Of a stretch of DNA of 64,000 nt, positions 1 through 64,000 are shown piece after piece; position 1 is the first letter of the stretch; each line of letters opens with the position of its first letter. Below the pieces are notes generated by a model. That model saw nothing but the letters and a program-made list of their open reading frames with translations, made no database searches and had not been told where the DNA came from. The DNA comes from Stigmatella aurantiaca DW4/3-1 (GTDB taxonomy: Bacteria; Myxococcota; Myxococcia; Myxococcales; Myxococcaceae): the NCBI RefSeq assembly GCF_000165485.1, contig NC_014623.1, positions 2,499,501 through 2,563,500 of the forward strand, written 5' to 3'. Both the position numbers and the translations under genes were made by a program.

Positions 1-99
1 TCGGGCACCCAGCACAGCGTGGAAATCTTCGCAGGTTTCTGGGCCAATGCCGGAGACACCTGGCTGCAAGCGGATGACTTCGTGCTCACGCGCAATTGA
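1..99 (+). CDS. C-terminal end of an unidentified protein (partial)
   Basis: Frame 1 is open from the first base to a TGA at 97-99 and gives the last 32 residues of a protein, ending in LQADDFVLTRN. The aromatic-rich stretch (IFAGFWANAGDTWLQADDF) resembles the final strands of a beta-sandwich carbohydrate-binding module, where D-x-F/V is common near the end. That would fit the secreted GH43 enzyme 1 kb away, but the fragment is too short to assign. The rest of the gene lies upstream of the window. Confidence 0.5.
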   Translation, partial: SGTQHSVEIFAGFWANAGDTWLQADDFVLTRN

Positions 100-175
100 G
101 GCGGTGCTCGACAACCCTCGCTTCGAGCCGGAGTCCGCGATGAGCAACGCATAGTCACGGCAAGAAAGGACCCCA

Positions 176-673
176 ATGCTGACTTTGCCCAAGATCATCG
201 AGCGTCCCGCCCAGCCCTATCTCTACGTCACCTTCACCGTGTCGATGAACCAGATGAACCGACCGGCGGAAGAAGGCTTTCCGCGGCTCTTCGCCCATAT
301 CGAAAAGCACGGATTGAAGCCCGTCGGGGCGCCTTTCTACAACTATCGCCGTATCAATATGGAAAAGACATTGGACGTAGAGGCCGGCATCGCGCTGGAA
401 AACGCGGGGCCGGAGGAAGGCGCTCTCAAGACCGGCATCCTGCCCGCCGGTCGCTTCATGTCGTTAACCTGGCACGGCCACCCCGATGATCTCATCACCG
501 TTACCGGCATGATGATCGGCTGGGCCCGGCTGACCCAACAGGATTTCGACATGGTCGAAAAACCCGACGGCGACCACTTCGCCTGCCGGCTGGAGTTTTA
601 CGAGTCCAAGCCGGATGAGGTGCCCAACATGGATGAATGGGTGACAACGCTGGCCTTCAAACTGAAGGATTGA
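176..673 (+). CDS. GyrI-like / AraC effector-binding-domain protein
   Basis: A 165-residue protein without signal peptide or helix-turn-helix. The layout (beta strand, then a region with FPRLFAHIEKHGLKPVGAPFYNYRRI, a central strand with VEAGIAL, and a late helix ending in a CRLEFYESKPDE strand) fits the GyrI-like small-molecule-binding fold, also found as the effector domain of AraC/MerR regulators. ATG 176 has GAAAGGA at 164-170 as ribosome-binding site. As a stand-alone domain it probably binds a hydrophobic or cationic ligand; whether it protects a target or modulates a regulator cannot be told. Base composition is slightly lower in GC than its neighbours. Family fairly sure, ligand unknown. 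Confidence 0.7.
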   Translation: MLTLPKIIERPAQPYLYVTFTVSMNQMNRPAEEGFPRLFAHIEKHGLKPVGAPFYNYRRINMEKTLDVEAGIALENAGPEEGALKTGILPAGRFMSLTWHGHPDDLITVTGMMIGWARLTQQDFDMVEKPDGDHFACRLEFYESKPDEVPNMDEWVTTLAFKLKD

Positions 674-1129
674 GTTCTGCTGGGTACTGGAGGTGGGCGG
701 CTTGAGGATGGTGGGGGACCGCGGCGTCAGACCTGGCGAACGAAGGTCTCAAGGATTGTCTGTCGCGCAATGAGCTGCGCGGAGGCTTGAGCGCTCGCTG
801 GGTCAAGGTACGCCCCGAACAGCACTTTGTAGAGGACGTGTCCTCGCGCATCTGTTTCACTGATCCCGAAGCTCGGCTGAGGGCGTCCCGGCCGATGAAC
901 TCGCCGGAAGGTGGACTGCGCCCCGTTCCACAGGTGGGACCCGGCCCTGGAGCACGGCCCTTCTCCGGAACCGCGGGGGTGCGTCCATCGCTCTCACTGG
1001 ACTGCCCCATGGCTCGTTCTCGCTCCAAGGATGCTTTAGGCCACCATGGCTGGTATTTTTTTGATTTCCGTGATTTTCAGTTCTGAGGCAAAGTGCTCCT
1101 GGAGCATGACTCCAGGAGGTTGTCTCTTC
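674..1129. other. Gene-free stretch with a possible minus-strand C-terminal remnant
   Basis: No intact gene. On the minus strand, from about 880 down to a TGA at 727-729, one frame reads like a genuine C-terminal region (ending LARQTILETFVRQV-like, with GHVLYKVLFGAYLDP before it), in the style of a TetR-family C-terminal helix pair. It has no start and loses sense upstream of 880, so it is at best a decayed remnant. The rest (880-1129) is the leader of the GH43 gene, with AGGAGG at 1114-1119. Confidence 0.3.
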
Positions 1130-2560
1130 ATGAAGACCTATCGGTTCGTTGCGGCCCTGACTGTCTTGAGTGCCGCCGCAGTTGCTGGCGTGGGATGTGG
1201 CGAGGAGGCGCGCGGCGAGGCGGAGGCGGCACTTGCCACCGCCCAGGCGCCGCTCGCATGTACCACCCGCATCGTGTACGGCGATGCGTGGATCCACCCC
1301 GGTCACCCGGAGCAATTCGACATCGCGGACGGCCAGGTGACCTGGGATGGCACCTGCGTCAACGAGGGGTCCAATTCCTACGCGGTGCTCTCCAACGGGT
1401 GGAAGCCGTACTTCACCGGCAACAACGCGTGTGTGATGTCGTTCGACTCGAACTGTGCGGGTGCCCCCGCGTGCTCCACGCGCGTCACCTATGGCCCGAA
1501 GTGGATTCACGCCAACCCGGGGACTTACGACGACGTGGCCGGGCGCGTGTTCTGGGACCGCGCGTGCGTCAATGAGAGCCCCAACTCCTACGCGACGCTC
1601 TCCAATGGTTGGAAGCCGTACTTCACCGGTGCCAATGGCTGCGCCATGACGTTCAGGTACACGGGGTGTGGAGGGCTCTACCGGAACCCGGTGTTCCCCA
1701 ACGACTGCGCCGACCCAGGCGTCATCTTCGATGGGGGCAAATACATCGCGGTGTGCACGTCGGGCGGCGCCGCCAATGCGTTCCCCATCCGGACATCCTC
1801 GGACCTGGTGACCTGGACGCAGGCGGGCTTCATCTTCCCATCGGGCAAGAAACCCGCTTGGACCTCCTCGGACTTCTGGGCTCCAGAGATCCACCGCGTG
1901 GGCTCACGCTACATCGCCTACTACACTGCGCGCGCCACCAATGGGGTTCTGTCGATTGGCGCCGCCACCGCCGCCAGTCCGCTCGGGCCTTTCACCGATT
2001 TGGGCCGCCCCCTGATTCAGGACGCGACGATGGGGATGATTGACGCCACGTTCTTCACCGACACCGCGGGCACGAAGTACCTGGTGTGGAAGGCGGACGG
2101 CAACGCAGTAGGGCAGAAGACGCCCATCTACGGCCAGGCGCTCTCGGCGGATGGCCTGTCGCTGACCGGCGCGCGGCAAACGCTCATCACCAATGATCGT
2201 TCCTGGGAGGGTGGGGTGGTCGAGGCGCCGTGGGTCGTGGCGAAGGACGGTTACTACTACCTCTTCTACAGCGGCAATGCCTACTACAACGGCACTTACG
2301 CCATCGGCGTGGCCCGCGCGACGAGCCCCCTGGGCCCGTACACCAAGGCCAGCGCTCCCATCCTCAAGACCGTGCCGGGCTGGGAAGGCCCTGGGCACGG
2401 CTCGGTTGTCACTTCCCCCTCGGGAACCTCGGTGATGGTGTACCACGCATGGAACAGCGCCCATACCGCGCGCGTGATGCTCGTGGATGCCATTGTCTGG
2501 AGCAACGGTTGGCCGTCCATGCCAGCCGCGCCGTCGGTGAGTTCTCGGCCGATGCCCTGA
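1130..2560 (+). CDS. GH43-family glycosidase, secreted lipoprotein
   Basis: A 476-residue predicted arabinanase/xylosidase-type hydrolase. ATG 1130 is chosen over an in-frame ATG at 1046 because AGGAGG sits 10 nt upstream and the protein then opens with a clean signal (KTYRF, hydrophobic core, VAGVGC with Cys23). Residues 44-106 and 115-175 are two copies of one cysteine-containing domain, each with WIH, CVNE, NSYA and SNGWKPYFTG; they may be a carbohydrate-binding module. From about 184 comes a five-bladed GH43 propeller: catalytic base Asp195 in CADPGV, modulator Asp305 in MIDATFF, general acid Glu365 in VVEAPW. It probably cleaves arabinose- or xylose-containing plant polymers at the cell surface. 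Substrate specificity is not readable from sequence. Confidence 0.88.
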   Translation: MKTYRFVAALTVLSAAAVAGVGCGEEARGEAEAALATAQAPLACTTRIVYGDAWIHPGHPEQFDIADGQVTWDGTCVNEGSNSYAVLSNGWKPYFTGNNACVMSFDSNCAGAPACSTRVTYGPKWIHANPGTYDDVAGRVFWDRACVNESPNSYATLSNGWKPYFTGANGCAMTFRYTGCGGLYRNPVFPNDCADPGVIFDGGKYIAVCTSGGAANAFPIRTSSDLVTWTQAGFIFPSGKKPAWTSSDFWAPEIHRVGSRYIAYYTARATNGVLSIGAATAASPLGPFTDLGRPLIQDATMGMIDATFFTDTAGTKYLVWKADGNAVGQKTPIYGQALSADGLSLTGARQTLITNDRSWEGGVVEAPWVVAKDGYYYLFYSGNAYYNGTYAIGVARATSPLGPYTKASAPILKTVPGWEGPGHGSVVTSPSGTSVMVYHAWNSAHTARVMLVDAIVWSNGWPSMPAAPSVSSRPMP

Positions 2561-2574
2561 GCCTTCCGATGCGG

Positions 2575-2603
2575 AGCCCCCCGGTCTTGAGACCGAGGGG
2601 GCT
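2575..2603. terminator. Bidirectional hairpin terminator
   Basis: Inverted repeat AGCCCCCCGGTCT ... AGACCGAGGGGGCT, a GC-rich stem of about 13 bp with a single bulge and a very short loop. It lies 14 nt after the GH43 stop and 49 nt after the stop of the convergent Ig-repeat lipoprotein, so it can serve both. There is no U-tract, which is usual in high-GC genomes. Confidence 0.65.
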
Positions 2604-2651
2604 GGGAGCAGATACGCGCGGCGCCCTCCAACCAAGGTGAGGAACACCCGC

Positions 2652-4700
2652 TTATTGCACCGTCACCACGATCCCAGGGGATGAGGAGACATTGCCCACC
2701 CCATCGGTGGCCCGAGCTGTCAGCGTGTGCTGCCCCTTGGGCACCAGGAGGGTGCTCCAGTTCACGCTGTAGGGCGCCGTGGTGTCCGTGCCGATCAGTT
2801 TGGTGCCGTCGTAGAAGGCCACCTGGGCCACGCCGTTGGTATCGCTCGCCGTGGCCTGGAGGGTCGCGCTCAAGAACACTTTTCCTCCATTCGCCGGAGA
2901 GGTGATGGCGACAGCAGGGGGCACGTTATCCACTGTGACCCCGATGACCTCGGATTGAGCAGCATTTCCGGCAGGGTCGTAAGCCATGGCATGGAGCACA
3001 TGCCTGCCTTCATATTCTGTCAAGGTGTTCCAGCTCAGGGTATATGGCGCGGACGTCGCACTTCCAATCAGAGACGCGAAGATTCCCTGCCCGGTGTAGA
3101 AATCAACCCTTTTGATTCCATGGGCATCGCTGGCGCCCGCTGTCACCTGAACCGTTCCCCGGACAAGGGCGTCCGGCATGGGAGACGAAAACCATGCCAG
3201 GGGCTTTGAGTTGTCGATGAGCACGGTGACCGGCGCGGAGGTGGTCACGTGGCCCGCGGCATCGTAGGCCTTCGCCGTGAGCGTGTGAGTGCTCTCGCCC
3301 AGATTCCCAATGTACCAATCCATGCTGAAGGGCTTGGCGGCATCCAGGCCGATCCGTGTCGAACCATCATAGAACTCAACCTGTGTCACGTTGAAGTCGT
3401 CGTCCGCTGCTGCCTTCACCGTGACCGTGCCACCGGCGAACGCATTGTTGGCTGGGGAGGTCATGGACACCGTGGGAGGCGTTTGATCCACTTCCTGGCC
3501 TACCGCGAACACCAGATCGTCCCGGTCATCTATGCTATCCGTGCTGCACGGAGAAGGGAGCGGACTGCCCTTCCAGAAGTTGGCCCGCACCGCCTGCAAA
3601 CTCCCTTCCGGGAGCACATACTCCGCCGAGTACACGTGGAAGCCCCGCTGATCCGCATAGAGCAGTGGATCGATGTTGAGCGTCGTCAGGTGCGTCCACA
3701 CGGGAGCGGTGGCATCGCTTGCGGTGTAGAGGTTAATCGCCATTTGACTGTAAGCGGGAACCTCGACCGCGATGTCCACTTGGACGCGTCGGCCTGCCAC
3801 GAAGGGACGCCCATCGGCGCGGGACACTCGAAGCCAGTGGATCTGCTCGGTGTGGTTGCTCTCGTCGGTATTCGTACCATCCGCACATCCATCGAGCGTG
3901 TTCGGCGCATGGAGTTCGGGACCAACGAAGCCACGGCCCTGCAAGAGCGACGTGGAATCACAAACGTTGGAGACCGACGGGCAGGCCGGCACGCGCAGCA
4001 CAGGATCGTACTGGGCACCACCAGGCTGGGCCACGAGGATGGAGACTGGAGCGCTCGTGGCGGAGTTGTATGCCCCGTCGTAGGCCCTCGTGGTCAGGGT
4101 ATGGGGGCCATTCGCCACCGTGTGGCTGTCCCAGGTCACCACATGGGGGGCCGCGCGGCTCGTCATGAAACGAACCCCGTCGACCAAGAAGTCCACGGAG
4201 GACACATCGTGATCGTCGCTGACGTTGGCCTGAATGGAGACCACTCCCGCCACCGTGGCCCCCTGGGAGGGAGAGGCGATGCTCGTGACCGGGGGCGTGG
4301 TGTCTCTTTCCACGGTGATGGAAAGAGGCGCCGAGGTTCCCACGTTGCCGGCGGCGTCAAAGGCCTTGACCGTCATGACGTGCGGCCCGGTCGGGTATCG
4401 CCAGCTTTGGAAGTAAAAGGTGTAGGGCGCCATGGAAAACCAGTCCACCAGGCTGCCATCGAGATAGAGCTCGACCCGGGTCACTGCGACATCATCCGCG
4501 GCGCTCGCCTGCACCTGGATGGTCGAAGTGACCGTGGTGCCCCCCGCGGGTGAGGTGATCGAAACCGTGGGCGCCGTGGTGTCGGCGGCCGCCGCCATGG
4601 CCATCCTGCCCGAGGAGAGGTTCACCGGTGAGGCGTCATCCGGGGGCATACACGCGCTCAACGTCAGCCCCGCAAAGAAGTAGAACTGGAAAATTCTCAT
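2652..4700 (-). CDS. Lipoprotein with five bacterial Ig-like repeats
   Basis: A 682-residue secreted lipoprotein: MRIFQFYFFAGLTLSAC carries a lipobox (LSAC, Cys17). After a short linker come two Ig-like domains of about 90 residues, each starting with TxPxVxIxSPxxGxxV and ending in xAxDxAGNxxTSAPxxIxV. A unique module of about 180 residues with several cysteines follows, then three more Ig domains to the end. Such Big/Ig arrays usually act as surface spacers or adhesins; the middle module is the likely functional part. It converges on the GH43 gene across a shared terminator. The start is certain because the signal begins at the first ATG, and IS66 debris lies directly upstream, so its original promoter may have been replaced. 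Confidence 0.85.
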   Translation of the reverse strand: MRIFQFYFFAGLTLSACMPPDDASPVNLSSGRMAMAAAADTTAPTVSITSPAGGTTVTSTIQVQASAADDVAVTRVELYLDGSLVDWFSMAPYTFYFQSWRYPTGPHVMTVKAFDAAGNVGTSAPLSITVERDTTPPVTSIASPSQGATVAGVVSIQANVSDDHDVSSVDFLVDGVRFMTSRAAPHVVTWDSHTVANGPHTLTTRAYDGAYNSATSAPVSILVAQPGGAQYDPVLRVPACPSVSNVCDSTSLLQGRGFVGPELHAPNTLDGCADGTNTDESNHTEQIHWLRVSRADGRPFVAGRRVQVDIAVEVPAYSQMAINLYTASDATAPVWTHLTTLNIDPLLYADQRGFHVYSAEYVLPEGSLQAVRANFWKGSPLPSPCSTDSIDDRDDLVFAVGQEVDQTPPTVSMTSPANNAFAGGTVTVKAAADDDFNVTQVEFYDGSTRIGLDAAKPFSMDWYIGNLGESTHTLTAKAYDAAGHVTTSAPVTVLIDNSKPLAWFSSPMPDALVRGTVQVTAGASDAHGIKRVDFYTGQGIFASLIGSATSAPYTLSWNTLTEYEGRHVLHAMAYDPAGNAAQSEVIGVTVDNVPPAVAITSPANGGKVFLSATLQATASDTNGVAQVAFYDGTKLIGTDTTAPYSVNWSTLLVPKGQHTLTARATDGVGNVSSSPGIVVTVQ

Positions 4701-4739
4701 AGTTGTACTTGCCGGAGACGCGCAAAGCTGGATCGTGGG

Positions 4740-5160
4740 TCGATGAGGGGCTTTCTACCCGCCAAGGGCTGACGGACCTGGAAGACCTCGACGGAAAGGC
4801 CCTCCGGGCCCGCTCCTTTGCCCACCGCACCGACGGGCTGGACCCCGAGTTGGGGGCCCTGGCCAACCTCCTGGTGGACAAGTACCGGCTGTCCAAGCGG
4901 CTGGTGAAGGACGCGCTGTCAGACATGCTGGGTGTCGAATTGTGTGTGGGCTACGTGCAGTCAGCCGCCCCGGTGCATGCGGATGAAACCGGATGGGTGG
5001 AGGGGCGCGAGGGCGGACGGGGCAAGCGCGCCTGGCTCTGGAGGGTGGCCACCGCGCGGGTAGCCCTCTTCCATATCGCCACGAGTCGAGGCGGCAAGGT
5101 GGCACGGCCCTGCTGGGGCAGGAAGAGAAACCTCTTCTTCACATGGTCCCACCGCGTGCG
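4740..5160 (+). pseudogene. IS66-family transposase (TnpC) remnant
   Basis: A frame open from 4703 contains IS66 TnpC pieces: GLDPELGALANLLVDKYRLSK, then VELCVGYVQSA, then the conserved catalytic-core stretch HADETGW followed by KRAWLWRVATARVALFHIATSRGG. Between YVQSA and PVHADETGW the usual linker is missing, and sense is lost after KVAR, so both ends and an internal part are deleted. The fragment starts within 40 nt of the first codon of the divergent Ig-repeat lipoprotein. It is dead; the family call rests on the HADETGW block and flanking order. Confidence 0.75.
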
Positions 5161-5169
5161 CGATGGGAC

Positions 5170-5712
5170 CATGGCTCGCCTTCGCTTCCCAACGTCGATC
5201 TCCCCAAGCCGAGCGCTCCCAAGCCGGAGTTCTCCCCCAACCCGCTCAGCGGCGTCGGCAACGTGCTCAGCGGCATCGGTAACGGCGTGGGCGGGGCGCT
5301 CTCCGGCGCCGGTGAGGTGGTGGTGGGTGTCTGGCGGGCCTGGCCGACGCCGGCCTCAACGCGGCCCACCACGCTTCCGGGCGCCATGGCCATGCTCAAC
5401 CCCCAGGCGATGGACCCGTCCGCGCCCGGCGGCGCCCCCCTGGAGGCCGCCCTGCCTTCGCCCACCGACGCTCTCCAGTCGAGCCTGGACAACATCCTCG
5501 ACTCCGTGGCCGGCGCCCTCGCCACCGCCACCCAGGCCATCGACACCCTCCAGCAGCTCATGAACCCCTCCGCCGCTCACAGTCAGCTCTCCCAGCCGTC
5601 TCCTTCCCCGAGGAGAAAGGAGTTGTCGCCGGAGTTCGTGAAGAAGCTGGAGGAGTTCCCCAAGGGGACCGCTCCTCCTCTCAAGCTTAAGAGCAACACG
5701 TCGCCGGAGTAG
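5170..5712 (+). pseudogene. Unrecognised C-terminal coding remnant after IS66 debris
   Basis: This frame runs directly on from the IS66 remnant (in a different frame) to a TAG at 5710-5712 and encodes about 180 residues: a proline-rich stretch, a glycine-rich part (LSGVGNVLSGIGNGVGGALSG), then an amphipathic helical region (DALQSSLDNILDSVAGALATA) and a charged tail. Codon use looks coding, but there is no credible start, so it is probably the 3' end of a gene cut by the insertion. Glycine-rich plus amphipathic segments occur in exported or effector-type proteins, but I do not recognise it. Confidence 0.4.
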
Positions 5713-5849
5713 CTCCCGCCCTATCGGCTCTGGGGCTTTCCCTTATGTGTCATCCGTGAAAACAGTTTGACCCACTTGTACCAGTAAACCGTGTTTTGAT
5801 AGGCTTCTGCCCCTCCAATCCCCTGGCAGCAGCCGCAACGGAGGTACGT

Positions 5850-7679
5850 GTGCCCACGGCCGAGTCGATTCCCTTGTCTGATTACATCGAGCAAAAGGTG
5901 GGTAGATTATGTGATGCGGCCCAGATGCACACAGAGCGCGGTGAAATCATCACGACGCTCCGGCGCCTGTTCTTGCCCTGGGGCAGTCAGCCTTTGGCCC
6001 ACCAGTCTTCCTGGGCCTCGGAGATCGCGGACGATAACACGCCGGTCGAGTTCTCGGTGGCCATCGCCGGTGAAAAGGTCGAACTCCGGGTGCTGTTCGA
6101 GCCGCAAGGGGATGAGCCCACCTTGAGTGCGCAGCGGGCCGCGGGCCTCGAGTTGCACGATCGGCTCGTTCAGGAGTTCGGGGTCCATGCCGGCATGTTC
6201 CGCCGCGTGCAGGATCTGTTTCTCGAAGGGACGATCGAGGGTGCTTTCGCGGTCTGGAGCTCCGTCGTCTTCGCTCGCGGCAAGCGCCCCCTCTTCAAGA
6301 CCTACCTCAATCCCCAGGCTCACGGGAGGGCCCTGGCGCCAGCGCTTGTCGAAGAGGCGCTTGGACGCCTGGGCATCCATGGCGCGTGGGCCTCGCTGTC
6401 GAAGGCCGCGGCGCGCCGGGGCCCGTACCTCGATGAGATCAAATATTTCGCGTTGGACCTCCTGCCGGATCAGGCCCGCGTCAAGGTGTATGTCCATCAC
6501 CATGGGGCCACCCCCGCCGACCTCGAGGCGGCCTGCGAAGCCTCCTCCAATTACGTGCCTGGCAAGGCCAGCGGCTTCGCGCGCGCGATGCTCGGAGGCG
6601 ACGCGGCCATGTCGCTCCGGGCCCCCTTCACGTGCCACGCTTTCCGCCGCGAACACAGCCCGCGCCCGGTGACGACGGTCTATGTGCCGGCCTGCGCCTA
6701 TGCCCGGGACGACGAGACGGTCCGTGAGCGGGTTTCCACGTACCTGGAGAGCCGGGCCATCGGCACCACCGCGTACAACACCCTCGTCAAGGGCTTCGCC
6801 GATCGTCCGCTGGAGGCGGGCGTGGGAATGCAGAGTTGGGTCGCGCTGCGGGACGATTCTACGGAGGCCAGGGTAACGCTCTACCTGGCCTCCGAGGCCC
6901 GTCACGTCCACCCCCCCGGAAGCGTCCCCGCCCCCACGGCGGCTCCCATGCGCTTCGCCTCGGCCGAGGAGGTGGTCCGCAGTACGGCGCGAATGGCCCT
7001 TGACCAACACCCCCTCATGCGCCGCATCGCACGGGACATGGATGGCGAGGCGCTCTGGCTGCTCATTCATAACCTGTACGAGGGGACCTCGAAGCACTTC
7101 TCGCGCTGGCTCGCCCACGTCACCGCCCTGGCCCCCGATGAGGCGATTCGCAGCCTGCTCGCCCGTCAGCTGTCTCAGGAGCTGGGCGAAGGCGACCTGG
7201 CGCGCTCTCATGGGGTCTTGATTCGCCGCTTCCTCCACGGGCTCGAAGGGTTGAAGCCCCGGGGGTTCAGCGAGGGGGACCTGGAGCCGGGACGGCGGCT
7301 CGCCAGGCGTCTGGCCCAGCATTACCTCTCGGCCGATCCTCACGAGTGTCTCGCCACGCTCATGGCCGGAGAGGTCGCCGCCCACCAGGTCATCCAGTTC
7401 GTGAACGGCATGCTCAAGCGCATCCCCCGGCCGATGGAGGCCTCGACGCTTGAGTGGCTGAGGCTTCATGACGAGGTCGAAGGGGACCACGCCGAGGAGT
7501 CGTTCTTGCTCGCCCGGCAGCTCCCGTCCGAGCCTCCCGTCATCGCCGCCGTCGCGCGTGGCGCGGTGGGCCTGCACCAGGCGCTCTGGACCCTGTTTGA
7601 TGAACTCTACCCATCCGCTGACAATGCTGTTCACAGCTCCGTCAGCGCTGCCGGGACGGCGTACCATGCGGCGGGTTGA
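5850..7679 (+). CDS. ABBA/DMATS-type aromatic prenyltransferase fused to a heme-oxygenase-like diiron domain
   Basis: A 609-residue two-domain protein. GTG 5850 is preferred over TTG 5796 because ACGGAGG lies 5 nt upstream. Residues about 10-370 match bacterial indole/aromatic prenyltransferases of the dimethylallyltryptophan-synthase fold: FKTYLNPQAHG (with the allylic-pyrophosphate-binding Lys and Tyr), the paired strand RVKVYVHHHG, the YVPACAY strand, and a terminal RVTLYLASE strand. Residues about 385-595 look like the Haem_oxygenas_2/HDO family: SQELGEGDLARSHGVLIRR, LMAGEVAAHQ and LHDEVEGDH supply Glu and His residues in the order expected for a diiron site. The protein would thus prenylate an aromatic acceptor and oxidise the product (or precursor). 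It overlaps the next gene by 14 nt. The domain calls are firm; the acceptor (tryptophan, indole or other) and the oxidation are unknown. Confidence 0.8.
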   Translation: MPTAESIPLSDYIEQKVGRLCDAAQMHTERGEIITTLRRLFLPWGSQPLAHQSSWASEIADDNTPVEFSVAIAGEKVELRVLFEPQGDEPTLSAQRAAGLELHDRLVQEFGVHAGMFRRVQDLFLEGTIEGAFAVWSSVVFARGKRPLFKTYLNPQAHGRALAPALVEEALGRLGIHGAWASLSKAAARRGPYLDEIKYFALDLLPDQARVKVYVHHHGATPADLEAACEASSNYVPGKASGFARAMLGGDAAMSLRAPFTCHAFRREHSPRPVTTVYVPACAYARDDETVRERVSTYLESRAIGTTAYNTLVKGFADRPLEAGVGMQSWVALRDDSTEARVTLYLASEARHVHPPGSVPAPTAAPMRFASAEEVVRSTARMALDQHPLMRRIARDMDGEALWLLIHNLYEGTSKHFSRWLAHVTALAPDEAIRSLLARQLSQELGEGDLARSHGVLIRRFLHGLEGLKPRGFSEGDLEPGRRLARRLAQHYLSADPHECLATLMAGEVAAHQVIQFVNGMLKRIPRPMEASTLEWLRLHDEVEGDHAEESFLLARQLPSEPPVIAAVARGAVGLHQALWTLFDELYPSADNAVHSSVSAAGTAYHAAG

Positions 7680-9063
7680 GTTCCCCCGGCTGGATGGCGA
7701 ACTGCTCGCGGACCCCCAGGACTGCGCGCAGGCGGCCATCAACTTCGGCCAGTTCCTCCAGGGAACTCCGCAAGCCGTGCTGCGGCCGCGTTCCAAGGAG
7801 GCCGTCATCGACATGGTCCGGTTCTGTGACCGGGAGGGCATCCCTGTCACCGTGCGAGGACAGGGCCACACCTGTTTCTATCCGGCGGCCAACGGCGGTG
7901 TCCTCATCGACATGTCGTCTTTGCGCACCCTCCACGAGATAGGCCCGGGCTTCGCGCACGTGGATGCCGGCTGCACCTGGGAACAGGTACTCGATGCCAC
8001 GCTGGCGGCGAGCCCCCCGCAGGTCCCGCCGGTCATCAATGGCTTCTCCCGGCTGTCGATTGGCGGAACGCTCTCCGCCGGCGGCATCAGCGGGATGGCC
8101 TACTTCTGCGGGTGCCAGGTGGAGCACGTGTTGGAGCTCGAGGTGGTGACGGGGGACGGACGGCTGGTCCGTTGCTCGGAGCACAGCGAGCGGAGGTTGT
8201 TCGAAGCCGTCCTGGCGGGACAGGGCCAATGCGGCATCATCCTGAACGCGCGCGTCGCCTTGAAGCCCGCGAAGTCACGGACGCGCGAATACACGTTCAT
8301 GTATCCAAGCCTGGCGGCGCTCCTGGAGGCCATGAACGCGCTGCTCGACGAGGCGGAGCACGCCCGCTCCCCCCGGCTTGATCTCATCTGGGGCAGTGCG
8401 GCGCGCACCCCCGCCGGCTGGGGGTTCGCCCTTCTGGCGAATGCCCACTACGAGCCGGGCCATGAGCCTGACCGTACCGGACTGTTTCGCGCCATCACCC
8501 CGCCCGCGCCCCCGCTCGAGTTCGATGGGACGTTCCGCGAGTACATCCGGCAGCTCGACGAAAAGATCCTCGCGATTCCCACCGGGGGGGGCCGCTACCC
8601 GATGTGGCTCGACATGTTCGTTCCCAGCGAGCGGCTCGTCGAGTACGCGGGCGGCATCCTCGACCGGACCCAGGATGACGACGTGGGGCAGGGCGGCTTG
8701 GTGCTCTTGTTCCCGCTCGAAACCCGGACCTCGACACGCCCCCTGATGAGGCTGCCGGCCTCAAAGCGTGTCTACCTCTTCGATTACTGCCGCAACACGG
8801 ATCCCATCTCCGCGGCCAAGGCCGAAGAACTCCTCACGCGGAACAATGCGCTCTACCAGGAGGGCGTGGCCGCTGGCGCCACGGCCTATCTGATTGGCGC
8901 CGTCCGGATGACCCCGGCCGATTACCAGGTGCACTATGGCCCTGTCTGGCAACGGTTCGCCGCGGACAAGCGCGAGTTCGATCCCCGCCTGACCCTCGGA
9001 CGGGGGACCCCGATTTTTTCCCACATGCTTCGTGACGAGACGGCGCGAGGAGAACCGCGATGA
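7666..9063 (+). CDS. FAD-dependent oxidoreductase, cytokinin-dehydrogenase-like
   Basis: A 465-residue flavoprotein. ATG 7666 overlaps the 3' end of the prenyltransferase gene; a start at 7624 is possible. FAD_binding_4 (PCMH) region: TVRGQGHTC, whose His is at the covalent-FAD position of the family, then GGVLIDMSSL, RLSIGGTLSAGGISG and LELEVVTGDGRLVRCS. The GGTLSxxGISG block and a C-terminal FDPRLTLGRGTPIF match cytokinin dehydrogenases more than berberine-bridge enzymes. Cytokinin dehydrogenases oxidise an N-prenyl amine, so an enzyme acting on a prenylated or aminated product of its neighbour is plausible. No signal peptide, so cytoplasmic. Its stop overlaps the P450 start (ATGA). Confidence 0.8.
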   Translation: MRRVEFPRLDGELLADPQDCAQAAINFGQFLQGTPQAVLRPRSKEAVIDMVRFCDREGIPVTVRGQGHTCFYPAANGGVLIDMSSLRTLHEIGPGFAHVDAGCTWEQVLDATLAASPPQVPPVINGFSRLSIGGTLSAGGISGMAYFCGCQVEHVLELEVVTGDGRLVRCSEHSERRLFEAVLAGQGQCGIILNARVALKPAKSRTREYTFMYPSLAALLEAMNALLDEAEHARSPRLDLIWGSAARTPAGWGFALLANAHYEPGHEPDRTGLFRAITPPAPPLEFDGTFREYIRQLDEKILAIPTGGGRYPMWLDMFVPSERLVEYAGGILDRTQDDDVGQGGLVLLFPLETRTSTRPLMRLPASKRVYLFDYCRNTDPISAAKAEELLTRNNALYQEGVAAGATAYLIGAVRMTPADYQVHYGPVWQRFAADKREFDPRLTLGRGTPIFSHMLRDETARGEPR

Positions 9064-10418
9064 CAACCCTGGCCCGGGAAAGCGAGCTGCCCCTTCCTCC
9101 CAAGAGCCCCTCCTTGCCGGTCCTGGGGGACACCCTGGCGTTTTTGCGCGATGGCCCGGGACTGGTCGAGACACGAGGGCGCCAGCTCGGCCCCGTCTTC
9201 CAGCTGAACCTGTTCGGGCAGCCCACGGCCGTGCTGCTCGGGGAAGAGGCGAACCGCTTCGTCCTTCACTCCGGCACCAAGCACTTCAATTGGAGATACG
9301 GTTGGCCTCCCCACTTTCGTGACCTGTGGGTGGACACCATCTTCCTGGAAGATGGCGACCCGCATCGGCTGCGGCGCAAGCTCTTGATGCCCGCCTTTCA
9401 GACCGAGGCCATCGAGGGCTACCTGCCCCAGATGGAGAAGTCGCACCTGGCCGCCATCGCCCGGTGGGAGAAGGCAGGCCGGATGGTCTGCATCGAGGAC
9501 TTCGGACGTGTGACGCTCCGGGTGGCCAACCAGCTCTTCCTCGGGGACGATACCGAGGACGGCGCGGAGGACCTGCCGCAGTGGATGAAGCATTGGCTGG
9601 AAGGGTTCTACTCGGTCCCCATCCGTTTCCCGCTGGGCACGTTCTCGCGGGCTCTGGCCGCCCGGCACAAGCTGATCAGCCATGTCGAGCGGGCCATCCA
9701 CTCCCGCCGTGAGAAGAAGACCACGGATGCGCTTGGACTGCTCACGGGCTTCAAGGACAGCGATGGGGTGGCGCTCACCACGGACCAGCTCGCCTCCGAG
9801 ATGCTGGTCCTGGTGGCCGCGGGGTTTCACACCACCACCTCGATGCTCACCTACGTGATGTTCGCGCTGGCCGAACATCCGGACGTTCTGAAGAAGGCCC
9901 GGCAGGAGCAGCGCGATCTGGGCATCCAGGGCAGCGTCACGCTGGAGCAGATTCACCGGATGTCCTACCTCAATGCCGTCATGGCCGAGATCGAGCGGCT
10001 CTACGCGCCGGTTCCGTTTGGTTTCCGCCGCGTCGTCGAGCCGTTCGAGTTTCACGGCTACCGGATCCCCGCGGGCTGGCAGGTCGCCTGGTCGGTCGAG
10101 GGCGCCCAAAAGGACCCTCGCAATTACGCGGACCCCCTGCGCTTCGACCCGGAACGCTTCACCCGGGCCGGCAGCGACGCCGACCACCGCGGCGATTTCA
10201 AGCTGGTGGGTTTCGGCGGTGGACCGCGCATGTGCATCGGAACGAACTTCGCCAAGGTGCAGGCGAAGCTCCTGATGTCCCACCTGCTCCGTGGATACGA
10301 GTGGGAGGTGGAGCCGGACCAGGATCTGCGTCCCCGGTTCACGCCGGAACGCACACCCAAGAGCGGGCTTCGCGTCCGCTTCAAGAAGCGCGCAGGCCCA
10401 CCGGATTCTCCGGCGTAG
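9060..10418 (+). CDS. Cytochrome P450
   Basis: A complete 452-residue soluble P450. Hallmarks: I-helix oxygen-activating motif in VAAGFHTTTS, K-helix ExxR in AEIERLY, the PERF-type motif FDPERF, and the haem-binding loop FGGGPRMCIG with the thiolate Cys. The start codon overlaps the flavoprotein stop (ATGA), so it is translationally coupled as third gene of the operon. A class I P450 would need ferredoxin and reductase from elsewhere; none is encoded here. It probably hydroxylates, epoxidises or couples the prenylated aromatic intermediate. Cluster membership is sure, reaction unknown. Confidence 0.92.
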   Translation: MTTLARESELPLPPKSPSLPVLGDTLAFLRDGPGLVETRGRQLGPVFQLNLFGQPTAVLLGEEANRFVLHSGTKHFNWRYGWPPHFRDLWVDTIFLEDGDPHRLRRKLLMPAFQTEAIEGYLPQMEKSHLAAIARWEKAGRMVCIEDFGRVTLRVANQLFLGDDTEDGAEDLPQWMKHWLEGFYSVPIRFPLGTFSRALAARHKLISHVERAIHSRREKKTTDALGLLTGFKDSDGVALTTDQLASEMLVLVAAGFHTTTSMLTYVMFALAEHPDVLKKARQEQRDLGIQGSVTLEQIHRMSYLNAVMAEIERLYAPVPFGFRRVVEPFEFHGYRIPAGWQVAWSVEGAQKDPRNYADPLRFDPERFTRAGSDADHRGDFKLVGFGGGPRMCIGTNFAKVQAKLLMSHLLRGYEWEVEPDQDLRPRFTPERTPKSGLRVRFKKRAGPPDSPA

Positions 10419-10778
10419 GGCTCCACTTGCGAGAGGCCAGCGACGATGGGGCGCTGCCATGCGGGACGGTGACATCGAGCGGTCTGCATCCCGATGGTGT
10501 GAGGGGGCCGAGCTGCTCTGCAGCAGGCACTCCTCGGTGGGCAGTTCCGTGATGGCTGGTTTCGACAGGATTCTCACGCCCGGGCGTTACTACCCCCCAC
10601 CTGGACACCAGGGACTCGAACAGCGCGGGGCCCATCGGGCTCTACCGGCTCGACGTGAGAGTTCGGCCCCCACCGAGGCCGAACTGGAGAATGCCGGGAA
10701 GGGGGGCGTCCTGCCCTCAGGGCCGCGCATCGGCACCTGCCTCCGTTAAGCTCACCAAGATTGCTGGGCTTCTCGGGA

Positions 10779-10807
10779 TGGAGGCGGTGGCTTTCGAACC
10801 TGCCGCC
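10779..10807 (-). repeat. Diverged tmRNA-3'-end-like segment (possible attachment-site scar)
   Basis: TGGAGGCGGTGGCTTTCGAACC on the plus strand is about 80 percent identical to the segment at 14857 over 27 nt, in the same orientation. Read on the minus strand it ends GGTTCGAAAGCCACCGCCTCCA, similar to a tmRNA 3' end, but the T-stem pairing is lost. With the copy at 14857 it could mark the ends of an excised or decayed island. The similarity may also be chance in GC-rich sequence. Confidence 0.3.
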
Positions 10808-11140
10808 GGAGGCTTCCGGCGAGAGCGCTCCAGAGCGGCCGAGAGCAGTCTTCGTAGGAACTCCGGCAGCTTACGCCGTCCCCTGCCCCATGCCGAGCTG
10901 TGTTGAGAGCGCTCCAGCGCGGGTCTGCTGGAGCCATGTAGCAAGGCACGTCACAGCGGCCCTTGAGGCCCTGGAAGGGGGCAATCCGGCGCGGGCTGCG
11001 ACCCTCCTCCGCCTCCTGCTCTCGTAGGCCTCGCTCCCCCCCACAAGCAGGCAGGGGCTCCACGGGGGCCCGTGGGAGGCGGACGGGAGCGTGTGCCCTG
11101 GCGGGTGTGGCTGGGGAGGGGCAGGTGGTGACGCACGGGT

Positions 11141-11178
11141 GGGCGTACCGGCGAAGGCCGCCGGAGGGGACGGTGCTG
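11141..11178 (+). mobile_element. IS91-family transposase fragment (5' part)
   Basis: 38 nt identical at 36 positions to 18167-18204 inside the larger IS91 remnant; both read WAYRRRxPEGTVL just before the first conserved transposase residues. Only this short piece remains here. It places IS91 debris next to the LysM toxin-like pair, as at the second toxin-like pair. Confidence 0.55.
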
Positions 11179-11200
11179 TACGCATGCTGACGCTTCGGCA

Positions 11201-11731
11201 CTACCTCGCCCCTGCGTCCAGTGCGTCCAGCACGGCGGGCTTCAGCTCCACCACCGGCTTGTCCTTGAGGTGTGCCTGGGCCGTTCCCTTGGGCACACCG
11301 GCCGTATCGACGTCGATGAGCCCGCTGCCCTCCATGTGGAAGCCGCCGCCACGCTCGAACATCAGCAACAGGGGCTCGAAGGGCAGGGCCACCGAGTCGG
11401 TCACTCGCGGCAGCTTCGTGCCCGCGTCCAGCAGCGCGGCGAAGTGCAGTGCCCGCACGCAGCAGTCGAGCACCAGCCCCCCCTGCAGCTTCTCGGAGAG
11501 GTGGGCTTCCACGGCCTCGACCTGGGCGGGGGCGGCGCGCACCTTGGGGTTGACCGCGGCGGCGATGTCGAAGAAGGGCCACTTCGTGGACTTCACGGCC
11601 GAGGCCCACCAGGCGGCACGGCGCAGGTACTCGCGCAGCAGCGCCACCCGGGACGGGGTCTTGTCGAACGAACCCGCCCAGTGGATGGCCTTGATGCGCT
11701 TTGCGGTCGCGGTGACGTGAGTGTTCATCAC
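11201..11731 (-). CDS. Hypothetical protein, candidate immunity partner of the LysM protein
   Basis: 176 residues, no signal peptide or membrane segment, mainly helical, acidic/basic balanced; conserved-looking core RRAAWWASAVKSTKWPFFDIAAAVNPKV, and a C-terminal LKDKPVVELKPAVLDAL. I do not recognise a named family. Its ATG overlaps the stop of the LysM protein by 4 nt (ATGA at 11728-11731), so the two are translationally coupled and must be made together. A small cytoplasmic protein directly 3' of a large modular exported protein is the usual immunity-gene arrangement, which is the basis for the suggested role. Confidence 0.6.
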   Translation of the reverse strand: MMNTHVTATAKRIKAIHWAGSFDKTPSRVALLREYLRRAAWWASAVKSTKWPFFDIAAAVNPKVRAAPAQVEAVEAHLSEKLQGGLVLDCCVRALHFAALLDAGTKLPRVTDSVALPFEPLLLMFERGGGFHMEGSGLIDVDTAGVPKGTAQAHLKDKPVVELKPAVLDALDAGAR

Positions 11732-13767
11732 TTTCTCCCCTTCCAGATGATTTCCACCAGTTCGTCCAGGTTGGACAGGTCCGGAGCGAACTGGAACGTG
11801 GGCGGCGTGCGCTCCAGGGCTCTGGGCCAGTGTGCGAAAGGCTCCCTGGCCGGGTCGACAAGCGGCGCCAGGTCGTGCGCGCCATGATGCTTGGGAGTCG
11901 GCATGTTGAGGTCGAGCTTGTAGGCGTCCGGATGAGACGACCGGTACGGCATCCCCTTCTCCATCAGGCGGCTCTCCACGTACTCGTGAGCCAGGAGCCT
12001 CAGGAAGCGCTTCGCCTCGACCCCGGTCAGCTTGCCCTGGGTGGCCTTCATCCAGAGGTCAGCGATGTAAGGGTCCGGTGTGAAGTTGGCCTTGACCGTC
12101 TTGTTGGGGCCAATCGCCAACTCGTGCACCCGGCGGAAGAGGTGCTCCTTGACCTGGTCCAGGACGCTCTGCTTGAGCTTCAGGTGCCTGGCGATGTCCC
12201 GCGCGTCGTCCACGGTCTCGCGAATCTTCTCGTAGAGTTTCGCGTCGGCGGGATCGAACTCATCAATGTAATGCGCCCCGGTCCATGGCACATGCGCCTT
12301 CTTGCCAGGAGGAGCGTCGTCCGGAGCCCGGGACACGGCCTTCTTGAGGCGCTTGAGGGCGTCGTTGGGAATGCGCTTGGAGGCCTCCGCCACCTTCTCG
12401 GCGGCCTTGACCACCTTGGGCAGCTTCGCGATGAGCTTGCTGAACTTGCCCGCCTTGCCCGCCCATTTCACCAGGGTCACCGCGCCGGTGACGACCGCCA
12501 TCAGGATCTCGGCAAGCGCATAGCCCACCACCCAGCCGCGGAAGTGCCACCGGCGGAGGAAGTCCGGAGCGTTCCACCGGGAGAGGAAGGCCTTGAGGCC
12601 CGCGTCGATGAGCTGCGACGGACTCAGCGACGACACCAGCTTCCACAACCCCTTCAGGTCCGACAGGAACTGCCCCGTGAAGATGCTCTTGAGGATGTTC
12701 CAGACGAGCTCGGCCAGGTCCACGAGCCCCGTCACCAAGTCCCACACCGACTCCAGCGCGCCATGAATCAGCCCGGCGACGAACGCGGCATAGCCCAGGA
12801 AGAAATCCCCGATGGCCGTGGCGGTGCGCTTCGCGGTCTGCCAGGCCTCGTAGCTGATGGAGCCCGAGGGCACCTTGCCGCGCAGGCTCTTAGCGAACTC
12901 GATCGAGGGGACCCAGATGACGTAGTCCTCGCGGGTCTGCGTCGTGCTCCAGTCCGCGTCCGGCTGTGGCTTGTAGATGCCGGAGGGGTCCTTGTGGCGG
13001 TTGGCCTCGACGAGGACGTTGACGTAGAAGCGCTCGTCCTGTCCCCAGGAGATGGCGTTGCCCTTGTAGTACTTCTTCACGACCTCGAGGGCACCCTCGT
13101 CCTTCTTGAGCTTGTAGAGGGTGGCCTCGGGGTCCGGGGCATGGATGTTCACGAACTTCGAGTAGACGTAGCCGAAGCTCCCATCGTCGAGCGCCACGAA
13201 GTAGCAGTCGCCGGGAAGCTCCCGGCTCACGAAGACCCGGGTGTTGAAGGGCAGCCGCTTCAGGATGGCGCCGCCGGGAGCCGCGCGAAGGTTGACGCCG
13301 TCGTCATTGCTCACCCGGCCGAAGCTCTCGACCGGCTGGCCCTTCTCGAAGAGGGCCGCCTTCGACGCCTGGGTGGCCGGCTCCTGGGCTCCCGGCGTGC
13401 CAGCATTCCGGGCCTGGGACCGCGCCGCGGGGGCCTGCTCCTTCGGAATCGTCAGCACCTGCCCGAGGACGAGGCGGTTCGGGTCCTTGAGCTGATTGGC
13501 CGCCGCCAACGCCTTCATCGTGACGTTGTGGCTCTGGGCTATCTCAGAGAGGGTGTCCCCGGCGCGAACCCGATACGACGCGGCACGGGGCGGGGAGCGG
13601 GGGCTGGGCGGGGAATCCTTCGGAATCTTCAAGACCAGCCCGGCCTGGATGTAATTGAGGTCGCTCAGGCCATTGAGGCGGGACAGCGCCTCCATGGAGA
13701 CGTTGTGCCGCCGGGCAATCCCGGACAAGGTGTCTCCCGATTTGACGCGGTACTCGACGGTTTGCAT
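11728..13767 (-). CDS. LysM-SH3 protein with polymorphic-toxin-like architecture
   Basis: 679 residues. Two LysM domains (residues about 4-50 and 65-112: YRVKSGDTLSGIARRHNVS, YRVRAGDTLSEIAQSHNVT) bind peptidoglycan. An SH3b-like domain follows at about 155-210. The middle (about 310-450) has hydrophobic helices (FFLGYAAFVAGLIHGALE; WVVGYALAEILMAVVTGAVTLV) of the sort found before toxin domains in polymorphic toxins. The last 200 residues form a distinct domain after PPGKKAHVPWTG, with LLAHEYVESRLM and HHGAHDLAP as conserved-looking His/Glu clusters that could bind a metal. No Sec signal, so export would need a dedicated system such as type VI or an injection device. The coupled small gene downstream is the candidate immunity protein. 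Domain calls LysM/SH3 are strong; toxin role is inference. Confidence 0.75.
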   Translation of the reverse strand: MQTVEYRVKSGDTLSGIARRHNVSMEALSRLNGLSDLNYIQAGLVLKIPKDSPPSPRSPPRAASYRVRAGDTLSEIAQSHNVTMKALAAANQLKDPNRLVLGQVLTIPKEQAPAARSQARNAGTPGAQEPATQASKAALFEKGQPVESFGRVSNDDGVNLRAAPGGAILKRLPFNTRVFVSRELPGDCYFVALDDGSFGYVYSKFVNIHAPDPEATLYKLKKDEGALEVVKKYYKGNAISWGQDERFYVNVLVEANRHKDPSGIYKPQPDADWSTTQTREDYVIWVPSIEFAKSLRGKVPSGSISYEAWQTAKRTATAIGDFFLGYAAFVAGLIHGALESVWDLVTGLVDLAELVWNILKSIFTGQFLSDLKGLWKLVSSLSPSQLIDAGLKAFLSRWNAPDFLRRWHFRGWVVGYALAEILMAVVTGAVTLVKWAGKAGKFSKLIAKLPKVVKAAEKVAEASKRIPNDALKRLKKAVSRAPDDAPPGKKAHVPWTGAHYIDEFDPADAKLYEKIRETVDDARDIARHLKLKQSVLDQVKEHLFRRVHELAIGPNKTVKANFTPDPYIADLWMKATQGKLTGVEAKRFLRLLAHEYVESRLMEKGMPYRSSHPDAYKLDLNMPTPKHHGAHDLAPLVDPAREPFAHWPRALERTPPTFQFAPDLSNLDELVEIIWKGRK

Positions 13768-14171
13768 GAGCGTTGCCGCAATCTACCTCCCCGGGGGCTC
13801 CCGCCACTTCCCCTCTTGCAGGTACCTCCCCCGCTGGCGGGCAGGCAGGCTCGGGGCGCGGAGAGCGGCTTCGCCATCCGCGCCGCAGCTCGCGGAGGCC
13901 CCCTGGCGCCGGTGAGAGCCCCGCGCGGCTGATACGCTCGTTTCTCCATCACCCTGGAGACCCGCTCCCCCATGGACAGCCGCAAGGACCCCCTCAAAGA
14001 AGGGCGGCCTGGGCAGCAGCGTGCCCCATGGGGGGGCTCGGACCCCTACACCAACTCCATGGGCCCGGGACGGCCAAAGCCGCGCAGCCCTCGGCATAAG
14101 GTTCGTGGCGGAGGCTTATCCGCCGACGCGCTGGCAATCCGGCCAGTGCGCCTTCCTCTAACAACTCCAGC
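13768..14171. other. Gene-free stretch upstream of the LysM gene
   Basis: 404 nt with no convincing gene. An ATG at 13972 opens a 72-codon plus-strand frame beginning MDSRKDPLKEGRPGQ that looks like a true N-terminus, but it runs into the DUF932 remnant out of frame and is probably the head of a broken gene. The LysM gene promoter should lie at 13768-13900. Confidence 0.35.
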
Positions 14172-14360
14172 TTGGTGCACCGCAAGGTGACGGACACGGG
14201 TTTTCATGTGCCGGGCCCGAGCACCCGACGTGCGCCTTCTTCGAGGTACGTGCTGGGCTACTGCGGCCACGATGGCACCACGGCGATTACGCTCAAGAAC
14301 GTGGCCACGCGCGTGGTCTGCCAGAACACCCTGGGCGTCGCCCTCGGCGAGAAGTGTGGA
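14172..14360 (+). pseudogene. DUF932 (phage/plasmid-type) protein remnant
   Basis: The plus-strand frame reads YCGHDGTTAIT, then ATRVVCQNTLGVAL. The stretch V-R-V-V-C-x-N-T-L-x-x-AL is the signature of DUF932 proteins (phage/plasmid-like protein TIGR03299). Only about 45 residues survive, with no start, and the frame ends a few codons later. It supports the view that 10.8-16.1 kb is decayed prophage- or island-type DNA. Confidence 0.55.
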
Positions 14361-14383
14361 AGCTCCAGAGCTGGTCCGAGATG

Positions 14384-14703
14384 ATGGGCCGCCTCCCGAC
14401 ACCCGAGGACCTCGTGGTGCCCATGCCCCGGCCAACCAACCGTAGTCCCCGCGTGGAGTTCGGCGGGATGCGGACGGACCACCACTCCTACAAGCGGCTG
14501 TTGAAGGACATGGAGGCGCTCGGCTTGCGGTACCGGCGAGGCCATGACCTGCGCCGGACCATGATTTCCCTGGCCCGCACGGACGGCGCCCGGAAGGACA
14601 TCCTCGAACTCTGCACGCGCACCCCATGCAAGAGTGGCAACACCATCGACCTCTACACCACGTCCCGTGGGAGGCCCTCTGCGCCGAGGTGGCCAAGCTC
14701 TAG
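14384..14703 (+). pseudogene. Tyrosine recombinase (integrase) C-terminal remnant
   Basis: Reads PRPTNRSPRVEFGGMR, then a catalytic-domain stretch RYRRGHDLRRTMISLARTDG (box II with HDLRRT in place of HxLRH), then NTIDLYTT, holding the nucleophilic Tyr. A one-base frameshift near 14655 moves the end to the next frame, where it continues WEALCAEVAKL and stops at 14701-14703. N-terminal and first catalytic Arg regions are absent. It lies about 150 nt from the tmRNA-like att segment at 14857, the expected position for an integrase that uses such a site. Confidence 0.65.
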
Positions 14704-14856
14704 GTGCAGCGCCAAAAGCGCGGCCAGTTCGGTCGGCTGCCCCAGGCGGCCTCAGGGGAAAAAGAAACCCCCGGCTCGCCAGATGGCGCCCGGGGTTTTG
14801 CTACAGCCCTTGCTACAGTCTCCCGGAAAGCTGAGTCCTTTCCGGCAGATGCGGAG

Positions 14857-14884
14857 TGGAGGCGGCGGCAATCGAACCCGCGCC
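14857..14884 (-). repeat. tmRNA 3'-end-like segment (probable attachment site)
   Basis: The minus strand reads GCGGGTTCGATTGCCGCCGC followed by CTCCA, close to the T-arm and acceptor end of bacterial tmRNA (ssrA), with the T-stem pairing at 4 of 5 positions. No upstream tmRNA body is present, so it is not a gene. A 3'-end piece of tmRNA beside an integrase remnant is what island integration into ssrA leaves behind. Related diverged copy at 10779. Confidence 0.5.
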
Positions 14885-15076
14885 GGGCGGTGCGAAACTT
14901 CTAGCAGAATCGCGCCCTTACCTCGTAACCGCCCGGAATGCTTCGGAGTCGATATCCCGCCGCGTCCCGTTTCGTTCCGTCCTGTTCCAGCCCGTTCCGC
15001 ACGCTCCTGCGACATACGTGCAACATGACGGCGCCCGTCATCGTGGACCGTAGAGGCCGCCTGCACCCTGCGGGGC

Positions 15077-15297
15077 TCACTTCCGGGCGCCCCTTGCTGG
15101 CAGGAGGAATGCCACCAAGCTCGAGAGGGTCTTGACCTGAGGGCTCTCCAGGTGAACGAGGCCGCGCTGCCGATGGTGGCCGCCAGTCCCCGCTGGCGTA
15201 TCTCGATGTGACGAGGCAGAGCGGGCCGCTTGCGACCTCGCGCCATGGGGCGCCCGGAACGTGCAGCGGCGGGAGTCTTCGCGGGGGCTTTGGCCAT
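15077..15297 (-). pseudogene. Small basic protein gene with a frameshift
   Basis: ATG at 15297 (minus) has a perfect GGAGG 7 nt upstream (15305-15309) and starts MAKAPAKTPAAARSGRP, then RGRKRPALPRHIEIRQRGLAATIGSA, a very basic N-terminus. The frame then loses sense, while the next frame continues LESPQVKTLSSLVAFLLPARGARK to a stop at 15077-15079. One base indel near 15165 therefore probably breaks a protein of about 73 residues. I do not recognise it; a basic head and hydrophobic helix would fit a small phage-type DNA-binding or membrane protein. The flanks 14885-15076 and 15298-15649 hold no recognisable gene. Confidence 0.4.
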
Positions 15298-15649
15298 GAG
15301 GAAACCTCCGGGGGTGTCCTGTCGGACGGGTTGAGGAGCAGAGGGGAAGGGCTGGACACAGCGCCAGCCGTAGCGGCGCAAGGCAGCCAGCGCGGGACGT
15401 GGCGCGTCTGCCGTCCACGTCGGACACCAACCGCTCCCGTCCTTGGCGCCGCGCCGAAGTGGGGCTTGCGGGGAGCATGAGAAAGGAGCGCGGCGGCTGG
15501 TTACGTGGCCCCGCCCGGCTCGGTGATGATGTCGCCCGTCGTCATCATGTCCAGCGGCGGCGTGCGCTCCTGCCTCGCCGCTGCTAAAGGTGGCCCACTT
15601 GCCTCTTCCGGCTGCGGCTCTGCCCCCGCTTGAGGGAGCTTTCACATGC

Positions 15650-15685
15650 TTGCTCCTCCAGCGTCCTCATGAATGGGAGGAGCAA
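15650..15685 (+). promoter_or_regulatory. Hairpin sequestering the ribosome-binding site of the 15689 gene
   Basis: TTGCTCCTCC (15650-15659) is perfectly complementary to GGAGGAGCAA (15676-15685), loop 16 nt. The right arm contains the GGAGG ribosome site of the gene starting at 15689. A competing inner hairpin TCCTC/GAGGA (15664-15668 / 15677-15681) covers the same bases. Both would hide the site, so translation of the small gene is likely to be conditional. No known riboswitch core is recognisable. Confidence 0.5.
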
Positions 15686-15688
15686 CGC

Positions 15689-16054
15689 ATGAGCATCATC
15701 TTTGTCAATACTTGGGACAACAAGAACAACTTCAACGAGGCGAATCGCAGGACCTACAGCAATCATACCAGCGAACGGAGCAAGGAGGAGGTGGAGGAGA
15801 TCATCAAGGAGATTCCCGGCCTCCACCTGTCGGCAGATGGTCCCGAGGGCGAGATGGCGATGGCCGTCCAGATGGGCTTCGAGATCAAGGTCCACAAGGG
15901 TATCCACCCAGACAGTAAGGACACGATGCACATTCTCGTCGAGGTTCAGAAGAAGAAGTACCACCTGAACCTGAAGAAGGATGAGTACCGCACCGAGAGC
16001 AACGGCAGCAGGACGTTCATCTGGCGCATCGAGAACATCACCACTGGCGGTTGA
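15689..16054 (+). CDS. Small hypothetical protein of the accessory island
   Basis: 121 residues, start ATG 15689 with GGGAGGAG just upstream. Composition is unlike its neighbours: rich in Asn, Lys, Ile and Glu (NTWDNKNNFNEANRR; SKEEVEEIIKEIPGL; EVQKKKYHLNLKKDEYR), which points to transfer from a lower-GC source. No signal peptide, membrane helix or known motif. It contains a helix (SKEEVEEIIKEI) followed by several beta strands. It lies between two integrase remnants and just 3' of a hairpin that hides its ribosome site. Function unknown. Confidence 0.6.
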   Translation: MSIIFVNTWDNKNNFNEANRRTYSNHTSERSKEEVEEIIKEIPGLHLSADGPEGEMAMAVQMGFEIKVHKGIHPDSKDTMHILVEVQKKKYHLNLKKDEYRTESNGSRTFIWRIENITTGG

Positions 16055-16069
16055 TGCCCACGAGCTGAG

Positions 16070-16147
16070 CGGAGCCGCCACACCACCAAGCCGGAGTTCC
16101 GCTTCCTCACCTTCGAAGAGGCGGAGCGCCTCCTCGCGGCAGCAACT
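16070..16147 (+). pseudogene. Tyrosine recombinase core fragment
   Basis: 16070-16147 reads RSRHTTKPEFRFLTFEEAER then LLAAA. The pattern FLTxEEAxRLLAAA marks the start of the phage-integrase catalytic domain. It has no flanking integrase sequence on either side, so only about 26 codons remain. It is separate from the C-terminal integrase piece at 14384. Confidence 0.5.
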
Positions 16148-16187
16148 CTTGGCAGAGATCAGACACGAAGAAGGCCAGTCGTGCTGC

Positions 16188-17108
16188 TCACTGGCAGAGC
16201 CGTCGCAGCCAACGGTGCATGTTCTCCTTGCTCAACGAGAACCAGCCGGTGCTCTCCTCATAGAGGAAAGTCTCCAGCAGATGCGCTAGCGCACGGTATT
16301 GGGGGGGGATTGGAGCTTTCTCGGTATCGATGGCATCGGGCCACTCGCCCAAGCTGATCAGCAGTCGCTCGCCCGCCAACGGCTGGAGCGACACCTCCGG
16401 AAAGCGGAGCTTGTCGCCAATGCCCTCGACACCGCCCAACTGGCCCAGCAGCGGCTGGCCCAGAAACGTGAGCCAGTAGGCCCCTCGCGCGCGGGTGCCA
16501 ATGACCCGACTCGTGTCCTCCATGCGATAGAGATCCATGCCCAGGTAGCGGCACAGTGGAGCGAAGAGTTGCTGACGAACTCCATACCAAGACCCACGCG
16601 GGCACACGAAGGCGAGGCTGGCGTAGCCGAAGCTGAAGGGCAACTCGCGAGCGATCTCCAGAGCCAGCGCACGCAGCTGGGCGGGGCCATGCTCCAGGAG
16701 ATACTCAGTGGGAAAGGAGAAGGTCACCCCACACGTGGAGTCCTCGTCGTGAGAGAAGATCGGGGCATTGAGCCGTCGGCCTCGGTACTCGAAGTTGTAG
16801 CCGCTCACTTCGCTTGCGTCCTCCTCCAAATCGACAGTGCAGGCATCAACCCAGGTTCGCTCCAGAATTTGCCAGCGGATGTACGCCCAGCCCTTATCGT
16901 CGAGCGGCAGGGTGTCCCCATCGTCCGAGCCATACCAGCCCAGCGAGTTTGGGGGAATGGCACTGCGGTAGATCTGTAAGGCCCGCCAAACGGCAGGGGC
17001 CACCTCTGCATGAGAGCGGCGCATGAAAAAGCAGATCACGACGCCGTCGCGAGTCATCAAAATGCCGGTGTCGGTCCGCAGTCGGATGACAGGAATGTTC
17101 TCCCTCAT
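16188..17108 (-). CDS. DUF3396 'type VI immunity' family protein
   Basis: 306 residues. ATG 17108 overlaps the stop of the upstream lipoprotein (ATGA at 17105-17108). Family features: MRRSHAEVAPAVWRAL early, LGWYGSDDGDTLPLDD, a middle with VTFSFPTEYLLEHGP and RELPFSFGYASLAF, then RYLGMDLYRME and RARGAYWLTFLGQPLLGQLGG. This matches DUF3396, a family named for immunity proteins of type VI effectors and very frequent in myxobacteria. Cytoplasmic. It most likely neutralises the nuclease-like lipoprotein encoded just before it. Confidence 0.85.
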   Translation of the reverse strand: MRENIPVIRLRTDTGILMTRDGVVICFFMRRSHAEVAPAVWRALQIYRSAIPPNSLGWYGSDDGDTLPLDDKGWAYIRWQILERTWVDACTVDLEEDASEVSGYNFEYRGRRLNAPIFSHDEDSTCGVTFSFPTEYLLEHGPAQLRALALEIARELPFSFGYASLAFVCPRGSWYGVRQQLFAPLCRYLGMDLYRMEDTSRVIGTRARGAYWLTFLGQPLLGQLGGVEGIGDKLRFPEVSLQPLAGERLLISLGEWPDAIDTEKAPIPPQYRALAHLLETFLYEESTGWFSLSKENMHRWLRRLCQ

Positions 17109-17926
17109 GGGGTCATCCCCACTTGTGGCGAGATGATCACAGCCTCGCCTCCCAGAGCTGCCTTGTAGATCTGGCCCTGGGTGAAGTCGGCATAAGCGCT
17201 GGTCTCTCCGTATTTCGTCCACCGTGGCTTGTTGGTGCTGGGGCAGGGAAATTTGTAGTCCAGGATGAGCACGGCTCGCAGCAGGTGGCCATCCGCGTGC
17301 AGCACGATGTCCGGCTTGATCGTGCGCCAGAGTTCCCGAGTACAGCCCTGAGCGAGGAGGCGCGCCTCCTCCTCTCGGCTGACCGCCTCGACAAACCGGG
17401 CGTTGGGATAGTAGCGGTAGCGCTGCTCAATGCTGAAGGGAGCAGGCCAGAGCTGCTCCAGCATCTCACGCGCGCATTGCAGGGCCAGAGCATGCTTCTG
17501 CTGCCCCAACAGCATCGCCCGGGTGATGGGTTCCGCGCAGCCGTCCACCTCTACTTCCTTGCCGCACTCTTCACGCGTAGGCGAGCGGTTGCCGAAGTGC
17601 GCGGAGTTCACCTGCCGCTCGGCCAACCGGGCGCACTCCACCAAGCGCTTCTCAAGTTCCCCCACCGCGTTATCACTTTGGAGCAACGCCAGTAGGAGCG
17701 GCACGGACTGGCCCAGGGTGGAAGCCATCACCGCGCCTGTAGCCGGCGCCACGGTGCTGGCACCCTGGCCCAAGGCAGCGGCGTGGCGGATCCGGCTGAC
17801 GGTCTCCGTGTCGAGGCGTAAGTCCCCGCGCGAGGCGCGTTGAGGGCTGCTGGCACAGGCAGCCAACAACGCGCTCAGCAGCGCCAAGCATGTGGATTTC
17901 CAACGTATGCTTCGACGAGCGGACAT
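17105..17926 (-). CDS. Lipoprotein with PD-(D/E)XK-nuclease-like C-terminus, candidate toxin
   Basis: 273 residues. ATG 17926 (AGGAAAAGAG upstream) gives a signal peptide and lipobox (LLSALLAACASS). An N-terminal half with ASTVAPATGAVMASTLGQSVP is followed by a cysteine-containing region, then residues about 195-270: EEEARLLAQG, KPDIVLHADGHLLRAVLILDYKFPC. The order E ... PDIV ... x(10) ... DYK fits the core of PD-(D/E)XK nucleases, and GQIYKAALGG would be the following helix. The gene is translationally coupled to the DUF3396 gene, the known immunity family. A secreted nuclease-like toxin with its antidote is therefore likely. The nuclease call rests on motif spacing only. Confidence 0.7.
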   Translation of the reverse strand: MSARRSIRWKSTCLALLSALLAACASSPQRASRGDLRLDTETVSRIRHAAALGQGASTVAPATGAVMASTLGQSVPLLLALLQSDNAVGELEKRLVECARLAERQVNSAHFGNRSPTREECGKEVEVDGCAEPITRAMLLGQQKHALALQCAREMLEQLWPAPFSIEQRYRYYPNARFVEAVSREEEARLLAQGCTRELWRTIKPDIVLHADGHLLRAVLILDYKFPCPSTNKPRWTKYGETSAYADFTQGQIYKAALGGEAVIISPQVGMTP

Positions 17927-18153
17927 CTCTTTTCCTGGGAACAGGGCACCCGAGCCTAGAACGAGAGCGGATGAGGCCCAGCATGAAATCAGGGCCTGAA
18001 CAAGGCAGCACCGCGCCCCTGAGTCTGGAGCGCGGTGCCGTCTATCCTTGCGGACCTGATCCGTCAGCTCCGCCGCCTCCTCTGGCCACGGCTTGCTGGA
18101 TGCGCGCTCCACTCACAGAAGCCATCGGTGCCAGCCATGGCGGTCCCAAGAGG

Positions 18154-19174
18154 GAGGAGCGCGGATGGGCGTACCGGCGGAGGCAGCCGGAGGGGACGGT
18201 GCTGGACGAGGCGGTGAAGGACAACCTGGCCACGCTGCTGGAGGAGGCGAGCGAGGTGGGGCGCGGCCTGCCCCGGTACGTGGAGCGGGACGCACGCCCG
18301 GTACCTGGAGTGCGGAGTGCTGGCGCACGGTTTCGCGCGGGTGCGTTGCGAGAGTTGCAAGGACGAGCTTCTCGTCGCCTTCTCGTGCAAGGGATGAGGG
18401 GTGTGTCCCTCCTGCAACGCGAAGCGAGCGCATGTGACGGCAGTGCACCTGGTGGAGCGGGTGCTGCCGCATGTGCCCTACCGGCAGTGGACGCTGTCCT
18501 TTCCGCGTCGGGTGCGGTGGGTGCTGCTCAAGGACGTGGGGCTCCTCTCGGACGTCCTCACCCTCTTCCTGCGCGCGGGGGCAAGCCCTGCAGCGACGGA
18601 GGGCACGGCGGCAGGGCCTACGGGGTGGGCCAGTTGTTGCCGTGTCATTCATCCAGTTCTTCGGCTCTGTCTTCGTGCCGCGGGAGGGCGGCGTGCGCTT
18701 CGAGGCGTTGCCACCGCCCACGCGAGGGGAGAAAGAGGAGCCTTGCCCGGACAAGGGCCTGAGGACGCGCTGCAGGCGTACCAAGCGCACTCCCTGCAGC
18801 AGCGTCTGCGCTGGACGGAGGTGGACGTGCAGCCTCCTCCCCGAAAGCAGCCCCGATGCGCCTTCCTGGAGGGCTTCTCCCTGCACTCCAACACGCACCT
18901 TCACGCTAACGACAGGCAGGGCCTGGAGCGGCTGTGCCGCTATGGGGCGCGTGGCGCGCTGGCGCTGGAGCGTTTATCACGAGCGGAGGACGGCCGCATC
19001 GCTTGGCGTATGAAGCGCCCGCTGCCCGACGGCACGACGCACCTCTTCTTCACCGGGCTGGAGTATCTGATGGCTCCCAGTGGGGTACGCGCCATTCTGG
19101 AGCACCTGGGATTGCCCTCGCGGCCTGCGAAGCTGGCCCCGGCGCAGGGGCCACCCCAGCGGGCGTGGTGTTGA
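18154..19174 (+). mobile_element. IS91-family transposase, multiply frameshifted remnant
   Basis: Successive pieces in different frames reconstruct an IS91 Y2 transposase: WAYRRRQPEGTVL and LATLLEEASEVGRGLPRYVE (frame 1), HGFARVRCESCKDELLVAFSCKG, then [20 protein letters not shown] with [17 protein letters not shown] (zinc-finger and rep-like part), [10 protein letters not shown], and finally [51 protein letters not shown]. At least three frameshifts and one large deletion make it inactive. IS91 elements replicate by rolling circle and carry adjacent DNA with them. Related scraps occur at 11141 and 19998. Confidence 0.8.
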
Positions 19175-19344
19175 GGTGCTCAACGCAGCCAACAGGCCCA
19201 AGCCCCCTACCGCACCGCGCACCCCATGCGACGGCGGCCTGGGCAGGCGTGTACCTCAAGGGGCTGCGCGGCCTCTCCTCACCACCGGGCTCACTGCTCA
19301 GTCGGCTCCTGTCCGCTGCCCTCCTCGGCCCCTCCTCCTATGCG

Positions 19345-19788
19345 TTATACCCGGGGGCTTGATGACGCTTTGGACGCATACTCCACCGTCCACTCGATGC
19401 CGTACTTGTCCCTGAACATGGCGAAGAAGGAACCCCAGGGGCTTTCGCCCAAGGGCATTTCCACTTCTCCTCCGGCAGAGAGACCGTTGACGATCCTCTC
19501 GGCCTCATCGCGGCTTTCCGCGGTGACGGCGATCTTCGACCGATTTTCCTGTTCATTGACCCTTCCCATCGCCTCCGGCACGTCATTGGCGATCAGCATA
19601 GTGTTCCCGATGGGCAACGTGATGCGCAGGATCTTCTCCGCCTCATGCTCCCCCACGTGGGAATGCGGGCCCGCGATGTCCTTGAAGCGGGTAATCTTCC
19701 CGAACTCCCCGCCGAAGACGGATCTGTAGAACGTGAACGCCTCTTCGGCGTTCCCGTTGAAGTTGATGTACGGATTGATGGTGGGCAT
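19345..19788 (-). CDS. VOC / PhnB-like glyoxalase-fold protein
   Basis: 147 residues starting at ATG 19788 (MPTINPYINFNGNAEEAF). This start matches the family's usual N-terminus; upstream codons of the longer frame are repetitive and proline-rich. Features of the PhnB/DUF1338-type vicinal-oxygen-chelate proteins: YINFNGNAEEAFTFYRSVFGG, an LPIGNTMLIANDVPE strand, and a C-terminal PWGSFFAMFRDKYGIEWTV. These proteins often act as small resistance or metabolic enzymes; no substrate can be given. It is intact, flanked on both sides by IS91 remnants. The promoter probably lies at 19789-19830. Confidence 0.85.
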   Translation of the reverse strand: MPTINPYINFNGNAEEAFTFYRSVFGGEFGKITRFKDIAGPHSHVGEHEAEKILRITLPIGNTMLIANDVPEAMGRVNEQENRSKIAVTAESRDEAERIVNGLSAGGEVEMPLGESPWGSFFAMFRDKYGIEWTVEYASKASSSPRV

Positions 19789-19997
19789 ATGCAGATTGTA
19801 GAGGGCGTTCCGTTCGGGTGCGATCAAACTTCCACGGAGGGGGTTGGGGAGTCCCCTCCCCAATAAAAAAACTTTTCCGCGCCCGCAGGCTCGGGCTCCC
19901 TCAAACCGGGGCGGAGCCGGGGCTGGAGGAGGAGAGCCCCGCCTTTGCCGCGACGGTGGAGGAGCCGAGGAAGGAGCGCACGCCCCGTTTGGGCGTG

Positions 19998-20100
19998 CTT
20001 GAGGTGTGGAGGCAGGCGGCGGGTCCTGGCGTACGTGAAGGGAGCAGGAGGGGTGAGCGCGATACTGGAGCACTTGGGCTTGCCCACGGCAGGTGCGAGG
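19998..20100 (+). mobile_element. IS91-family transposase C-terminal fragment
   Basis: Reads RRRVLAYVKGAGGVSAILEH then LGLPTAGARLG, the last residues of an IS91 transposase, parallel to [20 protein letters not shown] at the end of the larger remnant (19083-19140). It is a second, separate copy of the same terminus, so at least two IS91 elements or one duplicated end were here. The VOC gene lies between the two copies. Confidence 0.6.
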
Positions 20101-20362
20101 CTAGGGCACCGATCGGTTTGGGTTTCAGTGGTTTCAGGTGCTTGGCCGCAGAAAACCCGCTGGCAATGCGACCGGCTGGACAGGACCCGGGGCGACAGCC
20201 CCTGTCGGCCGGAAGTTGGCCGAACCTGTCGGACAGCCCTACAGGTTCGGCCCGAGCGCGCTGACAGGGTGCCTTGAAGCAGGTCCAGTGCCAGTGGGCT
20301 TTGCTCAAAGTGGAATACCCTGAATTTCAAACGATTCGGTGCCCTAGGACACGGATCGGTTT
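20101..20362. repeat. 19-nt direct repeats flanking a palindrome
   Basis: CTAGGGCACCGATCGGTTT at 20101-20119 recurs with two mismatches at 20344-20362. The 224 nt between them hold no gene and are centred on the perfect hairpin at 20218-20252. The arrangement resembles a small non-autonomous element with its duplicated flanks, or two ends of a deleted one. The left copy lies directly at the end of the IS91 fragment. Confidence 0.35.
20218..20252. repeat. Perfect 12-bp palindromic hairpin (GAACCTGT type)
   Basis: GGCCGAACCTGT (20218-20229) and ACAGGTTCGGCC (20241-20252), loop 11 nt. A hairpin with the same core, GAACCTGTC/GACAGGTTC, lies between convergent genes at 52155-52181. This suggests a dispersed intergenic palindromic repeat rather than a gene-specific terminator. 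Confidence 0.5.
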
Positions 20363-20460
20363 CCAGCCCCAGTAAATTCAGGCATTTAGCCATGGGGTCG
20401 ACAAGAGCCCCCAGATTTGATCAGGTGGCCACCCTACTTGGCAAGTAACATCCGAGAGAG

Positions 20461-21200
20461 GTGACCATGGGGATCATGCGGTGGAGGCCCCCCGAGCCGT
20501 TGTCCGAGCAAGAAAAGCAGTTCGTGAAGAGGATGGGGAGAAAAGGAAAGCTGTTTGCGTTCCTGCGTCAACACCGCCACGAGCTGCTGGATGAAGCCTT
20601 TCAGGAAGAACTGGAAGGGATGTACCGGGACACAGGAGCAGGAAAGACCCCAGTGCCGCCGGGACTGATGGCGATGGCGACCCTGTTGCAGGGCTACCTG
20701 GGCGCCTCGGACGCAACGATGGTGGAACTGACAGTGTTCGACCTGCGAGTGCAAATGGTGCTGGATTGCCTAGGACAAACAGAGCCAGCCTTCAGCCAGG
20801 GAGCCTTCTACGACTTCCGGCATCGTCTGATTCGAAAGCACATGGATCAGAGGCTGTTGGAAAGGACGGTAGAGGTGGCGCACCAGCGGATGAGCTGGGA
20901 GGCGCGCCAAACGAAGAGCCTGCTGAAAGTGGCCATCGACTCAAAGCCGTTGGAGGGAGCGGGGCGAGTGGAGGACACGATCAACCTGTTGGCCATGCAG
21001 CGCGCAAGGTGGTGATGTGTGTGGCTAAGCACTTGGAAATTCCAATGGTGTTAGTGTGCCAAAAGGCAGGCATCCCCGTGTTGCTGGAGTCGAGCGTGAA
21101 GAAGGCGCTGGATGTGGACTGGAACGAGCGTGAGCAAAAAGCCCGAGCGCTCCAGAAGTTGTACAAGCAGGTAGAGAGGGTCGGAAAAGCCCTTGCAGGG
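20461..21200 (+). pseudogene. IS1182-family transposase, frameshifted and truncated
   Basis: Starts at GTG/ATG 20461-20467 after GAGAGAGG. The first 170 codons match IS1182/IS5-type transposases (DUF772 region): LSEQEKQFVKRMGRKGKLFAFLR, VPPGLMAMATLLQGYLGASD, FSQGAFYDFRHRLIRKHMD, LLKVAIDSKPLEGAGRVEDT. Near 20985 a frameshift moves the reading into another frame (GHAARKVVMCVAKHLEIP, VLLESSVKKALDVDW). After about 21183 sense is lost, so the catalytic DDE C-terminal half is missing. The remnant abuts the 3' end of the phosphoesterase gene on the other strand. Confidence 0.8.
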
Positions 21201-21314
21201 AGCACGCCCTTGCCCGTTGGGTCCTGCTGGGCGCTCGAGGCCGCGTTCTCCCCGCTGCTGGCGGTGCTCTCCAGCGGGATGGCGGCGTATTTCATCGGGT
21301 TTCCGGAGAGTGAA

Positions 21315-22676
21315 TCAAAGGCCTGAGTCCAGAGGCCGGACCTTGCCGTCTTCTTCAAAGACAAACACGCCAGTGGAGAGAAGGTGCTCACCCTCCAGAT
21401 CGATTCGGGCGAAGGTGGGCACCAGCTTGCGCCAGGGGTCGATCCGGTTGTCCGCCATGGCTTCGACGAAGTCCGCGAGCACGGTGTCGCCCGCGGCCGT
21501 GTGGGAGAGCACCTCGTCCGGGATGCGCATCAGCTCCGCCCACGTCCCCGTGTTGAGGTACAGCGCATCGCCCGGCAGGCGCACCCGCTTGACGAGGTGG
21601 GTATGCCCGAAGACCACCACCTGGAAGCCTCGCTGAGCAATCGCCTCCGCGGGCTTCAAGTAGCGGGGGCTCTCGATGTCCAGGGCGAACGTCTCGTGCT
21701 GCGCTTGCACGTAGATCTGAAGCGCCTTGCGCAAGCGCCGGAGTTGCTCGCGGCGATCCTCGCTCCTGCCCGCCTGGTAGATTTCCCACCAGCTCTTCAG
21801 GTTCTCGATCGCGCCGATCTCCTCCCCAGCGTCTCCGGCCAGCTCCTGGGCGGTCCGGAGCAACTGGCTGCCGGGCGGGTCGGCGTCTCCCGAGATCAGC
21901 TCGCGCTCCTCTGGGAGGCCACTGCCGTCCCGGCGGACACGGGCCCGCGAGGCCTGGCGCGCCAGCCGGGTGATGTGCTTGAGCTGGGTGAGCACCCCGG
22001 GGTCCAGTACCGCCAGCAGGGGCAGGGCTGCCTCATTCTCGGGCTTGAGCAAGTCGATGAAGGCGTACTGCTTCTTGAGGCCGTTCATCACCCCCACCAC
22101 CAGCTCGCTGCCGGCCAGGGGGCGCATGGCAGGGGGGCTTTCGCGCCGGGAGAGCGCGGAGCGCACGGCGCGGAGCACGTCATGGGGCACGGCGTTCCAG
22201 TCGTCGTACCGGTTGCCGTGTTCGATCAGCACCGGCCCCCGGACGAAGGCCTGGTTGTCGTAGAGGAACTCGACCCCCCGGTGGCCGATGCGTTGATGGA
22301 GCAGGTGCCGGGGACCGGGCAGGGACAGCTCAAGGTCGTGATTGCCGAGGAGCAGGGTGAGCGCGTGGCCCGCGGAGACGAACTCCCGCAGGGCCGTCCA
22401 CACGTCCGCTGTGTCGCCATGGTCCATGATGCGGGCGAGCTTGCGGGTGGCCAGGGCGTCCTCGGCGGTGAACGCCGCGAAGGGCTGCTCGGCCAGGAAG
22501 TCGACGATGTCACCGGCAAGCACCAGGTGCGCTGGTTGGCTGGGGGCCACCTGAGAGGGGAGGCTTCGGATGAAGGCCGAGAGTCTCCTGCGGCCCCGGG
22601 CGGTGCAGATCTGGAATCCGGTCTCTCCCCCCAGGTGGAGGTCGGAGATGACGAAGAGGCTCTCTCGGTGGGACAT
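21315..22676 (-). CDS. Calcineurin-like metallophosphoesterase
   Basis: 453 residues. All metallophosphoesterase blocks are present: SDLHLGG (Asp12, His14), AGDIVDFL, LLGNHDLE, VLIEHGNRYD and FGHTHLVKR near the end. A long insert (about 190-345) separates the GNHD and GHTH parts and is partly charged and helical, which is more than the basic fold needs. No signal peptide. Its start is 30 nt after the stop of the WD40 STAND gene, so it is probably the last gene of that operon and may be its effector or regulator. Alternatively it is a housekeeping UDP-diacylglucosamine-like or nucleotide phosphoesterase that happens to lie there. Confidence 0.88.
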   Translation of the reverse strand: MSHRESLFVISDLHLGGETGFQICTARGRRRLSAFIRSLPSQVAPSQPAHLVLAGDIVDFLAEQPFAAFTAEDALATRKLARIMDHGDTADVWTALREFVSAGHALTLLLGNHDLELSLPGPRHLLHQRIGHRGVEFLYDNQAFVRGPVLIEHGNRYDDWNAVPHDVLRAVRSALSRRESPPAMRPLAGSELVVGVMNGLKKQYAFIDLLKPENEAALPLLAVLDPGVLTQLKHITRLARQASRARVRRDGSGLPEERELISGDADPPGSQLLRTAQELAGDAGEEIGAIENLKSWWEIYQAGRSEDRREQLRRLRKALQIYVQAQHETFALDIESPRYLKPAEAIAQRGFQVVVFGHTHLVKRVRLPGDALYLNTGTWAELMRIPDEVLSHTAAGDTVLADFVEAMADNRIDPWRKLVPTFARIDLEGEHLLSTGVFVFEEDGKVRPLDSGL

Positions 22677-22706
22677 GGGCGGGAGGGGCGAAAGGGAAGG
22701 AGGTGT

Positions 22707-25700
22707 TCAGGGCGTACGGCCTTTGTAGCGGTTGCAGAAGGCGCGCAGCTCTTCCGTGGGCGGGGTGAACTGGGGCAGGTTGCAGGCCTCGATGAGCCAG
22801 CCCTCAAGAGAGGCGATCCACAGACGGGCGGTGCCAGGGTGGCCGGGGGTGACGACGCGCGACCCGTCCTCAGGGGAACTGGTGGTGACGACGCGCGACC
22901 CGTCCGGAGAGAAGACCGCGTTCCTCACGTCATCCGGAGGACCTTGGAGCTTGGCCAGGAGCTGACCGGAGTGGCTGTCCCAGATACACGCCGTGGGGTC
23001 GTCCTGGCCGGTGGTGACGATGCGCGTGCCATCCGGGGAGAAGGCCGCGCTCCAGACAGGGCCCGTGTGCTCTTGGAGGGTGCTCAGGGCTTGGCCGGAG
23101 CGGCCGTCCCAGATGCGGGCCGTGCCGTCGCTGCTGGCGGTGACGATGCGCGTGCCGTCTGGAGAGAAGGCCGCGCTCCAGACGACGTCCCCATGCTTCA
23201 GGGGAGGGGACAGAGGTTGGCCCGAGAGGCCATCCCAGAGCCGGGCGGTCTGGTCGTCACTGGCGGTGACGATGCGCGTGCCATCCGGCGAGAAGGCCGC
23301 GCTCCAGACGTCGCCCTCGTGCCGGAGGGGGGGGGCCAGGAGCTGGCCGGAATGCCCGTTCCAGATGCGGGCCGTGCCGTCGCTGCTGGCGGTGATGAGG
23401 CGCGCACCATCCGGCGAGAAGGCCGCGCTTCGCACCGTGCCCTGATGCCCTTGGAGGGTGGCCAGGGGCTGACCGGAGCGGCCGTCCCAGATGCGGGCCA
23501 TGCCGTCGCTGCTGGCAGTGACGATGCGCGCGCCATCCTGGGAGAAGGCCGCGCTCCAGACGGAGCCCTCATGCTTGAGCGTGGCCAGGAGTTGGCCGGA
23601 GCGGCCGTCCCAGAGGCGGGCGGTGTGGTCCTCGCTGGCGGTCACGATGCGTGAGCCCTCTGGGGAGAAGGTCACGCTCTGGATGGGGCGCTCGTGCTGG
23701 AGGGCAGGGAGGGCCAGGAGTTGGCCGGAGCGGCCGTCCCAGATGCGGGCGGTGTGGTCCTTGCTGGCGGTGACGATGAGCGAGCCATCCGGGGAGAAGG
23801 CCGCGCTCCAGACGGGGGCCTCGTGCTCAAGCGTGGCCAGGAACGGACCGGAACGGCCGTCCCAGATGCGGGCGGTGCCGTCCTTGCTGGCAGTGACGAT
23901 GCGCAAGCCGTCTGGAGAGAAGGCCGCGCTTCGCACCATTTTCCGATGCCCCTGCAGGGTGGCCAGGAGCTGGACGGAGTGGCCGTCCCAACCCCAGATG
24001 CGGGCGGTCTGGTCGTCACTGGCGGTCACGATGCGCGTGCCATCCGGCGAGAAGGCCGCGCTCAGGACAGAGTCCCGATGTCCTTGGAGGAGGGTCAGGC
24101 GCTGGCCGGAGCGGCCGTCCCAGAGCCGGGCGGTCTGGTCCTCGCTGGCGGTCACGATGCGCGCGCCGTCCGGCGAGAAGGCCGCGCTCCAGACAGGGCC
24201 CTGATGTCCGGCAAGGGTGCTCAGCAACTGGCCGGAGCGGCTGTCCCAGATGCGGGCGGTCTGGTCGTCACTGGCGGTCACGATGCGCGCGCCGTCCGGG
24301 GAGAAGGTCGCCCTCCGGACATCGTCCAGATGCCCCTGAAGGGTGGCCAGGGGCTGGCCGGAGCGGCCGTCCCAGATGCGGGCGGTCTGGTCCTCGCTGG
24401 CGGTCACGATGCGCGCGCCGTCCGGCGAGAAGGCCGCGCTCCAGACGTCGCCCTCGTGCCGGAGGGGGGGGGCCAGGAACTGGCCGGAGTGCCCGTCCCA
24501 GCGGCGGGCCGAGCCGTCGCTGCTGGCGGTGATGATGAGCGAGCCATCCGGCGAGAAGGCCGCGCTCTGGACACTGTTTTCATGCCCTTGGAGAGTGGCC
24601 AGGAGCTGAGCGGAGTGGCCGTCCCAACCCCAGATGCGGGCGGTCTGGTCGTCACTGGCGGTCACGATGCGCGTGCCATCCGGCGAGAAGGCCGCGCTCA
24701 GGACGGAGCGCTCATGCTTGAGCGTGGCCAGGGGTTGGCCGGAGTGGCTGTCCCAGAGGAGGGCGGTCTGGTCGTCGCTGGCGGTGACGATGAGCGAGCC
24801 ATCCGGGGAGAAGGCCGCGCTTTGGACACCGTTTTCGTGCCCTTTCAAGGGGCTCGAGTACTTGAGGTCCGAGACGCCCAGCATGATGCCGGAGAACGCC
24901 TCCGGGGGGGCGGGGGCCTGGAGTTGCTCGGCCATGACGAGCGTCGAGAGGGCCGCGCCGAGTGCGTCTGCGCCGTCGCCTTGATGCCGTCCGAGGGCCG
25001 CGGCCAGCCGCGCGGTCTCTTGCATGAGCAATGTGGAGGACTGCTGGACCTCCTGGTTCTTCTTGGCCAGCACCCCCACCATGCCCATGAGCACCACCAG
25101 GGCGGATGCCAGGACCGTGAGAATCGCCCGGCGGGTGCGGTCCTTCGCGGCGCTGTCCTGAGAGGCGTCGAGGAACTCCCGCTCCTCTTGTGTCAGATCC
25201 TCCCGGTGGCGGGCCCATTTCCGCGCTTGTTCCAGCACTTCTCCGCGCAGCAGCAGGTCCTGGGTCCGGTCCTGCTCCAGCCATTGCTCCAGAGGTTGGG
25301 TGAGGAGCCGGTCCGCCTCGCGGGTACGCACCCACGCCTCGTCGAACACCGTGGCGAAGATCCGGTTGCGGACCCGCAGCCACCGGCCCGAGGCGTCCCG
25401 CCGCTCCGTCACCATGCCGGTGAGCCGGAACTCTTGCTGGATGGGATCGCTGCCCACCGCCGCGATGGCCTCGCCCGCCAGCAGCCGCCGGTAGAGGCTC
25501 AGCATCCGTGGGATCCGCTCGTTCTGCTGGCCGCGCGAGAAGCGATCCTCGGCGTAGCGCAGGTTGGGCTCCTCCTGCCGGCCGTTCTCCAGGAAGAGCC
25601 GCTGCACCCATCCCTCCACCCGTGCTTGTGGCGGGAGGGTCTGGGGGGGGACCTCTCCCTCCCGGACCAGGGCATGGGCGATCCGGAGGGTCATATAAGG

Positions 25701-26411
25701 ATGCCCATCGGTCCACGCCAGGATGGCCTCGAGCAGGGCCCGGGGGGCGTGTCCCAATCCCGCCAGTCCCGGCAGCAGCCGCTCGGCCTCGGCGGGGGTG
25801 AAGTCCTCCAGGGGAATGGAGAGGCCGATGTTGAAAGGCGTTCGCGCCTCATCCTTCATCAGCTCCCGGGGCGCTGCCACGCCCAGCAGACAGAAGCTGA
25901 GCCGCTTGAAGACCGGATCTTCCTCTCGCTTCTCGTGCATGGCCCGGAGCGAGGCGAAGAAGTCGTCGGCCACGGTGGGCACGGACAGGATCGTGTCGAT
26001 CTCGTCGATGAAGATGACCACGGGCCCGGCCACCTCCTGGAGCACCGTGTTCCGGCAGAAGTGTGTCCAGCGGGAGGGCAGCGACTCCTTCGCATGGGCT
26101 TCCCAGAAGGACTCGACGTGCTCTTCGAGCCCGAGTTCCCCCGCCACGCACGTCACCAGGCTGTAGAACCACGTCTCGGCCGTGACATGGCCGCCGATCT
26201 CGTTGAGGTCCACGGCGGCGTAGCGGATTCCCGACCGGCGCAGCTTCTCGCGCGTCTTCAAGGCCAGGCTCGTCTTGCCGATCTGCCGGGGCGCGAGCAC
26301 GTAGCAGAACTCGCCCCGCCGCAGCGCCTCGGGGAGCTCCTGATCCGCGGGCCGCTCGACATAGAGCAGTCCCTCCCGGACGGCCCCGCCCGCCTGGAAG
26401 AGGGTGTTCAC
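22707..26411 (-). CDS. AAA ATPase-WD40 repeat protein (STAND-like)
   Basis: 1234 residues. GTG 26411 is chosen because it overlaps the stop of the protease-STAND gene (GTGA) and the next codons begin the conserved AAA_35 head; longer upstream frames have no similarity. Residues 10-370: AAA_35-type NTPase with Walker A-like LAPRQIGKTSL (39-49), Walker B VVIFIDEID (130-138), and a winged-helix-like region with GWVQRLF and RLTGMV. A membrane helix lies at about 428-448 (RRAILTVLASALVVLMGMVG). From 520 to the end are 16 WD repeats, each with SAAFSPDGxxIVTASxDxTARIWD, enough for two propellers. STAND proteins of this build use the repeats as sensor and the ATPase as switch. No effector domain is visible, so the partner genes probably supply it. 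Confidence 0.9.
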   Translation of the reverse strand: MNTLFQAGGAVREGLLYVERPADQELPEALRRGEFCYVLAPRQIGKTSLALKTREKLRRSGIRYAAVDLNEIGGHVTAETWFYSLVTCVAGELGLEEHVESFWEAHAKESLPSRWTHFCRNTVLQEVAGPVVIFIDEIDTILSVPTVADDFFASLRAMHEKREEDPVFKRLSFCLLGVAAPRELMKDEARTPFNIGLSIPLEDFTPAEAERLLPGLAGLGHAPRALLEAILAWTDGHPYMTLRIAHALVREGEVPPQTLPPQARVEGWVQRLFLENGRQEEPNLRYAEDRFSRGQQNERIPRMLSLYRRLLAGEAIAAVGSDPIQQEFRLTGMVTERRDASGRWLRVRNRIFATVFDEAWVRTREADRLLTQPLEQWLEQDRTQDLLLRGEVLEQARKWARHREDLTQEEREFLDASQDSAAKDRTRRAILTVLASALVVLMGMVGVLAKKNQEVQQSSTLLMQETARLAAALGRHQGDGADALGAALSTLVMAEQLQAPAPPEAFSGIMLGVSDLKYSSPLKGHENGVQSAAFSPDGSLIVTASDDQTALLWDSHSGQPLATLKHERSVLSAAFSPDGTRIVTASDDQTARIWGWDGHSAQLLATLQGHENSVQSAAFSPDGSLIITASSDGSARRWDGHSGQFLAPPLRHEGDVWSAAFSPDGARIVTASEDQTARIWDGRSGQPLATLQGHLDDVRRATFSPDGARIVTASDDQTARIWDSRSGQLLSTLAGHQGPVWSAAFSPDGARIVTASEDQTARLWDGRSGQRLTLLQGHRDSVLSAAFSPDGTRIVTASDDQTARIWGWDGHSVQLLATLQGHRKMVRSAAFSPDGLRIVTASKDGTARIWDGRSGPFLATLEHEAPVWSAAFSPDGSLIVTASKDHTARIWDGRSGQLLALPALQHERPIQSVTFSPEGSRIVTASEDHTARLWDGRSGQLLATLKHEGSVWSAAFSQDGARIVTASSDGMARIWDGRSGQPLATLQGHQGTVRSAAFSPDGARLITASSDGTARIWNGHSGQLLAPPLRHEGDVWSAAFSPDGTRIVTASDDQTARLWDGLSGQPLSPPLKHGDVVWSAAFSPDGTRIVTASSDGTARIWDGRSGQALSTLQEHTGPVWSAAFSPDGTRIVTTGQDDPTACIWDSHSGQLLAKLQGPPDDVRNAVFSPDGSRVVTTSSPEDGSRVVTPGHPGTARLWIASLEGWLIEACNLPQFTPPTEELRAFCNRYKGRTP
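22870..24854 (-). repeat. Tandem WD40-coding repeats, about 120-130 nt each
   Basis: Sixteen successive units encode WD repeats; many are nearly identical at DNA level (for example the blocks around 23280, 24425 and 24025 share long exact stretches such as CCATCCGGCGAGAAGGCCGC). This suggests recent amplification or gene conversion. Misassembly or strain-to-strain copy-number changes are expected here. The identical codons also produce long open frames in the opposite strand, which are shadows. Confidence 0.85.
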
Positions 26412-28081
26412 CGGGGCGCCACCCGGGCGAGCACCCGTGTGAAGTACTCCCGGTGCAGGGTGCAGGTGGGCTCCAGCCTGTTCGACGCGGTCCGGCGGAC
26501 CAGCCAGGCCTTCTTCAGGAGGTCCTCCTGGTCGGGGGGCACCGCCGTGGTCGGCTCCCGCAGCACCGCCCCGAGCAGCTCCGTGAGGGATTCCCGCTCC
26601 ACGAAGTGCCGCAGGGAGTCGAGGTGGGCGCCGAAGACCTCCGATTGGGGCTCCAGCGCCAGCGACCGGGTGCCGCCCACCGCCATCGTCGCATCGAACA
26701 GCACCCGCCGGACGAGGTAGGGGTGTCCTCCGGTCAGCGTGTGAAGCCCCTCCAGTTCCTTGGGGCTCGCTTGGAGCCCATGCCGCTGCGCCAGTTGGGT
26801 GATGTCCTCGACTGAGAAGGGCGGCAGGGCGACTGGCTCCGCGATGTTGAAGGGGGACTGCTGGGGGTTGTCGATCATCCGCGAGGGGGTGGTCGAGATG
26901 GCCATCAGCAGGCGCAGTTGGTTCCACGGGGGCGTGGACGCCTTCTGCATCCACGCGCGCAGGCCTCCGAAGAAATCGCTGGCATAGGGGCGCCCCAAGA
27001 TGGCGTCGGTGGCGTCGATGGCCAGCAGCGTGGGTTGGTCACCGCCGAGCGCATGGCGTTTCACCATCGTTCCGAGCCGGATCATCGGGCTGGCCCGGCC
27101 CTTGCCAACCTCATAGGTGCCGAACCAGGACTCCTGTCCCCCCAGTTCGTCCACGAGCGTGTACGCAAGCTGGTTGGTCAGATCCTCCAGGGAAGCGAGC
27201 CCGGCGAACTCCAGGAGGTTGATGTGGGCCACAGCGCCTTGGGGCCACTTCTGCCGCCACGCGTTCGCCACGCGCCTGAGCACCCAGCTCTTGCCGCATT
27301 GCCGGGGGCCGTAGAGGACGGCGGGGGAGCCGGGGCCCTCCAGGTGGGCCAGGGCGCGCCGCTCACAATCAGGCCGGGGGATGTACCACTCCGGTTGGTA
27401 GGCCGCGCCGGGAGGCTGGGCCGGACCGGGGGCGGCAGCGGGCGGCGCATCCGCGAGCAGGAAGCGCAGCACCTCACGTCCGGGGGTGGCGAACACCAGC
27501 CCCATCTCCGCCGAGGCGCGATCGGCGGCGCTGTCGATGAGCACCCGCCTCAGGTGGCCGGCCACCGCGCCGTTCACGATGACGGGGCTGCCCGAATACC
27601 CATGCATCAACGCCCCGGGGCCGGCGGCCACCATGTCGGAGTACAGGACGATGGCGGAGGCGCCGCGGTTGTCCCGCCCCACGGGATCATGGACGCGGCC
27701 GCTCAGCAGCAAGTGCTGGCCCCCCATCAGCTGGGGAAACCCCACCAGCTCGAAGGGCTGGTGGCGCTCGACGTCTCCCACCAATCGCAAGGGGGGTACG
27801 GACGGCGCGTCCGGGGGGAGTCTCAGCAGGGCCACATCCATGCTGGCATCCACGCGTTCCACGGAGGCCGCGTGGACCGAACCGTCGAAGAAAGAGAGGG
27901 AGACGTGGCCGTCTTTCTTCACCCGCCGGACGACGTGCTCGCAGGTGACGGCCTTGTCCGGCGCGATGAGGTAGCCCGTCCCCACGGTGCCGTCTTCACA
28001 GGTGACCTTCACGCAGGCCGAGCGGAGGGACGCGAGGTCATCTCCCGGCACTGAGGGGACAGCACCCTGCTGGTTCGCCAT
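26408..28081 (-). CDS. Trypsin-like protease fused to an AAA ATPase (STAND-type)
   Basis: 557 residues from ATG 28081 (MANQQGAVP). Residues 20-205 form a trypsin/HtrA-fold protease with His49 in VTCEHVV, Asp82 in SMDVALLRL and Ser163 in HGYSGSPV, so all three catalytic residues are present. A proline/alanine linker leads to an AAA_35-like NTPase with Walker A YGPRQCGKSWVL (257-268) and a Walker B-like strand TLLAIDATDAIL. The C-terminal part has FNIAEPVALPPFS and a winged-helix-like end. No signal peptide, so the protease would work in the cytoplasm. The gene is coupled (GTGA) to the AAA-WD40 gene and lies 32 nt after the acyltransferase. The two ATPases probably assemble together, with the protease as the effector. 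Confidence 0.88.
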   Translation of the reverse strand: MANQQGAVPSVPGDDLASLRSACVKVTCEDGTVGTGYLIAPDKAVTCEHVVRRVKKDGHVSLSFFDGSVHAASVERVDASMDVALLRLPPDAPSVPPLRLVGDVERHQPFELVGFPQLMGGQHLLLSGRVHDPVGRDNRGASAIVLYSDMVAAGPGALMHGYSGSPVIVNGAVAGHLRRVLIDSAADRASAEMGLVFATPGREVLRFLLADAPPAAAPGPAQPPGAAYQPEWYIPRPDCERRALAHLEGPGSPAVLYGPRQCGKSWVLRRVANAWRQKWPQGAVAHINLLEFAGLASLEDLTNQLAYTLVDELGGQESWFGTYEVGKGRASPMIRLGTMVKRHALGGDQPTLLAIDATDAILGRPYASDFFGGLRAWMQKASTPPWNQLRLLMAISTTPSRMIDNPQQSPFNIAEPVALPPFSVEDITQLAQRHGLQASPKELEGLHTLTGGHPYLVRRVLFDATMAVGGTRSLALEPQSEVFGAHLDSLRHFVERESLTELLGAVLREPTTAVPPDQEDLLKKAWLVRRTASNRLEPTCTLHREYFTRVLARVAPR

Positions 28082-28113
28082 GTCCGGATCATGGCACGGG
28101 AAGCCCTGGCCGG

Positions 28114-29295
28114 TCAGGCGGCAGACGCGGAAGGGGAGGCGGCCGGACGCCGGATCATCCGGGTGCGCAACCAGCGCCGGGCAGGCTCCTCCAGCCAGAG
28201 GAAGACCCCCATCGAGGCGAGGACGGAGAGGGCCACGTAGACGGCGAAGAAGCGCCGGGGGGAGGAACCCGCGAGCCCCGGGCCCCACCGGTGGTCCGCC
28301 AGCCGCAGGTAGAAGTAGAGGGGGTTGTGGAGGATGTAGAGCCCGTAGCTGGCCTCGCCCAGCCGCACGGCCCAGGAGCGTCCCAGCAGCCAGGCCAGCG
28401 AGCCCCCGCCATAGGCCAGGCCCCAGATGAGCAGCGCGAAGGTGGGCATCAGCGCCAGGTCCCTGAAGGCCAGCGCGGCCCCGGACACCGGCGCGGCGAA
28501 GAGGACCAGGCTGGCCCCGGCCGCCACCCAGGTTTGGGCCGGGGCCGCGGGCCCCGCGCCTTGGCCGTCCTTCACGCGCAGGCAGAAGAGTCGGCCCAGC
28601 ACGATGCCGAGGAGGAACTGCGGCAGCCGGAGGAGGGGGTTGTACGCCGCCACCTTGAGCCATGTGTCTGGGCCCCAGGGAGGCGTTGGGCTCGTGGCGA
28701 GCCACCGCTCCACCCAGAGCCACAGCAGGACGAGGACCGCCGTGCTCCCCAGCGTGGCGGCCGCGGCGCGCCACAGGCCGCGGGGCTTGGCGTGGACCAA
28801 GGGCAGGCAGAGCAGGGGGAAGAGCAGGTAGAAGAAGGCTTCAACGGACAGGGACCAGCCTGGGCAATTCCAGACACAGGCCACCCCGGGCCCCCAAGCT
28901 TGCGTGAGGGTGAGGGCCGCCAGGCCGGTCTTCGCGAGTTCCCAGAACGCCCCTGTGGACAGGCCCCCCAGGGCGCGTCGCACGCCGTCGATCCACGGAG
29001 GGGCCATCAATACCAGCCCGAGCAGGTAGACGGGATACACGCGGGCGAAGCGGGCCGCCCAGAACGCGCGGCGCTCCACCTTGGGCGCTTCCTGGGCCCC
29101 CAGGTGGCTGTAGGCCAGGATGAACCCAGACAGGATGAAGAAGAGCGTGACGCTGTGCGAGCCCGCGCTCAGCAGGCGATCGAGCCACGCCGGGAGCCCC
29201 TCCCGAGGGGCATAGTGAAAGGCCACCACGTGCAGGGCCGCCAGGAAGCGGACTCCCGTGAGGGCTCGCAGGGAGGGACGCTGGGCAGAGGACAT
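28114..29295 (-). CDS. Acyltransferase-3 family membrane protein
   Basis: 393 residues with about ten membrane helices. ATG 29295 (MSSAQRPSL) is taken; a TTG at 29328 with an upstream GGAGG is an alternative. Family motifs: LTGVRFLAALHVVAFHY with the catalytic His, VTLFFILSGFILAYS, and LGEASYGLYILHNPLYFY near the end. OafA/YrhL-type enzymes O-acylate sugars of surface polymers, natural products or peptidoglycan in the inner membrane. It lies at the head of the STAND operon (32-nt gap), but membrane acyltransferases are common, so a role in that system is uncertain. Confidence 0.85.
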   Translation of the reverse strand: MSSAQRPSLRALTGVRFLAALHVVAFHYAPREGLPAWLDRLLSAGSHSVTLFFILSGFILAYSHLGAQEAPKVERRAFWAARFARVYPVYLLGLVLMAPPWIDGVRRALGGLSTGAFWELAKTGLAALTLTQAWGPGVACVWNCPGWSLSVEAFFYLLFPLLCLPLVHAKPRGLWRAAAATLGSTAVLVLLWLWVERWLATSPTPPWGPDTWLKVAAYNPLLRLPQFLLGIVLGRLFCLRVKDGQGAGPAAPAQTWVAAGASLVLFAAPVSGAALAFRDLALMPTFALLIWGLAYGGGSLAWLLGRSWAVRLGEASYGLYILHNPLYFYLRLADHRWGPGLAGSSPRRFFAVYVALSVLASMGVFLWLEEPARRWLRTRMIRRPAASPSASAA

Positions 29296-29443
29296 GCGCT
29301 TCCGCGCACTAACCGGACCGGGAGCCAAAGGCCAGCGGCCTCCGATTCGAGTGCGGGCAGGGTGGAAAAATGGTCCAGGGGAAGATTGAAAAAAGCAGGC
29401 GTAACTCCGGGGCAGTCACGGACACCGGGCCACGGAGAAACGC

Positions 29444-29756
29444 ATGAACTCCCAGATGATGAGAAAAGCATCCACCGCTCGCTGGTCCCTCGTGTGGGCC
29501 GCGCTCGTGGTGGGGATGAGCGCTTGCGGTGGGGAGATGGACACGGGCGTGGAGCCATCCCAGGCCATGGCCTCGCAAGCCACCACGGGGCAGGAGATGG
29601 GCATCCTGTCGGTGCCTGGCAAGTTCACCGCCGTCTGGGAGCCGAGCACCTCCTCGGAAGTTCAGGTCTTATGGGTGGAGCTACGCGGATTTTCGCGCGA
29701 GGTATGACGAGCTCTGGCCCCAGGGCTGGCGCCTGAAGCTGCTGCACACCTACTGA
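29444..29756 (+). pseudogene. BTRD1-type lipoprotein, frameshifted and shortened
   Basis: ATG 29444 starts a lipoprotein signal (WAALVVGMSAC). The mature part reads GKFTAVWEPSTSSEVQV, then the frame turns into VLWVELRGFSREV and stops at 29705-29707. The next frame carries the natural continuation FRSYGWSYADFRARYDELWP then QGWRLKLLHTY to a TGA at 29754-29756. YGWxYADFRxxYDELWxQGWRLKLL is the bacterial tandem repeat domain 1 (BTRD1) signature, normally present in several copies. Here one indel near 29668 breaks it and only one repeat remains. Confidence 0.65.
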
Positions 29757-29873
29757 CCCTCGTGCACGGGGACCGTCCGCCCTGGATGCCCCAGCGGATG
29801 GCCCCCACGGGAGGGTCTCGCACAGGGGTGGCTTGCGTCCCGCGCCGGGCCTGGGGTCTACAATGGCCACTCG

Positions 29874-31475
29874 ATGCGCACCTTCTCGACGTGGGTCCGG
29901 CTGCTGACGCCGCTGCTGCTCCTCACCTGTTCCGACGCGGGGCTGTACGCCTTGGATGGGCGTGGGCCCAGCGGCAAGGACCGGGCGGACTTCACCGGGG
30001 AGACATGCATTCCGCTGGCGAGCGGGGATGCCTTCCCGGTGAAGATTGTCTTCGCGGTTCAGGGCGGGCAGGGCGTTCCCTCGGAGGTGGTGGGCTACAT
30101 CACCGATGCGCTCAACACCGTCAGCAGCCGCTTCTCAGGCTCCTTCGCGCGGTTTGCCCTGGTGGGCTTCCACACCGTGGCCACCGGCTTCCAGGGCAGC
30201 TTCGCGGACGCGGCCACCTTCCAGGCCGCGCTGCCCCGCTATGCCAGCTACCAGGAGACGGGGCCGGTGAGCCTGCGCGCCCCGCTGCGGCTGGCCAAGA
30301 GCCTGCTGTCCGGGGACATGCAGACCGCCTGCCGCGGCGAGGTGGCCCGCACCCGCTACATCGTCGTCCTGGTGGCCGCCAGCGAGGACTTGAGCTGCCA
30401 GAACCCCGCCTTCAACGTGGGCATCGACTCGCGCTGCGCCCAGCTGAAGCCCAACAACGAGGCGTGCAACCAGTGCGAGCTGACGGCCGTCACCGGTGAG
30501 CTCAAGGCGCTGGCCCGGCAGTTTGGCGCGGGCGAGGTGGTGGTTCAGCCCCTCTACGTGCGCCCCGGGGCCGCGGACCCCGCCACCCGGGATCAGATCG
30601 CCGCCATCGCCAACGCGGGGGGCACCGAGGCCATCGAGACCGAGCCGGTGGCCCTGCGCGATGTGATTGGCACCCTCAACTACGCCTCGCTCCAGACGTC
30701 GCTCGTGCTCAAGCGCTTCCTGGCCTTCAACCGCAACGTCCAGGTGCAGGCCGGCGAGGTGCTCACCGACAGTGACGGGGACGGCGTGGCGGACCGGGAC
30801 GAGCAGGCGCTGGGGTTGGACCCCACGAACCCGGACTCCGACGGGGACGGCCTCATGGATGGCATCGAACTGCGCATGGGCCTCCAGCCCCAGCCGGGCA
30901 ACGTGGACATCATCCCCGGGTGCAGCGTCGCGCTGGATGACGATGGCGACCGGCTCAACACCTGCGAGGAGCGCGTGCTGGGCACCGACCCCTGCATGGG
31001 CGACAGCGACGGGGATGGACTGCCGGACCTGGTGGAGGCGCTCTCGCGCACCAACCCCCTTGTCCCCGAGGACTTGCTGGACACCGACCGCGACGGCATT
31101 CCCAACATCCAGGAGGTAGAGGCCCGGGGAGATCCGCTCAGCGCCGACATCGCCTTCCACACCGAGCGCGGTTATGGCTATTCGCTCGAGCCCACGGCGC
31201 CCACCCCGGATGGCCGGGCGTGCTACCAGGTGCGCGCCGAGAACATCACGGTGGTGCCCACCCTGGAGCGGCCCCACCCGTTCATCCCCGGTCGCTCCAT
31301 CGCCGCGGGCACCAACGACATCTACCTCTACCTCCAGGTCGGCCGGGACAATGATCCCCGGGGCGCGGGAATCGGTGCCCTCTTCATCCAGTCCATCGGC
31401 TACTCCGAGAAGGAGGGCAGGACGCCCGTCCTCATTCCCCCCTTCACGCCAGACGACTTTGTCCTGGGGAACTGA
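29874..31475 (+). CDS. VWA-like / thrombospondin type 3 repeat lipoprotein (MIDAS-less)
   Basis: 533 residues; short lipoprotein signal (LLTPLLLLTCSDAG). Residues 50-285 form a von Willebrand A-like Rossmann fold (FPVKIVFAVQ, ALPRYASYQETGPVSL, TRYIVVLVAASED), but the MIDAS DxSxS is replaced by VQGGQG, so metal-dependent ligand binding by this domain is probably lost. Residues 300-420 hold TSP3/calcium-binding repeats (DSDGDGVADRDE, DSDGDGLMDGIE, DTDRDGIPNIQE). The C-terminal about 100 residues (YGYSLEPTAP, ACYQVRAENITVV, NDIYLYLQV) are shared with the two other VWA proteins of the operon. Probably an outer-membrane surface protein stabilised by calcium. Confidence 0.85.
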   Translation: MRTFSTWVRLLTPLLLLTCSDAGLYALDGRGPSGKDRADFTGETCIPLASGDAFPVKIVFAVQGGQGVPSEVVGYITDALNTVSSRFSGSFARFALVGFHTVATGFQGSFADAATFQAALPRYASYQETGPVSLRAPLRLAKSLLSGDMQTACRGEVARTRYIVVLVAASEDLSCQNPAFNVGIDSRCAQLKPNNEACNQCELTAVTGELKALARQFGAGEVVVQPLYVRPGAADPATRDQIAAIANAGGTEAIETEPVALRDVIGTLNYASLQTSLVLKRFLAFNRNVQVQAGEVLTDSDGDGVADRDEQALGLDPTNPDSDGDGLMDGIELRMGLQPQPGNVDIIPGCSVALDDDGDRLNTCEERVLGTDPCMGDSDGDGLPDLVEALSRTNPLVPEDLLDTDRDGIPNIQEVEARGDPLSADIAFHTERGYGYSLEPTAPTPDGRACYQVRAENITVVPTLERPHPFIPGRSIAAGTNDIYLYLQVGRDNDPRGAGIGALFIQSIGYSEKEGRTPVLIPPFTPDDFVLGN

Positions 31476-31485
31476 ACCCCCTGAT

Positions 31486-31559
31486 GGGGGGTATACCCCC
31501 CACAGGCGCTGGGGGCTTTCCCCCACAGACGTTGAGCGGTGAATGGGGGCTGTCCCCCA
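31486..31559 (+). terminator. Three consecutive G-tract/C-tract hairpins
   Basis: GGGGGG-TATA-CCCCCC at 31486-31501, T-GGGGG-CTTT-CCCCC-A at 31510-31525 and T-GGGGG-CTGT-CCCCC-A at 31544-31559, each a perfect stem with a 4-nt loop. They begin 11 nt after the VWA gene stop and fill most of the gap to the next gene. Probably a strong multi-hairpin terminator or mRNA stabiliser separating the first gene from the rest; the G-runs could also form a G-quadruplex. Confidence 0.55.
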
Positions 31560-31641
31560 ACCTCCTGAAATTCCTACTGCCTTGAGGGGGGGAGCGAGCG
31601 GATCGGCTCTTGCTACGAGCACCCCTTGAAAAGGAGTCACC

Positions 31642-33003
31642 ATGACATTCAACCGCATTGCTTCGGTCCTGACCCTCGGGACCTTCTTCTTCCTGGCCCC
31701 CGGTGCGCGGGCCCAGACGAACTCCGTGGACAACCCGGAGTGTCTTGGCAGCCGGTGTGGCAAACCCCAGGAGGAGGGCGGTGGCGGTGGCTGTGGCGGC
31801 GGCTGCTCGGTGTGGGTGGCCTACACGGACGATGGCGTGACGCTGTCCTATACGGACGACGCCGATGGGGACGGCAAGGCGGATGACCGCGACAACTGCC
31901 CCTTCTCCTCCAACCGCGAGCAGACGGACTCGGACGGCGATGGCGTGGGCGATGCGTGCGACAACTGCTCGGGGCTCGCCAACTTCCAGCAGCGCGACGC
32001 GGACGGCGATGGCCAGGGCGACGACTGTGACGCCGATGCGGACGGGGACGGCGTGGCCAACGCGCAGGACAACTGCCCGTTGGTGCCCAACAAGGACCAG
32101 AAAGACCAGGACCAGGACACGGGCCGCACGGACCTGGATCCGGCGAACCGGGGCGGGGACGTGTGCGACCGGGACGACGACAACGACGGCCACGCCGATG
32201 GCGAGGACAACTGCCCCCTCGTCGCCAACGCGGACCAGAAGATGCCCGCGGACGCCACCCAGTGCCGCGTGGACACGGACGGGGACAACATCTCCGACAA
32301 CGGTGACAACTGCCCGGGCTTGGCCAACCCGAACCAGAAGGACACGGACCGGGATGGCCAGGGCGACGCGTGCGACGCGGACATCGACGATGACGGCGTG
32401 CTGAACAAGGGCCCGGATGGCGCGCTCCTGGACAACTGCCCGGAGCATGCCAACCGCGATCAGGCGGACGACGATGGCGACAGCGTGGGGGATGTGTGTG
32501 ACACGCGCTACTGCGTCGTGGTGGACAAGAGCAACCCGGACGACTGCCTGGATCCGCGGGGCCCCTTCACCGTTTCGGGTGGCGGTCAGCTCAGCCTGAA
32601 GAAGGGCGAGGTCGTGCGGCTGCCCCTGTTCGCCAACCGCAACGGGGCCTCCATCGAGTACACGTGGACGGTGAAGGAGCGCCCCTCGGGCTCCAAGGCC
32701 GTCATCGACAACCCGACGGGCGCGGTGACCAACAGCCGTCACTGGCAGTACGCCTATGTCGATGGCCACCGCCCGTCCTTCACCGCGGACAAGGACGGAG
32801 CGTATGACATCCAGGTGCAGGCCCGGCTGGCCTTCGCGGACCGGGCCTACCCGGACCAGCGCACCTCCATCTCCAGCCTCAAGCTGACGGTGGGCAACGG
32901 CACCGCCAGCAGCTGCGCGGCGCTGCCGGGCTCCGCCGGGGGCATGGCGCTGGGCGCCGCGGTGCTCGGCCTCTTGCTGCGCCGCCGCCGCCGCGAAGAG
33001 TAG
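31642..33003 (+). CDS. Thrombospondin type 3 repeat protein with MYXO-CTERM tail
   Basis: 453 residues with a Sec signal (LTLGTFFFLAPGARAQ). A Gly/Cys-rich stretch follows, then about eight TSP3-type calcium-binding repeats (residues 70-285) of the form DADGDGxxDxxDNCPxxxNxxQxDxDxDGxGDxCD. Residues 305-420 form a beta-rich domain with EVVRLPLFANRNGASIEYTW. The end SSCAALPGSAGGMALGAAVL then GLLLRRRRREE is a MYXO-CTERM-like sorting signal: Cys, Gly-rich linker, hydrophobic helix and Arg tail. Such proteins are processed by a myxosortase and anchored to the outer membrane through the Cys. ATG 31642 has AAGGAG upstream. It is encoded among VWA lipoproteins, so they probably share the cell surface. 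Confidence 0.88.
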   Translation: MTFNRIASVLTLGTFFFLAPGARAQTNSVDNPECLGSRCGKPQEEGGGGGCGGGCSVWVAYTDDGVTLSYTDDADGDGKADDRDNCPFSSNREQTDSDGDGVGDACDNCSGLANFQQRDADGDGQGDDCDADADGDGVANAQDNCPLVPNKDQKDQDQDTGRTDLDPANRGGDVCDRDDDNDGHADGEDNCPLVANADQKMPADATQCRVDTDGDNISDNGDNCPGLANPNQKDTDRDGQGDACDADIDDDGVLNKGPDGALLDNCPEHANRDQADDDGDSVGDVCDTRYCVVVDKSNPDDCLDPRGPFTVSGGGQLSLKKGEVVRLPLFANRNGASIEYTWTVKERPSGSKAVIDNPTGAVTNSRHWQYAYVDGHRPSFTADKDGAYDIQVQARLAFADRAYPDQRTSISSLKLTVGNGTASSCAALPGSAGGMALGAAVLGLLLRRRRREE

Positions 33004-33042
33004 GATTCCACGCTGAACCTGATTGGCCGGAGACCCGTTTCC

Positions 33043-35010
33043 ATGCACCCCCATCCTCGGATGCTGATGGCCGCGGGCCTTCTGGCCTCTCTCCTGGCCT
33101 CTTGTACCGACACCCTCGTCGAGCCGCTCGTCCAGGAGCAGTCCTTGCTGGACGACCGGCTCACGCTCGCGGGCCGCGTCTGCACGGCGCCCTCAAACCC
33201 CAGCGGGTTTCCGGTGAAGGTGGTGCTCGTCATCGACCAGTCCGGCAGCATGTGTGTGTCGGATCCGCCGGGCTCGCAGGGGGTGGATGGCTTCTGTGAG
33301 CAGGTGGATGACATTCTCCTGCCGCCGGGGGTCCTCGAGCCGGCGCGTGTCCGGGCGCTGAAGCGGCTGGTGAACCAGTTCCGCCAGCAGCCCAACGTGC
33401 AGATCTCCATCGTGCCGTTCGAGACCAACGTGAAGAACGTCTGGCCTCCGGCCACCACCGGCAACCGCTTCGCGCGGCCGGATGCCTCGCTGGACACCTA
33501 CATCCGAGGCCTCCAGAACCAGCTCGGCAAGGGAACCGACTACCAGGGCGCGGTGGGCTACGCCTACAGCCTCATCGCCAGCGACATCAACGCCGTGTCG
33601 GCGAGCAACCCCGAAGTGCTTCCGCGTACCCGCTACGTGGTGGTGTTCCTCACGGACGGCACGCCGTACCCGCGCTGCTCGGCCAATGACAACCTCTCCG
33701 CGTATGCCACGCCCGACTCGCCGGACCTGACGTGGGCGGACTCCTCGAGCGCGGGGGACTTCTGCAACTTGCTGGATCCGGACTCGCCGGACAGCATCGA
33801 GGAGTTCCAGCCCGGCACGGACCGCAACCAGAACTACCAGCTCTTCAGCTACGTGCGGCGGCTGATGGAGCTGAAGGACCAGTACAACGTGGGCGACATC
33901 CGCATGCACACCGTGCTGCTCTTCAACCAGCAGGCGGTGAGGCTCTGCGGCCCCATCTGCCAGGACATCTACGGCACGTACCCCGGGGTGACTCCCGCGG
34001 AGTACCCCCAGGCCGCGAAGAAGGTGGCCGCATGGCTGCTGGCGCGCCTCGCGGAGATCGGCAACGGCGTGTACCAGGAGTTCAATGACACGGGGGAGAT
34101 CAACAACATGGGCCTGGGGGCGCTGGACTACTCGTCCTTCGCGTCCCGCAACGTGCTCAAGACGTTGATGGTGAGATCCCTCAGCGCCATCCCCGGCGAA
34201 TCGGGGCGCGAGCTGGACACGGACGGTGACGGGGTGGGGGACCTGCTGGACAACACCTTCACGTTGCAGACCAATGCCTACGTGCCGGACAGCGATGGGG
34301 ATTGCCTGGACGATGGCTTCGAGACGCGCCGGCAGGACCAAGGCTTCAAGCCCGGCAATGATCTGGATGCGAGAGGGTGCGATCCCAACTCTCCGCTGAC
34401 GCGAGGCTGTGCCTGCCGCGACACGGATGGAGATGGCCTGTCCCAGTTCGCCGAGGCCTACCTGCGCACGCGCGATGGCATCGTGGACAGCGACGGGGAC
34501 GGGGTGCCCGACGGCATCGAGTCGCGCTATGGCCTGGATCCGCTCACCGCGAACGTGTCCGGCCTCGACACGGACGGAGATGGCATTCCGGACAGCGATG
34601 AGCTGCGCGCGGAGTCGGACCCGACGCGCCGGGACCGGGCCTTCTACGAGCGCTACGGCTACCAGTACGGGGTGAAGATCGCCGAGCGGCGCGCCAACGG
34701 CAGCACCTGCTACGACTTCACCGTGTCCAACTTGCAACTGGTGACCCCGCCGAACCGCTCGGGGGTTCAGCAGGGCTACAACCTCTTCAAGGTGTGGTTC
34801 GCCGAGGCCCCGGAGAGCGGTGTGGCCACGGACTATGGGGTGTGGCGCACGGCTTGTGCCTGGGCGCAGTATGCGCCGCCGGGCCTGCGCGTGCCGCTGG
34901 GGGCCTCGCTGGCCCTGGAGGACGGGAACTTCCGCAGGCCGCAGGATCTCGACGAGATGAGTGAATACATGCAGCGGTGCGTGGGAGACGCGCCCGGGGC
35001 GGCACCGTGA
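33043..35010 (+). CDS. VWA domain / TSP3-repeat lipoprotein
   Basis: 655 residues; lipobox in LLASLLASCTD. Residues 55-385 form a von Willebrand A domain with an intact MIDAS (VLVIDQSGSM) and the following TDYQGAVGYAY and VVVFLTDGTPYP blocks. Then TSP3/calcium-binding repeats (ELDTDGDGVGDLLDN, DSDGDCLDDGFE, DSDGDGVPDGIESRYGLDP, DTDGDGIPDSDE). The C-terminal domain (YGYQYGVKIAER, TCYDFTVSNLQLV, GYNLFKVWF) is shared with its two paralogues. The gene follows the MYXO-CTERM gene by 39 nt and overlaps the next one (GTGA). VWA lipoproteins of this design serve as surface adhesins in myxobacteria (for example CglB-type motility proteins), but orthology to a named protein is not claimed. Confidence 0.9.
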   Translation: MHPHPRMLMAAGLLASLLASCTDTLVEPLVQEQSLLDDRLTLAGRVCTAPSNPSGFPVKVVLVIDQSGSMCVSDPPGSQGVDGFCEQVDDILLPPGVLEPARVRALKRLVNQFRQQPNVQISIVPFETNVKNVWPPATTGNRFARPDASLDTYIRGLQNQLGKGTDYQGAVGYAYSLIASDINAVSASNPEVLPRTRYVVVFLTDGTPYPRCSANDNLSAYATPDSPDLTWADSSSAGDFCNLLDPDSPDSIEEFQPGTDRNQNYQLFSYVRRLMELKDQYNVGDIRMHTVLLFNQQAVRLCGPICQDIYGTYPGVTPAEYPQAAKKVAAWLLARLAEIGNGVYQEFNDTGEINNMGLGALDYSSFASRNVLKTLMVRSLSAIPGESGRELDTDGDGVGDLLDNTFTLQTNAYVPDSDGDCLDDGFETRRQDQGFKPGNDLDARGCDPNSPLTRGCACRDTDGDGLSQFAEAYLRTRDGIVDSDGDGVPDGIESRYGLDPLTANVSGLDTDGDGIPDSDELRAESDPTRRDRAFYERYGYQYGVKIAERRANGSTCYDFTVSNLQLVTPPNRSGVQQGYNLFKVWFAEAPESGVATDYGVWRTACAWAQYAPPGLRVPLGASLALEDGNFRRPQDLDEMSEYMQRCVGDAPGAAP

Positions 35011-36794
35011 CGGGACGGGCGGGCCTGACGGTGGTGCTGGTGGGGTTGGGGTTGGCGGTGGTGGCCGCCTGCACCGATGCCTACCTCTATGACGAGCGGC
35101 GGGAGGAGCAGCTTCCGGTGGACCGGGCCGTGGCCTTCGAGGGCCGCTTCTGCACGGTGGGCACCAACGAGGTGGTGCGCCCCATCAAGATCATCGTCGC
35201 CATGGACGCCAGCCAGTCCATGAACGTGAGCGATCCGGATGGCGCACGGGCCACGGCGCTCATCGAGCTGCTGGACAACTTGCCGGATGACCCCGAGATC
35301 TACGTCGCGGTGGTGCTCTTCGCGGGCAGCACCACGGCTTACCTCACCCAGTCCGGCACGCCCCCGGTGGACGGCTTCGTGCAGGTGGCCAGCCTCACGG
35401 ACGCCCAGAAGCTCAACATGCGCAGGACGTTGCTCAACTTCCAGAACCCGGACAACTCCCCGAACCGGGACTCGACGGACTTCGTCAAGCCGCTGGCGGA
35501 CATCTACTCGCTCATCAACACGGACATTGCCCTGAGCCGCACCACGGGGGGGGGCTCCCAGGCCCTGGCCCAGGCGCGCTACTCGCTCATCTTCCTGTCG
35601 GATGGCCGGCCCAGCAACGACCAGGATGACGAGCTGCTCCAGGGAGACGCGGTGGTGCGCATCCGCCAACTGAAGGACCTCGTGGAGGACGTCCGCGTCA
35701 ACACGGTGCACGTCTTCAACCCCACGCAGCCGGTCAGCTCGGTGTGTGATTTGACGGGGGATGGCGGCTGCCCGCTGCTCATCATCAACCAGAACGCGGA
35801 CCGCCTGGAGAAGATGGCGGTGCTGGGGGGCGGCAACTTCCGCGATTTCCGCAACAACGAGCCCATCAACTTCCTGAACTTCCAGTTCGGCCAGGCCCGG
35901 CGCGCCTTTCAGGTGAAGGAGCTGATCGCCTCCAACTTCAACGCCCCGCCGGGCAGCCCCCTGGATGTGGCCGATACGGACGGGGATGGCCTCACCGACG
36001 CGGAGGAGGCGGAGGTGGGCACCGACCCCACGCGCGTGGACACGGATGGGGATGGCTTCAGCGATGGGGTGGAGGTGCGCTTCGCCCGCCAGGGCGTGGA
36101 CTTCAACCCCATCCAGGTGGCGTACCCGGACGGAGGTGGCCTGGATCCCGGTTGCCCGCCGCCCCTGCGTGCCCTGGACTCGGACTGTGATGGGCTGCTG
36201 GACTGCGACGAGCAGTTCATCGGCACCAACGCGACCGTGGTGGACAGCGACCGGGATGGTGTTCCGGACGGCATCGAGTGGCGCGGAGGGACCCAGGGCG
36301 CCAGCAACGATCTGGACGAGGACCCGGACAACGATGGGCTCTCCAGCCGGGCGGAACTGCGGCTGCACACGAACCCGCTGGCGATGGACACCGCCCACCT
36401 GTCCGTGGACGGCTACCGCTACGAGATGAAGGCGGAGGGGCCGCCCGATGAGCTGGGGCGCCAGTGCTACGCCTTCCGGGTGGACAACGTGCTCTTGGCC
36501 CCCACCCAGGCGCACTACAGCGACGGTGGGGTGGACGGCGGAGGGGAGCCGTTCCCGGATGGGGGCAGGCCGGTGGTGCGCGGCGCGGGCTACAACAGCC
36601 TCTACCTCTCCGTGGCGATGGTTCCCGCGGACGATCCCACCGCGCGCACCCTCACCCGTGCCTTCCGTTATGACTTCGCGCGCTATCCCATTGGGGGCAT
36701 CAAGTCCCCCGTGGATGGCGTCATCCGCGTCAACCCAGAAAACTTCGTCGAGGGGTGCCCGGGCCGTCCTGAGTCCACCCCCTCGTCACCCTGA
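35007..36794 (+). CDS. VWA domain / TSP3-repeat lipoprotein (paralogue)
   Basis: 595 residues. GTG 35007 overlaps the previous stop (GTGA) and gives a clean lipoprotein signal (LVGLGLAVVAACTDAY). Residues 50-300 are a VWA domain with MIDAS VAMDASQSM and the YSLIFLSDGRPSND strand. The next part has calcium-binding repeats (DTDGDGLTDAEE, DTDGDGFSDGVE, DSDRDGVPDGIE, DPDNDGLSSRAE). The C-terminal domain (DGYRYEMKAEG, QCYAFRVDNVLL, YNSLYLSVAM) matches the two paralogues, and the end FVEGCPGRPE has a single Cys. Translational coupling to the previous paralogue suggests a hetero-oligomer at the outer membrane. Confidence 0.9.
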   Translation: MTGRAGLTVVLVGLGLAVVAACTDAYLYDERREEQLPVDRAVAFEGRFCTVGTNEVVRPIKIIVAMDASQSMNVSDPDGARATALIELLDNLPDDPEIYVAVVLFAGSTTAYLTQSGTPPVDGFVQVASLTDAQKLNMRRTLLNFQNPDNSPNRDSTDFVKPLADIYSLINTDIALSRTTGGGSQALAQARYSLIFLSDGRPSNDQDDELLQGDAVVRIRQLKDLVEDVRVNTVHVFNPTQPVSSVCDLTGDGGCPLLIINQNADRLEKMAVLGGGNFRDFRNNEPINFLNFQFGQARRAFQVKELIASNFNAPPGSPLDVADTDGDGLTDAEEAEVGTDPTRVDTDGDGFSDGVEVRFARQGVDFNPIQVAYPDGGGLDPGCPPPLRALDSDCDGLLDCDEQFIGTNATVVDSDRDGVPDGIEWRGGTQGASNDLDEDPDNDGLSSRAELRLHTNPLAMDTAHLSVDGYRYEMKAEGPPDELGRQCYAFRVDNVLLAPTQAHYSDGGVDGGGEPFPDGGRPVVRGAGYNSLYLSVAMVPADDPTARTLTRAFRYDFARYPIGGIKSPVDGVIRVNPENFVEGCPGRPESTPSSP

Positions 36795-36803
36795 GCCCCC
36801 ATC

Positions 36804-39149
36804 ATGACCCGCCTTCTCTGGCTGCTGCCTCTCGCGCTGCTCTCGCTGACTGCCTGCTCCTCGGGGGGAGACACCACCTCGGATGGGGGAGAGCCCGCGC
36901 TCACGGACGAGTGCAACAGCCGGGAGGAGGCCCTCACCCTGGCGCAGTGCGAGCTGTCCGTGGAAGGGGAGGGCCAGGTGCTGGAGGCCTACCTGTCCAC
37001 CGCTGGCGATGAGGATTGGTACAGCGTGCGCATCCCCGCGACGGCCGGACCTCGCACGCTGGTGCAGATCACCGCGGGCTACGCGGTGCAGAGCACGGCG
37101 GTGAACCTCTCGGTGAACCTTCTGAAGGAGGATGGCGCGACCTCGTTGATCAAGGGCGTGGACAAGCACGGCCAGGGGGCTCCCCGGCCCGTGGAGTTCA
37201 TCGTTCCCTTCGGGGAACCCAATGCGCGGCTCCTCCTCTTGCTGAAGGATGAGCCCAACGTGATCAACCGGCCCAACTTCGACGCGCGCTCTCCCTACTT
37301 CGTGCGGGTGAAGGTGCTGGAGAACCCGGACCTCTTCGAGCCCAACGACACGCCGGCGCAGGCCACGCCCATCACCCTCGTGCCAGAGGCGGGCAAGGAA
37401 TCAGGCAGGGCCGTGGGCTACCTGGGCACCAAGGGAGACGTGGACTATTTCTCCTTCACGGCCCCCGCCAAGAAAATCATCTACGTGCGCTTGTCCGCAC
37501 CGGAGCTGACGCCGCCTCCCGCGTACCGCCTCTCCTATGAGCTGGTGCGGCCCAACGGCACGGCCGAGGCCCAGGATCAGGTCCCCAATACCTCGATCGC
37601 CGCGGAGCTGGCGACCGCGCGCCGGGTAAAGGACGCGGGCAAATGGTGGGTGAAGGTGAAGGGCTACCAGTCCGCGACGGATCCGAACACGCCCCCCGGG
37701 GATGTTCGCCAGGCGTACACGCTGGAAGTCCAGCTGATGGACGAGGCGGATCCGCAGGACACCAACGGGGACAATGATCTCCGGGATCGGGCCACGGTGA
37801 AGACCTTCGGACCGTACGCTGGTTCGCCCCAGACGCTGTCCTTCTCGGGCCGCCTCGGCTCGGTCCCCGATGTGGACTGGTACGCGGTGGATGTGCCCGC
37901 CTACGTGAAGAACGGCGTTCCCCAGCCCTCCTTGTTGCACTACCGCTTCGCGCCGGGCTCTGGCGGAGGCCGTTTCAACCCCTTGCCGGGATTCCTCGAT
38001 CGGCAACTGCTTGTCTTCACCCAGGTGACGAAGGGGGCCACCCTCGCGGACCAGCGGGTGGCCTGCGCCACGGATGTGACGGTGTGCCCCAAGGGCTATT
38101 CGGAGAAGGCCGAGGGGCAGGGACTGGTGGAGAGCTACTGTGGCACGGGCACCGCGGCGCTGTGCGTCCACTCCTCTCGCCAGGAGGATCCGCAGCGTTT
38201 CGCCACCCTGCGCAACTTCGAGGGGGCCATTCCGATCCCTCCGGCGTCGCCGCCGGTGCGGTACTTCTTCCTCGTCGAGGATGCCTCCAACGACTGGGCG
38301 GATGACCGGGACTACACCCTGTCGGTGACCTGGGCGGAGGACGCGGACGAGGCAAGCCGTTTCGCCGGGGGAACTCAGGAGCAGCCCACGTCCCTGACGC
38401 TGGCCAATGACCCCACGGGCAATACCTTCCCCGCGCCGCCGGCCTCCGCCACGGTGATGAATGGGGTGCTCTCGTATGGCTATGGCCGCCTGCAGCCGGG
38501 AGACCGGCTCACGGGACGGGGGGTTCGGGGGCCCGCGGACTACGATGCCGTCCCCACGGACGTGGACAGCTACATCCTGACCATCCCGGGCGGGCAGGCG
38601 CAGCCGCAGGATCGCACCTGGGAGGTGCAGTGGACGGTGCAGAACCTGCCGGACGGTGGCATTCCCCCGCATGGGCTCGCCCTGGACCTGACCTTCTGTG
38701 ATGGAGACCGCCTGGACGGAGGGGCTTGCACGCCGGTGAGCCGGGGCAGCCGCAACTCCCCGCTGACGCTGGCCTACCGGGGGGACTCGCTGCGCGCCTG
38801 GCACTCCCCCAGCGGGAGCACCAGTGGCTTGCAGCCGGTCTATTCGAAAGCGGTGTCGGGCAACGCCACCGTCTTCACGGTGTTGCCCTATGCCTGCTCC
38901 TGCCTGGAGCCCCGCTTCGTCCGGGGAGGGACGATCCGCGTGGACGTCTCCGCCACCGAGCGGGAGTCCTACGAGCGGCTGAACTACTCGGTGCGTACCG
39001 CTTACACCGATTACCCGAAGGGCTACGCCGTGGATGGTGGCACGAGCGTCTGTCCGGCACCGCGGCAGGATGGGGGCACGCCCTTGCCGGATGGAGGCAC
39101 CGCGCCCATCACCTATACGCCGGGCTGCCAGTTCACCCTTCAGCCCTGA
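36804..39149 (+). CDS. Large secreted lipoprotein, pre-peptidase-like beta domains
   Basis: 781 residues; signal and lipobox LLSLTACSSGG. The mature protein is beta-rich with at least three repeats of the PPC-like pattern: AYLSTAGDEDWYSVRIP, GYLGTKGDVDYFSFTAP and GRLGSVPDVDWYAVDVP, each followed by strands such as LVQITAGY and IYVRLSAPEL. The pattern EPNDTPAQATPI before a repeat is typical of bacterial pre-peptidase C-terminal domains. Cys pairs occur in the second half. There is no catalytic motif. It starts 9 nt after the third VWA gene and ends at a hairpin terminator, so it closes the surface operon and is likely to be part of the same assembly. Confidence 0.8.
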   Translation: MTRLLWLLPLALLSLTACSSGGDTTSDGGEPALTDECNSREEALTLAQCELSVEGEGQVLEAYLSTAGDEDWYSVRIPATAGPRTLVQITAGYAVQSTAVNLSVNLLKEDGATSLIKGVDKHGQGAPRPVEFIVPFGEPNARLLLLLKDEPNVINRPNFDARSPYFVRVKVLENPDLFEPNDTPAQATPITLVPEAGKESGRAVGYLGTKGDVDYFSFTAPAKKIIYVRLSAPELTPPPAYRLSYELVRPNGTAEAQDQVPNTSIAAELATARRVKDAGKWWVKVKGYQSATDPNTPPGDVRQAYTLEVQLMDEADPQDTNGDNDLRDRATVKTFGPYAGSPQTLSFSGRLGSVPDVDWYAVDVPAYVKNGVPQPSLLHYRFAPGSGGGRFNPLPGFLDRQLLVFTQVTKGATLADQRVACATDVTVCPKGYSEKAEGQGLVESYCGTGTAALCVHSSRQEDPQRFATLRNFEGAIPIPPASPPVRYFFLVEDASNDWADDRDYTLSVTWAEDADEASRFAGGTQEQPTSLTLANDPTGNTFPAPPASATVMNGVLSYGYGRLQPGDRLTGRGVRGPADYDAVPTDVDSYILTIPGGQAQPQDRTWEVQWTVQNLPDGGIPPHGLALDLTFCDGDRLDGGACTPVSRGSRNSPLTLAYRGDSLRAWHSPSGSTSGLQPVYSKAVSGNATVFTVLPYACSCLEPRFVRGGTIRVDVSATERESYERLNYSVRTAYTDYPKGYAVDGGTSVCPAPRQDGGTPLPDGGTAPITYTPGCQFTLQP

Positions 39150-39157
39150 GGCGGGCA

Positions 39158-39181
39158 GGGAGGGCGTGTGACGGCCCTCCC
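39158..39181. terminator. Hairpin terminator between convergent genes
   Basis: GGGAGGGC / GCCCTCCC, perfect 8-bp stem with an 8-nt loop, 8 nt past the stop of the large lipoprotein and 12 nt past the stop of the convergent small lipoprotein. It can end both transcripts. Confidence 0.65.
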
Positions 39182-39193
39182 CGCGTCGCACGG

Positions 39194-39652
39194 CTACGGA
39201 GGAGGCGGGGTGACGCCCACGCCCACCAGGCCGATCTCCTTCTCGGGCGCGTTGGCGGCGTTGGATTTGAGGATGAAGGAGCCCTCGTAGGTCTTGGCTT
39301 GCTTGGGGGTGAACTCCGCCTCGATGAGGGCTGTCTTCCGGCTTTCGATCGTCAGCGTCCCGCCCGCGGCGAGCGCGTCGGGGAGCCGGAGGACGAACTC
39401 CGAGGGGGCGTTCTTGACGACGGCGGTGATTTCCAGGGGCTGGTCACCCCGGTTCTCGATGTAGAGCGAGTTGCGGGAGGCCGCGCCCACGTACGTGCCC
39501 CGGTCGAACTCCGTGTCAAAGGCAAGCCGTTCGCGGTCCACCAGCAGGAAGGGCCCCTTCTGCAGCGTGTAGGACTCATCGTCGTCTCCCCCGCAGGCGG
39601 CGAGGGCCAGGGCGATGACGGGAAGCCACGGGAAGCGCAGGCGCATGTTCAT
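39194..39652 (-). CDS. Small lipoprotein with ASH/Ig-like domain
   Basis: 152 residues from ATG 39652 (AGGAGTGA upstream; 39646 is an alternative). Signal and lipobox LALAACGGDDD. The rest is one beta-sandwich: LAFDTEFDRGTYVGAASRNS, LYIENRGDQPLEITAV, then FTPKQAKTYEGSFILKSNAA. N-x-G-xx-PLxI and F-xP-x-x-x-G-xF-x-I are marks of ASPM-SPD2-Hydin-like domains, which often serve protein-protein contacts. Divergent from the next gene: only a few tens of bases separate their starts, so the two share a promoter region. Confidence 0.78.
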   Translation of the reverse strand: MNMRLRFPWLPVIALALAACGGDDDESYTLQKGPFLLVDRERLAFDTEFDRGTYVGAASRNSLYIENRGDQPLEITAVVKNAPSEFVLRLPDALAAGGTLTIESRKTALIEAEFTPKQAKTYEGSFILKSNAANAPEKEIGLVGVGVTPPPP

Positions 39653-39695
39653 TCACTCCTCGGATATGGTTCAGACAATGGAGAGGTTTGTAACA

Positions 39696-40181
39696 GTGTT
39701 TCGTAGGCGTCCCCAAGCTGTTGCCTTCATCGTGTGGGCGTGGGTGCTGGGGTGTGGCGGCTCCCGCTCGGACTTCATCGGGAGCCGCGCCAAGGATGTG
39801 TGCGACGCCCAGTGGCCAGTGTGCAGCCGGGTGGCGGGCTGCATCTTGGGAGAGGAGAGCTACACGGAGGGGCGCTTCCCGGGGCGGAGACAAATCATCG
39901 TCCAGCTTCCGGAGGCCTCCACGGTGCGGCTGCGGTTCTTCCTGGAGGACGTGGTGGCGGCGGGGCAGGAGACGGTGGTGACGTTCCACGAGGAAGGGTG
40001 CCGGGAGCGCATTCGCCAGGTGGTGAGTGGGCGCACCGCCCTGGAGTCGGCGGAGCGGCTCGGGGAGTTCAGCCGCGAGGCGGAGCTGTCAGGGGTGGGC
40101 GACCACATGGTGGAGTTCGAGTCGGACCTGCAAGCCCGCTATGTGCTGAAGGTGGAAGTGGAGCCGCTGCGCAACCGGTGA
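39696..40181 (+). CDS. Small secreted lipoprotein, function unknown
   Basis: 161 residues if started at GTG 39696, which has GGAGAGG 9 nt upstream; ATG 39666 or 39678 would add a basic extension. It opens RRRPQAVAFIVWAWVLGCGG, a lipoprotein signal. The mature part has paired cysteines (VCDAQWPVCSRVAGC, EEGC) and beta strands (QIIVQLPEASTVRLRFFLED, HMVEFESDLQARYVLKVEV) of a single globular domain. I do not recognise a family. It is divergent to the ASH-like lipoprotein and 41 nt ahead of xylB, with which it is probably not functionally linked. Confidence 0.65.
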   Translation: MFRRRPQAVAFIVWAWVLGCGGSRSDFIGSRAKDVCDAQWPVCSRVAGCILGEESYTEGRFPGRRQIIVQLPEASTVRLRFFLEDVVAAGQETVVTFHEEGCRERIRQVVSGRTALESAERLGEFSREAELSGVGDHMVEFESDLQARYVLKVEVEPLRNR

Positions 40182-40222
40182 GCCCTCCGCGGTAAGCCCG
40201 GGGAGTGGAAGAAGGAGGAGAT

Positions 40223-41677
40223 GTGTACCTCGGCATCGACGTGGGGACTTCGTCCGTCAAGGCCGTGCTCGTGGGGGAGGGCGAGCGCATTCTCGGGAGC
40301 GCCAGCGCGGCCTTGGAGGTCACCCGGCCCCATCCGGGCTGGTCGGAGCAGGCGCCGGAAGCCTGGGTGAGGGCTTGTGAGCAGGTCCTGGACGAACTGG
40401 CCGCCACGCACCGCGCGGAGATGGCGGCCGTCGAGGGGCTGGGCCTGTCCGGACAGATGCACGGGGCGGTGCTGCTGGGGGAGGGGGACAAGCCCTTGCG
40501 CCCGGCGATTCTCTGGAACGATGGGCGCTCGGAGGCCGAGTGCCGCGTGCTCGAGGAGCGCTGCCCTCGCTTGAGGGAGCTCGCGGGCAACATCGCCATG
40601 CCAGGCTTCACCGCGCCCAAGCTGCTCTGGGCTGCGAAGCACGAGCCGGACGTCTTCGCGAAGCTCCGCAAGGTGCTGCTGCCCAAGGACTACCTCCGGC
40701 TGTTCCTGACCGGCGAACACGTGTCGGACATGTCCGACGCCGCGGGGACCCTCTGGCTCGACGTGGCGAAGCGCGACTGGTCGGACGAACTGCTCGCGGC
40801 CACGGGGCTCACGCGGGAGCACATGCCGCGCCTCGTGGAGGGCTCTCAGGTTTCGGGGAGGCTGCGGCCCGAGCTGGCCCGCAGGTGGGGCATGACGCGG
40901 GCCCCGGTGGTGGCCGGGGGGGGCGGAGACAACGCCGCGAGCGCCGTGGGCATTGGCGCCGTCCGGCCTGGCTCCGCCTTCGTCTCGCTGGGCACCTCGG
41001 GCGTGCTCTTCGTGTCGAACGCGCGCTTCTCCCCCAATACGGAGGGGGCGGTGCATGCCTTCTGCCATGCGGTGCCGGGTATCTGGCACCAGATGGGCGT
41101 CATCCTGTCCGCCGCGGCCAGCCTGGAGTGGCTGTCGACGCTCCTGAACCTGCCCGCGCCCACCCTGACGGCGGAGCTGGGGGAGCGCGTGCAAGGTCCC
41201 TCTCCGGTGAAGTTCCTGCCGTACCTCTCGGGAGAGCGCACGCCGCACAATGATGCCTCGGCCCGAGGGGCCTTCGTGGGACTGGCGCACGGGCAGGGGC
41301 GAGAGGCGCTGACCCAGGCGGTGCTGGAAGGCGTGGCCTTCGCCTTCGCGGACTGCCTGAGGGTTCTCTCCGACGCGGGAACGGAGATCGTCCGGGCCTC
41401 CGCGGTGGGTGGGGGCTCTCGCTCGCACCTCTGGCTGAAGATCCTCGCGAGCGTGCTGGACCGGCCACTCGACGTGCACGCGGAGGGAGACTTCGGGGGG
41501 GCGTTCGGGGCGGCCCGGCTGGGCCGGTTGGCCGCGACGGACGAGAATCCGCTCGCGGTGGCTGTCCCGCCTCCGGTCGCCCAGGTGGTGGAGCCCGAGG
41601 CCTCGTGGGTTCCTCAGTACGCGGAGGCATACGCGCGCTGGCGTGAGCTCTACCCAGCGCTCAAGGGCCGGTTTTGA
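40223..41677 (+). CDS. xylB: Xylulokinase
   Basis: 484 residues, the same length as E. coli XylB. GTG 40223 (MYLGIDVGTSSVKAVL) is preferred over 40205 because AAGGAGGA lies between them. FGGY-kinase features: N-terminal phosphate loop GIDVGTSSVK, substrate site LGLSGQMHGAVLL, ILWNDGRS, catalytic Asp in GGGGDNAASAVGIG, and ATP-site SAVGGGSRSHLWLKILA. It phosphorylates D-xylulose to xylulose-5-phosphate in the cytoplasm. The gene converges on the fructokinase gene with a 15-nt gap. In Pseudomonas mtlEFGKDYZ the corresponding kinase is mtlY, needed for D-arabitol-derived xylulose. Confidence 0.93.
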   Translation: MYLGIDVGTSSVKAVLVGEGERILGSASAALEVTRPHPGWSEQAPEAWVRACEQVLDELAATHRAEMAAVEGLGLSGQMHGAVLLGEGDKPLRPAILWNDGRSEAECRVLEERCPRLRELAGNIAMPGFTAPKLLWAAKHEPDVFAKLRKVLLPKDYLRLFLTGEHVSDMSDAAGTLWLDVAKRDWSDELLAATGLTREHMPRLVEGSQVSGRLRPELARRWGMTRAPVVAGGGGDNAASAVGIGAVRPGSAFVSLGTSGVLFVSNARFSPNTEGAVHAFCHAVPGIWHQMGVILSAAASLEWLSTLLNLPAPTLTAELGERVQGPSPVKFLPYLSGERTPHNDASARGAFVGLAHGQGREALTQAVLEGVAFAFADCLRVLSDAGTEIVRASAVGGGSRSHLWLKILASVLDRPLDVHAEGDFGGAFGAARLGRLAATDENPLAVAVPPPVAQVVEPEASWVPQYAEAYARWRELYPALKGRF

Positions 41678-41692
41678 GGGAGCGCGGGCGGA

Positions 41693-42625
41693 CTAACCGA
41701 GCTCCGAGCGCCGGGGAGGGTTGCAGCCTTCGTGCTCACACGTCTTCGCGGCGACGCGGGCGGCGAAGGTGGCGCACTCCTTCAAGGTAGTGTCATCCAG
41801 GGCGGTGAGTTCCGCGCCCCGGCGGACGCCTCGCTCATAGAGCCGGGTCAGCAGTCCGGCAGTGAAGCTGTCTCCTGCGCCCACCGTGTCGCCGAACTTC
41901 GCCAGCTTCGCGGCGGGCACATCGAGCCGGGCCCCCCCCTGGCGGAAGACGGAAGCCCCTTCTCCGCCACGCGTCACCACCACGATGGACGGGCCGCGCT
42001 CCAGCCAGCGCTGGGCGATGTCTTCCATCCGGCCGCCGGGAAACAGCGCGGCGAGATCCTCGTCACTGGCCTTGATGAGGTGGAAGGTCGCCAGGGCCTC
42101 GGTGAGGCGCTTCGCATAGGCGGGGAGATGGGCCGCGCCAATGACGGGTGGCCGGATGTTGGGATCGAAGGAGAGCAGCCGCCGCTCCTTCTCCTGGCGG
42201 AACAACGCCTCCAGGGTGGACGCCACCGGAGCCCCATCGAGCACCACGGCGCCCAATCCCCAGTGGAGGATGGCTCCGTCCGGAATCTGCGGAAGATCGC
42301 CTGGCTGAAGCAGCCGGTCCGCGGTGCCCTGCGTGTAGAAGGCGTAGCTGGCTTGGCCCTCCACTTTCTTGACGAAGGCCAGCGTCGTCAGCTCCGGCCC
42401 GCGGACGAGCAGCCGGAGGTTGACGCCGTTGTCCTCCAGGACCTGGGCGAGCTGCGTCCCGAAAGCGTCCCGGGAGAGCCGGCCCAGAAAGGCCGTGGGC
42501 GCCCCCAGCCGGGCCAGGGCCAGGGCGGTGTTGAACGGTGAGCCGCCCGGGACGGCCTGGAAGAGGTTTCCGTCTGCCTTGTCCGGGATCAGATCGATGA
42601 GGGCTTCGCCACAGCTGATGATCAT
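41693..42625 (-). CDS. mtlZ: PfkB-family fructokinase
   Basis: 310 residues. PfkB signatures: N-terminal CGEALIDLIP, PGGSPFNTALALARLG, and C-terminal DTVGAGDSFTAGLL with the catalytic Asp. Fructokinases of this group have the ELTTLAFVKK and YTQGTADRLL blocks seen here. It converts D-fructose to fructose-6-phosphate. It follows the mannitol dehydrogenase gene by 16 nt, which produces fructose, so the pair completes mannitol use. Name by analogy with Pseudomonas mtlZ; a general frk/scrK label would also do. Confidence 0.88.
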   Translation of the reverse strand: MIISCGEALIDLIPDKADGNLFQAVPGGSPFNTALALARLGAPTAFLGRLSRDAFGTQLAQVLEDNGVNLRLLVRGPELTTLAFVKKVEGQASYAFYTQGTADRLLQPGDLPQIPDGAILHWGLGAVVLDGAPVASTLEALFRQEKERRLLSFDPNIRPPVIGAAHLPAYAKRLTEALATFHLIKASDEDLAALFPGGRMEDIAQRWLERGPSIVVVTRGGEGASVFRQGGARLDVPAAKLAKFGDTVGAGDSFTAGLLTRLYERGVRRGAELTALDDTTLKECATFAARVAAKTCEHEGCNPPRRSELG

Positions 42626-42641
42626 GGTCGGGCTCCGGGCC

Positions 42642-44144
42642 TCACGAGGCCGCGTCCGCGGGAAGCTTGTCGCCCGCGGCGACGATTTCCTTCAGCGTGG
42701 CCACCACCCCTTGCGTGTCGATCTTCTGGCGCAGCTGGAGGTACAGGGCAACGAAGCCTGGGTGCGCGGGGAGCTGGGTGCCGACGACCTCGGTCAGCTC
42801 GAGCAGCGTCGACGGGGAGGAACTCTGGATGACCCGTTCCAGCAACTGGCGCGCGTTGGGTTCGACGATGGGGTACGCCTCGCCGCGCTCGTCCTTGCCC
42901 TTGAGGTAGCGCTCGTAGCTCGCCAGGAAGAACGCGATGCGGTGATAGGGGCGCCCGTGCTTCAGGATTTCGTGCAGGGTGGGCAGCAGGAAGCCCGAGA
43001 TCTTCGAGCCTCCATCCATGCACAGCCGGGCCACCTGATCGCCGACGGCGCGGTTGCCGAAGCGCTGAAGCAGCTTGGCCTTGTAAGCGTCGATCTCGAG
43101 CCCGGGCAGGGACTTCAGCCAATACCCCGCGTCGAGGTTGAGGAAGTCGCGCAGGTACTGGGTGAAGAGTTCATCGTGCAGGACGTCATCCACCTTGCGG
43201 AATCCCGCGAGGTAGGCGGGATACGACAGCATGGTGTGGGTCGCGTTGAGCAGGCGGATCTTCGCCTCCTCGTACGGGGACACGTCCGGGGTGATCATCA
43301 CCCCGACGGCATCCCACTCGGGGCGGCCGTTGCGGAAGTCATCCTCCAGCACCCACTGGATGAAGTCCTCACAGATGACCGGGGCCGCGTCGTCCACGCC
43401 GGTCAGGTCGCGCAGCTTCTGACGGGTGGCGTTGTCCGTCGCGGGGGTGATGCGGTCGACCATGGCGTTGGGGAAGCCCACCTCGCGCTCGATCCAGGCG
43501 GCGAGCTCGGGATCCTTGGCCTTGGCGAAGGCGACACACGCACGGCGGGCCTGGACGCCGTTGTGGCGCAGGTTGTCGCAGGACATGACGGTGAAGGGCT
43601 TGATGCCCGCCTTGCGGCGGCGGTCCAGCGCCTCGACGATGTATCCGAACGCACTGCGAGGCTCGCCCGGGTGCTCCAGGTCATACACGACGGAGGGGTG
43701 CTTCAGGTTGAACTGGCCGCGCTCGTCGATGAGATAGCCTCCCTCGGTGATGGTCAGCGAGACGATGCGGATGTCGGGCTGGCTCAGCCGGTCCAGCACG
43801 GCCCGCGGGTTGTCCTGGGCGTAGAGGTACTCGACCATGGCCTCGACGACCCGCGAGGTGTGCGTGCCATCCGGGGCCATCTCGCTGACGGTGTAGAGCC
43901 CATCCTGGCGCTTCATCGCCGCGGCCATGGGGGCGTCCTGGGGCAGCAGGTTGATGCCGCACAACCCCCACCGCTCCTGTCCGGGACGGGCCAGGGCGCG
44001 GTCGAGGTAGATGGCCAGGTGCGCGCGGTGGAATCCGCCCACGCCAATGTGGGCGATGCCTGCTTTCACCTTGCTGCGGTCGTAGCCGGGGCGGACGACC
44101 GAGGAGGGAAGCGTGGAGAGGTGGGCCTGATCAAGTGGGTGCAT
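42642..44144 (-). CDS. mtlD: Mannitol 2-dehydrogenase (polyol-specific long-chain dehydrogenase)
   Basis: 500 residues from ATG 44144. N-terminal Rossmann part AHIGVGGFHRAHLAIYLDRA binds NAD. The catalytic set of the family, Lys-x4-Asn-x2-His, is seen in KIRLLNATH. Other family blocks are PFTVMSCDNLRHNG, PNAMVDRITPAT, ICEDFIQWVLED and RFGNRAVGDQVARL. It oxidises D-mannitol to D-fructose, and often D-arabitol to D-xylulose, which would explain the neighbouring xylulokinase. It starts 8 nt after the stop of the transporter ATPase gene. A specificity for mannitol over sorbitol or arabitol is inferred from the operon. Confidence 0.92.
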   Translation of the reverse strand: MHPLDQAHLSTLPSSVVRPGYDRSKVKAGIAHIGVGGFHRAHLAIYLDRALARPGQERWGLCGINLLPQDAPMAAAMKRQDGLYTVSEMAPDGTHTSRVVEAMVEYLYAQDNPRAVLDRLSQPDIRIVSLTITEGGYLIDERGQFNLKHPSVVYDLEHPGEPRSAFGYIVEALDRRRKAGIKPFTVMSCDNLRHNGVQARRACVAFAKAKDPELAAWIEREVGFPNAMVDRITPATDNATRQKLRDLTGVDDAAPVICEDFIQWVLEDDFRNGRPEWDAVGVMITPDVSPYEEAKIRLLNATHTMLSYPAYLAGFRKVDDVLHDELFTQYLRDFLNLDAGYWLKSLPGLEIDAYKAKLLQRFGNRAVGDQVARLCMDGGSKISGFLLPTLHEILKHGRPYHRIAFFLASYERYLKGKDERGEAYPIVEPNARQLLERVIQSSSPSTLLELTEVVGTQLPAHPGFVALYLQLRQKIDTQGVVATLKEIVAAGDKLPADAAS

Positions 44145-44152
44145 GGAGAAGG

Positions 44153-45235
<1,083 letters not shown>

Positions 45236-45252
45236 GAAAGAACCCCCAAAAA

Positions 45253-46086
45253 TTACTTAACGGCGCCAAAGGTGAGGCCGCGGACGAGCTGTTTCTGTGA
45301 GCCCCACCCAATCACGATGATGGGCGCGCAGGCGAGGGTGGAGACGGCCGAGAGCTTGGCCCAGAAGAGACCTTCTGGGCTCGAGAAGGAGGCCACCAGC
45401 GCGCTCAGGGGCGCGGCGTGGGTGGTGGTGAGGTTCAGCGACCAGAACGCCTCGTTCCAGCTCAGGATGAGGGCGAGCAGCGCGGTGGAGGCCAGCCCGC
45501 CCCGGCTCACGGGGAGCAGGACGCGGTAGATCTCCTGGAGGGTGGTGGCGCCGTCCATGCGCGCGGCCTCGAGGATGTCGCGTGGGATGTCGCGGAAGTA
45601 CGTGTAGATCATCCACACCATGATGGGCAGGTTGATCAGCGCGAAGATGACCACCAGCAGCATGCGCGAGTCGAGCAGGCCCAGGTTCCGGGAGATGAGG
45701 TAGATGGGCACCAGCACGCCCACGCCCGGCAGCATCTTGGTGGAGAGCATCCACATCAGCGTTCCGCGCGTGCGCAGGGTGGGGTGGAAGGCGAACCCGT
45801 AGGCGGCCGGCACCGCCACCAGCATGCCGAGCAGCGTGGAGCCGCCGCTGGTCAAGAGCGAGTTCCAGGCGAAGTGCATGTAGTCGCTGCGCTCCATGAT
45901 CTCCCGGTAGTTCTCCAGCGTCGGCCGGAAGACGAACTCCGGAGGCATGGCGAAGGCTTCCAGCTCGGTCTTGAAGCTGGTGAGCACCATCCACAGGATG
46001 GGGAAGAAGACGATCAATGCGACGACCCAGGAGGCAATCGCGCGCAATGTTTCGAGGGTCCGTCGGCGTTGGTTCAGCTTGGACAT
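45253..46086 (-). CDS. mtlG: Polyol ABC transporter permease
   Basis: 277 residues with six membrane helices (first: LRAIASWVVALIVFFPILWMVLT). The EAA loop ILEAARMDGATTLQEIYRVLLP marks the contact with the ATPase. CUT1 second-permease features: FAMPPEFVFRPTLENYREI and NSLLTSGGSTLLGMLVAVPAAY. ATG 46086 sits behind TAGGAGGACGCC, where the ribosome site overlaps the stop of an upstream gene now reduced to a tail. Matches the MtlG/SmoG subunit of mannitol/sorbitol transporters. It needs a partner permease, which is missing here. Confidence 0.9.
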   Translation of the reverse strand: MSKLNQRRRTLETLRAIASWVVALIVFFPILWMVLTSFKTELEAFAMPPEFVFRPTLENYREIMERSDYMHFAWNSLLTSGGSTLLGMLVAVPAAYGFAFHPTLRTRGTLMWMLSTKMLPGVGVLVPIYLISRNLGLLDSRMLLVVIFALINLPIMVWMIYTYFRDIPRDILEAARMDGATTLQEIYRVLLPVSRGGLASTALLALILSWNEAFWSLNLTTTHAAPLSALVASFSSPEGLFWAKLSAVSTLACAPIIVIGWGSQKQLVRGLTFGAVK

Positions 46087-46095
46087 GGCGTCCTC

Positions 46096-46150
46096 CTAGG
46101 CTTCGGTGAGCGGCTTGCCGATGAGGCGGATGAGGAAGCACCGGCACCAC
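46096..46150 (-). pseudogene. Probable 3' tail of a deleted first permease gene (mtlF)
   Basis: On the minus strand the last codons before a TAG (46096-46098) read FLIRLIGKPLTEA, followed by AGGAGG and the mtlG start 9 nt on. A tail of the type hydrophobic-RxIGKxLT ends MtlF/SmoF-type permeases, and a TAGGAGG junction to mtlG is the normal arrangement. Upstream of about 46150 the frame no longer encodes a membrane protein, and 46151-46334 holds no gene. The binding protein and nearly all of mtlF therefore seem deleted. Confidence 0.4.
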
Positions 46151-46334
46151 CCAGTGAAAGCGACTCCGGTCGGGGGCCCCGGCGCGCGGCATGCGGTGCG
46201 AGGGGTGCGCCGTTTTATAAGGTCACCTCACAGAGGCCAACGACGTTGTTCAGGGAGTGGCGGGCGGTGCGTAAGCGATTGAACGGGTTGGCGCGGCGGA
46301 CTCGCTCACAGGGTGCGGAGCACTGCGTCAACGA

Positions 46335-47990
46335 TCAGCCCTTCTTGAGCTTGCGCAGGAGGTGGTGGGCCACGCGGAAGCTGTTGGCCACGATGGTGAG
46401 CGTGGAGGGCACGCTGCCGGCGCTGGGCATGAAGCTGCCGTCCACCACATAGAGGTTGGGCACCTCGTGTGCCCGGCAATCCTTGTCGAGCACGGAGGTG
46501 GCCGGGTCGTTGCCGAAGCGGCAGGTGCCATGCTGGAGGATGGTCGTCTCCCCGGACACGCCCAGGCGCTGCAGGCTGTCCGGCTCCAGGCTCAGGAGGA
46601 TCTCCTCGCCCCGCTCGACGAGGAAGCGAGTGGCCACGAAGTCCATGGGGTGCCGGTCCAGCGTGATGGCGGCGACGGGCAGGCCGTACTTGTCCTTCAC
46701 GCCCGGCTCGACCGTCACATAGGTGCCCGGCGTGGCGAGGAACTCGCCGTACACCTCGAACTGGAGGATGCGCGAATCCCGGTACGTTCGCAGCTTGTCC
46801 TTCAGGGCCTTTCCGAAGACCCCTTCCGTGCCCTGGCCCGCGAGCCCCACCGCCGCGAAGATGGGGTTGGGGTGAGCCCACATGAAGCCCAGCGTTCCCC
46901 CTTTGCGGAAGCCGAACCGATCGTCGGGCATCAGATAGAAGTCCTGGAGGCTCCGGTTGACGAAGGGCCCCGGGGCCTTCAGCCAGGGCCGGGAGGTTTG
47001 GCTCTGGGAGAGGCGGAAGAGGGCGCGGGACTCGCCAAAAGAGCTGAACATCAGGTTGCGGCCCACCTGGCCGCTGCCATTCGCCAGCCCCTTCGGAAAG
47101 CGCGATGAGGTGGAGTTGAGCAGCAGCCGTGCGCTCTCCACCGCCGTGCAGGAGACCACGATGAGCTTCGCGGGTTGCTCCTGCTCCACGCCGTCCGGGT
47201 CCTGGTACACGACGCTCCGGGCCCGTCCCGCCTTGTCGACCTCCACCGAGCGGGCCATGCACCCAGGGCGCAGCTCCACGTTTCCCGTGGCGAGCGCGGC
47301 GGGGATGAGGCTGGCATCGGTTCCGCTCTTGGCGCCTACCTCGCAGCCATAGCTTCCGCACAGCGCGCAGTACGCGCAGCCCGCCCGGCCCCGGTAGGGT
47401 TGGCTGATGATGCCGCGCGCGGTGGGCAGGGAATGCCAGTGCATCTCGCGGCACACCCGGTCGATCTCTTGCGCGATGGGGTGCACGTCCAGGGGCGGCA
47501 GTGGGTAGGGCTTGCTCCGGGGCTCGGCGAAGGGATGGGGAACGGATGCCCCCGAGACACCGAGCTCCGCCTCGGCTTGGTCGTAGAAGGGAGCCAGATC
47601 CTCATAGGAGATGGGCCAGTCGGCCAGGTTGGCCCCGTCGAGCTTGCCCAGCGTGGAGCGGAGCCGGAAATCCACCGGCTTGAGCCGGTAGAAGTAACCG
47701 CTCATGTGCACGGTGCCGCCGCCCACGCAGTTGGCGGTCCAGGCGGCGTTGGAGCGCTCGTAGCGGCCGTGCGCGCCCTGGCGGACCAGGTGGGGCTCCT
47801 CCCACGGCATGGGCATGAAGAAGTTGCGGCGGCTGTTGAGAATCTCGTCGTGGACGAAGTCCTTGGGCCGGTAATGCGCGCCCTTCTCCAGCACCACGAC
47901 CTTGAGCCCCGCGCGGCCCAGCTCCAGCGCCATGGGGGCGCCCCCCGCGCCGCTGCCGATGATGCAGACGTCCACCGGCGCCTTCGTCAT
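46335..47990 (-). CDS. GMC-family dehydrogenase, FAD subunit
   Basis: 551 residues. FAD-binding start VCIIGSGAGGAPMALELG, GMC motif AAWTANCVGGGTVHMSGYFY, a cysteine cluster AGCAYCALCGSYGCEVGAKS, and the C-terminal active-site block LQHGTCRFGNDPATSVLD and NLYVVDGSFMPSAGSVPSTL. This is the catalytic subunit of membrane-bound gluconate 2-dehydrogenase-like enzymes that oxidise sugars, sugar acids or alcohols and pass electrons to a cytochrome. The start overlaps the small-subunit stop (ATGA). It has no signal of its own; it probably leaves the cell as a hitchhiker with the Tat-exported small subunit. Substrate unknown. Confidence 0.88.
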   Translation of the reverse strand: MTKAPVDVCIIGSGAGGAPMALELGRAGLKVVVLEKGAHYRPKDFVHDEILNSRRNFFMPMPWEEPHLVRQGAHGRYERSNAAWTANCVGGGTVHMSGYFYRLKPVDFRLRSTLGKLDGANLADWPISYEDLAPFYDQAEAELGVSGASVPHPFAEPRSKPYPLPPLDVHPIAQEIDRVCREMHWHSLPTARGIISQPYRGRAGCAYCALCGSYGCEVGAKSGTDASLIPAALATGNVELRPGCMARSVEVDKAGRARSVVYQDPDGVEQEQPAKLIVVSCTAVESARLLLNSTSSRFPKGLANGSGQVGRNLMFSSFGESRALFRLSQSQTSRPWLKAPGPFVNRSLQDFYLMPDDRFGFRKGGTLGFMWAHPNPIFAAVGLAGQGTEGVFGKALKDKLRTYRDSRILQFEVYGEFLATPGTYVTVEPGVKDKYGLPVAAITLDRHPMDFVATRFLVERGEEILLSLEPDSLQRLGVSGETTILQHGTCRFGNDPATSVLDKDCRAHEVPNLYVVDGSFMPSAGSVPSTLTIVANSFRVAHHLLRKLKKG

Positions 47991-48628
47991 CGATGCTCAC
48001 CGCACTCACGCAGGCACTTCGGTCCGTCGTAGCCCTCGGGAGGCGCCATGGCCACGGTGCCCACGGTGTCGAAGCCCACCAGCCTCCAGCCCACCCGGTC
48101 CTTGTTGCCGCCGTAGGACGGATCTCCCAGGAAGCCCTCCAGCGTCAGCACCAGGAGCAGCTCATAGAAGTGCGCCTCCCCGCTGCCGGGCCTGCTGTCC
48201 TTGAAGATCGCCAGCAGGTCGTCCTGCTGGGCGGGGAGGGCCTCGGTGAAGCCTTTCTGAAACATGCTCCGGGAGCGGCGCTCCAATGCGGCGAGCCCCT
48301 GGAGAAAGTCGCTCTTCATCTGCTTCAGCTCCGGAGTCTGGAGCATCCGGTCGACGTAGGCGGGCACCTGGGCGTCCTGCGCACCGGGATCCTCGTCACG
48401 CGGGAGGATGCGCTCGCAGGCGGCGGCCACGGTGGCAAACTCCCTGCCGGTGAAGGTGCCGTGGGGAGAGTCCGCGAGCGGGGTGGGCAGGGCCTGCGAG
48501 GCCTCTTCCGGGGAGGAGCGTTTGCAGGCCGTGGAGCCCAGGAGCACCACCCCTCCGCCGAAGAAGGTCAGCCGCTGGATGAAGGAGCGCCGGGACAGGC
48601 GCTTGGAGGAGGGGCGTTTGCGGGCCAT
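47987..48628 (-). CDS. Gluconate 2-dehydrogenase subunit-3-like protein, Tat signal
   Basis: 213 residues. N-terminus RLSRRSFIQRLTFFGGGVVL carries the twin-arginine motif SRRSFIQ; LLGSTACKRS may also be a lipobox. The rest is helical with EFATVAAACERILPRDEDPG, VPAYVDRML, and FYELLLVLTLEGFLGDPSYGGN with RVGWRLVG, all typical of the family. It chaperones and exports the GMC subunit encoded next (ATGA overlap). A haem subunit is not encoded nearby. Confidence 0.86.
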   Translation of the reverse strand: MARKRPSSKRLSRRSFIQRLTFFGGGVVLLGSTACKRSSPEEASQALPTPLADSPHGTFTGREFATVAAACERILPRDEDPGAQDAQVPAYVDRMLQTPELKQMKSDFLQGLAALERRSRSMFQKGFTEALPAQQDDLLAIFKDSRPGSGEAHFYELLLVLTLEGFLGDPSYGGNKDRVGWRLVGFDTVGTVAMAPPEGYDGPKCLRECGEHR

Positions 48629-48723
48629 GCGGGGGCAAGCCTAGGCCGGACCCCAGGCTTTGGAAACCGCGCCAGTGGCGTAGGATGGCGGCTTTCAACG
48701 AGGCCGGCACCGGAGGAGACGTG

Positions 48724-50037
48724 ATGAAACGGCATGCATGGGGATTGTGCCTGATGCTCGCGCTGGCGAGCTGCAAGGGCGACGAGGGAGGCGGAGGCGA
48801 CAACAATGACGCGGGGACCCCGCCCGTGGATCCCAACAAGGACTCCCCTTTCCAACGGCTCACCCTCGATGAAGCGGGCACGGACTTGCAGCCGCTGTCG
48901 CTCGCGGTGGGGCCGGGGGACACGGTCGGTGTGGCGTACTTCTTCCGGGTGAGCGACGCCCAATACGAGATTCGCTACGTCCAGGTGGGCACGGGTGGCC
49001 GGGTCTCCCAGCCCGAGACGGTGGCCACCGTGAAGATGGTGTACGGCCTGTCCCTCGCGTTCGATTCGAATGGCCGGCCGGCGGTGGCCTACCTGGGCGG
49101 AGAGGAGGACAAGACCGCGGCCTTCTGGTTCCAGAATGACCAGGAGGTGGCCTTCCGGAACGCCTCGGGCCAGTGGGTGAAGAAGGTGGCCGTGAAGGAG
49201 AGTGGCGAGGCGCGCGGGGTCAGTGACGTGAGCAACTCGGGCAAGATCGTGGGCCTCAACCCCTCGCTGGTCTTCAATGGGACACAGGCGATCGTGGCCT
49301 ACCGCGATGTCCACCAGGGCCAGTTCGACAGGCAGGACTATGATGCGAGCGATCTGGAGGTGGCCATCGGGGGCCCGGACACCTGGACGCACGCCGTCGT
49401 GGCGGAGTCCGGCGACAACAAGCGCGCCTATGGCGGCCACATCGACATGGTGATGGCGGACGGACAGCCCGCGCTGGTGCATGACCAGGTGTCCGGAAGC
49501 GCGGAAGGGACGGGCGCGAACGTTCTCTTCCAGCGGCGCAACGCGAATGGCACCTGGACGAAGGACCTCCAGGTGCAGGCGGTGTCCAATACCCAGCGGG
49601 GGGCCTCGCTGGCATGGGATCCGGTGCTGGGCTTCGGCATCGCCGTGGTGGAGCGCTCCGCCAACCGGCTCACCTTCGTCTCGTGCGCGGGCACGTCTCC
49701 CACGCGGTGCACCGCAGCGGGGGACTGGGTGTCGCCGGATCCCGTCTATGCGTCCGGAACGGGGGGCTGGTATCCCTCGCTCGCCATCGATCCCTCCAGG
49801 CATGAACCATCCATCGCGTTCTACATCTGTTCGAACGCGTCGGGGGTCAACGAGGGCAGCTGCAATCCGAACGACGACGAGCTGCGGGTGACCACGCGGA
49901 TCGAAGGCAACTGGCGCGAGGCCCTGGTGGACGCCGAGGGCGGCTGGTCTCCGAAGATGGCGTACCTCTCGACGGGGCAGCGGGTCATCGCCTACCGGCT
50001 GGGGAATGGCGTCCTCAAGCTCGCGGTGGATCGATGA
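48724..50037 (+). CDS. Secreted lipoprotein, beta-propeller-like
   Basis: 437 residues from ATG 48724 (GGAGGAG 6-12 nt upstream). Signal and lipobox LMLALASCKGD. The mature part consists of repeated strand patterns SLAVGPGDTVGVAYFF, SLAFDSNGRPAVAYLGG, SLVFNGTQAIVAYRD, HIDMVMADGQPALVHDQ, SLAWDPVLGFGIAVVE and SLAIDPSRHEPSIAFY: about seven blades of the form S-L-x-x-D-x-x-G-x-P-x-I/V-A-Y, so a propeller. No catalytic residues. It is divergent from the GMC pair and overlaps the next gene (ATGA). Probably a surface binding or scaffold protein. Confidence 0.78.
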   Translation: MKRHAWGLCLMLALASCKGDEGGGGDNNDAGTPPVDPNKDSPFQRLTLDEAGTDLQPLSLAVGPGDTVGVAYFFRVSDAQYEIRYVQVGTGGRVSQPETVATVKMVYGLSLAFDSNGRPAVAYLGGEEDKTAAFWFQNDQEVAFRNASGQWVKKVAVKESGEARGVSDVSNSGKIVGLNPSLVFNGTQAIVAYRDVHQGQFDRQDYDASDLEVAIGGPDTWTHAVVAESGDNKRAYGGHIDMVMADGQPALVHDQVSGSAEGTGANVLFQRRNANGTWTKDLQVQAVSNTQRGASLAWDPVLGFGIAVVERSANRLTFVSCAGTSPTRCTAAGDWVSPDPVYASGTGGWYPSLAIDPSRHEPSIAFYICSNASGVNEGSCNPNDDELRVTTRIEGNWREALVDAEGGWSPKMAYLSTGQRVIAYRLGNGVLKLAVDR

Positions 50038-50579
50038 GCTGGGCGGGCCCTGCGTGGAGCAAGGGGCTCGCGGGCCTGCTGGCCGGAGTGGGGCTGCTGG
50101 GCTGCGGCGGTTCCAACTCGCTGTCGGGCAGCGTGGAGGAACTCTTCCCCCTGGACGTCTCCCGCGTGGAGGTGCTGCGCAACGCCGAGGCGTTGCAGGT
50201 CAGCTACTACCGGAACGCGGGGCAGGATGTGGACTTGGTGGTGCGTCTCACGCTGGCCACAGAGGGGCTGGACCTGCGTCCGGGCAAGAAGGTGAACCTG
50301 GCGGGCACCACGGAGGCCGGGACGGCCCGGGCGACGGTGGTCCACCTGTCCGCCGGGGAACCCGCCCGTCTCTTGGGGCCGGTGGACAAGGGAGACCTCT
50401 CTCTGGACGAGGGGGGCGAGATTGGCCAGTCCACGAGTGGCGACTTCTCCCTCTCTTTTCAGCGGGGAGACAGTTACGGCGCGGGCCGCAGCCTGGAGGG
50501 CCGTTTCACCGCCGTGGCACAGGATGCGGGCTTTGGTCCGGAGCCTTTGCCACCGGGGGGCCTTCTGCCCCTGCCGTGA
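50034..50579 (+). CDS. Small lipoprotein, partner of the propeller lipoprotein
   Basis: 181 residues. ATG 50034 overlaps the propeller stop (ATGA). Signal and lipobox LLAGVGLLGCGGS. The mature part is one beta-rich domain: SGSVEELFPLDVSRVEVLR, LQVSYYRNAGQDVDLVVRL, KVNLAGTTEAGTARATVVHL, FSLSFQRGDSYGAGRSLEGRF. Its end GPEPLPPGGLLPLP is proline-rich. I do not recognise the family, though S-G-S-V-x-E-x-F-x-L and L-x-G-x-F-x-A recur in many myxobacterial lipoproteins. Coupling to the propeller protein suggests that they act together. Confidence 0.7.
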   Translation: MSWAGPAWSKGLAGLLAGVGLLGCGGSNSLSGSVEELFPLDVSRVEVLRNAEALQVSYYRNAGQDVDLVVRLTLATEGLDLRPGKKVNLAGTTEAGTARATVVHLSAGEPARLLGPVDKGDLSLDEGGEIGQSTSGDFSLSFQRGDSYGAGRSLEGRFTAVAQDAGFGPEPLPPGGLLPLP

Positions 50580-50643
50580 GGTCTGATGTCCGGGGGGGGG
50601 ACCCGACAGCACCGGACAACCCAGGAGGAGAGGCTGACAAGCG

Positions 50644-52032
50644 ATGACCGAGGGAGTAGGGTGCGGGAAGTTGGAGGTCACCCGTTGTCCCTGCGAGCCC
50701 CTCATGGACCCAGCCCTTCCCGAGAACCTTCCCCCTGGTACCCTCCTAGGCCCCTGGCGCCTGATAGGCCGTGTGGGCAGAGGGGCTTACGGCGCCGTCT
50801 ACCGGGCCGTGAGGGCAGGGCAGGAGCACGCGGGGACTGTGGCCCTCAAGTTGTCCCTGTACTCCCTTGAAGGACGCTTCGAACGCGAAGCGGAAGTGCT
50901 GTCCCGGGTTCGGCACCCGGGAGTTCCGCGCCTGCTCGGCCGGGGCGAATGGGTCGGAGGTCCCTGGAGGGTGACCTACCCCTATCTCGTCATGGATTGG
51001 GTGGAGGGCAAATCCCTCTATGGGTGGGCGAGGGAGCGTCCTCCCAACTCGAGCCAGGTGCTCTGTCTGCTGGGGCGGCTCTGCCGCGCACTCCAAGCGG
51101 TACACGAAACACACTGCCTGCACCGGGACGTCAAAGGGGACAATATCCTCGTAGGGCTCGGCGGAGAGGCCTTCCTGGTGGACTTTGGCTGCGGGACATA
51201 CCCAGAGGCTTCTCCGCTCACGGACAGCCCCTTGGCGCCAGGGACGCTGCTATATCGAAGCCCCCAAGCCCTTCGCCATCAATGGATGCACCGGCGCGAT
51301 GGAGAGCATTACAAGGCTGGGCCCGAGGACGATGTGTATGCCCTGGGCGTCGCGGCCTACCGTCTGGTGACGGGGGTGTACCCTCCGCCGGGAACGGATC
51401 TGGAAGCGCGGCAGGGGATGCGCCGGGGCGCCCGGCCCATGCGCCAACCGCCTCACGTGCTTGTCCACCAGGTGAGCCCGGAACTCTCGGCCCTCATCGA
51501 GCGAATGCTGGCGGACACTCCCGCGGAGCGAGGCAGCGCACGCGAACTGGCGGATGCGTTCGAGGCTGCGGTGGGACGCCGCCCAAAGCGCATCATGCGT
51601 TTGGATTCATCCAGAGCACGTGCTCCGATTTGGGCTGCTTTGGCGGGGGCGGCCCTGGTGGGCTTGGTTATCTGGATGGCGACGTGGCGCTCTCCCGAGG
51701 GCGCTTGGAGGACTTTTCCCCAGGGAGGGCAGGCGGAGGCGGGGACGGTGGGAGTGGCCGATGCATCCATGACACTGGAGGCGCTTTCCGCAGCGGCTTG
51801 CCATGGGGTTGATGAGCCCAGGGGCTCTCTGGCCTGGGAGATGCCCAAGCAGCCCTTGACGGGACAGAAGAGGCCCCCTTGCAATCCCCGTCGGGAGACG
51901 GAGATTCGAAGTGGGTGTTGGGCTCTTTTGAAGGCGCAGCCACCTTGCGAGGACGGTGGATACGAGTGGGACGGAAAGTGTTTCTTACCGGTACCAGCCC
52001 GTCCCCGGCCCAATACCTCGAACTACCCTTAA
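50644..52032 (+). CDS. Membrane-anchored Ser/Thr protein kinase
   Basis: 462 residues from ATG 50644 (GGAGGAGAGG 12 nt upstream); a start at 50704 (MDPALPENLPPGT) is also likely. Kinase domain residues 36-320: G-loop IGRVGRGAYGAVYRA, Lys in TVALKLS, catalytic loop CLHRDVKGDNIL, the DFG equivalent VDFGCGTYPE, APGTLLYRSPQ (APE site changed to SPQ), DDVYALGVAAYRLV. A membrane helix follows (APIWAALAGAALVGLVIWMA). The outer part of about 100 residues has six cysteines (GCWALLKAQPPCEDGGYEWD, GKCFLPVP), suggesting a disulphide-bonded sensor. Myxobacteria have many such kinases; the signal is unknown. Confidence 0.9.
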   Translation: MTEGVGCGKLEVTRCPCEPLMDPALPENLPPGTLLGPWRLIGRVGRGAYGAVYRAVRAGQEHAGTVALKLSLYSLEGRFEREAEVLSRVRHPGVPRLLGRGEWVGGPWRVTYPYLVMDWVEGKSLYGWARERPPNSSQVLCLLGRLCRALQAVHETHCLHRDVKGDNILVGLGGEAFLVDFGCGTYPEASPLTDSPLAPGTLLYRSPQALRHQWMHRRDGEHYKAGPEDDVYALGVAAYRLVTGVYPPPGTDLEARQGMRRGARPMRQPPHVLVHQVSPELSALIERMLADTPAERGSARELADAFEAAVGRRPKRIMRLDSSRARAPIWAALAGAALVGLVIWMATWRSPEGAWRTFPQGGQAEAGTVGVADASMTLEALSAAACHGVDEPRGSLAWEMPKQPLTGQKRPPCNPRRETEIRSGCWALLKAQPPCEDGGYEWDGKCFLPVPARPRPNTSNYP

Positions 52033-52154
52033 AGACACCCCTTTTAGCGAGTACGCTTTGCAAGCTTTGCCCATGGCAACACTCGGGCCGTCGACACCCG
52101 CCTGATGGCTTGCTTGAGGAGCCTGCGCTTCGCCCTGCCGACGAGGGAAGGCAC

Positions 52155-52181
52155 GAACCTGTCCGACAAGCAGACAGGTTC
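52155..52181. repeat. Palindromic hairpin (GAACCTGTC type) between convergent genes
   Basis: GAACCTGTC (52155-52163) and GACAGGTTC (52173-52181), loop 9 nt, perfect 9-bp stem. Same core as the hairpin at 20218-20252. It stands in the 220-nt gap between the kinase stop and the paoC stop and could act as terminator. The remainder of that gap holds no gene. Confidence 0.5.
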
Positions 52182-52252
52182 CGCGAGGCTGCGACTGGCA
52201 CGACGCCGTTGTAACAGGGGTCTTCGTTTACCACGGAGGTGAAGGTGGCCCA

Positions 52253-54451
52253 TCACGCCGTCAGGAGCTTGTCGAGCGTGAGGGGCAGTGCCCGGATTCG
52301 CTTGCCTGTAGCGTGGTAGACGGCGTTGGCAATGGCAGCAGCGGCGCCTGTGATGCCGATTTCACCAATGCCCTTGACGCCAATCGGGTTCACATACGGG
52401 TCGTTTTCGGGAACGAATGTGATGTCGATGTCCGGCACGTCTGGGTTCACCGGCACGTGGTAGTCCGCAAGGTCGTGCGTGATGAAGCGTCCAGTCCGTG
52501 TATCCACCACGGACTCCTCCATCAGCGCCATGCCAATGCCCATGATGATGCCGCCCATCAGCTGACTCCGGGCGGTCTTCTCGTTCAGAATCGTCCCGCC
52601 CCCGAACGTACCGGTCCAACGGCTCACGCGAATCTCTCCCAGGTCTGGATCCACCCTCACCTCGGCGAACTGCGCGCCGAACGAGTGCATCGAGTACTTG
52701 CCACTGTCCGGACCGGGCCCAGAGCTTGCCTGCGCTTCGAGAGAAGGCAGCTTTTGACGCTTCAGCAGGGCGGCGTAGCTGTCCCGCTTCCCACCCGCGA
52801 CGAGTGCGCCGCCGTCCACCTGCACCTGCTTCGCATCCAAGCCATGAAGTGGCGAGACCGTGTCTCCGACCGCGAGCGCGATGGCCTTGTCACGCAACGC
52901 CAGCGAGACGGCCTTCACGGCGGAGCCAACACTGGCCGCTGTCCATGAACCTCCCGAGACCGGTGTTTCGGGCATCTGGGTGTCGCCGAGATCGAAGCGC
53001 ACCTTGTCCGGCGCCAATCCCAGTGCATCCGCGGCGATCTGTGTCATCACCGTGTACGTGCCGGTGCCGAGGTCTTGGGAGCCGGAAACGACCTGCACGG
53101 TGCCGTCGGGCAGAAGGGTGGCTTTCGCGGAGGCCTTCATCTGGCGGGCCGGGTAGGTGGCGCTCGCCATGCCCCACCCAATCAGGGTGCGCCCGTCCTT
53201 CATCGAGCCTGGCATGGGGTTGCGCTTCGCCCAGCCGAACTTCTCGGCGCCCACGCGGTAGCACTCCTTGAGCGATTTGCTGCTCCAAGGGTGGCCCGAC
53301 TCAGGATCCTGGTCCGCGTGGTTCTTGAGCCGCAGCTCCACCGGATCCAGGTTGAGCTTGTAGGCCAACTCATCCATCGCGGACTCGAGCGCGAAGGTGC
53401 CGGTGGACTCGCCTGGGGCCCGCGTGAAGGTCGGTGTGCCCAGGGTCAGGCGCACCAGCCGGTGGGACGTGATGATCTGCTCGCTGGCGTACAGCATGCG
53501 CGTCTGCATGCTGGAGGGCTCGGCGAACTCGTCGAACGTAGAGGTCGAACTCGTCGTCTCGTGGCGGATGAGCAGCAGCTTGCCGTCCTTGCGGGCTTTG
53601 AGCTGTACGCGCTGCTCGGTCTCTGGCCGGTAGCCTACCGGGCCGAACATCTGGTCACGCCGCAGCACCAACTTCACGGGCCGGGAGACAGCTTTCGCCG
53701 CCAGGGCCGCGAGCGCCGTGTGGGACCACACGGAGCCTTTGCCGCCGAAGCCACCGCCCACGAACTTGGTGATGACGCGCACGTTCTCCAGGGGAATGCC
53801 CAGCAGCGCCGCGAGCCGAGCGCGGGTGCCGAACACGCCCTGGGTGGCGTCGTACACCGTGAGGCGATCCCCTTCCCAGACGGCCGTCGTCGCGTGCGGC
53901 TCCATCGGGTTGTGGTGCTCATACGGCGTCACGTACGTGGCGTCGACCTCCGCCTCGGGTTTCTCATCCGAGGCTTTGCCCTGCTCATGGTCCGGCGGTT
54001 TGCCCAGAATGGCCGTCGGCTTGTATGCCTGTGTCTTCTCGGCCTTGAAGTTCGCCTTCGTCTTGCCCGCCTTGTATTGCACCTTCACCAGCGCGGCGGC
54101 ATGGGTGGCGCGCTCGAGCGTGTCGGCGATCACCACCGCCACGGGCTGGTGCTGGTAGTCCACCCGCTTGGTCTGGAGGAGTTGCACCACACGGTCCACC
54201 GGGCTCTGCTTCTTGCTCGGGTCGCCGCCGATCTTCGGAGGCTTCTCGGGCGAGAGCACCGCGAGCACCCCCGGTGCCTTCTCCGCCGCCGCCGTGTTCA
54301 TGCGCGTGATGGTGCCGTTCGCGATGGTGCTGGTGACGAGCACGGCGTGCGCCAGTTGCTCCTGGGGAAACTCGGCGGCGTACTTCGCCCCTCCGGTCAC
54401 CTTGAGCCGCCCATCCACCCGGTCCAGCGGTTTTCCCACTGACTTGTCCAT
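52253..54451 (-). CDS. paoC: Aldehyde oxidoreductase molybdenum-binding subunit
   Basis: 732 residues, the usual PaoC length. Xanthine-dehydrogenase-family blocks: GKPLDRVDGRLKVTGGAKYA (head), HNPMEPHATTAVW, KFVGGGFGGKGSVWSHTALA (molybdopterin site), GVFGTRARLAALLGIP, SGSQDLGTGTYTVMTQIAA, and the C-terminal GVKGIGEIGITG with the active-site Glu. The protein binds Mo as molybdopterin cytosine dinucleotide and oxidises aldehydes (mostly aromatic) to acids. It starts 17 nt after the paoB stop. The PaoD-type cofactor-insertion chaperone is not in the window. Called by analogy to E. coli PaoABC; isoquinoline oxidoreductase is a less likely alternative. Confidence 0.88.
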   Translation of the reverse strand: MDKSVGKPLDRVDGRLKVTGGAKYAAEFPQEQLAHAVLVTSTIANGTITRMNTAAAEKAPGVLAVLSPEKPPKIGGDPSKKQSPVDRVVQLLQTKRVDYQHQPVAVVIADTLERATHAAALVKVQYKAGKTKANFKAEKTQAYKPTAILGKPPDHEQGKASDEKPEAEVDATYVTPYEHHNPMEPHATTAVWEGDRLTVYDATQGVFGTRARLAALLGIPLENVRVITKFVGGGFGGKGSVWSHTALAALAAKAVSRPVKLVLRRDQMFGPVGYRPETEQRVQLKARKDGKLLLIRHETTSSTSTFDEFAEPSSMQTRMLYASEQIITSHRLVRLTLGTPTFTRAPGESTGTFALESAMDELAYKLNLDPVELRLKNHADQDPESGHPWSSKSLKECYRVGAEKFGWAKRNPMPGSMKDGRTLIGWGMASATYPARQMKASAKATLLPDGTVQVVSGSQDLGTGTYTVMTQIAADALGLAPDKVRFDLGDTQMPETPVSGGSWTAASVGSAVKAVSLALRDKAIALAVGDTVSPLHGLDAKQVQVDGGALVAGGKRDSYAALLKRQKLPSLEAQASSGPGPDSGKYSMHSFGAQFAEVRVDPDLGEIRVSRWTGTFGGGTILNEKTARSQLMGGIIMGIGMALMEESVVDTRTGRFITHDLADYHVPVNPDVPDIDITFVPENDPYVNPIGVKGIGEIGITGAAAAIANAVYHATGKRIRALPLTLDKLLTA

Positions 54452-54468
54452 GACGAGCTCCGCTCCGT

Positions 54469-55455
54469 TCAGGCGAGTCCAGCCGCCAGCGCCAGCACAC
54501 GAACGAGCGTGCGCCGCGCGAGTTCAACCTTGAATGCGTTGTGGGTCCGAGGCTTCGCGCTCTTCAGCGCCGCGGCTGCGGCGGCCTTGAAGTGCACCTC
54601 GTCGGCCGGCTGGCCCATGAGCGCTTTCTCGGCCTCGGCCGAACGCCAAGGCTTGGTGCCCACGCCGCCCAGGGCCACGCGCGCGTCCTTGATGGTTTTC
54701 CCCTCCAACTCGATGGCGACCGCCGCCGAGGCCAGGGCAAAGGCGTAGGAGGCCCTGTCTCGCACCTTCAGGTAGCGAGAGCGCGCCGCGAAACGCGAGG
54801 CTGGCAACGATACGTGGGTGATGAGCTCGCCCGGTTTGAGCACCGTTTCCCGCTCGGGAGTCGAGCCGGGAAGCAGGTGAAAATCACCGAACGCCACCGT
54901 GCGCTCGCCCTTCGGACCCGACACGTGCACGGTCGCGTCCAGGGCGGCCAGTGCGACGCTCATGTCCGAGGGGTTCGCGGCGATGCACTTGTCACTGGTG
55001 CCCAGCACCGCATGCATGCGGTTGAAGCCTTCCAGCGCGCCACAGCCGGAGCCGGGCTCGCGTTTATTGCAGGGCTGCGAGATGTCCCGGAAGTACGCGC
55101 AGCGCGTGCGCTGGAGGATGTTGCCGCCGACGGTGGCCATGTTGCGCAGCTGCGGCGAGGCCCCCGAGAGCAAGGCCTCGGAGAGCACCGGGTAGCGCTC
55201 GCGCACGAGAGGATGGTTGGCCAGATCACTGTTGCGCACCAGCGCGCCAATGCGCAGCCCGCCTTCCACTTCCTGGATCTCGGCGAGTGGCAGCCCGTTG
55301 ATGTCCACGAGCAGGGCGGGGTTCTGCACGTGGATCTTCATCAGGTCCACGAGATTGGTGCCCCCTCCGATGGGAGCGGACTCCAAGGGACGCGCGGCCA
55401 GCTTCTGGAGCGCCCCCCTCACGTCTTGAGCTGCGGTGTAGTCGATGGGCCGCAT
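54469..55455 (-). CDS. paoB: Aldehyde oxidoreductase FAD subunit
   Basis: 328 residues. The FAD-binding domain starts with MRPIDYTAAQDV and APIGGGTNLVDLM, followed by NMATVGGNILQRTRCAYFRD. The Cys-containing insert RCAYFRDISQPCNKREPGSG with a further Cys is the extra [4Fe-4S] loop known from PaoB. The CO-dehydrogenase FAD C-terminal domain is at residues about 215-320 (ALGGVGTKPWRSAEAEKAL). It passes electrons between PaoC and PaoA. It lies 12 nt after the paoA stop and 17 nt before paoC. Confidence 0.88.
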   Translation of the reverse strand: MRPIDYTAAQDVRGALQKLAARPLESAPIGGGTNLVDLMKIHVQNPALLVDINGLPLAEIQEVEGGLRIGALVRNSDLANHPLVRERYPVLSEALLSGASPQLRNMATVGGNILQRTRCAYFRDISQPCNKREPGSGCGALEGFNRMHAVLGTSDKCIAANPSDMSVALAALDATVHVSGPKGERTVAFGDFHLLPGSTPERETVLKPGELITHVSLPASRFAARSRYLKVRDRASYAFALASAAVAIELEGKTIKDARVALGGVGTKPWRSAEAEKALMGQPADEVHFKAAAAAALKSAKPRTHNAFKVELARRTLVRVLALAAGLA

Positions 55456-55467
55456 CGGCGTGCCTCC

Positions 55468-56136
55468 TCAGGCTTGCTTCCCGCGTCCGTCGCGAACGGC
55501 GGCCACGATGTGGGGGTAAGCACCGCAGCGGCAGATGTTCCCGCACATGCCTTCGCGGATGTCCGCGTCGGTCTGCCCCCACGGCTCGCGGGAGAAGCCC
55601 ACCGCGCTCATGATCTGGCCTGGCGTGCAGTAGCCACACTGGAAGCCATCATGCGCGAGGAAGGACTGCTGCATGGGGTGGAGCGTCTCGCCCTGAGAGA
55701 GCCCCTCGATGGTGGTGATCCGCTTGCCCTGCTGCATCACGGCGAGCGTGAGGCAGGAGTTCACACGGCGTCCCTCCACGAGCACGGTGCACGCGCCGCA
55801 CTGGCCCAGGTCGCAGCCCTTCTTGGAACCGGTCAGCCCCAGGTTTTCGCGGAGTGCATCGAGCAGCGTGACGCGTGGCTCGACCTCCAGCGCGTGCTCC
55901 TGGCCATTGACCTGGAGTTTGATGGGCACCGGGGCCACTGAAGGCCCTTCGAGGCTCGAGGCCTTCGCGCCTCCCTGCGCGGTGGCCGACAAGGAGAGGA
56001 AGCCCGCGGCGAGCAGGGTGCCGCCCACCACCGCGGTGCCGACGAACTCGCGCCGGGTGGTCTTTCCATCGTCGAGGACGCTGGGGGCGTCACCCTCCGC
56101 GCCGGTGCCGTGGGGAGGCTGCTTCGGGTCGGACAT
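55468..56136 (-). CDS. paoA: Aldehyde oxidoreductase 2Fe-2S subunit, Tat-exported
   Basis: 222 residues from ATG 56136 (MSDPKQPP). A Tat signal TTRREFVGTAVVGGTLLAAG precedes two iron-sulphur domains: plant-type ferredoxin GCDLGQCGACTVLVEGRRVN then SC, and the helical domain FQCGYCTPGQIMSAVGF with GMCGNICRCGAYPHIV. It forms the electron-transfer end of the PaoABC complex and takes the folded complex to the periplasm. First gene of the paoABC operon; its promoter should lie at 56137-56298 between it and the O-methyltransferase stop. Confidence 0.9.
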   Translation of the reverse strand: MSDPKQPPHGTGAEGDAPSVLDDGKTTRREFVGTAVVGGTLLAAGFLSLSATAQGGAKASSLEGPSVAPVPIKLQVNGQEHALEVEPRVTLLDALRENLGLTGSKKGCDLGQCGACTVLVEGRRVNSCLTLAVMQQGKRITTIEGLSQGETLHPMQQSFLAHDGFQCGYCTPGQIMSAVGFSREPWGQTDADIREGMCGNICRCGAYPHIVAAVRDGRGKQA

Positions 56137-56298
56137 GCAGGCAAACCCTCCAGAGCGGCTGTGCTTCGCGCTCTCGGGAGGCAACGTGCCACGGCAACGC
56201 CGCCGTCAGGGAGGGGTGACGTCCTTGGACGCATGAGCTTGTCAGGTTCGGCACATTCAGCGAGCAGAACGAGGCGCTCACTTGGCTTGAGAAGTGCT

Positions 56299-57309
56299 CT
56301 ATGTGGCAACAGCCTCGGTGATGCTGAGCGCCGTGGGGGTGGGGATAATCCGGGACAGCCGGAGTCCCGCCTGGGCGAAGAGCTTTTGGAACTCCGCTTC
56401 CGTGCGCTCGCGGCCCGGCAGCACGGCCAACATCATGACATCCAGCACCTTGCCCCCATGGGGCGCGTTGCCCGGGGGAATGATGGCATCGATGACGAGG
56501 ACGCGCCCACCTTCGCGCATGCCGTTCCGGCAGTTTCGCAGGATGTTGACGCAGACCTCATCGCTCCAGTCGTGAAGGATGCGCTTCAAGACATACACGT
56601 CCGCGCCCGCTGGGACGGTCTGGAAGAAGTCCCCCACGGTGTGCTCGCAGCGGTCCGCGAGCCCGGCGCTGGCAATCCGTGAACCCTCCAGGACATGGGC
56701 ATGGTCGAACAGCACGCCTCGGAGCTTGGGGGAGGATTGGAGCACCTCGATGAGGAATCCCCCATGCCCACCGCCGACATCCACCACGCGCTGGAAGGGG
56801 CTGAAGTCATAGCTCCGGGCGATGGAGCCATTCTCCAGATCGGAGAGACTGGACATCCCCCGGTGGAACGTGGTCCCCGCCGCCGTGTCGCTCGCGAGAT
56901 GGTCGAAGAACGGCTTTCCGAAGATGCGATCAAAGGGCGTTTGTCCTGTCCGTACTGTCTCCGCCAACTCTCCGGTAGGGGCCCAGAAGAGCTTTTGGGT
57001 GAGCATCAGCACCGCGTCGCGCAGCGAGCCTGGGACCTGCGAGCGCAGCAGGTCAGCGGCCGGGGTGAGCCCGAAGCGTCCTTCGGTGTCTTCGGTGAAC
57101 ACGCCGGCACTCGCCAGCAGGCGCAGCACCCGGAAGAGCGAGGAGGCGTCGGCGCCCAGTGCCTTGGCGAGGTCGGCGGGGCTCTTGGGTCCTTGCGCCA
57201 GATGATCCGCGACGCCGAGCTCGGCGGCCGCGGCGAGCGCGCCGGAGAGGATGTACCCAAAGCCAAGGTCGACAATGAGTTGAGCTGGGTGGGGAGGAGA
57301 CGGGTTCAT
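56299..57309 (-). CDS. SAM-dependent O-methyltransferase (Methyltransf_2 type)
   Basis: 336 residues from ATG 57309 (GTG 57315 possible). Dimerisation domain: FGYILSGALAAAAELGVADH, LAKALGADASSLFRVLRLLA. Catalytic domain: SAM-binding VVDVGGGHGGFLIEVLQ, LFDHAHVLEG, VGDFFQTVPAGADVYVLKRI then LHDWSDEVC with the His-Asp pair of the catalytic base, and VIDAIIPPG. It resembles acetylserotonin/DnrK-type enzymes that methylate phenolic hydroxyls of aromatic natural products. It stands alone: the next biosynthetic enzymes are far away. Substrate unknown. Confidence 0.88.
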   Translation of the reverse strand: MNPSPPHPAQLIVDLGFGYILSGALAAAAELGVADHLAQGPKSPADLAKALGADASSLFRVLRLLASAGVFTEDTEGRFGLTPAADLLRSQVPGSLRDAVLMLTQKLFWAPTGELAETVRTGQTPFDRIFGKPFFDHLASDTAAGTTFHRGMSSLSDLENGSIARSYDFSPFQRVVDVGGGHGGFLIEVLQSSPKLRGVLFDHAHVLEGSRIASAGLADRCEHTVGDFFQTVPAGADVYVLKRILHDWSDEVCVNILRNCRNGMREGGRVLVIDAIIPPGNAPHGGKVLDVMMLAVLPGRERTEAEFQKLFAQAGLRLSRIIPTPTALSITEAVAT

Positions 57310-57527
57310 GTGCACGCCCTCGGAGAATGGGATGGGATTACCGGTACAAAGCTTCTAAGACCTCACATAACCCTCAACCCCCCGGCGCGGAAGAGGAGTT
57401 GACCCAGCAGCTCGTGCGGGACTCTGATCTTTGACCCACGTGGGGGGAAGCCCGTGCCATGGGGCTGCCGGGGACATGGGCCTGTTCCACGTGATAAGGT
57501 CCGCGCTCCCTCGGTCTTTTCGTCCTC

Positions 57528-59378
57528 ATGCGCTCTTCCCTGACACTCCCAAGCTTCTTTCGCATCTACGCGCTGCCTGCCCTCTGGCTCTTCGCGCTCC
57601 CCCTCTTCGGCGTGTGGTTCGCTGGCCACGCCACGGCCCGCTTCGATCAGGATGTGCTTGAAACCATCGAGAGTCAGGTAGCCCAGGATACCGGTCTTGA
57701 TGAGGAGCAGAGGCAGGGGGTGCTGGACTTCGTCCGTGCAACCCCCGCTTCGGTGGCATGCTTCTCCACGGGGGAAGAACTGGCGGGGTTCCGCCACAAC
57801 CTGGGCGAGGCGTGCTCGGACGTGCGGCAGTTCCAGTGGATGCGCCGCCTGGCGCTCGCCTCGGCGGTGCTGGGGCTTGTCTCCGCGGTGGCCGCCCTCT
57901 TGTGTGCCCTGATGGCGTTTGTCTCGCGGCCCTTCCAGTACGGCAGCTTCGTCGTGGGCTGGAACATGCTGCGGATCACCGGAGCGGTGCAAACCCTCGC
58001 ACAGGGGGGCTTGGCCGTCTGGTTGTCCTACTGGATCACCGCGGTGTGGTTCGATCGCTACTATCCGAAGCTCATCGGGATGGTCGGCATCCTGGCCGCC
58101 ATCGCTCTCTTCCACGTGGTCAGGGCCATCTTTCGCCGTCCCGCCATGGACTTCGAGGTGGAGGCCGAGAAACTCGACGAGGCAGACGCGCCGGAGCTCT
58201 GGGCCCACGTCCGCAGGCTGTGCGCATCGCTCCAGACCCAGCCACCGGACCACATTCTCGTGGGAATCGACGCCAACTTCTTCGTCACCGAGAGCGATGT
58301 GCACGCCGGAGGGCAGAAGCTCACCGGACGGACCCTCTACGTCAGCCTGCCCCTGCTGCGCCTGCTCAAGCGGTCCGAGGCGGAAGCCGTGTTCGCGCAC
58401 GAGATGGGGCACCTGCTTGGAGGAGACACGGGCCACGGCAAGCGGCTTGCGCCCATGCTCGCGCACTTCGGCCACTACCTTCAGGCGCTTCGCGAAGGAG
58501 GGCTCACGCTGCCCATCTACCACTTCATGAAGGCCTACCGAGGGGTGTTCGAGCTCTCTCTCGGGCGCAGCCGGCGTGCGAGCGAGCTCGCCGCGGACCG
58601 GCTTGCCGCGGGCGTCACGTCGGGGCAGGACGTCGCCCATTCGCTCGTGAAGGTCGGCGCGTACGCGAGCTTCCGGGACCACACGGAGGCCAATCTGTTC
58701 GCCCGGAGCGAGCAGCAGCGGACCGTGGCGATCGCGCAGCAAGTCGCGCTCGGTTTCACCGAGTACGCCCTGTCCGAAGAGGTGCACAGAGACCTGCACG
58801 GTGTGGTGACGCCCCACCCGTTCGACTCTCACCCGCCGCTCTCGGCGCGCCTGGAGAACGTGGGACAGACGCTCGCGCCGGCCGACGTGGCGAAGGTGCT
58901 GCTGGAGCCCACGACCTCGTCTTGGGCCAGCGCCATTGTGGATGCGGACACCACCGAGGCCCGCATGTGGGCGGTATACGAGGCGCGCTTCGCGGAGGCG
59001 CATGACCTGGCGCTTGCCTACCGCTACGAGCCATCCACCGATGCGGAGCGGCAGCACGTGGAGAAGCACTTCCCGCCCCTGGTGTTCGAGGGCAAGGTGG
59101 CAGGGCTGGAGGTGCGCCTGGACTTCGCACAGGTGAGCTGCACGGAGTGGGATGCGCCCGTCAGCCTCGAGCAGGTGAAGACCGCCAGCACCGCGGGAAG
59201 AATGTTCAAGAAGTACCTGGACCTGCAACTCAAGGGGAGCGGCATGTTCTCGGGCAAGCGCTCCATCTGCCTGAGCAAGCTGAAGGACGCGGACGGGTTG
59301 CTGCATGCCTTCGGGCATTACCTCGGGCGCCACAGGACCATGCAGGAGCACCGCGCGCGCCCGCGACGGGCGGCCTGA
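57528..59378 (+). CDS. M48-family membrane metallopeptidase
   Basis: 616 residues. Membrane segments lie at about 10-30, 105-130, 140-165 and 180-200, followed by a cytosolic or periplasmic catalytic domain. Zinc motif HEMGH at residues 291-295, third ligand in RRASELAADRLAAG, and IYHFMKAYRGVFELSL before it. The peptidase core ends about 450; the last 170 residues form a separate charged domain (VFEGKVAGLEVRLDFAQVSC) that is not part of HtpX. Such proteases degrade misfolded membrane proteins. The extra C-terminal domain and four-helix N-terminus distinguish it from HtpX. It lies alone, divergent from the O-methyltransferase. Confidence 0.85.
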   Translation: MRSSLTLPSFFRIYALPALWLFALPLFGVWFAGHATARFDQDVLETIESQVAQDTGLDEEQRQGVLDFVRATPASVACFSTGEELAGFRHNLGEACSDVRQFQWMRRLALASAVLGLVSAVAALLCALMAFVSRPFQYGSFVVGWNMLRITGAVQTLAQGGLAVWLSYWITAVWFDRYYPKLIGMVGILAAIALFHVVRAIFRRPAMDFEVEAEKLDEADAPELWAHVRRLCASLQTQPPDHILVGIDANFFVTESDVHAGGQKLTGRTLYVSLPLLRLLKRSEAEAVFAHEMGHLLGGDTGHGKRLAPMLAHFGHYLQALREGGLTLPIYHFMKAYRGVFELSLGRSRRASELAADRLAAGVTSGQDVAHSLVKVGAYASFRDHTEANLFARSEQQRTVAIAQQVALGFTEYALSEEVHRDLHGVVTPHPFDSHPPLSARLENVGQTLAPADVAKVLLEPTTSSWASAIVDADTTEARMWAVYEARFAEAHDLALAYRYEPSTDAERQHVEKHFPPLVFEGKVAGLEVRLDFAQVSCTEWDAPVSLEQVKTASTAGRMFKKYLDLQLKGSGMFSGKRSICLSKLKDADGLLHAFGHYLGRHRTMQEHRARPRRAA

Positions 59379-59403
59379 AGCCGGTCTGCGCGTGGATATC
59401 AGG

Positions 59404-59817
59404 TCAGATCTGCGCCGCGCCGCCATCGACGAAGAGTTCGATCCCGTTGATGAAGCTGCTGGCGTCCGAGCCGAGGAACACCGCGGCTTTGGCGACCTCA
59501 TCGGGGTCCCCCAACCGGCCCAGGGGAATGGAGGCCACCATCTGGCCGAACATCGCCTGGGCCTCCTCTTCGCTCTGGGCGAGGCCGCGCAGGCCGGGGG
59601 TCTTGATGGGGCCTGGGCTGATCGCGTTGACGCGGATGTGGCGGTCCTTCAAATCGAGGACCCAGCTGCGGGCGAAGTTGCGGACGGCGGCCTTGGTCGC
59701 GCCGTAGACGCTGAACGCCGGGTTGCCCTGGCTGCCCGCCGTTGAGGTGGTGAGGATGATGGAGGCGCCATCGCGCAGCAGGGGCAGGGCCTTCTGCACC
59801 GTGAACAGCACGCCCTT
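59404..59817 (-). pseudogene. SDR-family oxidoreductase, 5' half deleted
   Basis: The C-terminal 137 residues of a classical short-chain dehydrogenase: KGVLFTVQKALPLLRDGASI, STAGSQGNPAFSVYGATKAA with catalytic Tyr and Lys, RVNAISPGPIKTPGL, PLGRLGDPDEVAKAAVFLGS, SSFINGIELFVDGGA. The NAD(P)-binding TGxxxGxG half is absent. Similarity stops at 59817, exactly where the LysR fragment of the other strand begins. The gene cannot encode a working enzyme. Confidence 0.8.
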
Positions 59818-60363
59818 GTGGTGGCCACCAACCGGCGGGTCGATCTCATTCATGAGCGTGTGGACGTCGCGCTCCGGGTGCGCACCACGCTCGATACCGA
59901 CGCGACGCTCACCGTGCGCACGCTCGCCAGGAGCCGCCGCATTCTCGTCGCGAGCCCCGAATGGGCCCGCCGCCTCGGCGGCGAGCAGGCGCTGGAGTCC
60001 CTCGCCTCGGTGCCAACCCTGAGTTCGGTCGAACAAGCAGGCCAGGACGTCTGGGTGCTCGTTGGACCTGGTCAGCGGACGGCCACCGTCCGCCATGAGC
60101 CGCGGTTGGCCTGCGGGGATTTCCTGGCCCTGCGGGAGGCGGCGATTGCCGGGCTGGGCGTCTCCTTGATGCCCGACCATTCATGCGGGGCCGCTCTGTG
60201 CTCAGGCCAACTCGTTCGCGTCTTCCCGGACTGGCATGCCCCGGATGGGATGGTGCACCTGGTCTTCACCAGCCGCCGGGGGTTGCCACTCCCCGTGGAA
60301 GCGTTGATCGGTCACCTCGCCGAACATGTTCGTGACGCGTTGATGTGGGGTGAGGCGACGTGA
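59818..60363 (+). pseudogene. LysR-type regulator, helix-turn-helix half deleted
   Basis: 181 residues of the LysR effector domain: VATNRRVDLIHERVDVALRV, RSRRILVASPEWARRLG, FLALREAAIAGLGVSLMPDH, GQLVRVFPDWHAPDGMVHLV then FTSRRGLPLPVEALI. The N-terminal DNA-binding domain and the first part of the effector domain are missing. An in-frame GTG at 59818 could start a fragment, but without DNA-binding region it cannot regulate. It normally would be divergent from the neighbouring SDR gene it controls. Confidence 0.8.
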
Positions 60364-60577
60364 CCCCACGCCTTGCGTTAGCTGTTTTGGATGAAGCGGG
60401 TGATCAAATCGGCGCAGACTTGGGGGCCTCGTGCTGCGGGCCGTCGCCCATCCGCGGGAACACCCTCAGATGAACCGAGGGGAGGGGCCACCCACCCCTC
60501 GGTACGATGGCGAGGGGGGCACCTCGAGACTTACGCTCGCGGCCGTCCGACTCACCCCGATTCGGAAGAAAATTCCC

Positions 60578-61453
60578 ATGAGTACACAAGCTCCTCCCCT
60601 CACGGCTCAGGCTGGCAAGATCTCCGGCAGTTATCTCACCACCCAGGATGGCACTCAGATCTACTTCAAGGATTGGGGCCCCAAGGATGGCAAACCCATT
60701 GTCTTCTCGCATGGCTGGCCACTCACGGCCGATGCTTGGGAAGACCAGATGTTGTTCCTGTCGAATCACGGCTATCGCACCATCGCCCATGACCGCCGGG
60801 GCCACGGCCGCTCGTCGCAGCCTTGGGATGGCCACAACATGGACACCTATGCCGATGATCTCGCCCAGCTGACCGCCGCGCTCGATCTCAAGAAGGCCGT
60901 TCATGTGGGCCATTCCACCGGCGGTGGCGAAGTCACACGCTATATCGGCCGTTACGGCACTTCGCGCGTCGCCAAGGCCGTGCTCATCGGGGCCGTGCCG
61001 CCGATCATGCTCAAGACGGGGTGGCACCCGAACGGACTACCGCTCGAAACATTCGATGGCATTCGTGCCGGAGTGCTCGGCGACCGCTCGGCCTTCTTCA
61101 AGGAGCTGAGCGTGGCGTTCTACGGCTTCAACCGTCCAGGCGCGAAGGTTTCGGAAGGCCTGCGCGAAAGCTTCTGGATGCAAGGCATGATGGGCGGACT
61201 GAAGGCCGAATATGACTGCGTCAAGGCCTTCTCCGAGACCGACTTCCGCGCCGATCTCGCTCGATTCGATGTGCCGACCCTGCTGATGCATGGCGACGAC
61301 GACCAGATCGTCCCGTTCGAGGGGGCGGCGAAGATCACCGCCACCTTGGTCAAGGGCGCGAAACTGAAGGCCTATCCGGGCTTCGGTCACGGCATGTGCT
61401 CGGTCAACAAGGGCGTTATCAACAGCGACCTGTTGGCCTTCATCCAGGAGTAA
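60578..61453 (+). CDS. Alpha/beta hydrolase, non-haem haloperoxidase type
   Basis: 291 residues from ATG 60578 (GGAAG upstream). Family blocks: [39 protein letters not shown], nucleophile elbow [12 protein letters not shown], Asp in [12 protein letters not shown], His in PGFGHGMC. The oxyanion region FSHGWPL is that of cofactor-free haloperoxidases/perhydrolases. It is cytoplasmic, and may hydrolyse esters or make peracids; physiological substrate unknown. The 214 nt upstream (60364-60577) hold its leader and no other gene. Confidence 0.9.
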
Positions 61454-61518
61454 GGCTTTTCGGCTGCTGGCTCCACGGGCTGTGAGGGTTTGATGCGAGG
61501 GCATGGACGCCGAATCCC

Positions 61519-62295
61519 TCACGGACCGAGGGACCGCTGGAGTTCCGCTTTCCGCGGGGCCCGGGCGAATGAGGCCTCATAGTCTGGCGCCAGCGTGCCG
61601 AAGAGCCGGTCCCAGACGAGGGTGTAGAAGCCGTAGTGGTGCGCCTGATTCAGGTGGTGCCGGGCATGGAAGGTCGTGGTCGCCACGGCGCGGGTGACAG
61701 GCCAGCGCACCCAGCCATCGGGAAAGGGCTCCACTCCGATGTGTCCCAGCACGCCCCAGAGGGTATTGAAGAAGAGGTAGAGCATCATGGCGATCCATGA
61801 GGCTTCGTAGGCCACGCAGACGGTGAGCCACAGCATCCCGAAGCCCAGGACTTCCAGCGGATTGAGCACGAAGAGGGTGAGGGGCCGGGCGAATTCATAC
61901 CGGTGATGGTCGGCGTGGAGCCAGCCGTAGAGCCACCGCGAGTGCGCAGTCCGGTGCAGCAGGTACATGCCCAGGTCCATCACCCCCACGAGGACCGCGA
62001 GGTCCACGAGCACGCGTGGCCCCGTGTCGAGCCGGAAGCGGATCCACCCCTCTCGCCACAGCAACAGCCCGGCAAAGGTGACCCCGCTGTTGAGGAGGAC
62101 GCACACGGAGGCGAGGACGAGCTCATGCCGCTGGAGGGCGGGTGCCGGGGGCGCCACGCGGCGGTGGGCGAAGCGCCGCATCAGCCACTCGCCCAGGGCC
62201 ACGGCCAGCAGGAACACCAGAAGGTTCTGGAGGAGGAAGAGCCCCGCGGCCTCCCACAGGGGCACGGTGTGCAACCACTCGATGGCCCATTGCAT
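61519..62295 (-). CDS. Sterol desaturase / fatty acid hydroxylase superfamily protein
   Basis: 258 residues with about five membrane helices. The histidine boxes that hold the diiron centre are HRTAH, HADHH and HARHH, in the usual order and spacing (residues about 114, 129 and 213). Further family marks: VLIGV-like helix (LAVLVGVMDLGMYLLHRTAH), FLNP-like FVLNPLEVLGFG and GHIGVEPFPDG. It probably hydroxylates or desaturates a lipid in the inner membrane. Myxobacteria make sterols and carotenoids, but the substrate here is unknown. It follows the M3 peptidase gene after a palindrome. Confidence 0.88.
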   Translation of the reverse strand: MQWAIEWLHTVPLWEAAGLFLLQNLLVFLLAVALGEWLMRRFAHRRVAPPAPALQRHELVLASVCVLLNSGVTFAGLLLWREGWIRFRLDTGPRVLVDLAVLVGVMDLGMYLLHRTAHSRWLYGWLHADHHRYEFARPLTLFVLNPLEVLGFGMLWLTVCVAYEASWIAMMLYLFFNTLWGVLGHIGVEPFPDGWVRWPVTRAVATTTFHARHHLNQAHHYGFYTLVWDRLFGTLAPDYEASFARAPRKAELQRSLGP

Positions 62296-62333
62296 GAGCG
62301 AGACCCCAGTTCATTGCTCCGGTGTGCGAAGGC

Positions 62334-62353
62334 GGGCCTGCCGCGGCAGGCCC
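62334..62353. terminator. Perfect palindrome after the M3 peptidase gene
   Basis: 20-nt perfect palindrome with halves GGGCCTGCCG and CGGCAGGCCC, 6 nt past the peptidase stop (minus strand) and 38 nt before the desaturase start. Probably a terminator or an operator for the desaturase gene; it is fully symmetric with no loop bases beyond the stem, so a protein-binding site cannot be excluded. Confidence 0.5.
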
Positions 62354-62359
62354 ACGGTG

Positions 62360-64000
62360 CTACTTGGGGACAGGGAAGCCGCGCTTGCGCATCAGGGCGT
62401 TGATGCCGGCGTCCTTGCCCCGGAAGGCACGGTAGCCCTCGGCGGGATCCACCGTGTTCCCGGCCGAGAAGACGTGCTTCCGCAGCCGCTCCGCCACGCT
62501 CTGGTCATAGGGCCCCTTGCCCTCCGTGAAGGCCTCATACGCGTCGGCCGTGAGCGTGTCGGACCAGAGGTAGCTGTAGTAACCGGCCGAGTACCCATCA
62601 CCCGAGAAGATGTGGCCAAACTGGGGCGTGCGGTGCCGCATGACAATCTCGTCCGGCATGCCGAGCTTCTTCAGCGTGTCGCGCTCGAACGCGTCGGGAT
62701 CGATCTTTTGCGCCCCCGCCATGTGCAGCTTCATGTCCACCAGGGCGCTCGCCAGATACTCCACCGTGGCGAAGCCCTGGTTGAAGGTGGAGGCCTTGTC
62801 GATCTTCGCCACCAACTCGGGCGGGATGGGCTTGCCCGTCTGGTGGTGCAGGGCGAACCGGTTGAGCACCTCGGGCGTGGCCAGCCAGTGCTCCAGGAGC
62901 TGGGACGGGAACTCGACGTAGTCCCGCGCGACGGACGTGCCGGAGAGGGAGGGGTAGACGACCTGCGAGCTCAGCCCGTGCAGCGCGTGGCCAAACTCGT
63001 GGAACAGGGTCGAGGCATCTTCCCAGCTGATGAGGACGGGCTCGCCGGGGTTGCCCTTCAGGAAGTTGGCGTTGTTGGAGACGATGGTGGTGATCTCCCC
63101 CTTGAAGCGCTCCTGGTTGCGGTAGGCGTTCATCCACGCCCCCGAGCGCTTCCCGGTGCGGGCATAGGGATCGAAGTACCAGAGCCCCACGTGCTTGCCG
63201 CTGGCCTTGTCCTTCACCTCCCAGACACGCACATCGGGGTGGTAGACGGGCACGTCGCTCACGGGCGCGAAGGTGAAGCCGAACAGCTCGCCCGCGACCC
63301 AGAACATGCCCTCCCGCAGCTTCTCGAGCTGGAGGTAGGGCTTCACCTCGTTCTCGTCGAGGTCGTACTTCGCCTTGCGGACCTTCTCGGCGTAATACCG
63401 GTAGTCCCAGGGGGCGATCTTCAGCTTCGTGCCTTCCTTGTTGGCGATCGCCTGCATGTCGGCGACCTCCTCGCGGACGCGGGCGACCGCGGGCGTCCAG
63501 ACGGCCTCCATCAGGGCCGTGGCACGGTCCGGCGTCTTGGCCATGGCGTTCTCGAGCCGCCAGTGCGCGTGGGTGGGGTAGCCCAGCAGCGTGGCGCGCT
63601 CGGCGCGCAGTTGGAGGATCTCCGCGATGAGGGCGTTGTTGTCGCGGGCGTCCCCGTTGTCCCCGCGGTTGACGTAGTTGCGCCAGACCTTCTCCCGGAG
63701 GTCGCGCCGGGTCGAGTAGGTGAGGAACGGCTCCATGGCGGAGCGCGTGTTGGTGATGGCCCACTTGCCTTTCATCCCGCGTGCCTCGGCGGCGGCGGCG
63801 GCGGCGGCCCGGATGGAATCGGACAGGCCCGCGAGGTCGGCCTCCGTCTCGAGGATGACGGCGTAGCCCTCCTCGTCGGCCAGGACGTTCTGGCTGAACG
63901 TGGTGTAGAGCGTGGCGAGGCGCTGGTTGATGTCCGCCAGGCGCTTCTTGGAGGGGGCATCCAGCTTGGCGCCCGAGCGGACGAAGTTCGTGTAGTAGAG
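62360..64000 (-). CDS. M3-family peptidase (peptidyl-dipeptidase / oligopeptidase), partial
   Basis: The last 546 residues of an M3 zinc peptidase; the 5' end lies beyond the window. Zinc motif FHEFGHALH with the third ligand downstream in VARDYVEFPSQLLEHW. Other family marks: ENAMAKTPDRAT, WDYRYYAEKVRK, GLWYFDPYARTGKRSGAWM, and SGDGYSAGYYSYLWS near the C-terminus. It degrades short peptides, in the Dcp (peptidyl-dipeptidase) rather than PrlC subgroup judging by length and the YYSYLWS ending. Whether it has a signal peptide cannot be seen. A run of nine alanines (63797-63823) is encoded by GCC/GCG repeats. Confidence 0.9.
   Translation of the reverse strand, partial: LYYTNFVRSGAKLDAPSKKRLADINQRLATLYTTFSQNVLADEEGYAVILETEADLAGLSDSIRAAAAAAAEARGMKGKWAITNTRSAMEPFLTYSTRRDLREKVWRNYVNRGDNGDARDNNALIAEILQLRAERATLLGYPTHAHWRLENAMAKTPDRATALMEAVWTPAVARVREEVADMQAIANKEGTKLKIAPWDYRYYAEKVRKAKYDLDENEVKPYLQLEKLREGMFWVAGELFGFTFAPVSDVPVYHPDVRVWEVKDKASGKHVGLWYFDPYARTGKRSGAWMNAYRNQERFKGEITTIVSNNANFLKGNPGEPVLISWEDASTLFHEFGHALHGLSSQVVYPSLSGTSVARDYVEFPSQLLEHWLATPEVLNRFALHHQTGKPIPPELVAKIDKASTFNQGFATVEYLASALVDMKLHMAGAQKIDPDAFERDTLKKLGMPDEIVMRHRTPQFGHIFSGDGYSAGYYSYLWSDTLTADAYEAFTEGKGPYDQSVAERLRKHVFSAGNTVDPAEGYRAFRGKDAGINALMRKRGFPVPK

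Follow-up and report, generated by a model that had tools for sequence, protein, structure and literature searches.

In the window (the whole 64-kb stretch of Stigmatella aurantiaca DW4/3-1 DNA analyzed here), a three-gene operon opens with a gene that joins a DMATS indole prenyltransferase and a heme-oxygenase-like diiron (HDO) domain in a single polypeptide, followed by genes for an FAD-linked oxidase and a cytochrome P450. The fusion is genuine and not an isolated case: it belongs to a wider DMATS-HDO association in which the HDO domain can stand on either side of the prenyltransferase. The explanation we favor, and consider probable with some reserve, is that the N-terminal DMATS domain would use DMAPP to dimethylallylate the indole ring of L-tryptophan, that the C-terminal HDO domain would use two irons and O2 to oxidize the amino-acid part of the resulting prenyl-tryptophan, and that the FAD oxidase and P450 would tailor the product afterwards. 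The fusion protein is probably bifunctional, as the initial annotation had proposed in calling it a prenylation-oxidation enzyme, and this remains the best reading; the activity of both halves, the prenylation of L-tryptophan with DMAPP, the binding of two metals, the activation of O2, the role of prenyl-tryptophan as the HDO substrate, and the order of the steps are inferred and have not been demonstrated.

The fusion lies in a stop-free frame of 639 codons (5760-7676, forward strand), in which TTG 5796 is the earliest possible start codon. GTG 5850, preceded by a GGAGG motif at 5840-5844, is the likely start, so the previously annotated extent of 5850-7679 holds and the protein comprises 609 aa; residue numbers below count from this codon except where a 627-aa numbering is stated. 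The protein has a single match in its own 10.26-Mb genome. The order of DMATS followed by a C-terminal HDO domain runs unbroken in frame in 15 proteins, including that of the window, and for this reason an assembly error or a frameshift joining two genes is unlikely and was rejected. The features discussed here are collected in the table.

Table. Features of the fusion operon and of a conserved protein found beside AetD-like genes (L numbers denote loci).
Feature	Position	Strand	Basis
GGAGG, likely ribosome-binding site	5840..5844	+	5 bases upstream of GTG 5850, read directly
DMATS-HDO fusion gene, GTG start, 609 aa	5850..7679	+	
DMATS (ABBA-fold) indole prenyltransferase domain	5877..6905	+	TIGR03429, PF11991, local DMATS profile, fold
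Heme-oxygenase-like diiron (HDO, PF14518) domain, named C-type	6942..7625	+	PF14518, C-type profile, fold
Six core HDO ligand codons (E444, H454, E508, H540, E544, H547)	7179..7490	+	alignment of 15 C-type HDO domains
FAD-linked oxidase, cytokinin dehydrogenase family	7666..9063	+	PF01565 + PF09265 (scored on longer frame from 7468)
Cytochrome P450, CYP120-like	9060..10418	+	PF00067 E 1.2e-63; 2ve3 (P450 120) E 6.8e-85
Conserved ~200-aa protein	L046:11839-12444, L042:6771-7376, L049:13921-14517, L050:10841-11437, L212:6791-7381		
Conserved ~200-aa protein, further copies	L215:6664-7359, L216:8551-9243, L218:8274-8975, L217:7405-7977		

Both halves of the protein were recognized by curated profiles. 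For the prenyltransferase half, PF11991 scored 51.2 bits against a cut-off of 25 (Pfam), and TIGR03429 scored 167.2 bits against a cut-off of 163.85 over residues 18-364 of the 627-aa frame (NCBIfam), while a local DMATS profile, of which the window protein is itself one row, matched at E 2.4e-138. For the HDO half, PF14518 scored 42.3 bits against a cut-off of 28.9 over residues 432-590 (Pfam), and a local profile for this type of domain, here named C-type, matched at E 4e-97, again with the window as one of its rows; some of the loci scored with the local DMATS and HDO profiles had also contributed to building them. An AlphaFold2 model computed on a 28-row alignment (mean pLDDT 87.5, pTM 0.82) was used in place of a single-sequence fold (pLDDT 39), and it contains two folded domains separated by a low-confidence linker at residues 378-383. 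The initial annotation had proposed that one polypeptide joins the two domains, had quoted sequence motifs from both, all of which are present in the protein, and had held that the Glu and His residues of the HDO half stand in the expected order, as the alignment bears out at six core positions. It had also named what would refute it, namely no profile match for one of the halves, a frameshift, or missing HDO ligands; each was examined and none was found.

In the prenyltransferase half, model residues 21-383 match DMATS structures at Z scores of up to 45, and the ABBA fold is met in full (Z 45, rmsd 2.1-2.2 over 348-356 residues to CymD and 6-DMATS). The nearest structure by sequence is 6zry, titled 6-dimethylallyl tryptophan synthase (E 2e-49), which is also among the top fold matches (Z 44-45). 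Eight residues (E85, R98, K168, Y170, R228, K230, Y232, and Y363 in the 627-aa numbering) are invariant across 28 prenyltransferase rows, and these columns presumably include the catalytic acid and the diphosphate-binding shield. The prenyl acceptor might be another aromatic compound, such as an indole-containing peptide or a diketopiperazine, instead of free tryptophan, and the PDB matches to the DMATS fold do include enzymes for indolactam V and brevianamide F. The best sequence and fold matches, however, include tryptophan prenyltransferases (6zry, 6zrx, and CymD with Trp), no peptide-synthesis gene is found among the three operon genes, and the partners seen in relatives (tryptophanase-like and AetD-like) belong to families acting on free tryptophan or its derivatives, so that we regard such an acceptor as very improbable and retain tryptophan.

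The HDO half superimposes on HrmI over 218 residues (model residues 384-610, Z 22.3, rmsd 2.6) and on CADD (residues 388-606, Z 21.6), and in profile alignments its motifs line up with the corresponding motifs of BesC and CADD, with a sequence match to BesC at E 0.0011. The 3His/3carboxylate ligand set is complete in the window, as judged by alignment and not by model coordinates, and the same six positions are kept in 11 of the 15 C-type domains. An additional helix-1 glutamate, E411 (codon 7080-7082), is present solely in the window, L056b, L057, and L059 among the C-type domains aligned; it could be the fourth carboxylate of a described 3H/4C subset of HDOs (PMC13108848). AetD was not among the matches of the C-type profile at E<=10, and the profile-profile probability was 2.6%; the window HDO was therefore rejected as an AetD orthologue, and the chemistry of AetD is not simply transferable to it. 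C-type domains were always joined to DMATS, both at 4/4 places with E<1e-90 in 195 genomes (the next best match being at 6e-15) and at 5/5 places with E<1e-60 in eight further genomes, six of which had been picked because of a known DMATS-HDO locus.

The wider association was surveyed by whole-genome searches of 59, 195, and 282 genomes, which gave matches in 10, 28, and 13, respectively, with the first two sets overlapping. A scan of genome contigs with an alignment as query contributed the best 80 of 181 relatives; the same scan with a single-protein query returned no relative. Because loci were gathered by similarity to the window's protein or by one DMATS motif (best 80 of 181), the frequencies given here are no census, and since the phylum searches scored only some first-look candidates per genome (6, 4, or 14), places may have been missed. 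After duplicate removal, the collection held 45 non-actinobacterial DMATS genes (39 from myxobacteria and relatives, 6 from cyanobacteria) and 56 actinobacterial ones; a weak DMATS match, L209, lies outside the loci examined. An HDO-type domain, fused or elsewhere in the locus, accompanies 37 of the 45 non-actinobacterial genes (33/39 in myxobacteria and relatives, 4/6 in cyanobacteria), and an intact HDO of either kind is present in the locus for 30 of them, while neither kind was found at any of the 56 actinobacterial loci. The arrangements include a C-terminal C-type domain (15 genes, 11 intact and 4 degenerate), an N-terminal AetD-like domain (7 genes, 6 degenerate and only L051 intact), a C-terminal AetD-like domain (4 genes, all intact), and a separate AetD-like gene in the locus (14 genes, some on top of a fusion). 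The eight genes without an HDO-type domain are L054, L055, L061, L066, L070, L107, L119, and L128; the L119 gene is in two pieces and the L128 contig ends two bases past the frame. Likewise, the L060 contig ends three bases past its stop-free frame, and flanks are short at L051, L222, and L223 (1.8-2.7 kb on one side) and at L121 (3.5 kb). The phylogenetic tree comprised 50 rows, covering 41 of the 45 non-actinobacterial genes (L054, L055, L119, and L128 were left out) and 9 of the 56 actinobacterial ones.

On this tree, exchange of one HDO type for the other can be observed among close relatives. The window groups with L224, L056a, and L058 (support 100/100); L224 and L056a carry a C-type HDO without its metal site together with an adjoining intact AetD-like gene, L058 has a C-terminal AetD-like domain in place of the C-type HDO, and in the window, the C-type HDO is intact and the 64 kb contain no AetD-like gene. 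A similar exchange separates L039, L040, and L041, which are C-type, from L049, which has a separate AetD-like gene about 4.5 kb away. The fewest switches between the two HDO types on the tree number six, a count for which there was no shuffled control. An AetD-like gene occurs in the locus of only one of the 11 intact C-type genes, L056b, and there it adjoins the degenerate copy L056a. This Polyangiaceae metagenome-assembled locus (L056:7884-13943) contains two DMATS-HDO fusions on either side of the AetD-like gene; the HDO is degenerate in one of them and intact in the other.

Several relatives have a degenerate HDO half, so that catalysis should not be presumed in each fusion, and the four C-type domains without a metal site indicate that a non-catalytic role exists in the family. 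A purely structural or regulatory HDO half (serving in dimerization, as a lid, or as a substrate channel), with the prenyltransferase alone active, is thus possible for the window, given that decayed copies exist: the HxxxExxH motif is lost with the frame intact in 4/15 C-type and 6/7 N-terminally fused AetD-like domains, so that the HDO domain has been kept without its metal site. The window, however, retains all six core positions and the helix-1 glutamate, although its clade members L224 and L056a no longer have theirs, and the searches of the window for genes resembling AetD, tryptophanase, or an FMO found none. Judged by ligand positions, the copy in the window does not belong to the decayed ones, and we consider a role without chemistry distinctly unlikely for it; an oxidizing HDO half remains the preferred interpretation.

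The second type of DMATS-linked HDO is assigned, from sequence comparison, to the family of AetD. A profile of 12 DMATS partner proteins matched nothing in the PDB other than AetD entries, over almost their full length (E 1.2e-70). In AetD, the irons are bound by H79, H172, and E176 and by D76, E140, E176, and H179 (PMC10654658). Among the 19 intact DMATS-linked members, the ligand positions D/E76, H79, E140, H172, E176, and H179 are kept in all and Y167 in 17, whereas HxxxExxH is missing in the N-terminal fused domains of L042, L043, L046, L047, L048, and L050. At position 146, the residue that clamps the indole in AetD, 15 of the 19 have Gly, Ala, or Thr; Ala or Gly also stands there in the six strong AetD-like proteins inspected outside DMATS loci, which makes it no marker of a prenyl substrate. 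In the 195 genomes, 6 of the 14 AetD-like places at E<1e-48 are fused to or near DMATS and 8 are not; six of these eight neighborhoods were read, and no DMATS was found in them.

Several further observations were made at AetD-like loci. The genome of the window encodes, far from it (L217, G000:C1:1402663-1403319), a diverged AetD-like protein with about 21% identity to AetD and with the ligand positions kept, and comparable copies (E ~1e-34 to 1e-41) turn up in many genomes from the same family. AetD-like genes, whether or not a prenyltransferase is present, are repeatedly accompanied by one encoding a conserved protein of about 200 aa, which is also found near 1.40 Mb in the genome of the window; two members were scanned without a Pfam match, and the profile of this protein gave only weak PDB matches, the best (E 0.019) to a relative of NO-binding heme sensors. 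Styrene-monooxygenase-like FAD enzymes are found at the DMATS loci L042, L046, L049, and L050 (Smoa_sbd was matched in L050, with which the other three copies cluster), and two of these four loci also have tryptophanase-like and P450 genes.

In actinomycetes, Ozaki and colleagues described two cluster types that process prenylated tryptophan further: type A pairs the prenyltransferase IptA with a tryptophanase, and type B pairs the prenyltransferase SCO7467 with the flavin monooxygenase SCO7468 and yields 5-dimethylallylindole-3-acetonitrile (PMC3617294). We propose that the HDO domain would take the same side-chain step, and that in myxobacteria and cyanobacteria AetD-like proteins, adjacent to sister prenyltransferases or fused with them, would do so as well. 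In agreement with the published types, a tryptophanase-like gene lies within 165 bases of DMATS at 53 of the 56 actinobacterial loci; of the remaining three, an FMO-like frame is found at L130 but not at L124 or L133. Among non-actinobacterial loci, no tryptophanase accompanies any of the 30 rows with an intact HDO, while one is present in 5 of the 10 rows without (L042, L046, L061, L070, and L221), a non-overlap that gives a Fisher p of 0.0004 when kinship is ignored (40 rows, L060 left out). A kinship-aware test was not significant (six independent pairs, with two to four showing opposite changes, none the same change, and the rest no difference; median p 0.25), and the corrected pattern is therefore suggestive only. 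Five non-actinobacterial rows have neither an intact HDO nor a tryptophanase (L043, L047, L048, L066, and L107); at L107, the sister of L115, tblastn found no AetD-like gene, but an FMO-like frame lies about 6.5 kb away. Furthermore, at the cyanobacterial loci L038 and L065 an AetD-like gene occurs together with an FMO-like one, so that the slots do not strictly exclude one another. The assignment of the side-chain step to the HDO is read from the pattern of loci with these caveats.

The HDO domain might act elsewhere than on the prenyl-tryptophan side chain, for instance on free tryptophan that has yet to be prenylated, on the prenyl moiety, or on a different amino acid. AetD accepts unprenylated tryptophan with about 35% conversion, 5,7-dibromo-tryptophan and tryptophan each giving the indole-3-carbonitrile (PMC10654658), and the nearest solved relatives of the window HDO (BesC and CADD by sequence, at E ~1e-3, and HrmI and CADD by fold) are described as acting on lysine derivatives or on one of their own residues (PMC13108848). 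Against this, the same DMATS clades carry AetD-like partners instead, and the second enzyme of type B prefers prenyl-tryptophan to tryptophan (Km 0.57 uM versus 3300 uM; PMC3617294). We judge another substrate unlikely, and the second reaction is most probably an oxidation of prenyl-tryptophan at its amino-acid portion, although its product is not established. By analogy with AetD and type B, nitrile or oxime chemistry would be the leading guess, with skatole or another side-chain product possible.

The remaining genes of the operon follow the fusion gene, with the ATG of the FAD oxidase overlapping its end by 14 bases and the ATG of the P450 sharing a four-base ATGA overlap with the stop of the oxidase. 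The best PDB matches of the FAD oxidase are cytokinin dehydrogenases (E 4e-43); of the 41 non-actinobacterial DMATS genes included in the tree, 17 have a relative of this oxidase nearby, against none of the 56 actinobacterial ones. At E<=1e-20, neither a tryptophanase nor, with an FMO-like query from L038, a flavin monooxygenase was matched in the 64-kb window, so that it meets the definition of neither type A nor type B, and a tryptophanase-type cluster was rejected. The genome does contain five Beta_elim_lyase-family genes over the cut-off, none within the window, and a tryptophanase acting from outside the operon is thus not excluded. Elsewhere in the window, a frame without a Pfam match lies upstream of the operon (4703-5563), a stretch of which we take to resemble an IS66-type transposase and which is perhaps a mobile-element remnant, and one tRNA-like gene of undetermined anticodon was found at 50047-50130 (ARAGORN).

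The indiacens, prenyl indoles of the myxobacterium Sandaracinus, were considered as a lead for the type of product. Indiacen B has been made from 4-iodoindole (PMC4660955). Sandaracinus is not named among the record titles of the best 80 of 181 relatives, and the word "indole" is absent from the text of a paper on Hyalangium metabolites (PMC10959286).

A broader proposal, evenly poised in our judgment, is that myxobacteria and cyanobacteria possess a third, undescribed type of prenyl-indole cluster, in which diiron HDO enzymes, recruited repeatedly from two separate branches and in either fusion order, oxidatively remodel the prenyl-tryptophan side chain. The window would be its single-polypeptide version, the C-type branch would perform indolic amino-acid chemistry so far assigned to no PF14518 enzyme, and the old HDO would persist as a pseudoenzyme after exchange. 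No account of a DMATS-HDO link was found in our searches of the open-access literature (subscription papers and bioRxiv preprints were outside the scope), and the 2026 HDO review contains no word beginning with "prenyl". The association links a much-studied family of DMATS biocatalysts to a sparsely validated superfamily and supplies a substrate prediction for the entire C-type branch. AetD-type proteins are known from a brominated cyanobacterial toxin pathway, and they are now predicted to act on prenyl-tryptophan in other bacteria, which points to prenylated indole nitriles or similar compounds. Intact, decayed, and exchanged HDO domains all occur among the sister proteins, a natural series in which to ask why an oxidase domain is retained once dead.

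About a dozen members of the HDO superfamily have been functionally validated (PMC13108848). HrmI, BesC, and CADD are the closest solved structures found for the window HDO, which differs from them in being fused to a prenyltransferase in an indole-type operon. AetD (and SktA) shares with it the HDO fold and the 3His/3carboxylate ligands, and the AetD substrate is tryptophan-derived, with close AetD relatives standing beside or inside sister prenyltransferases; the window HDO nevertheless comes from a separate branch. The type A and type B clusters of actinomycetes have a DMATS-type tryptophan prenyltransferase, as is inferred for the window, and combine it with a side-chain-processing enzyme. 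In contrast to both, the myxobacterial window lacks a tryptophanase-like or FMO-like gene and has as its partner a predicted diiron HDO within the same polypeptide, in an operon with a cytokinin-dehydrogenase-like oxidase and a P450.
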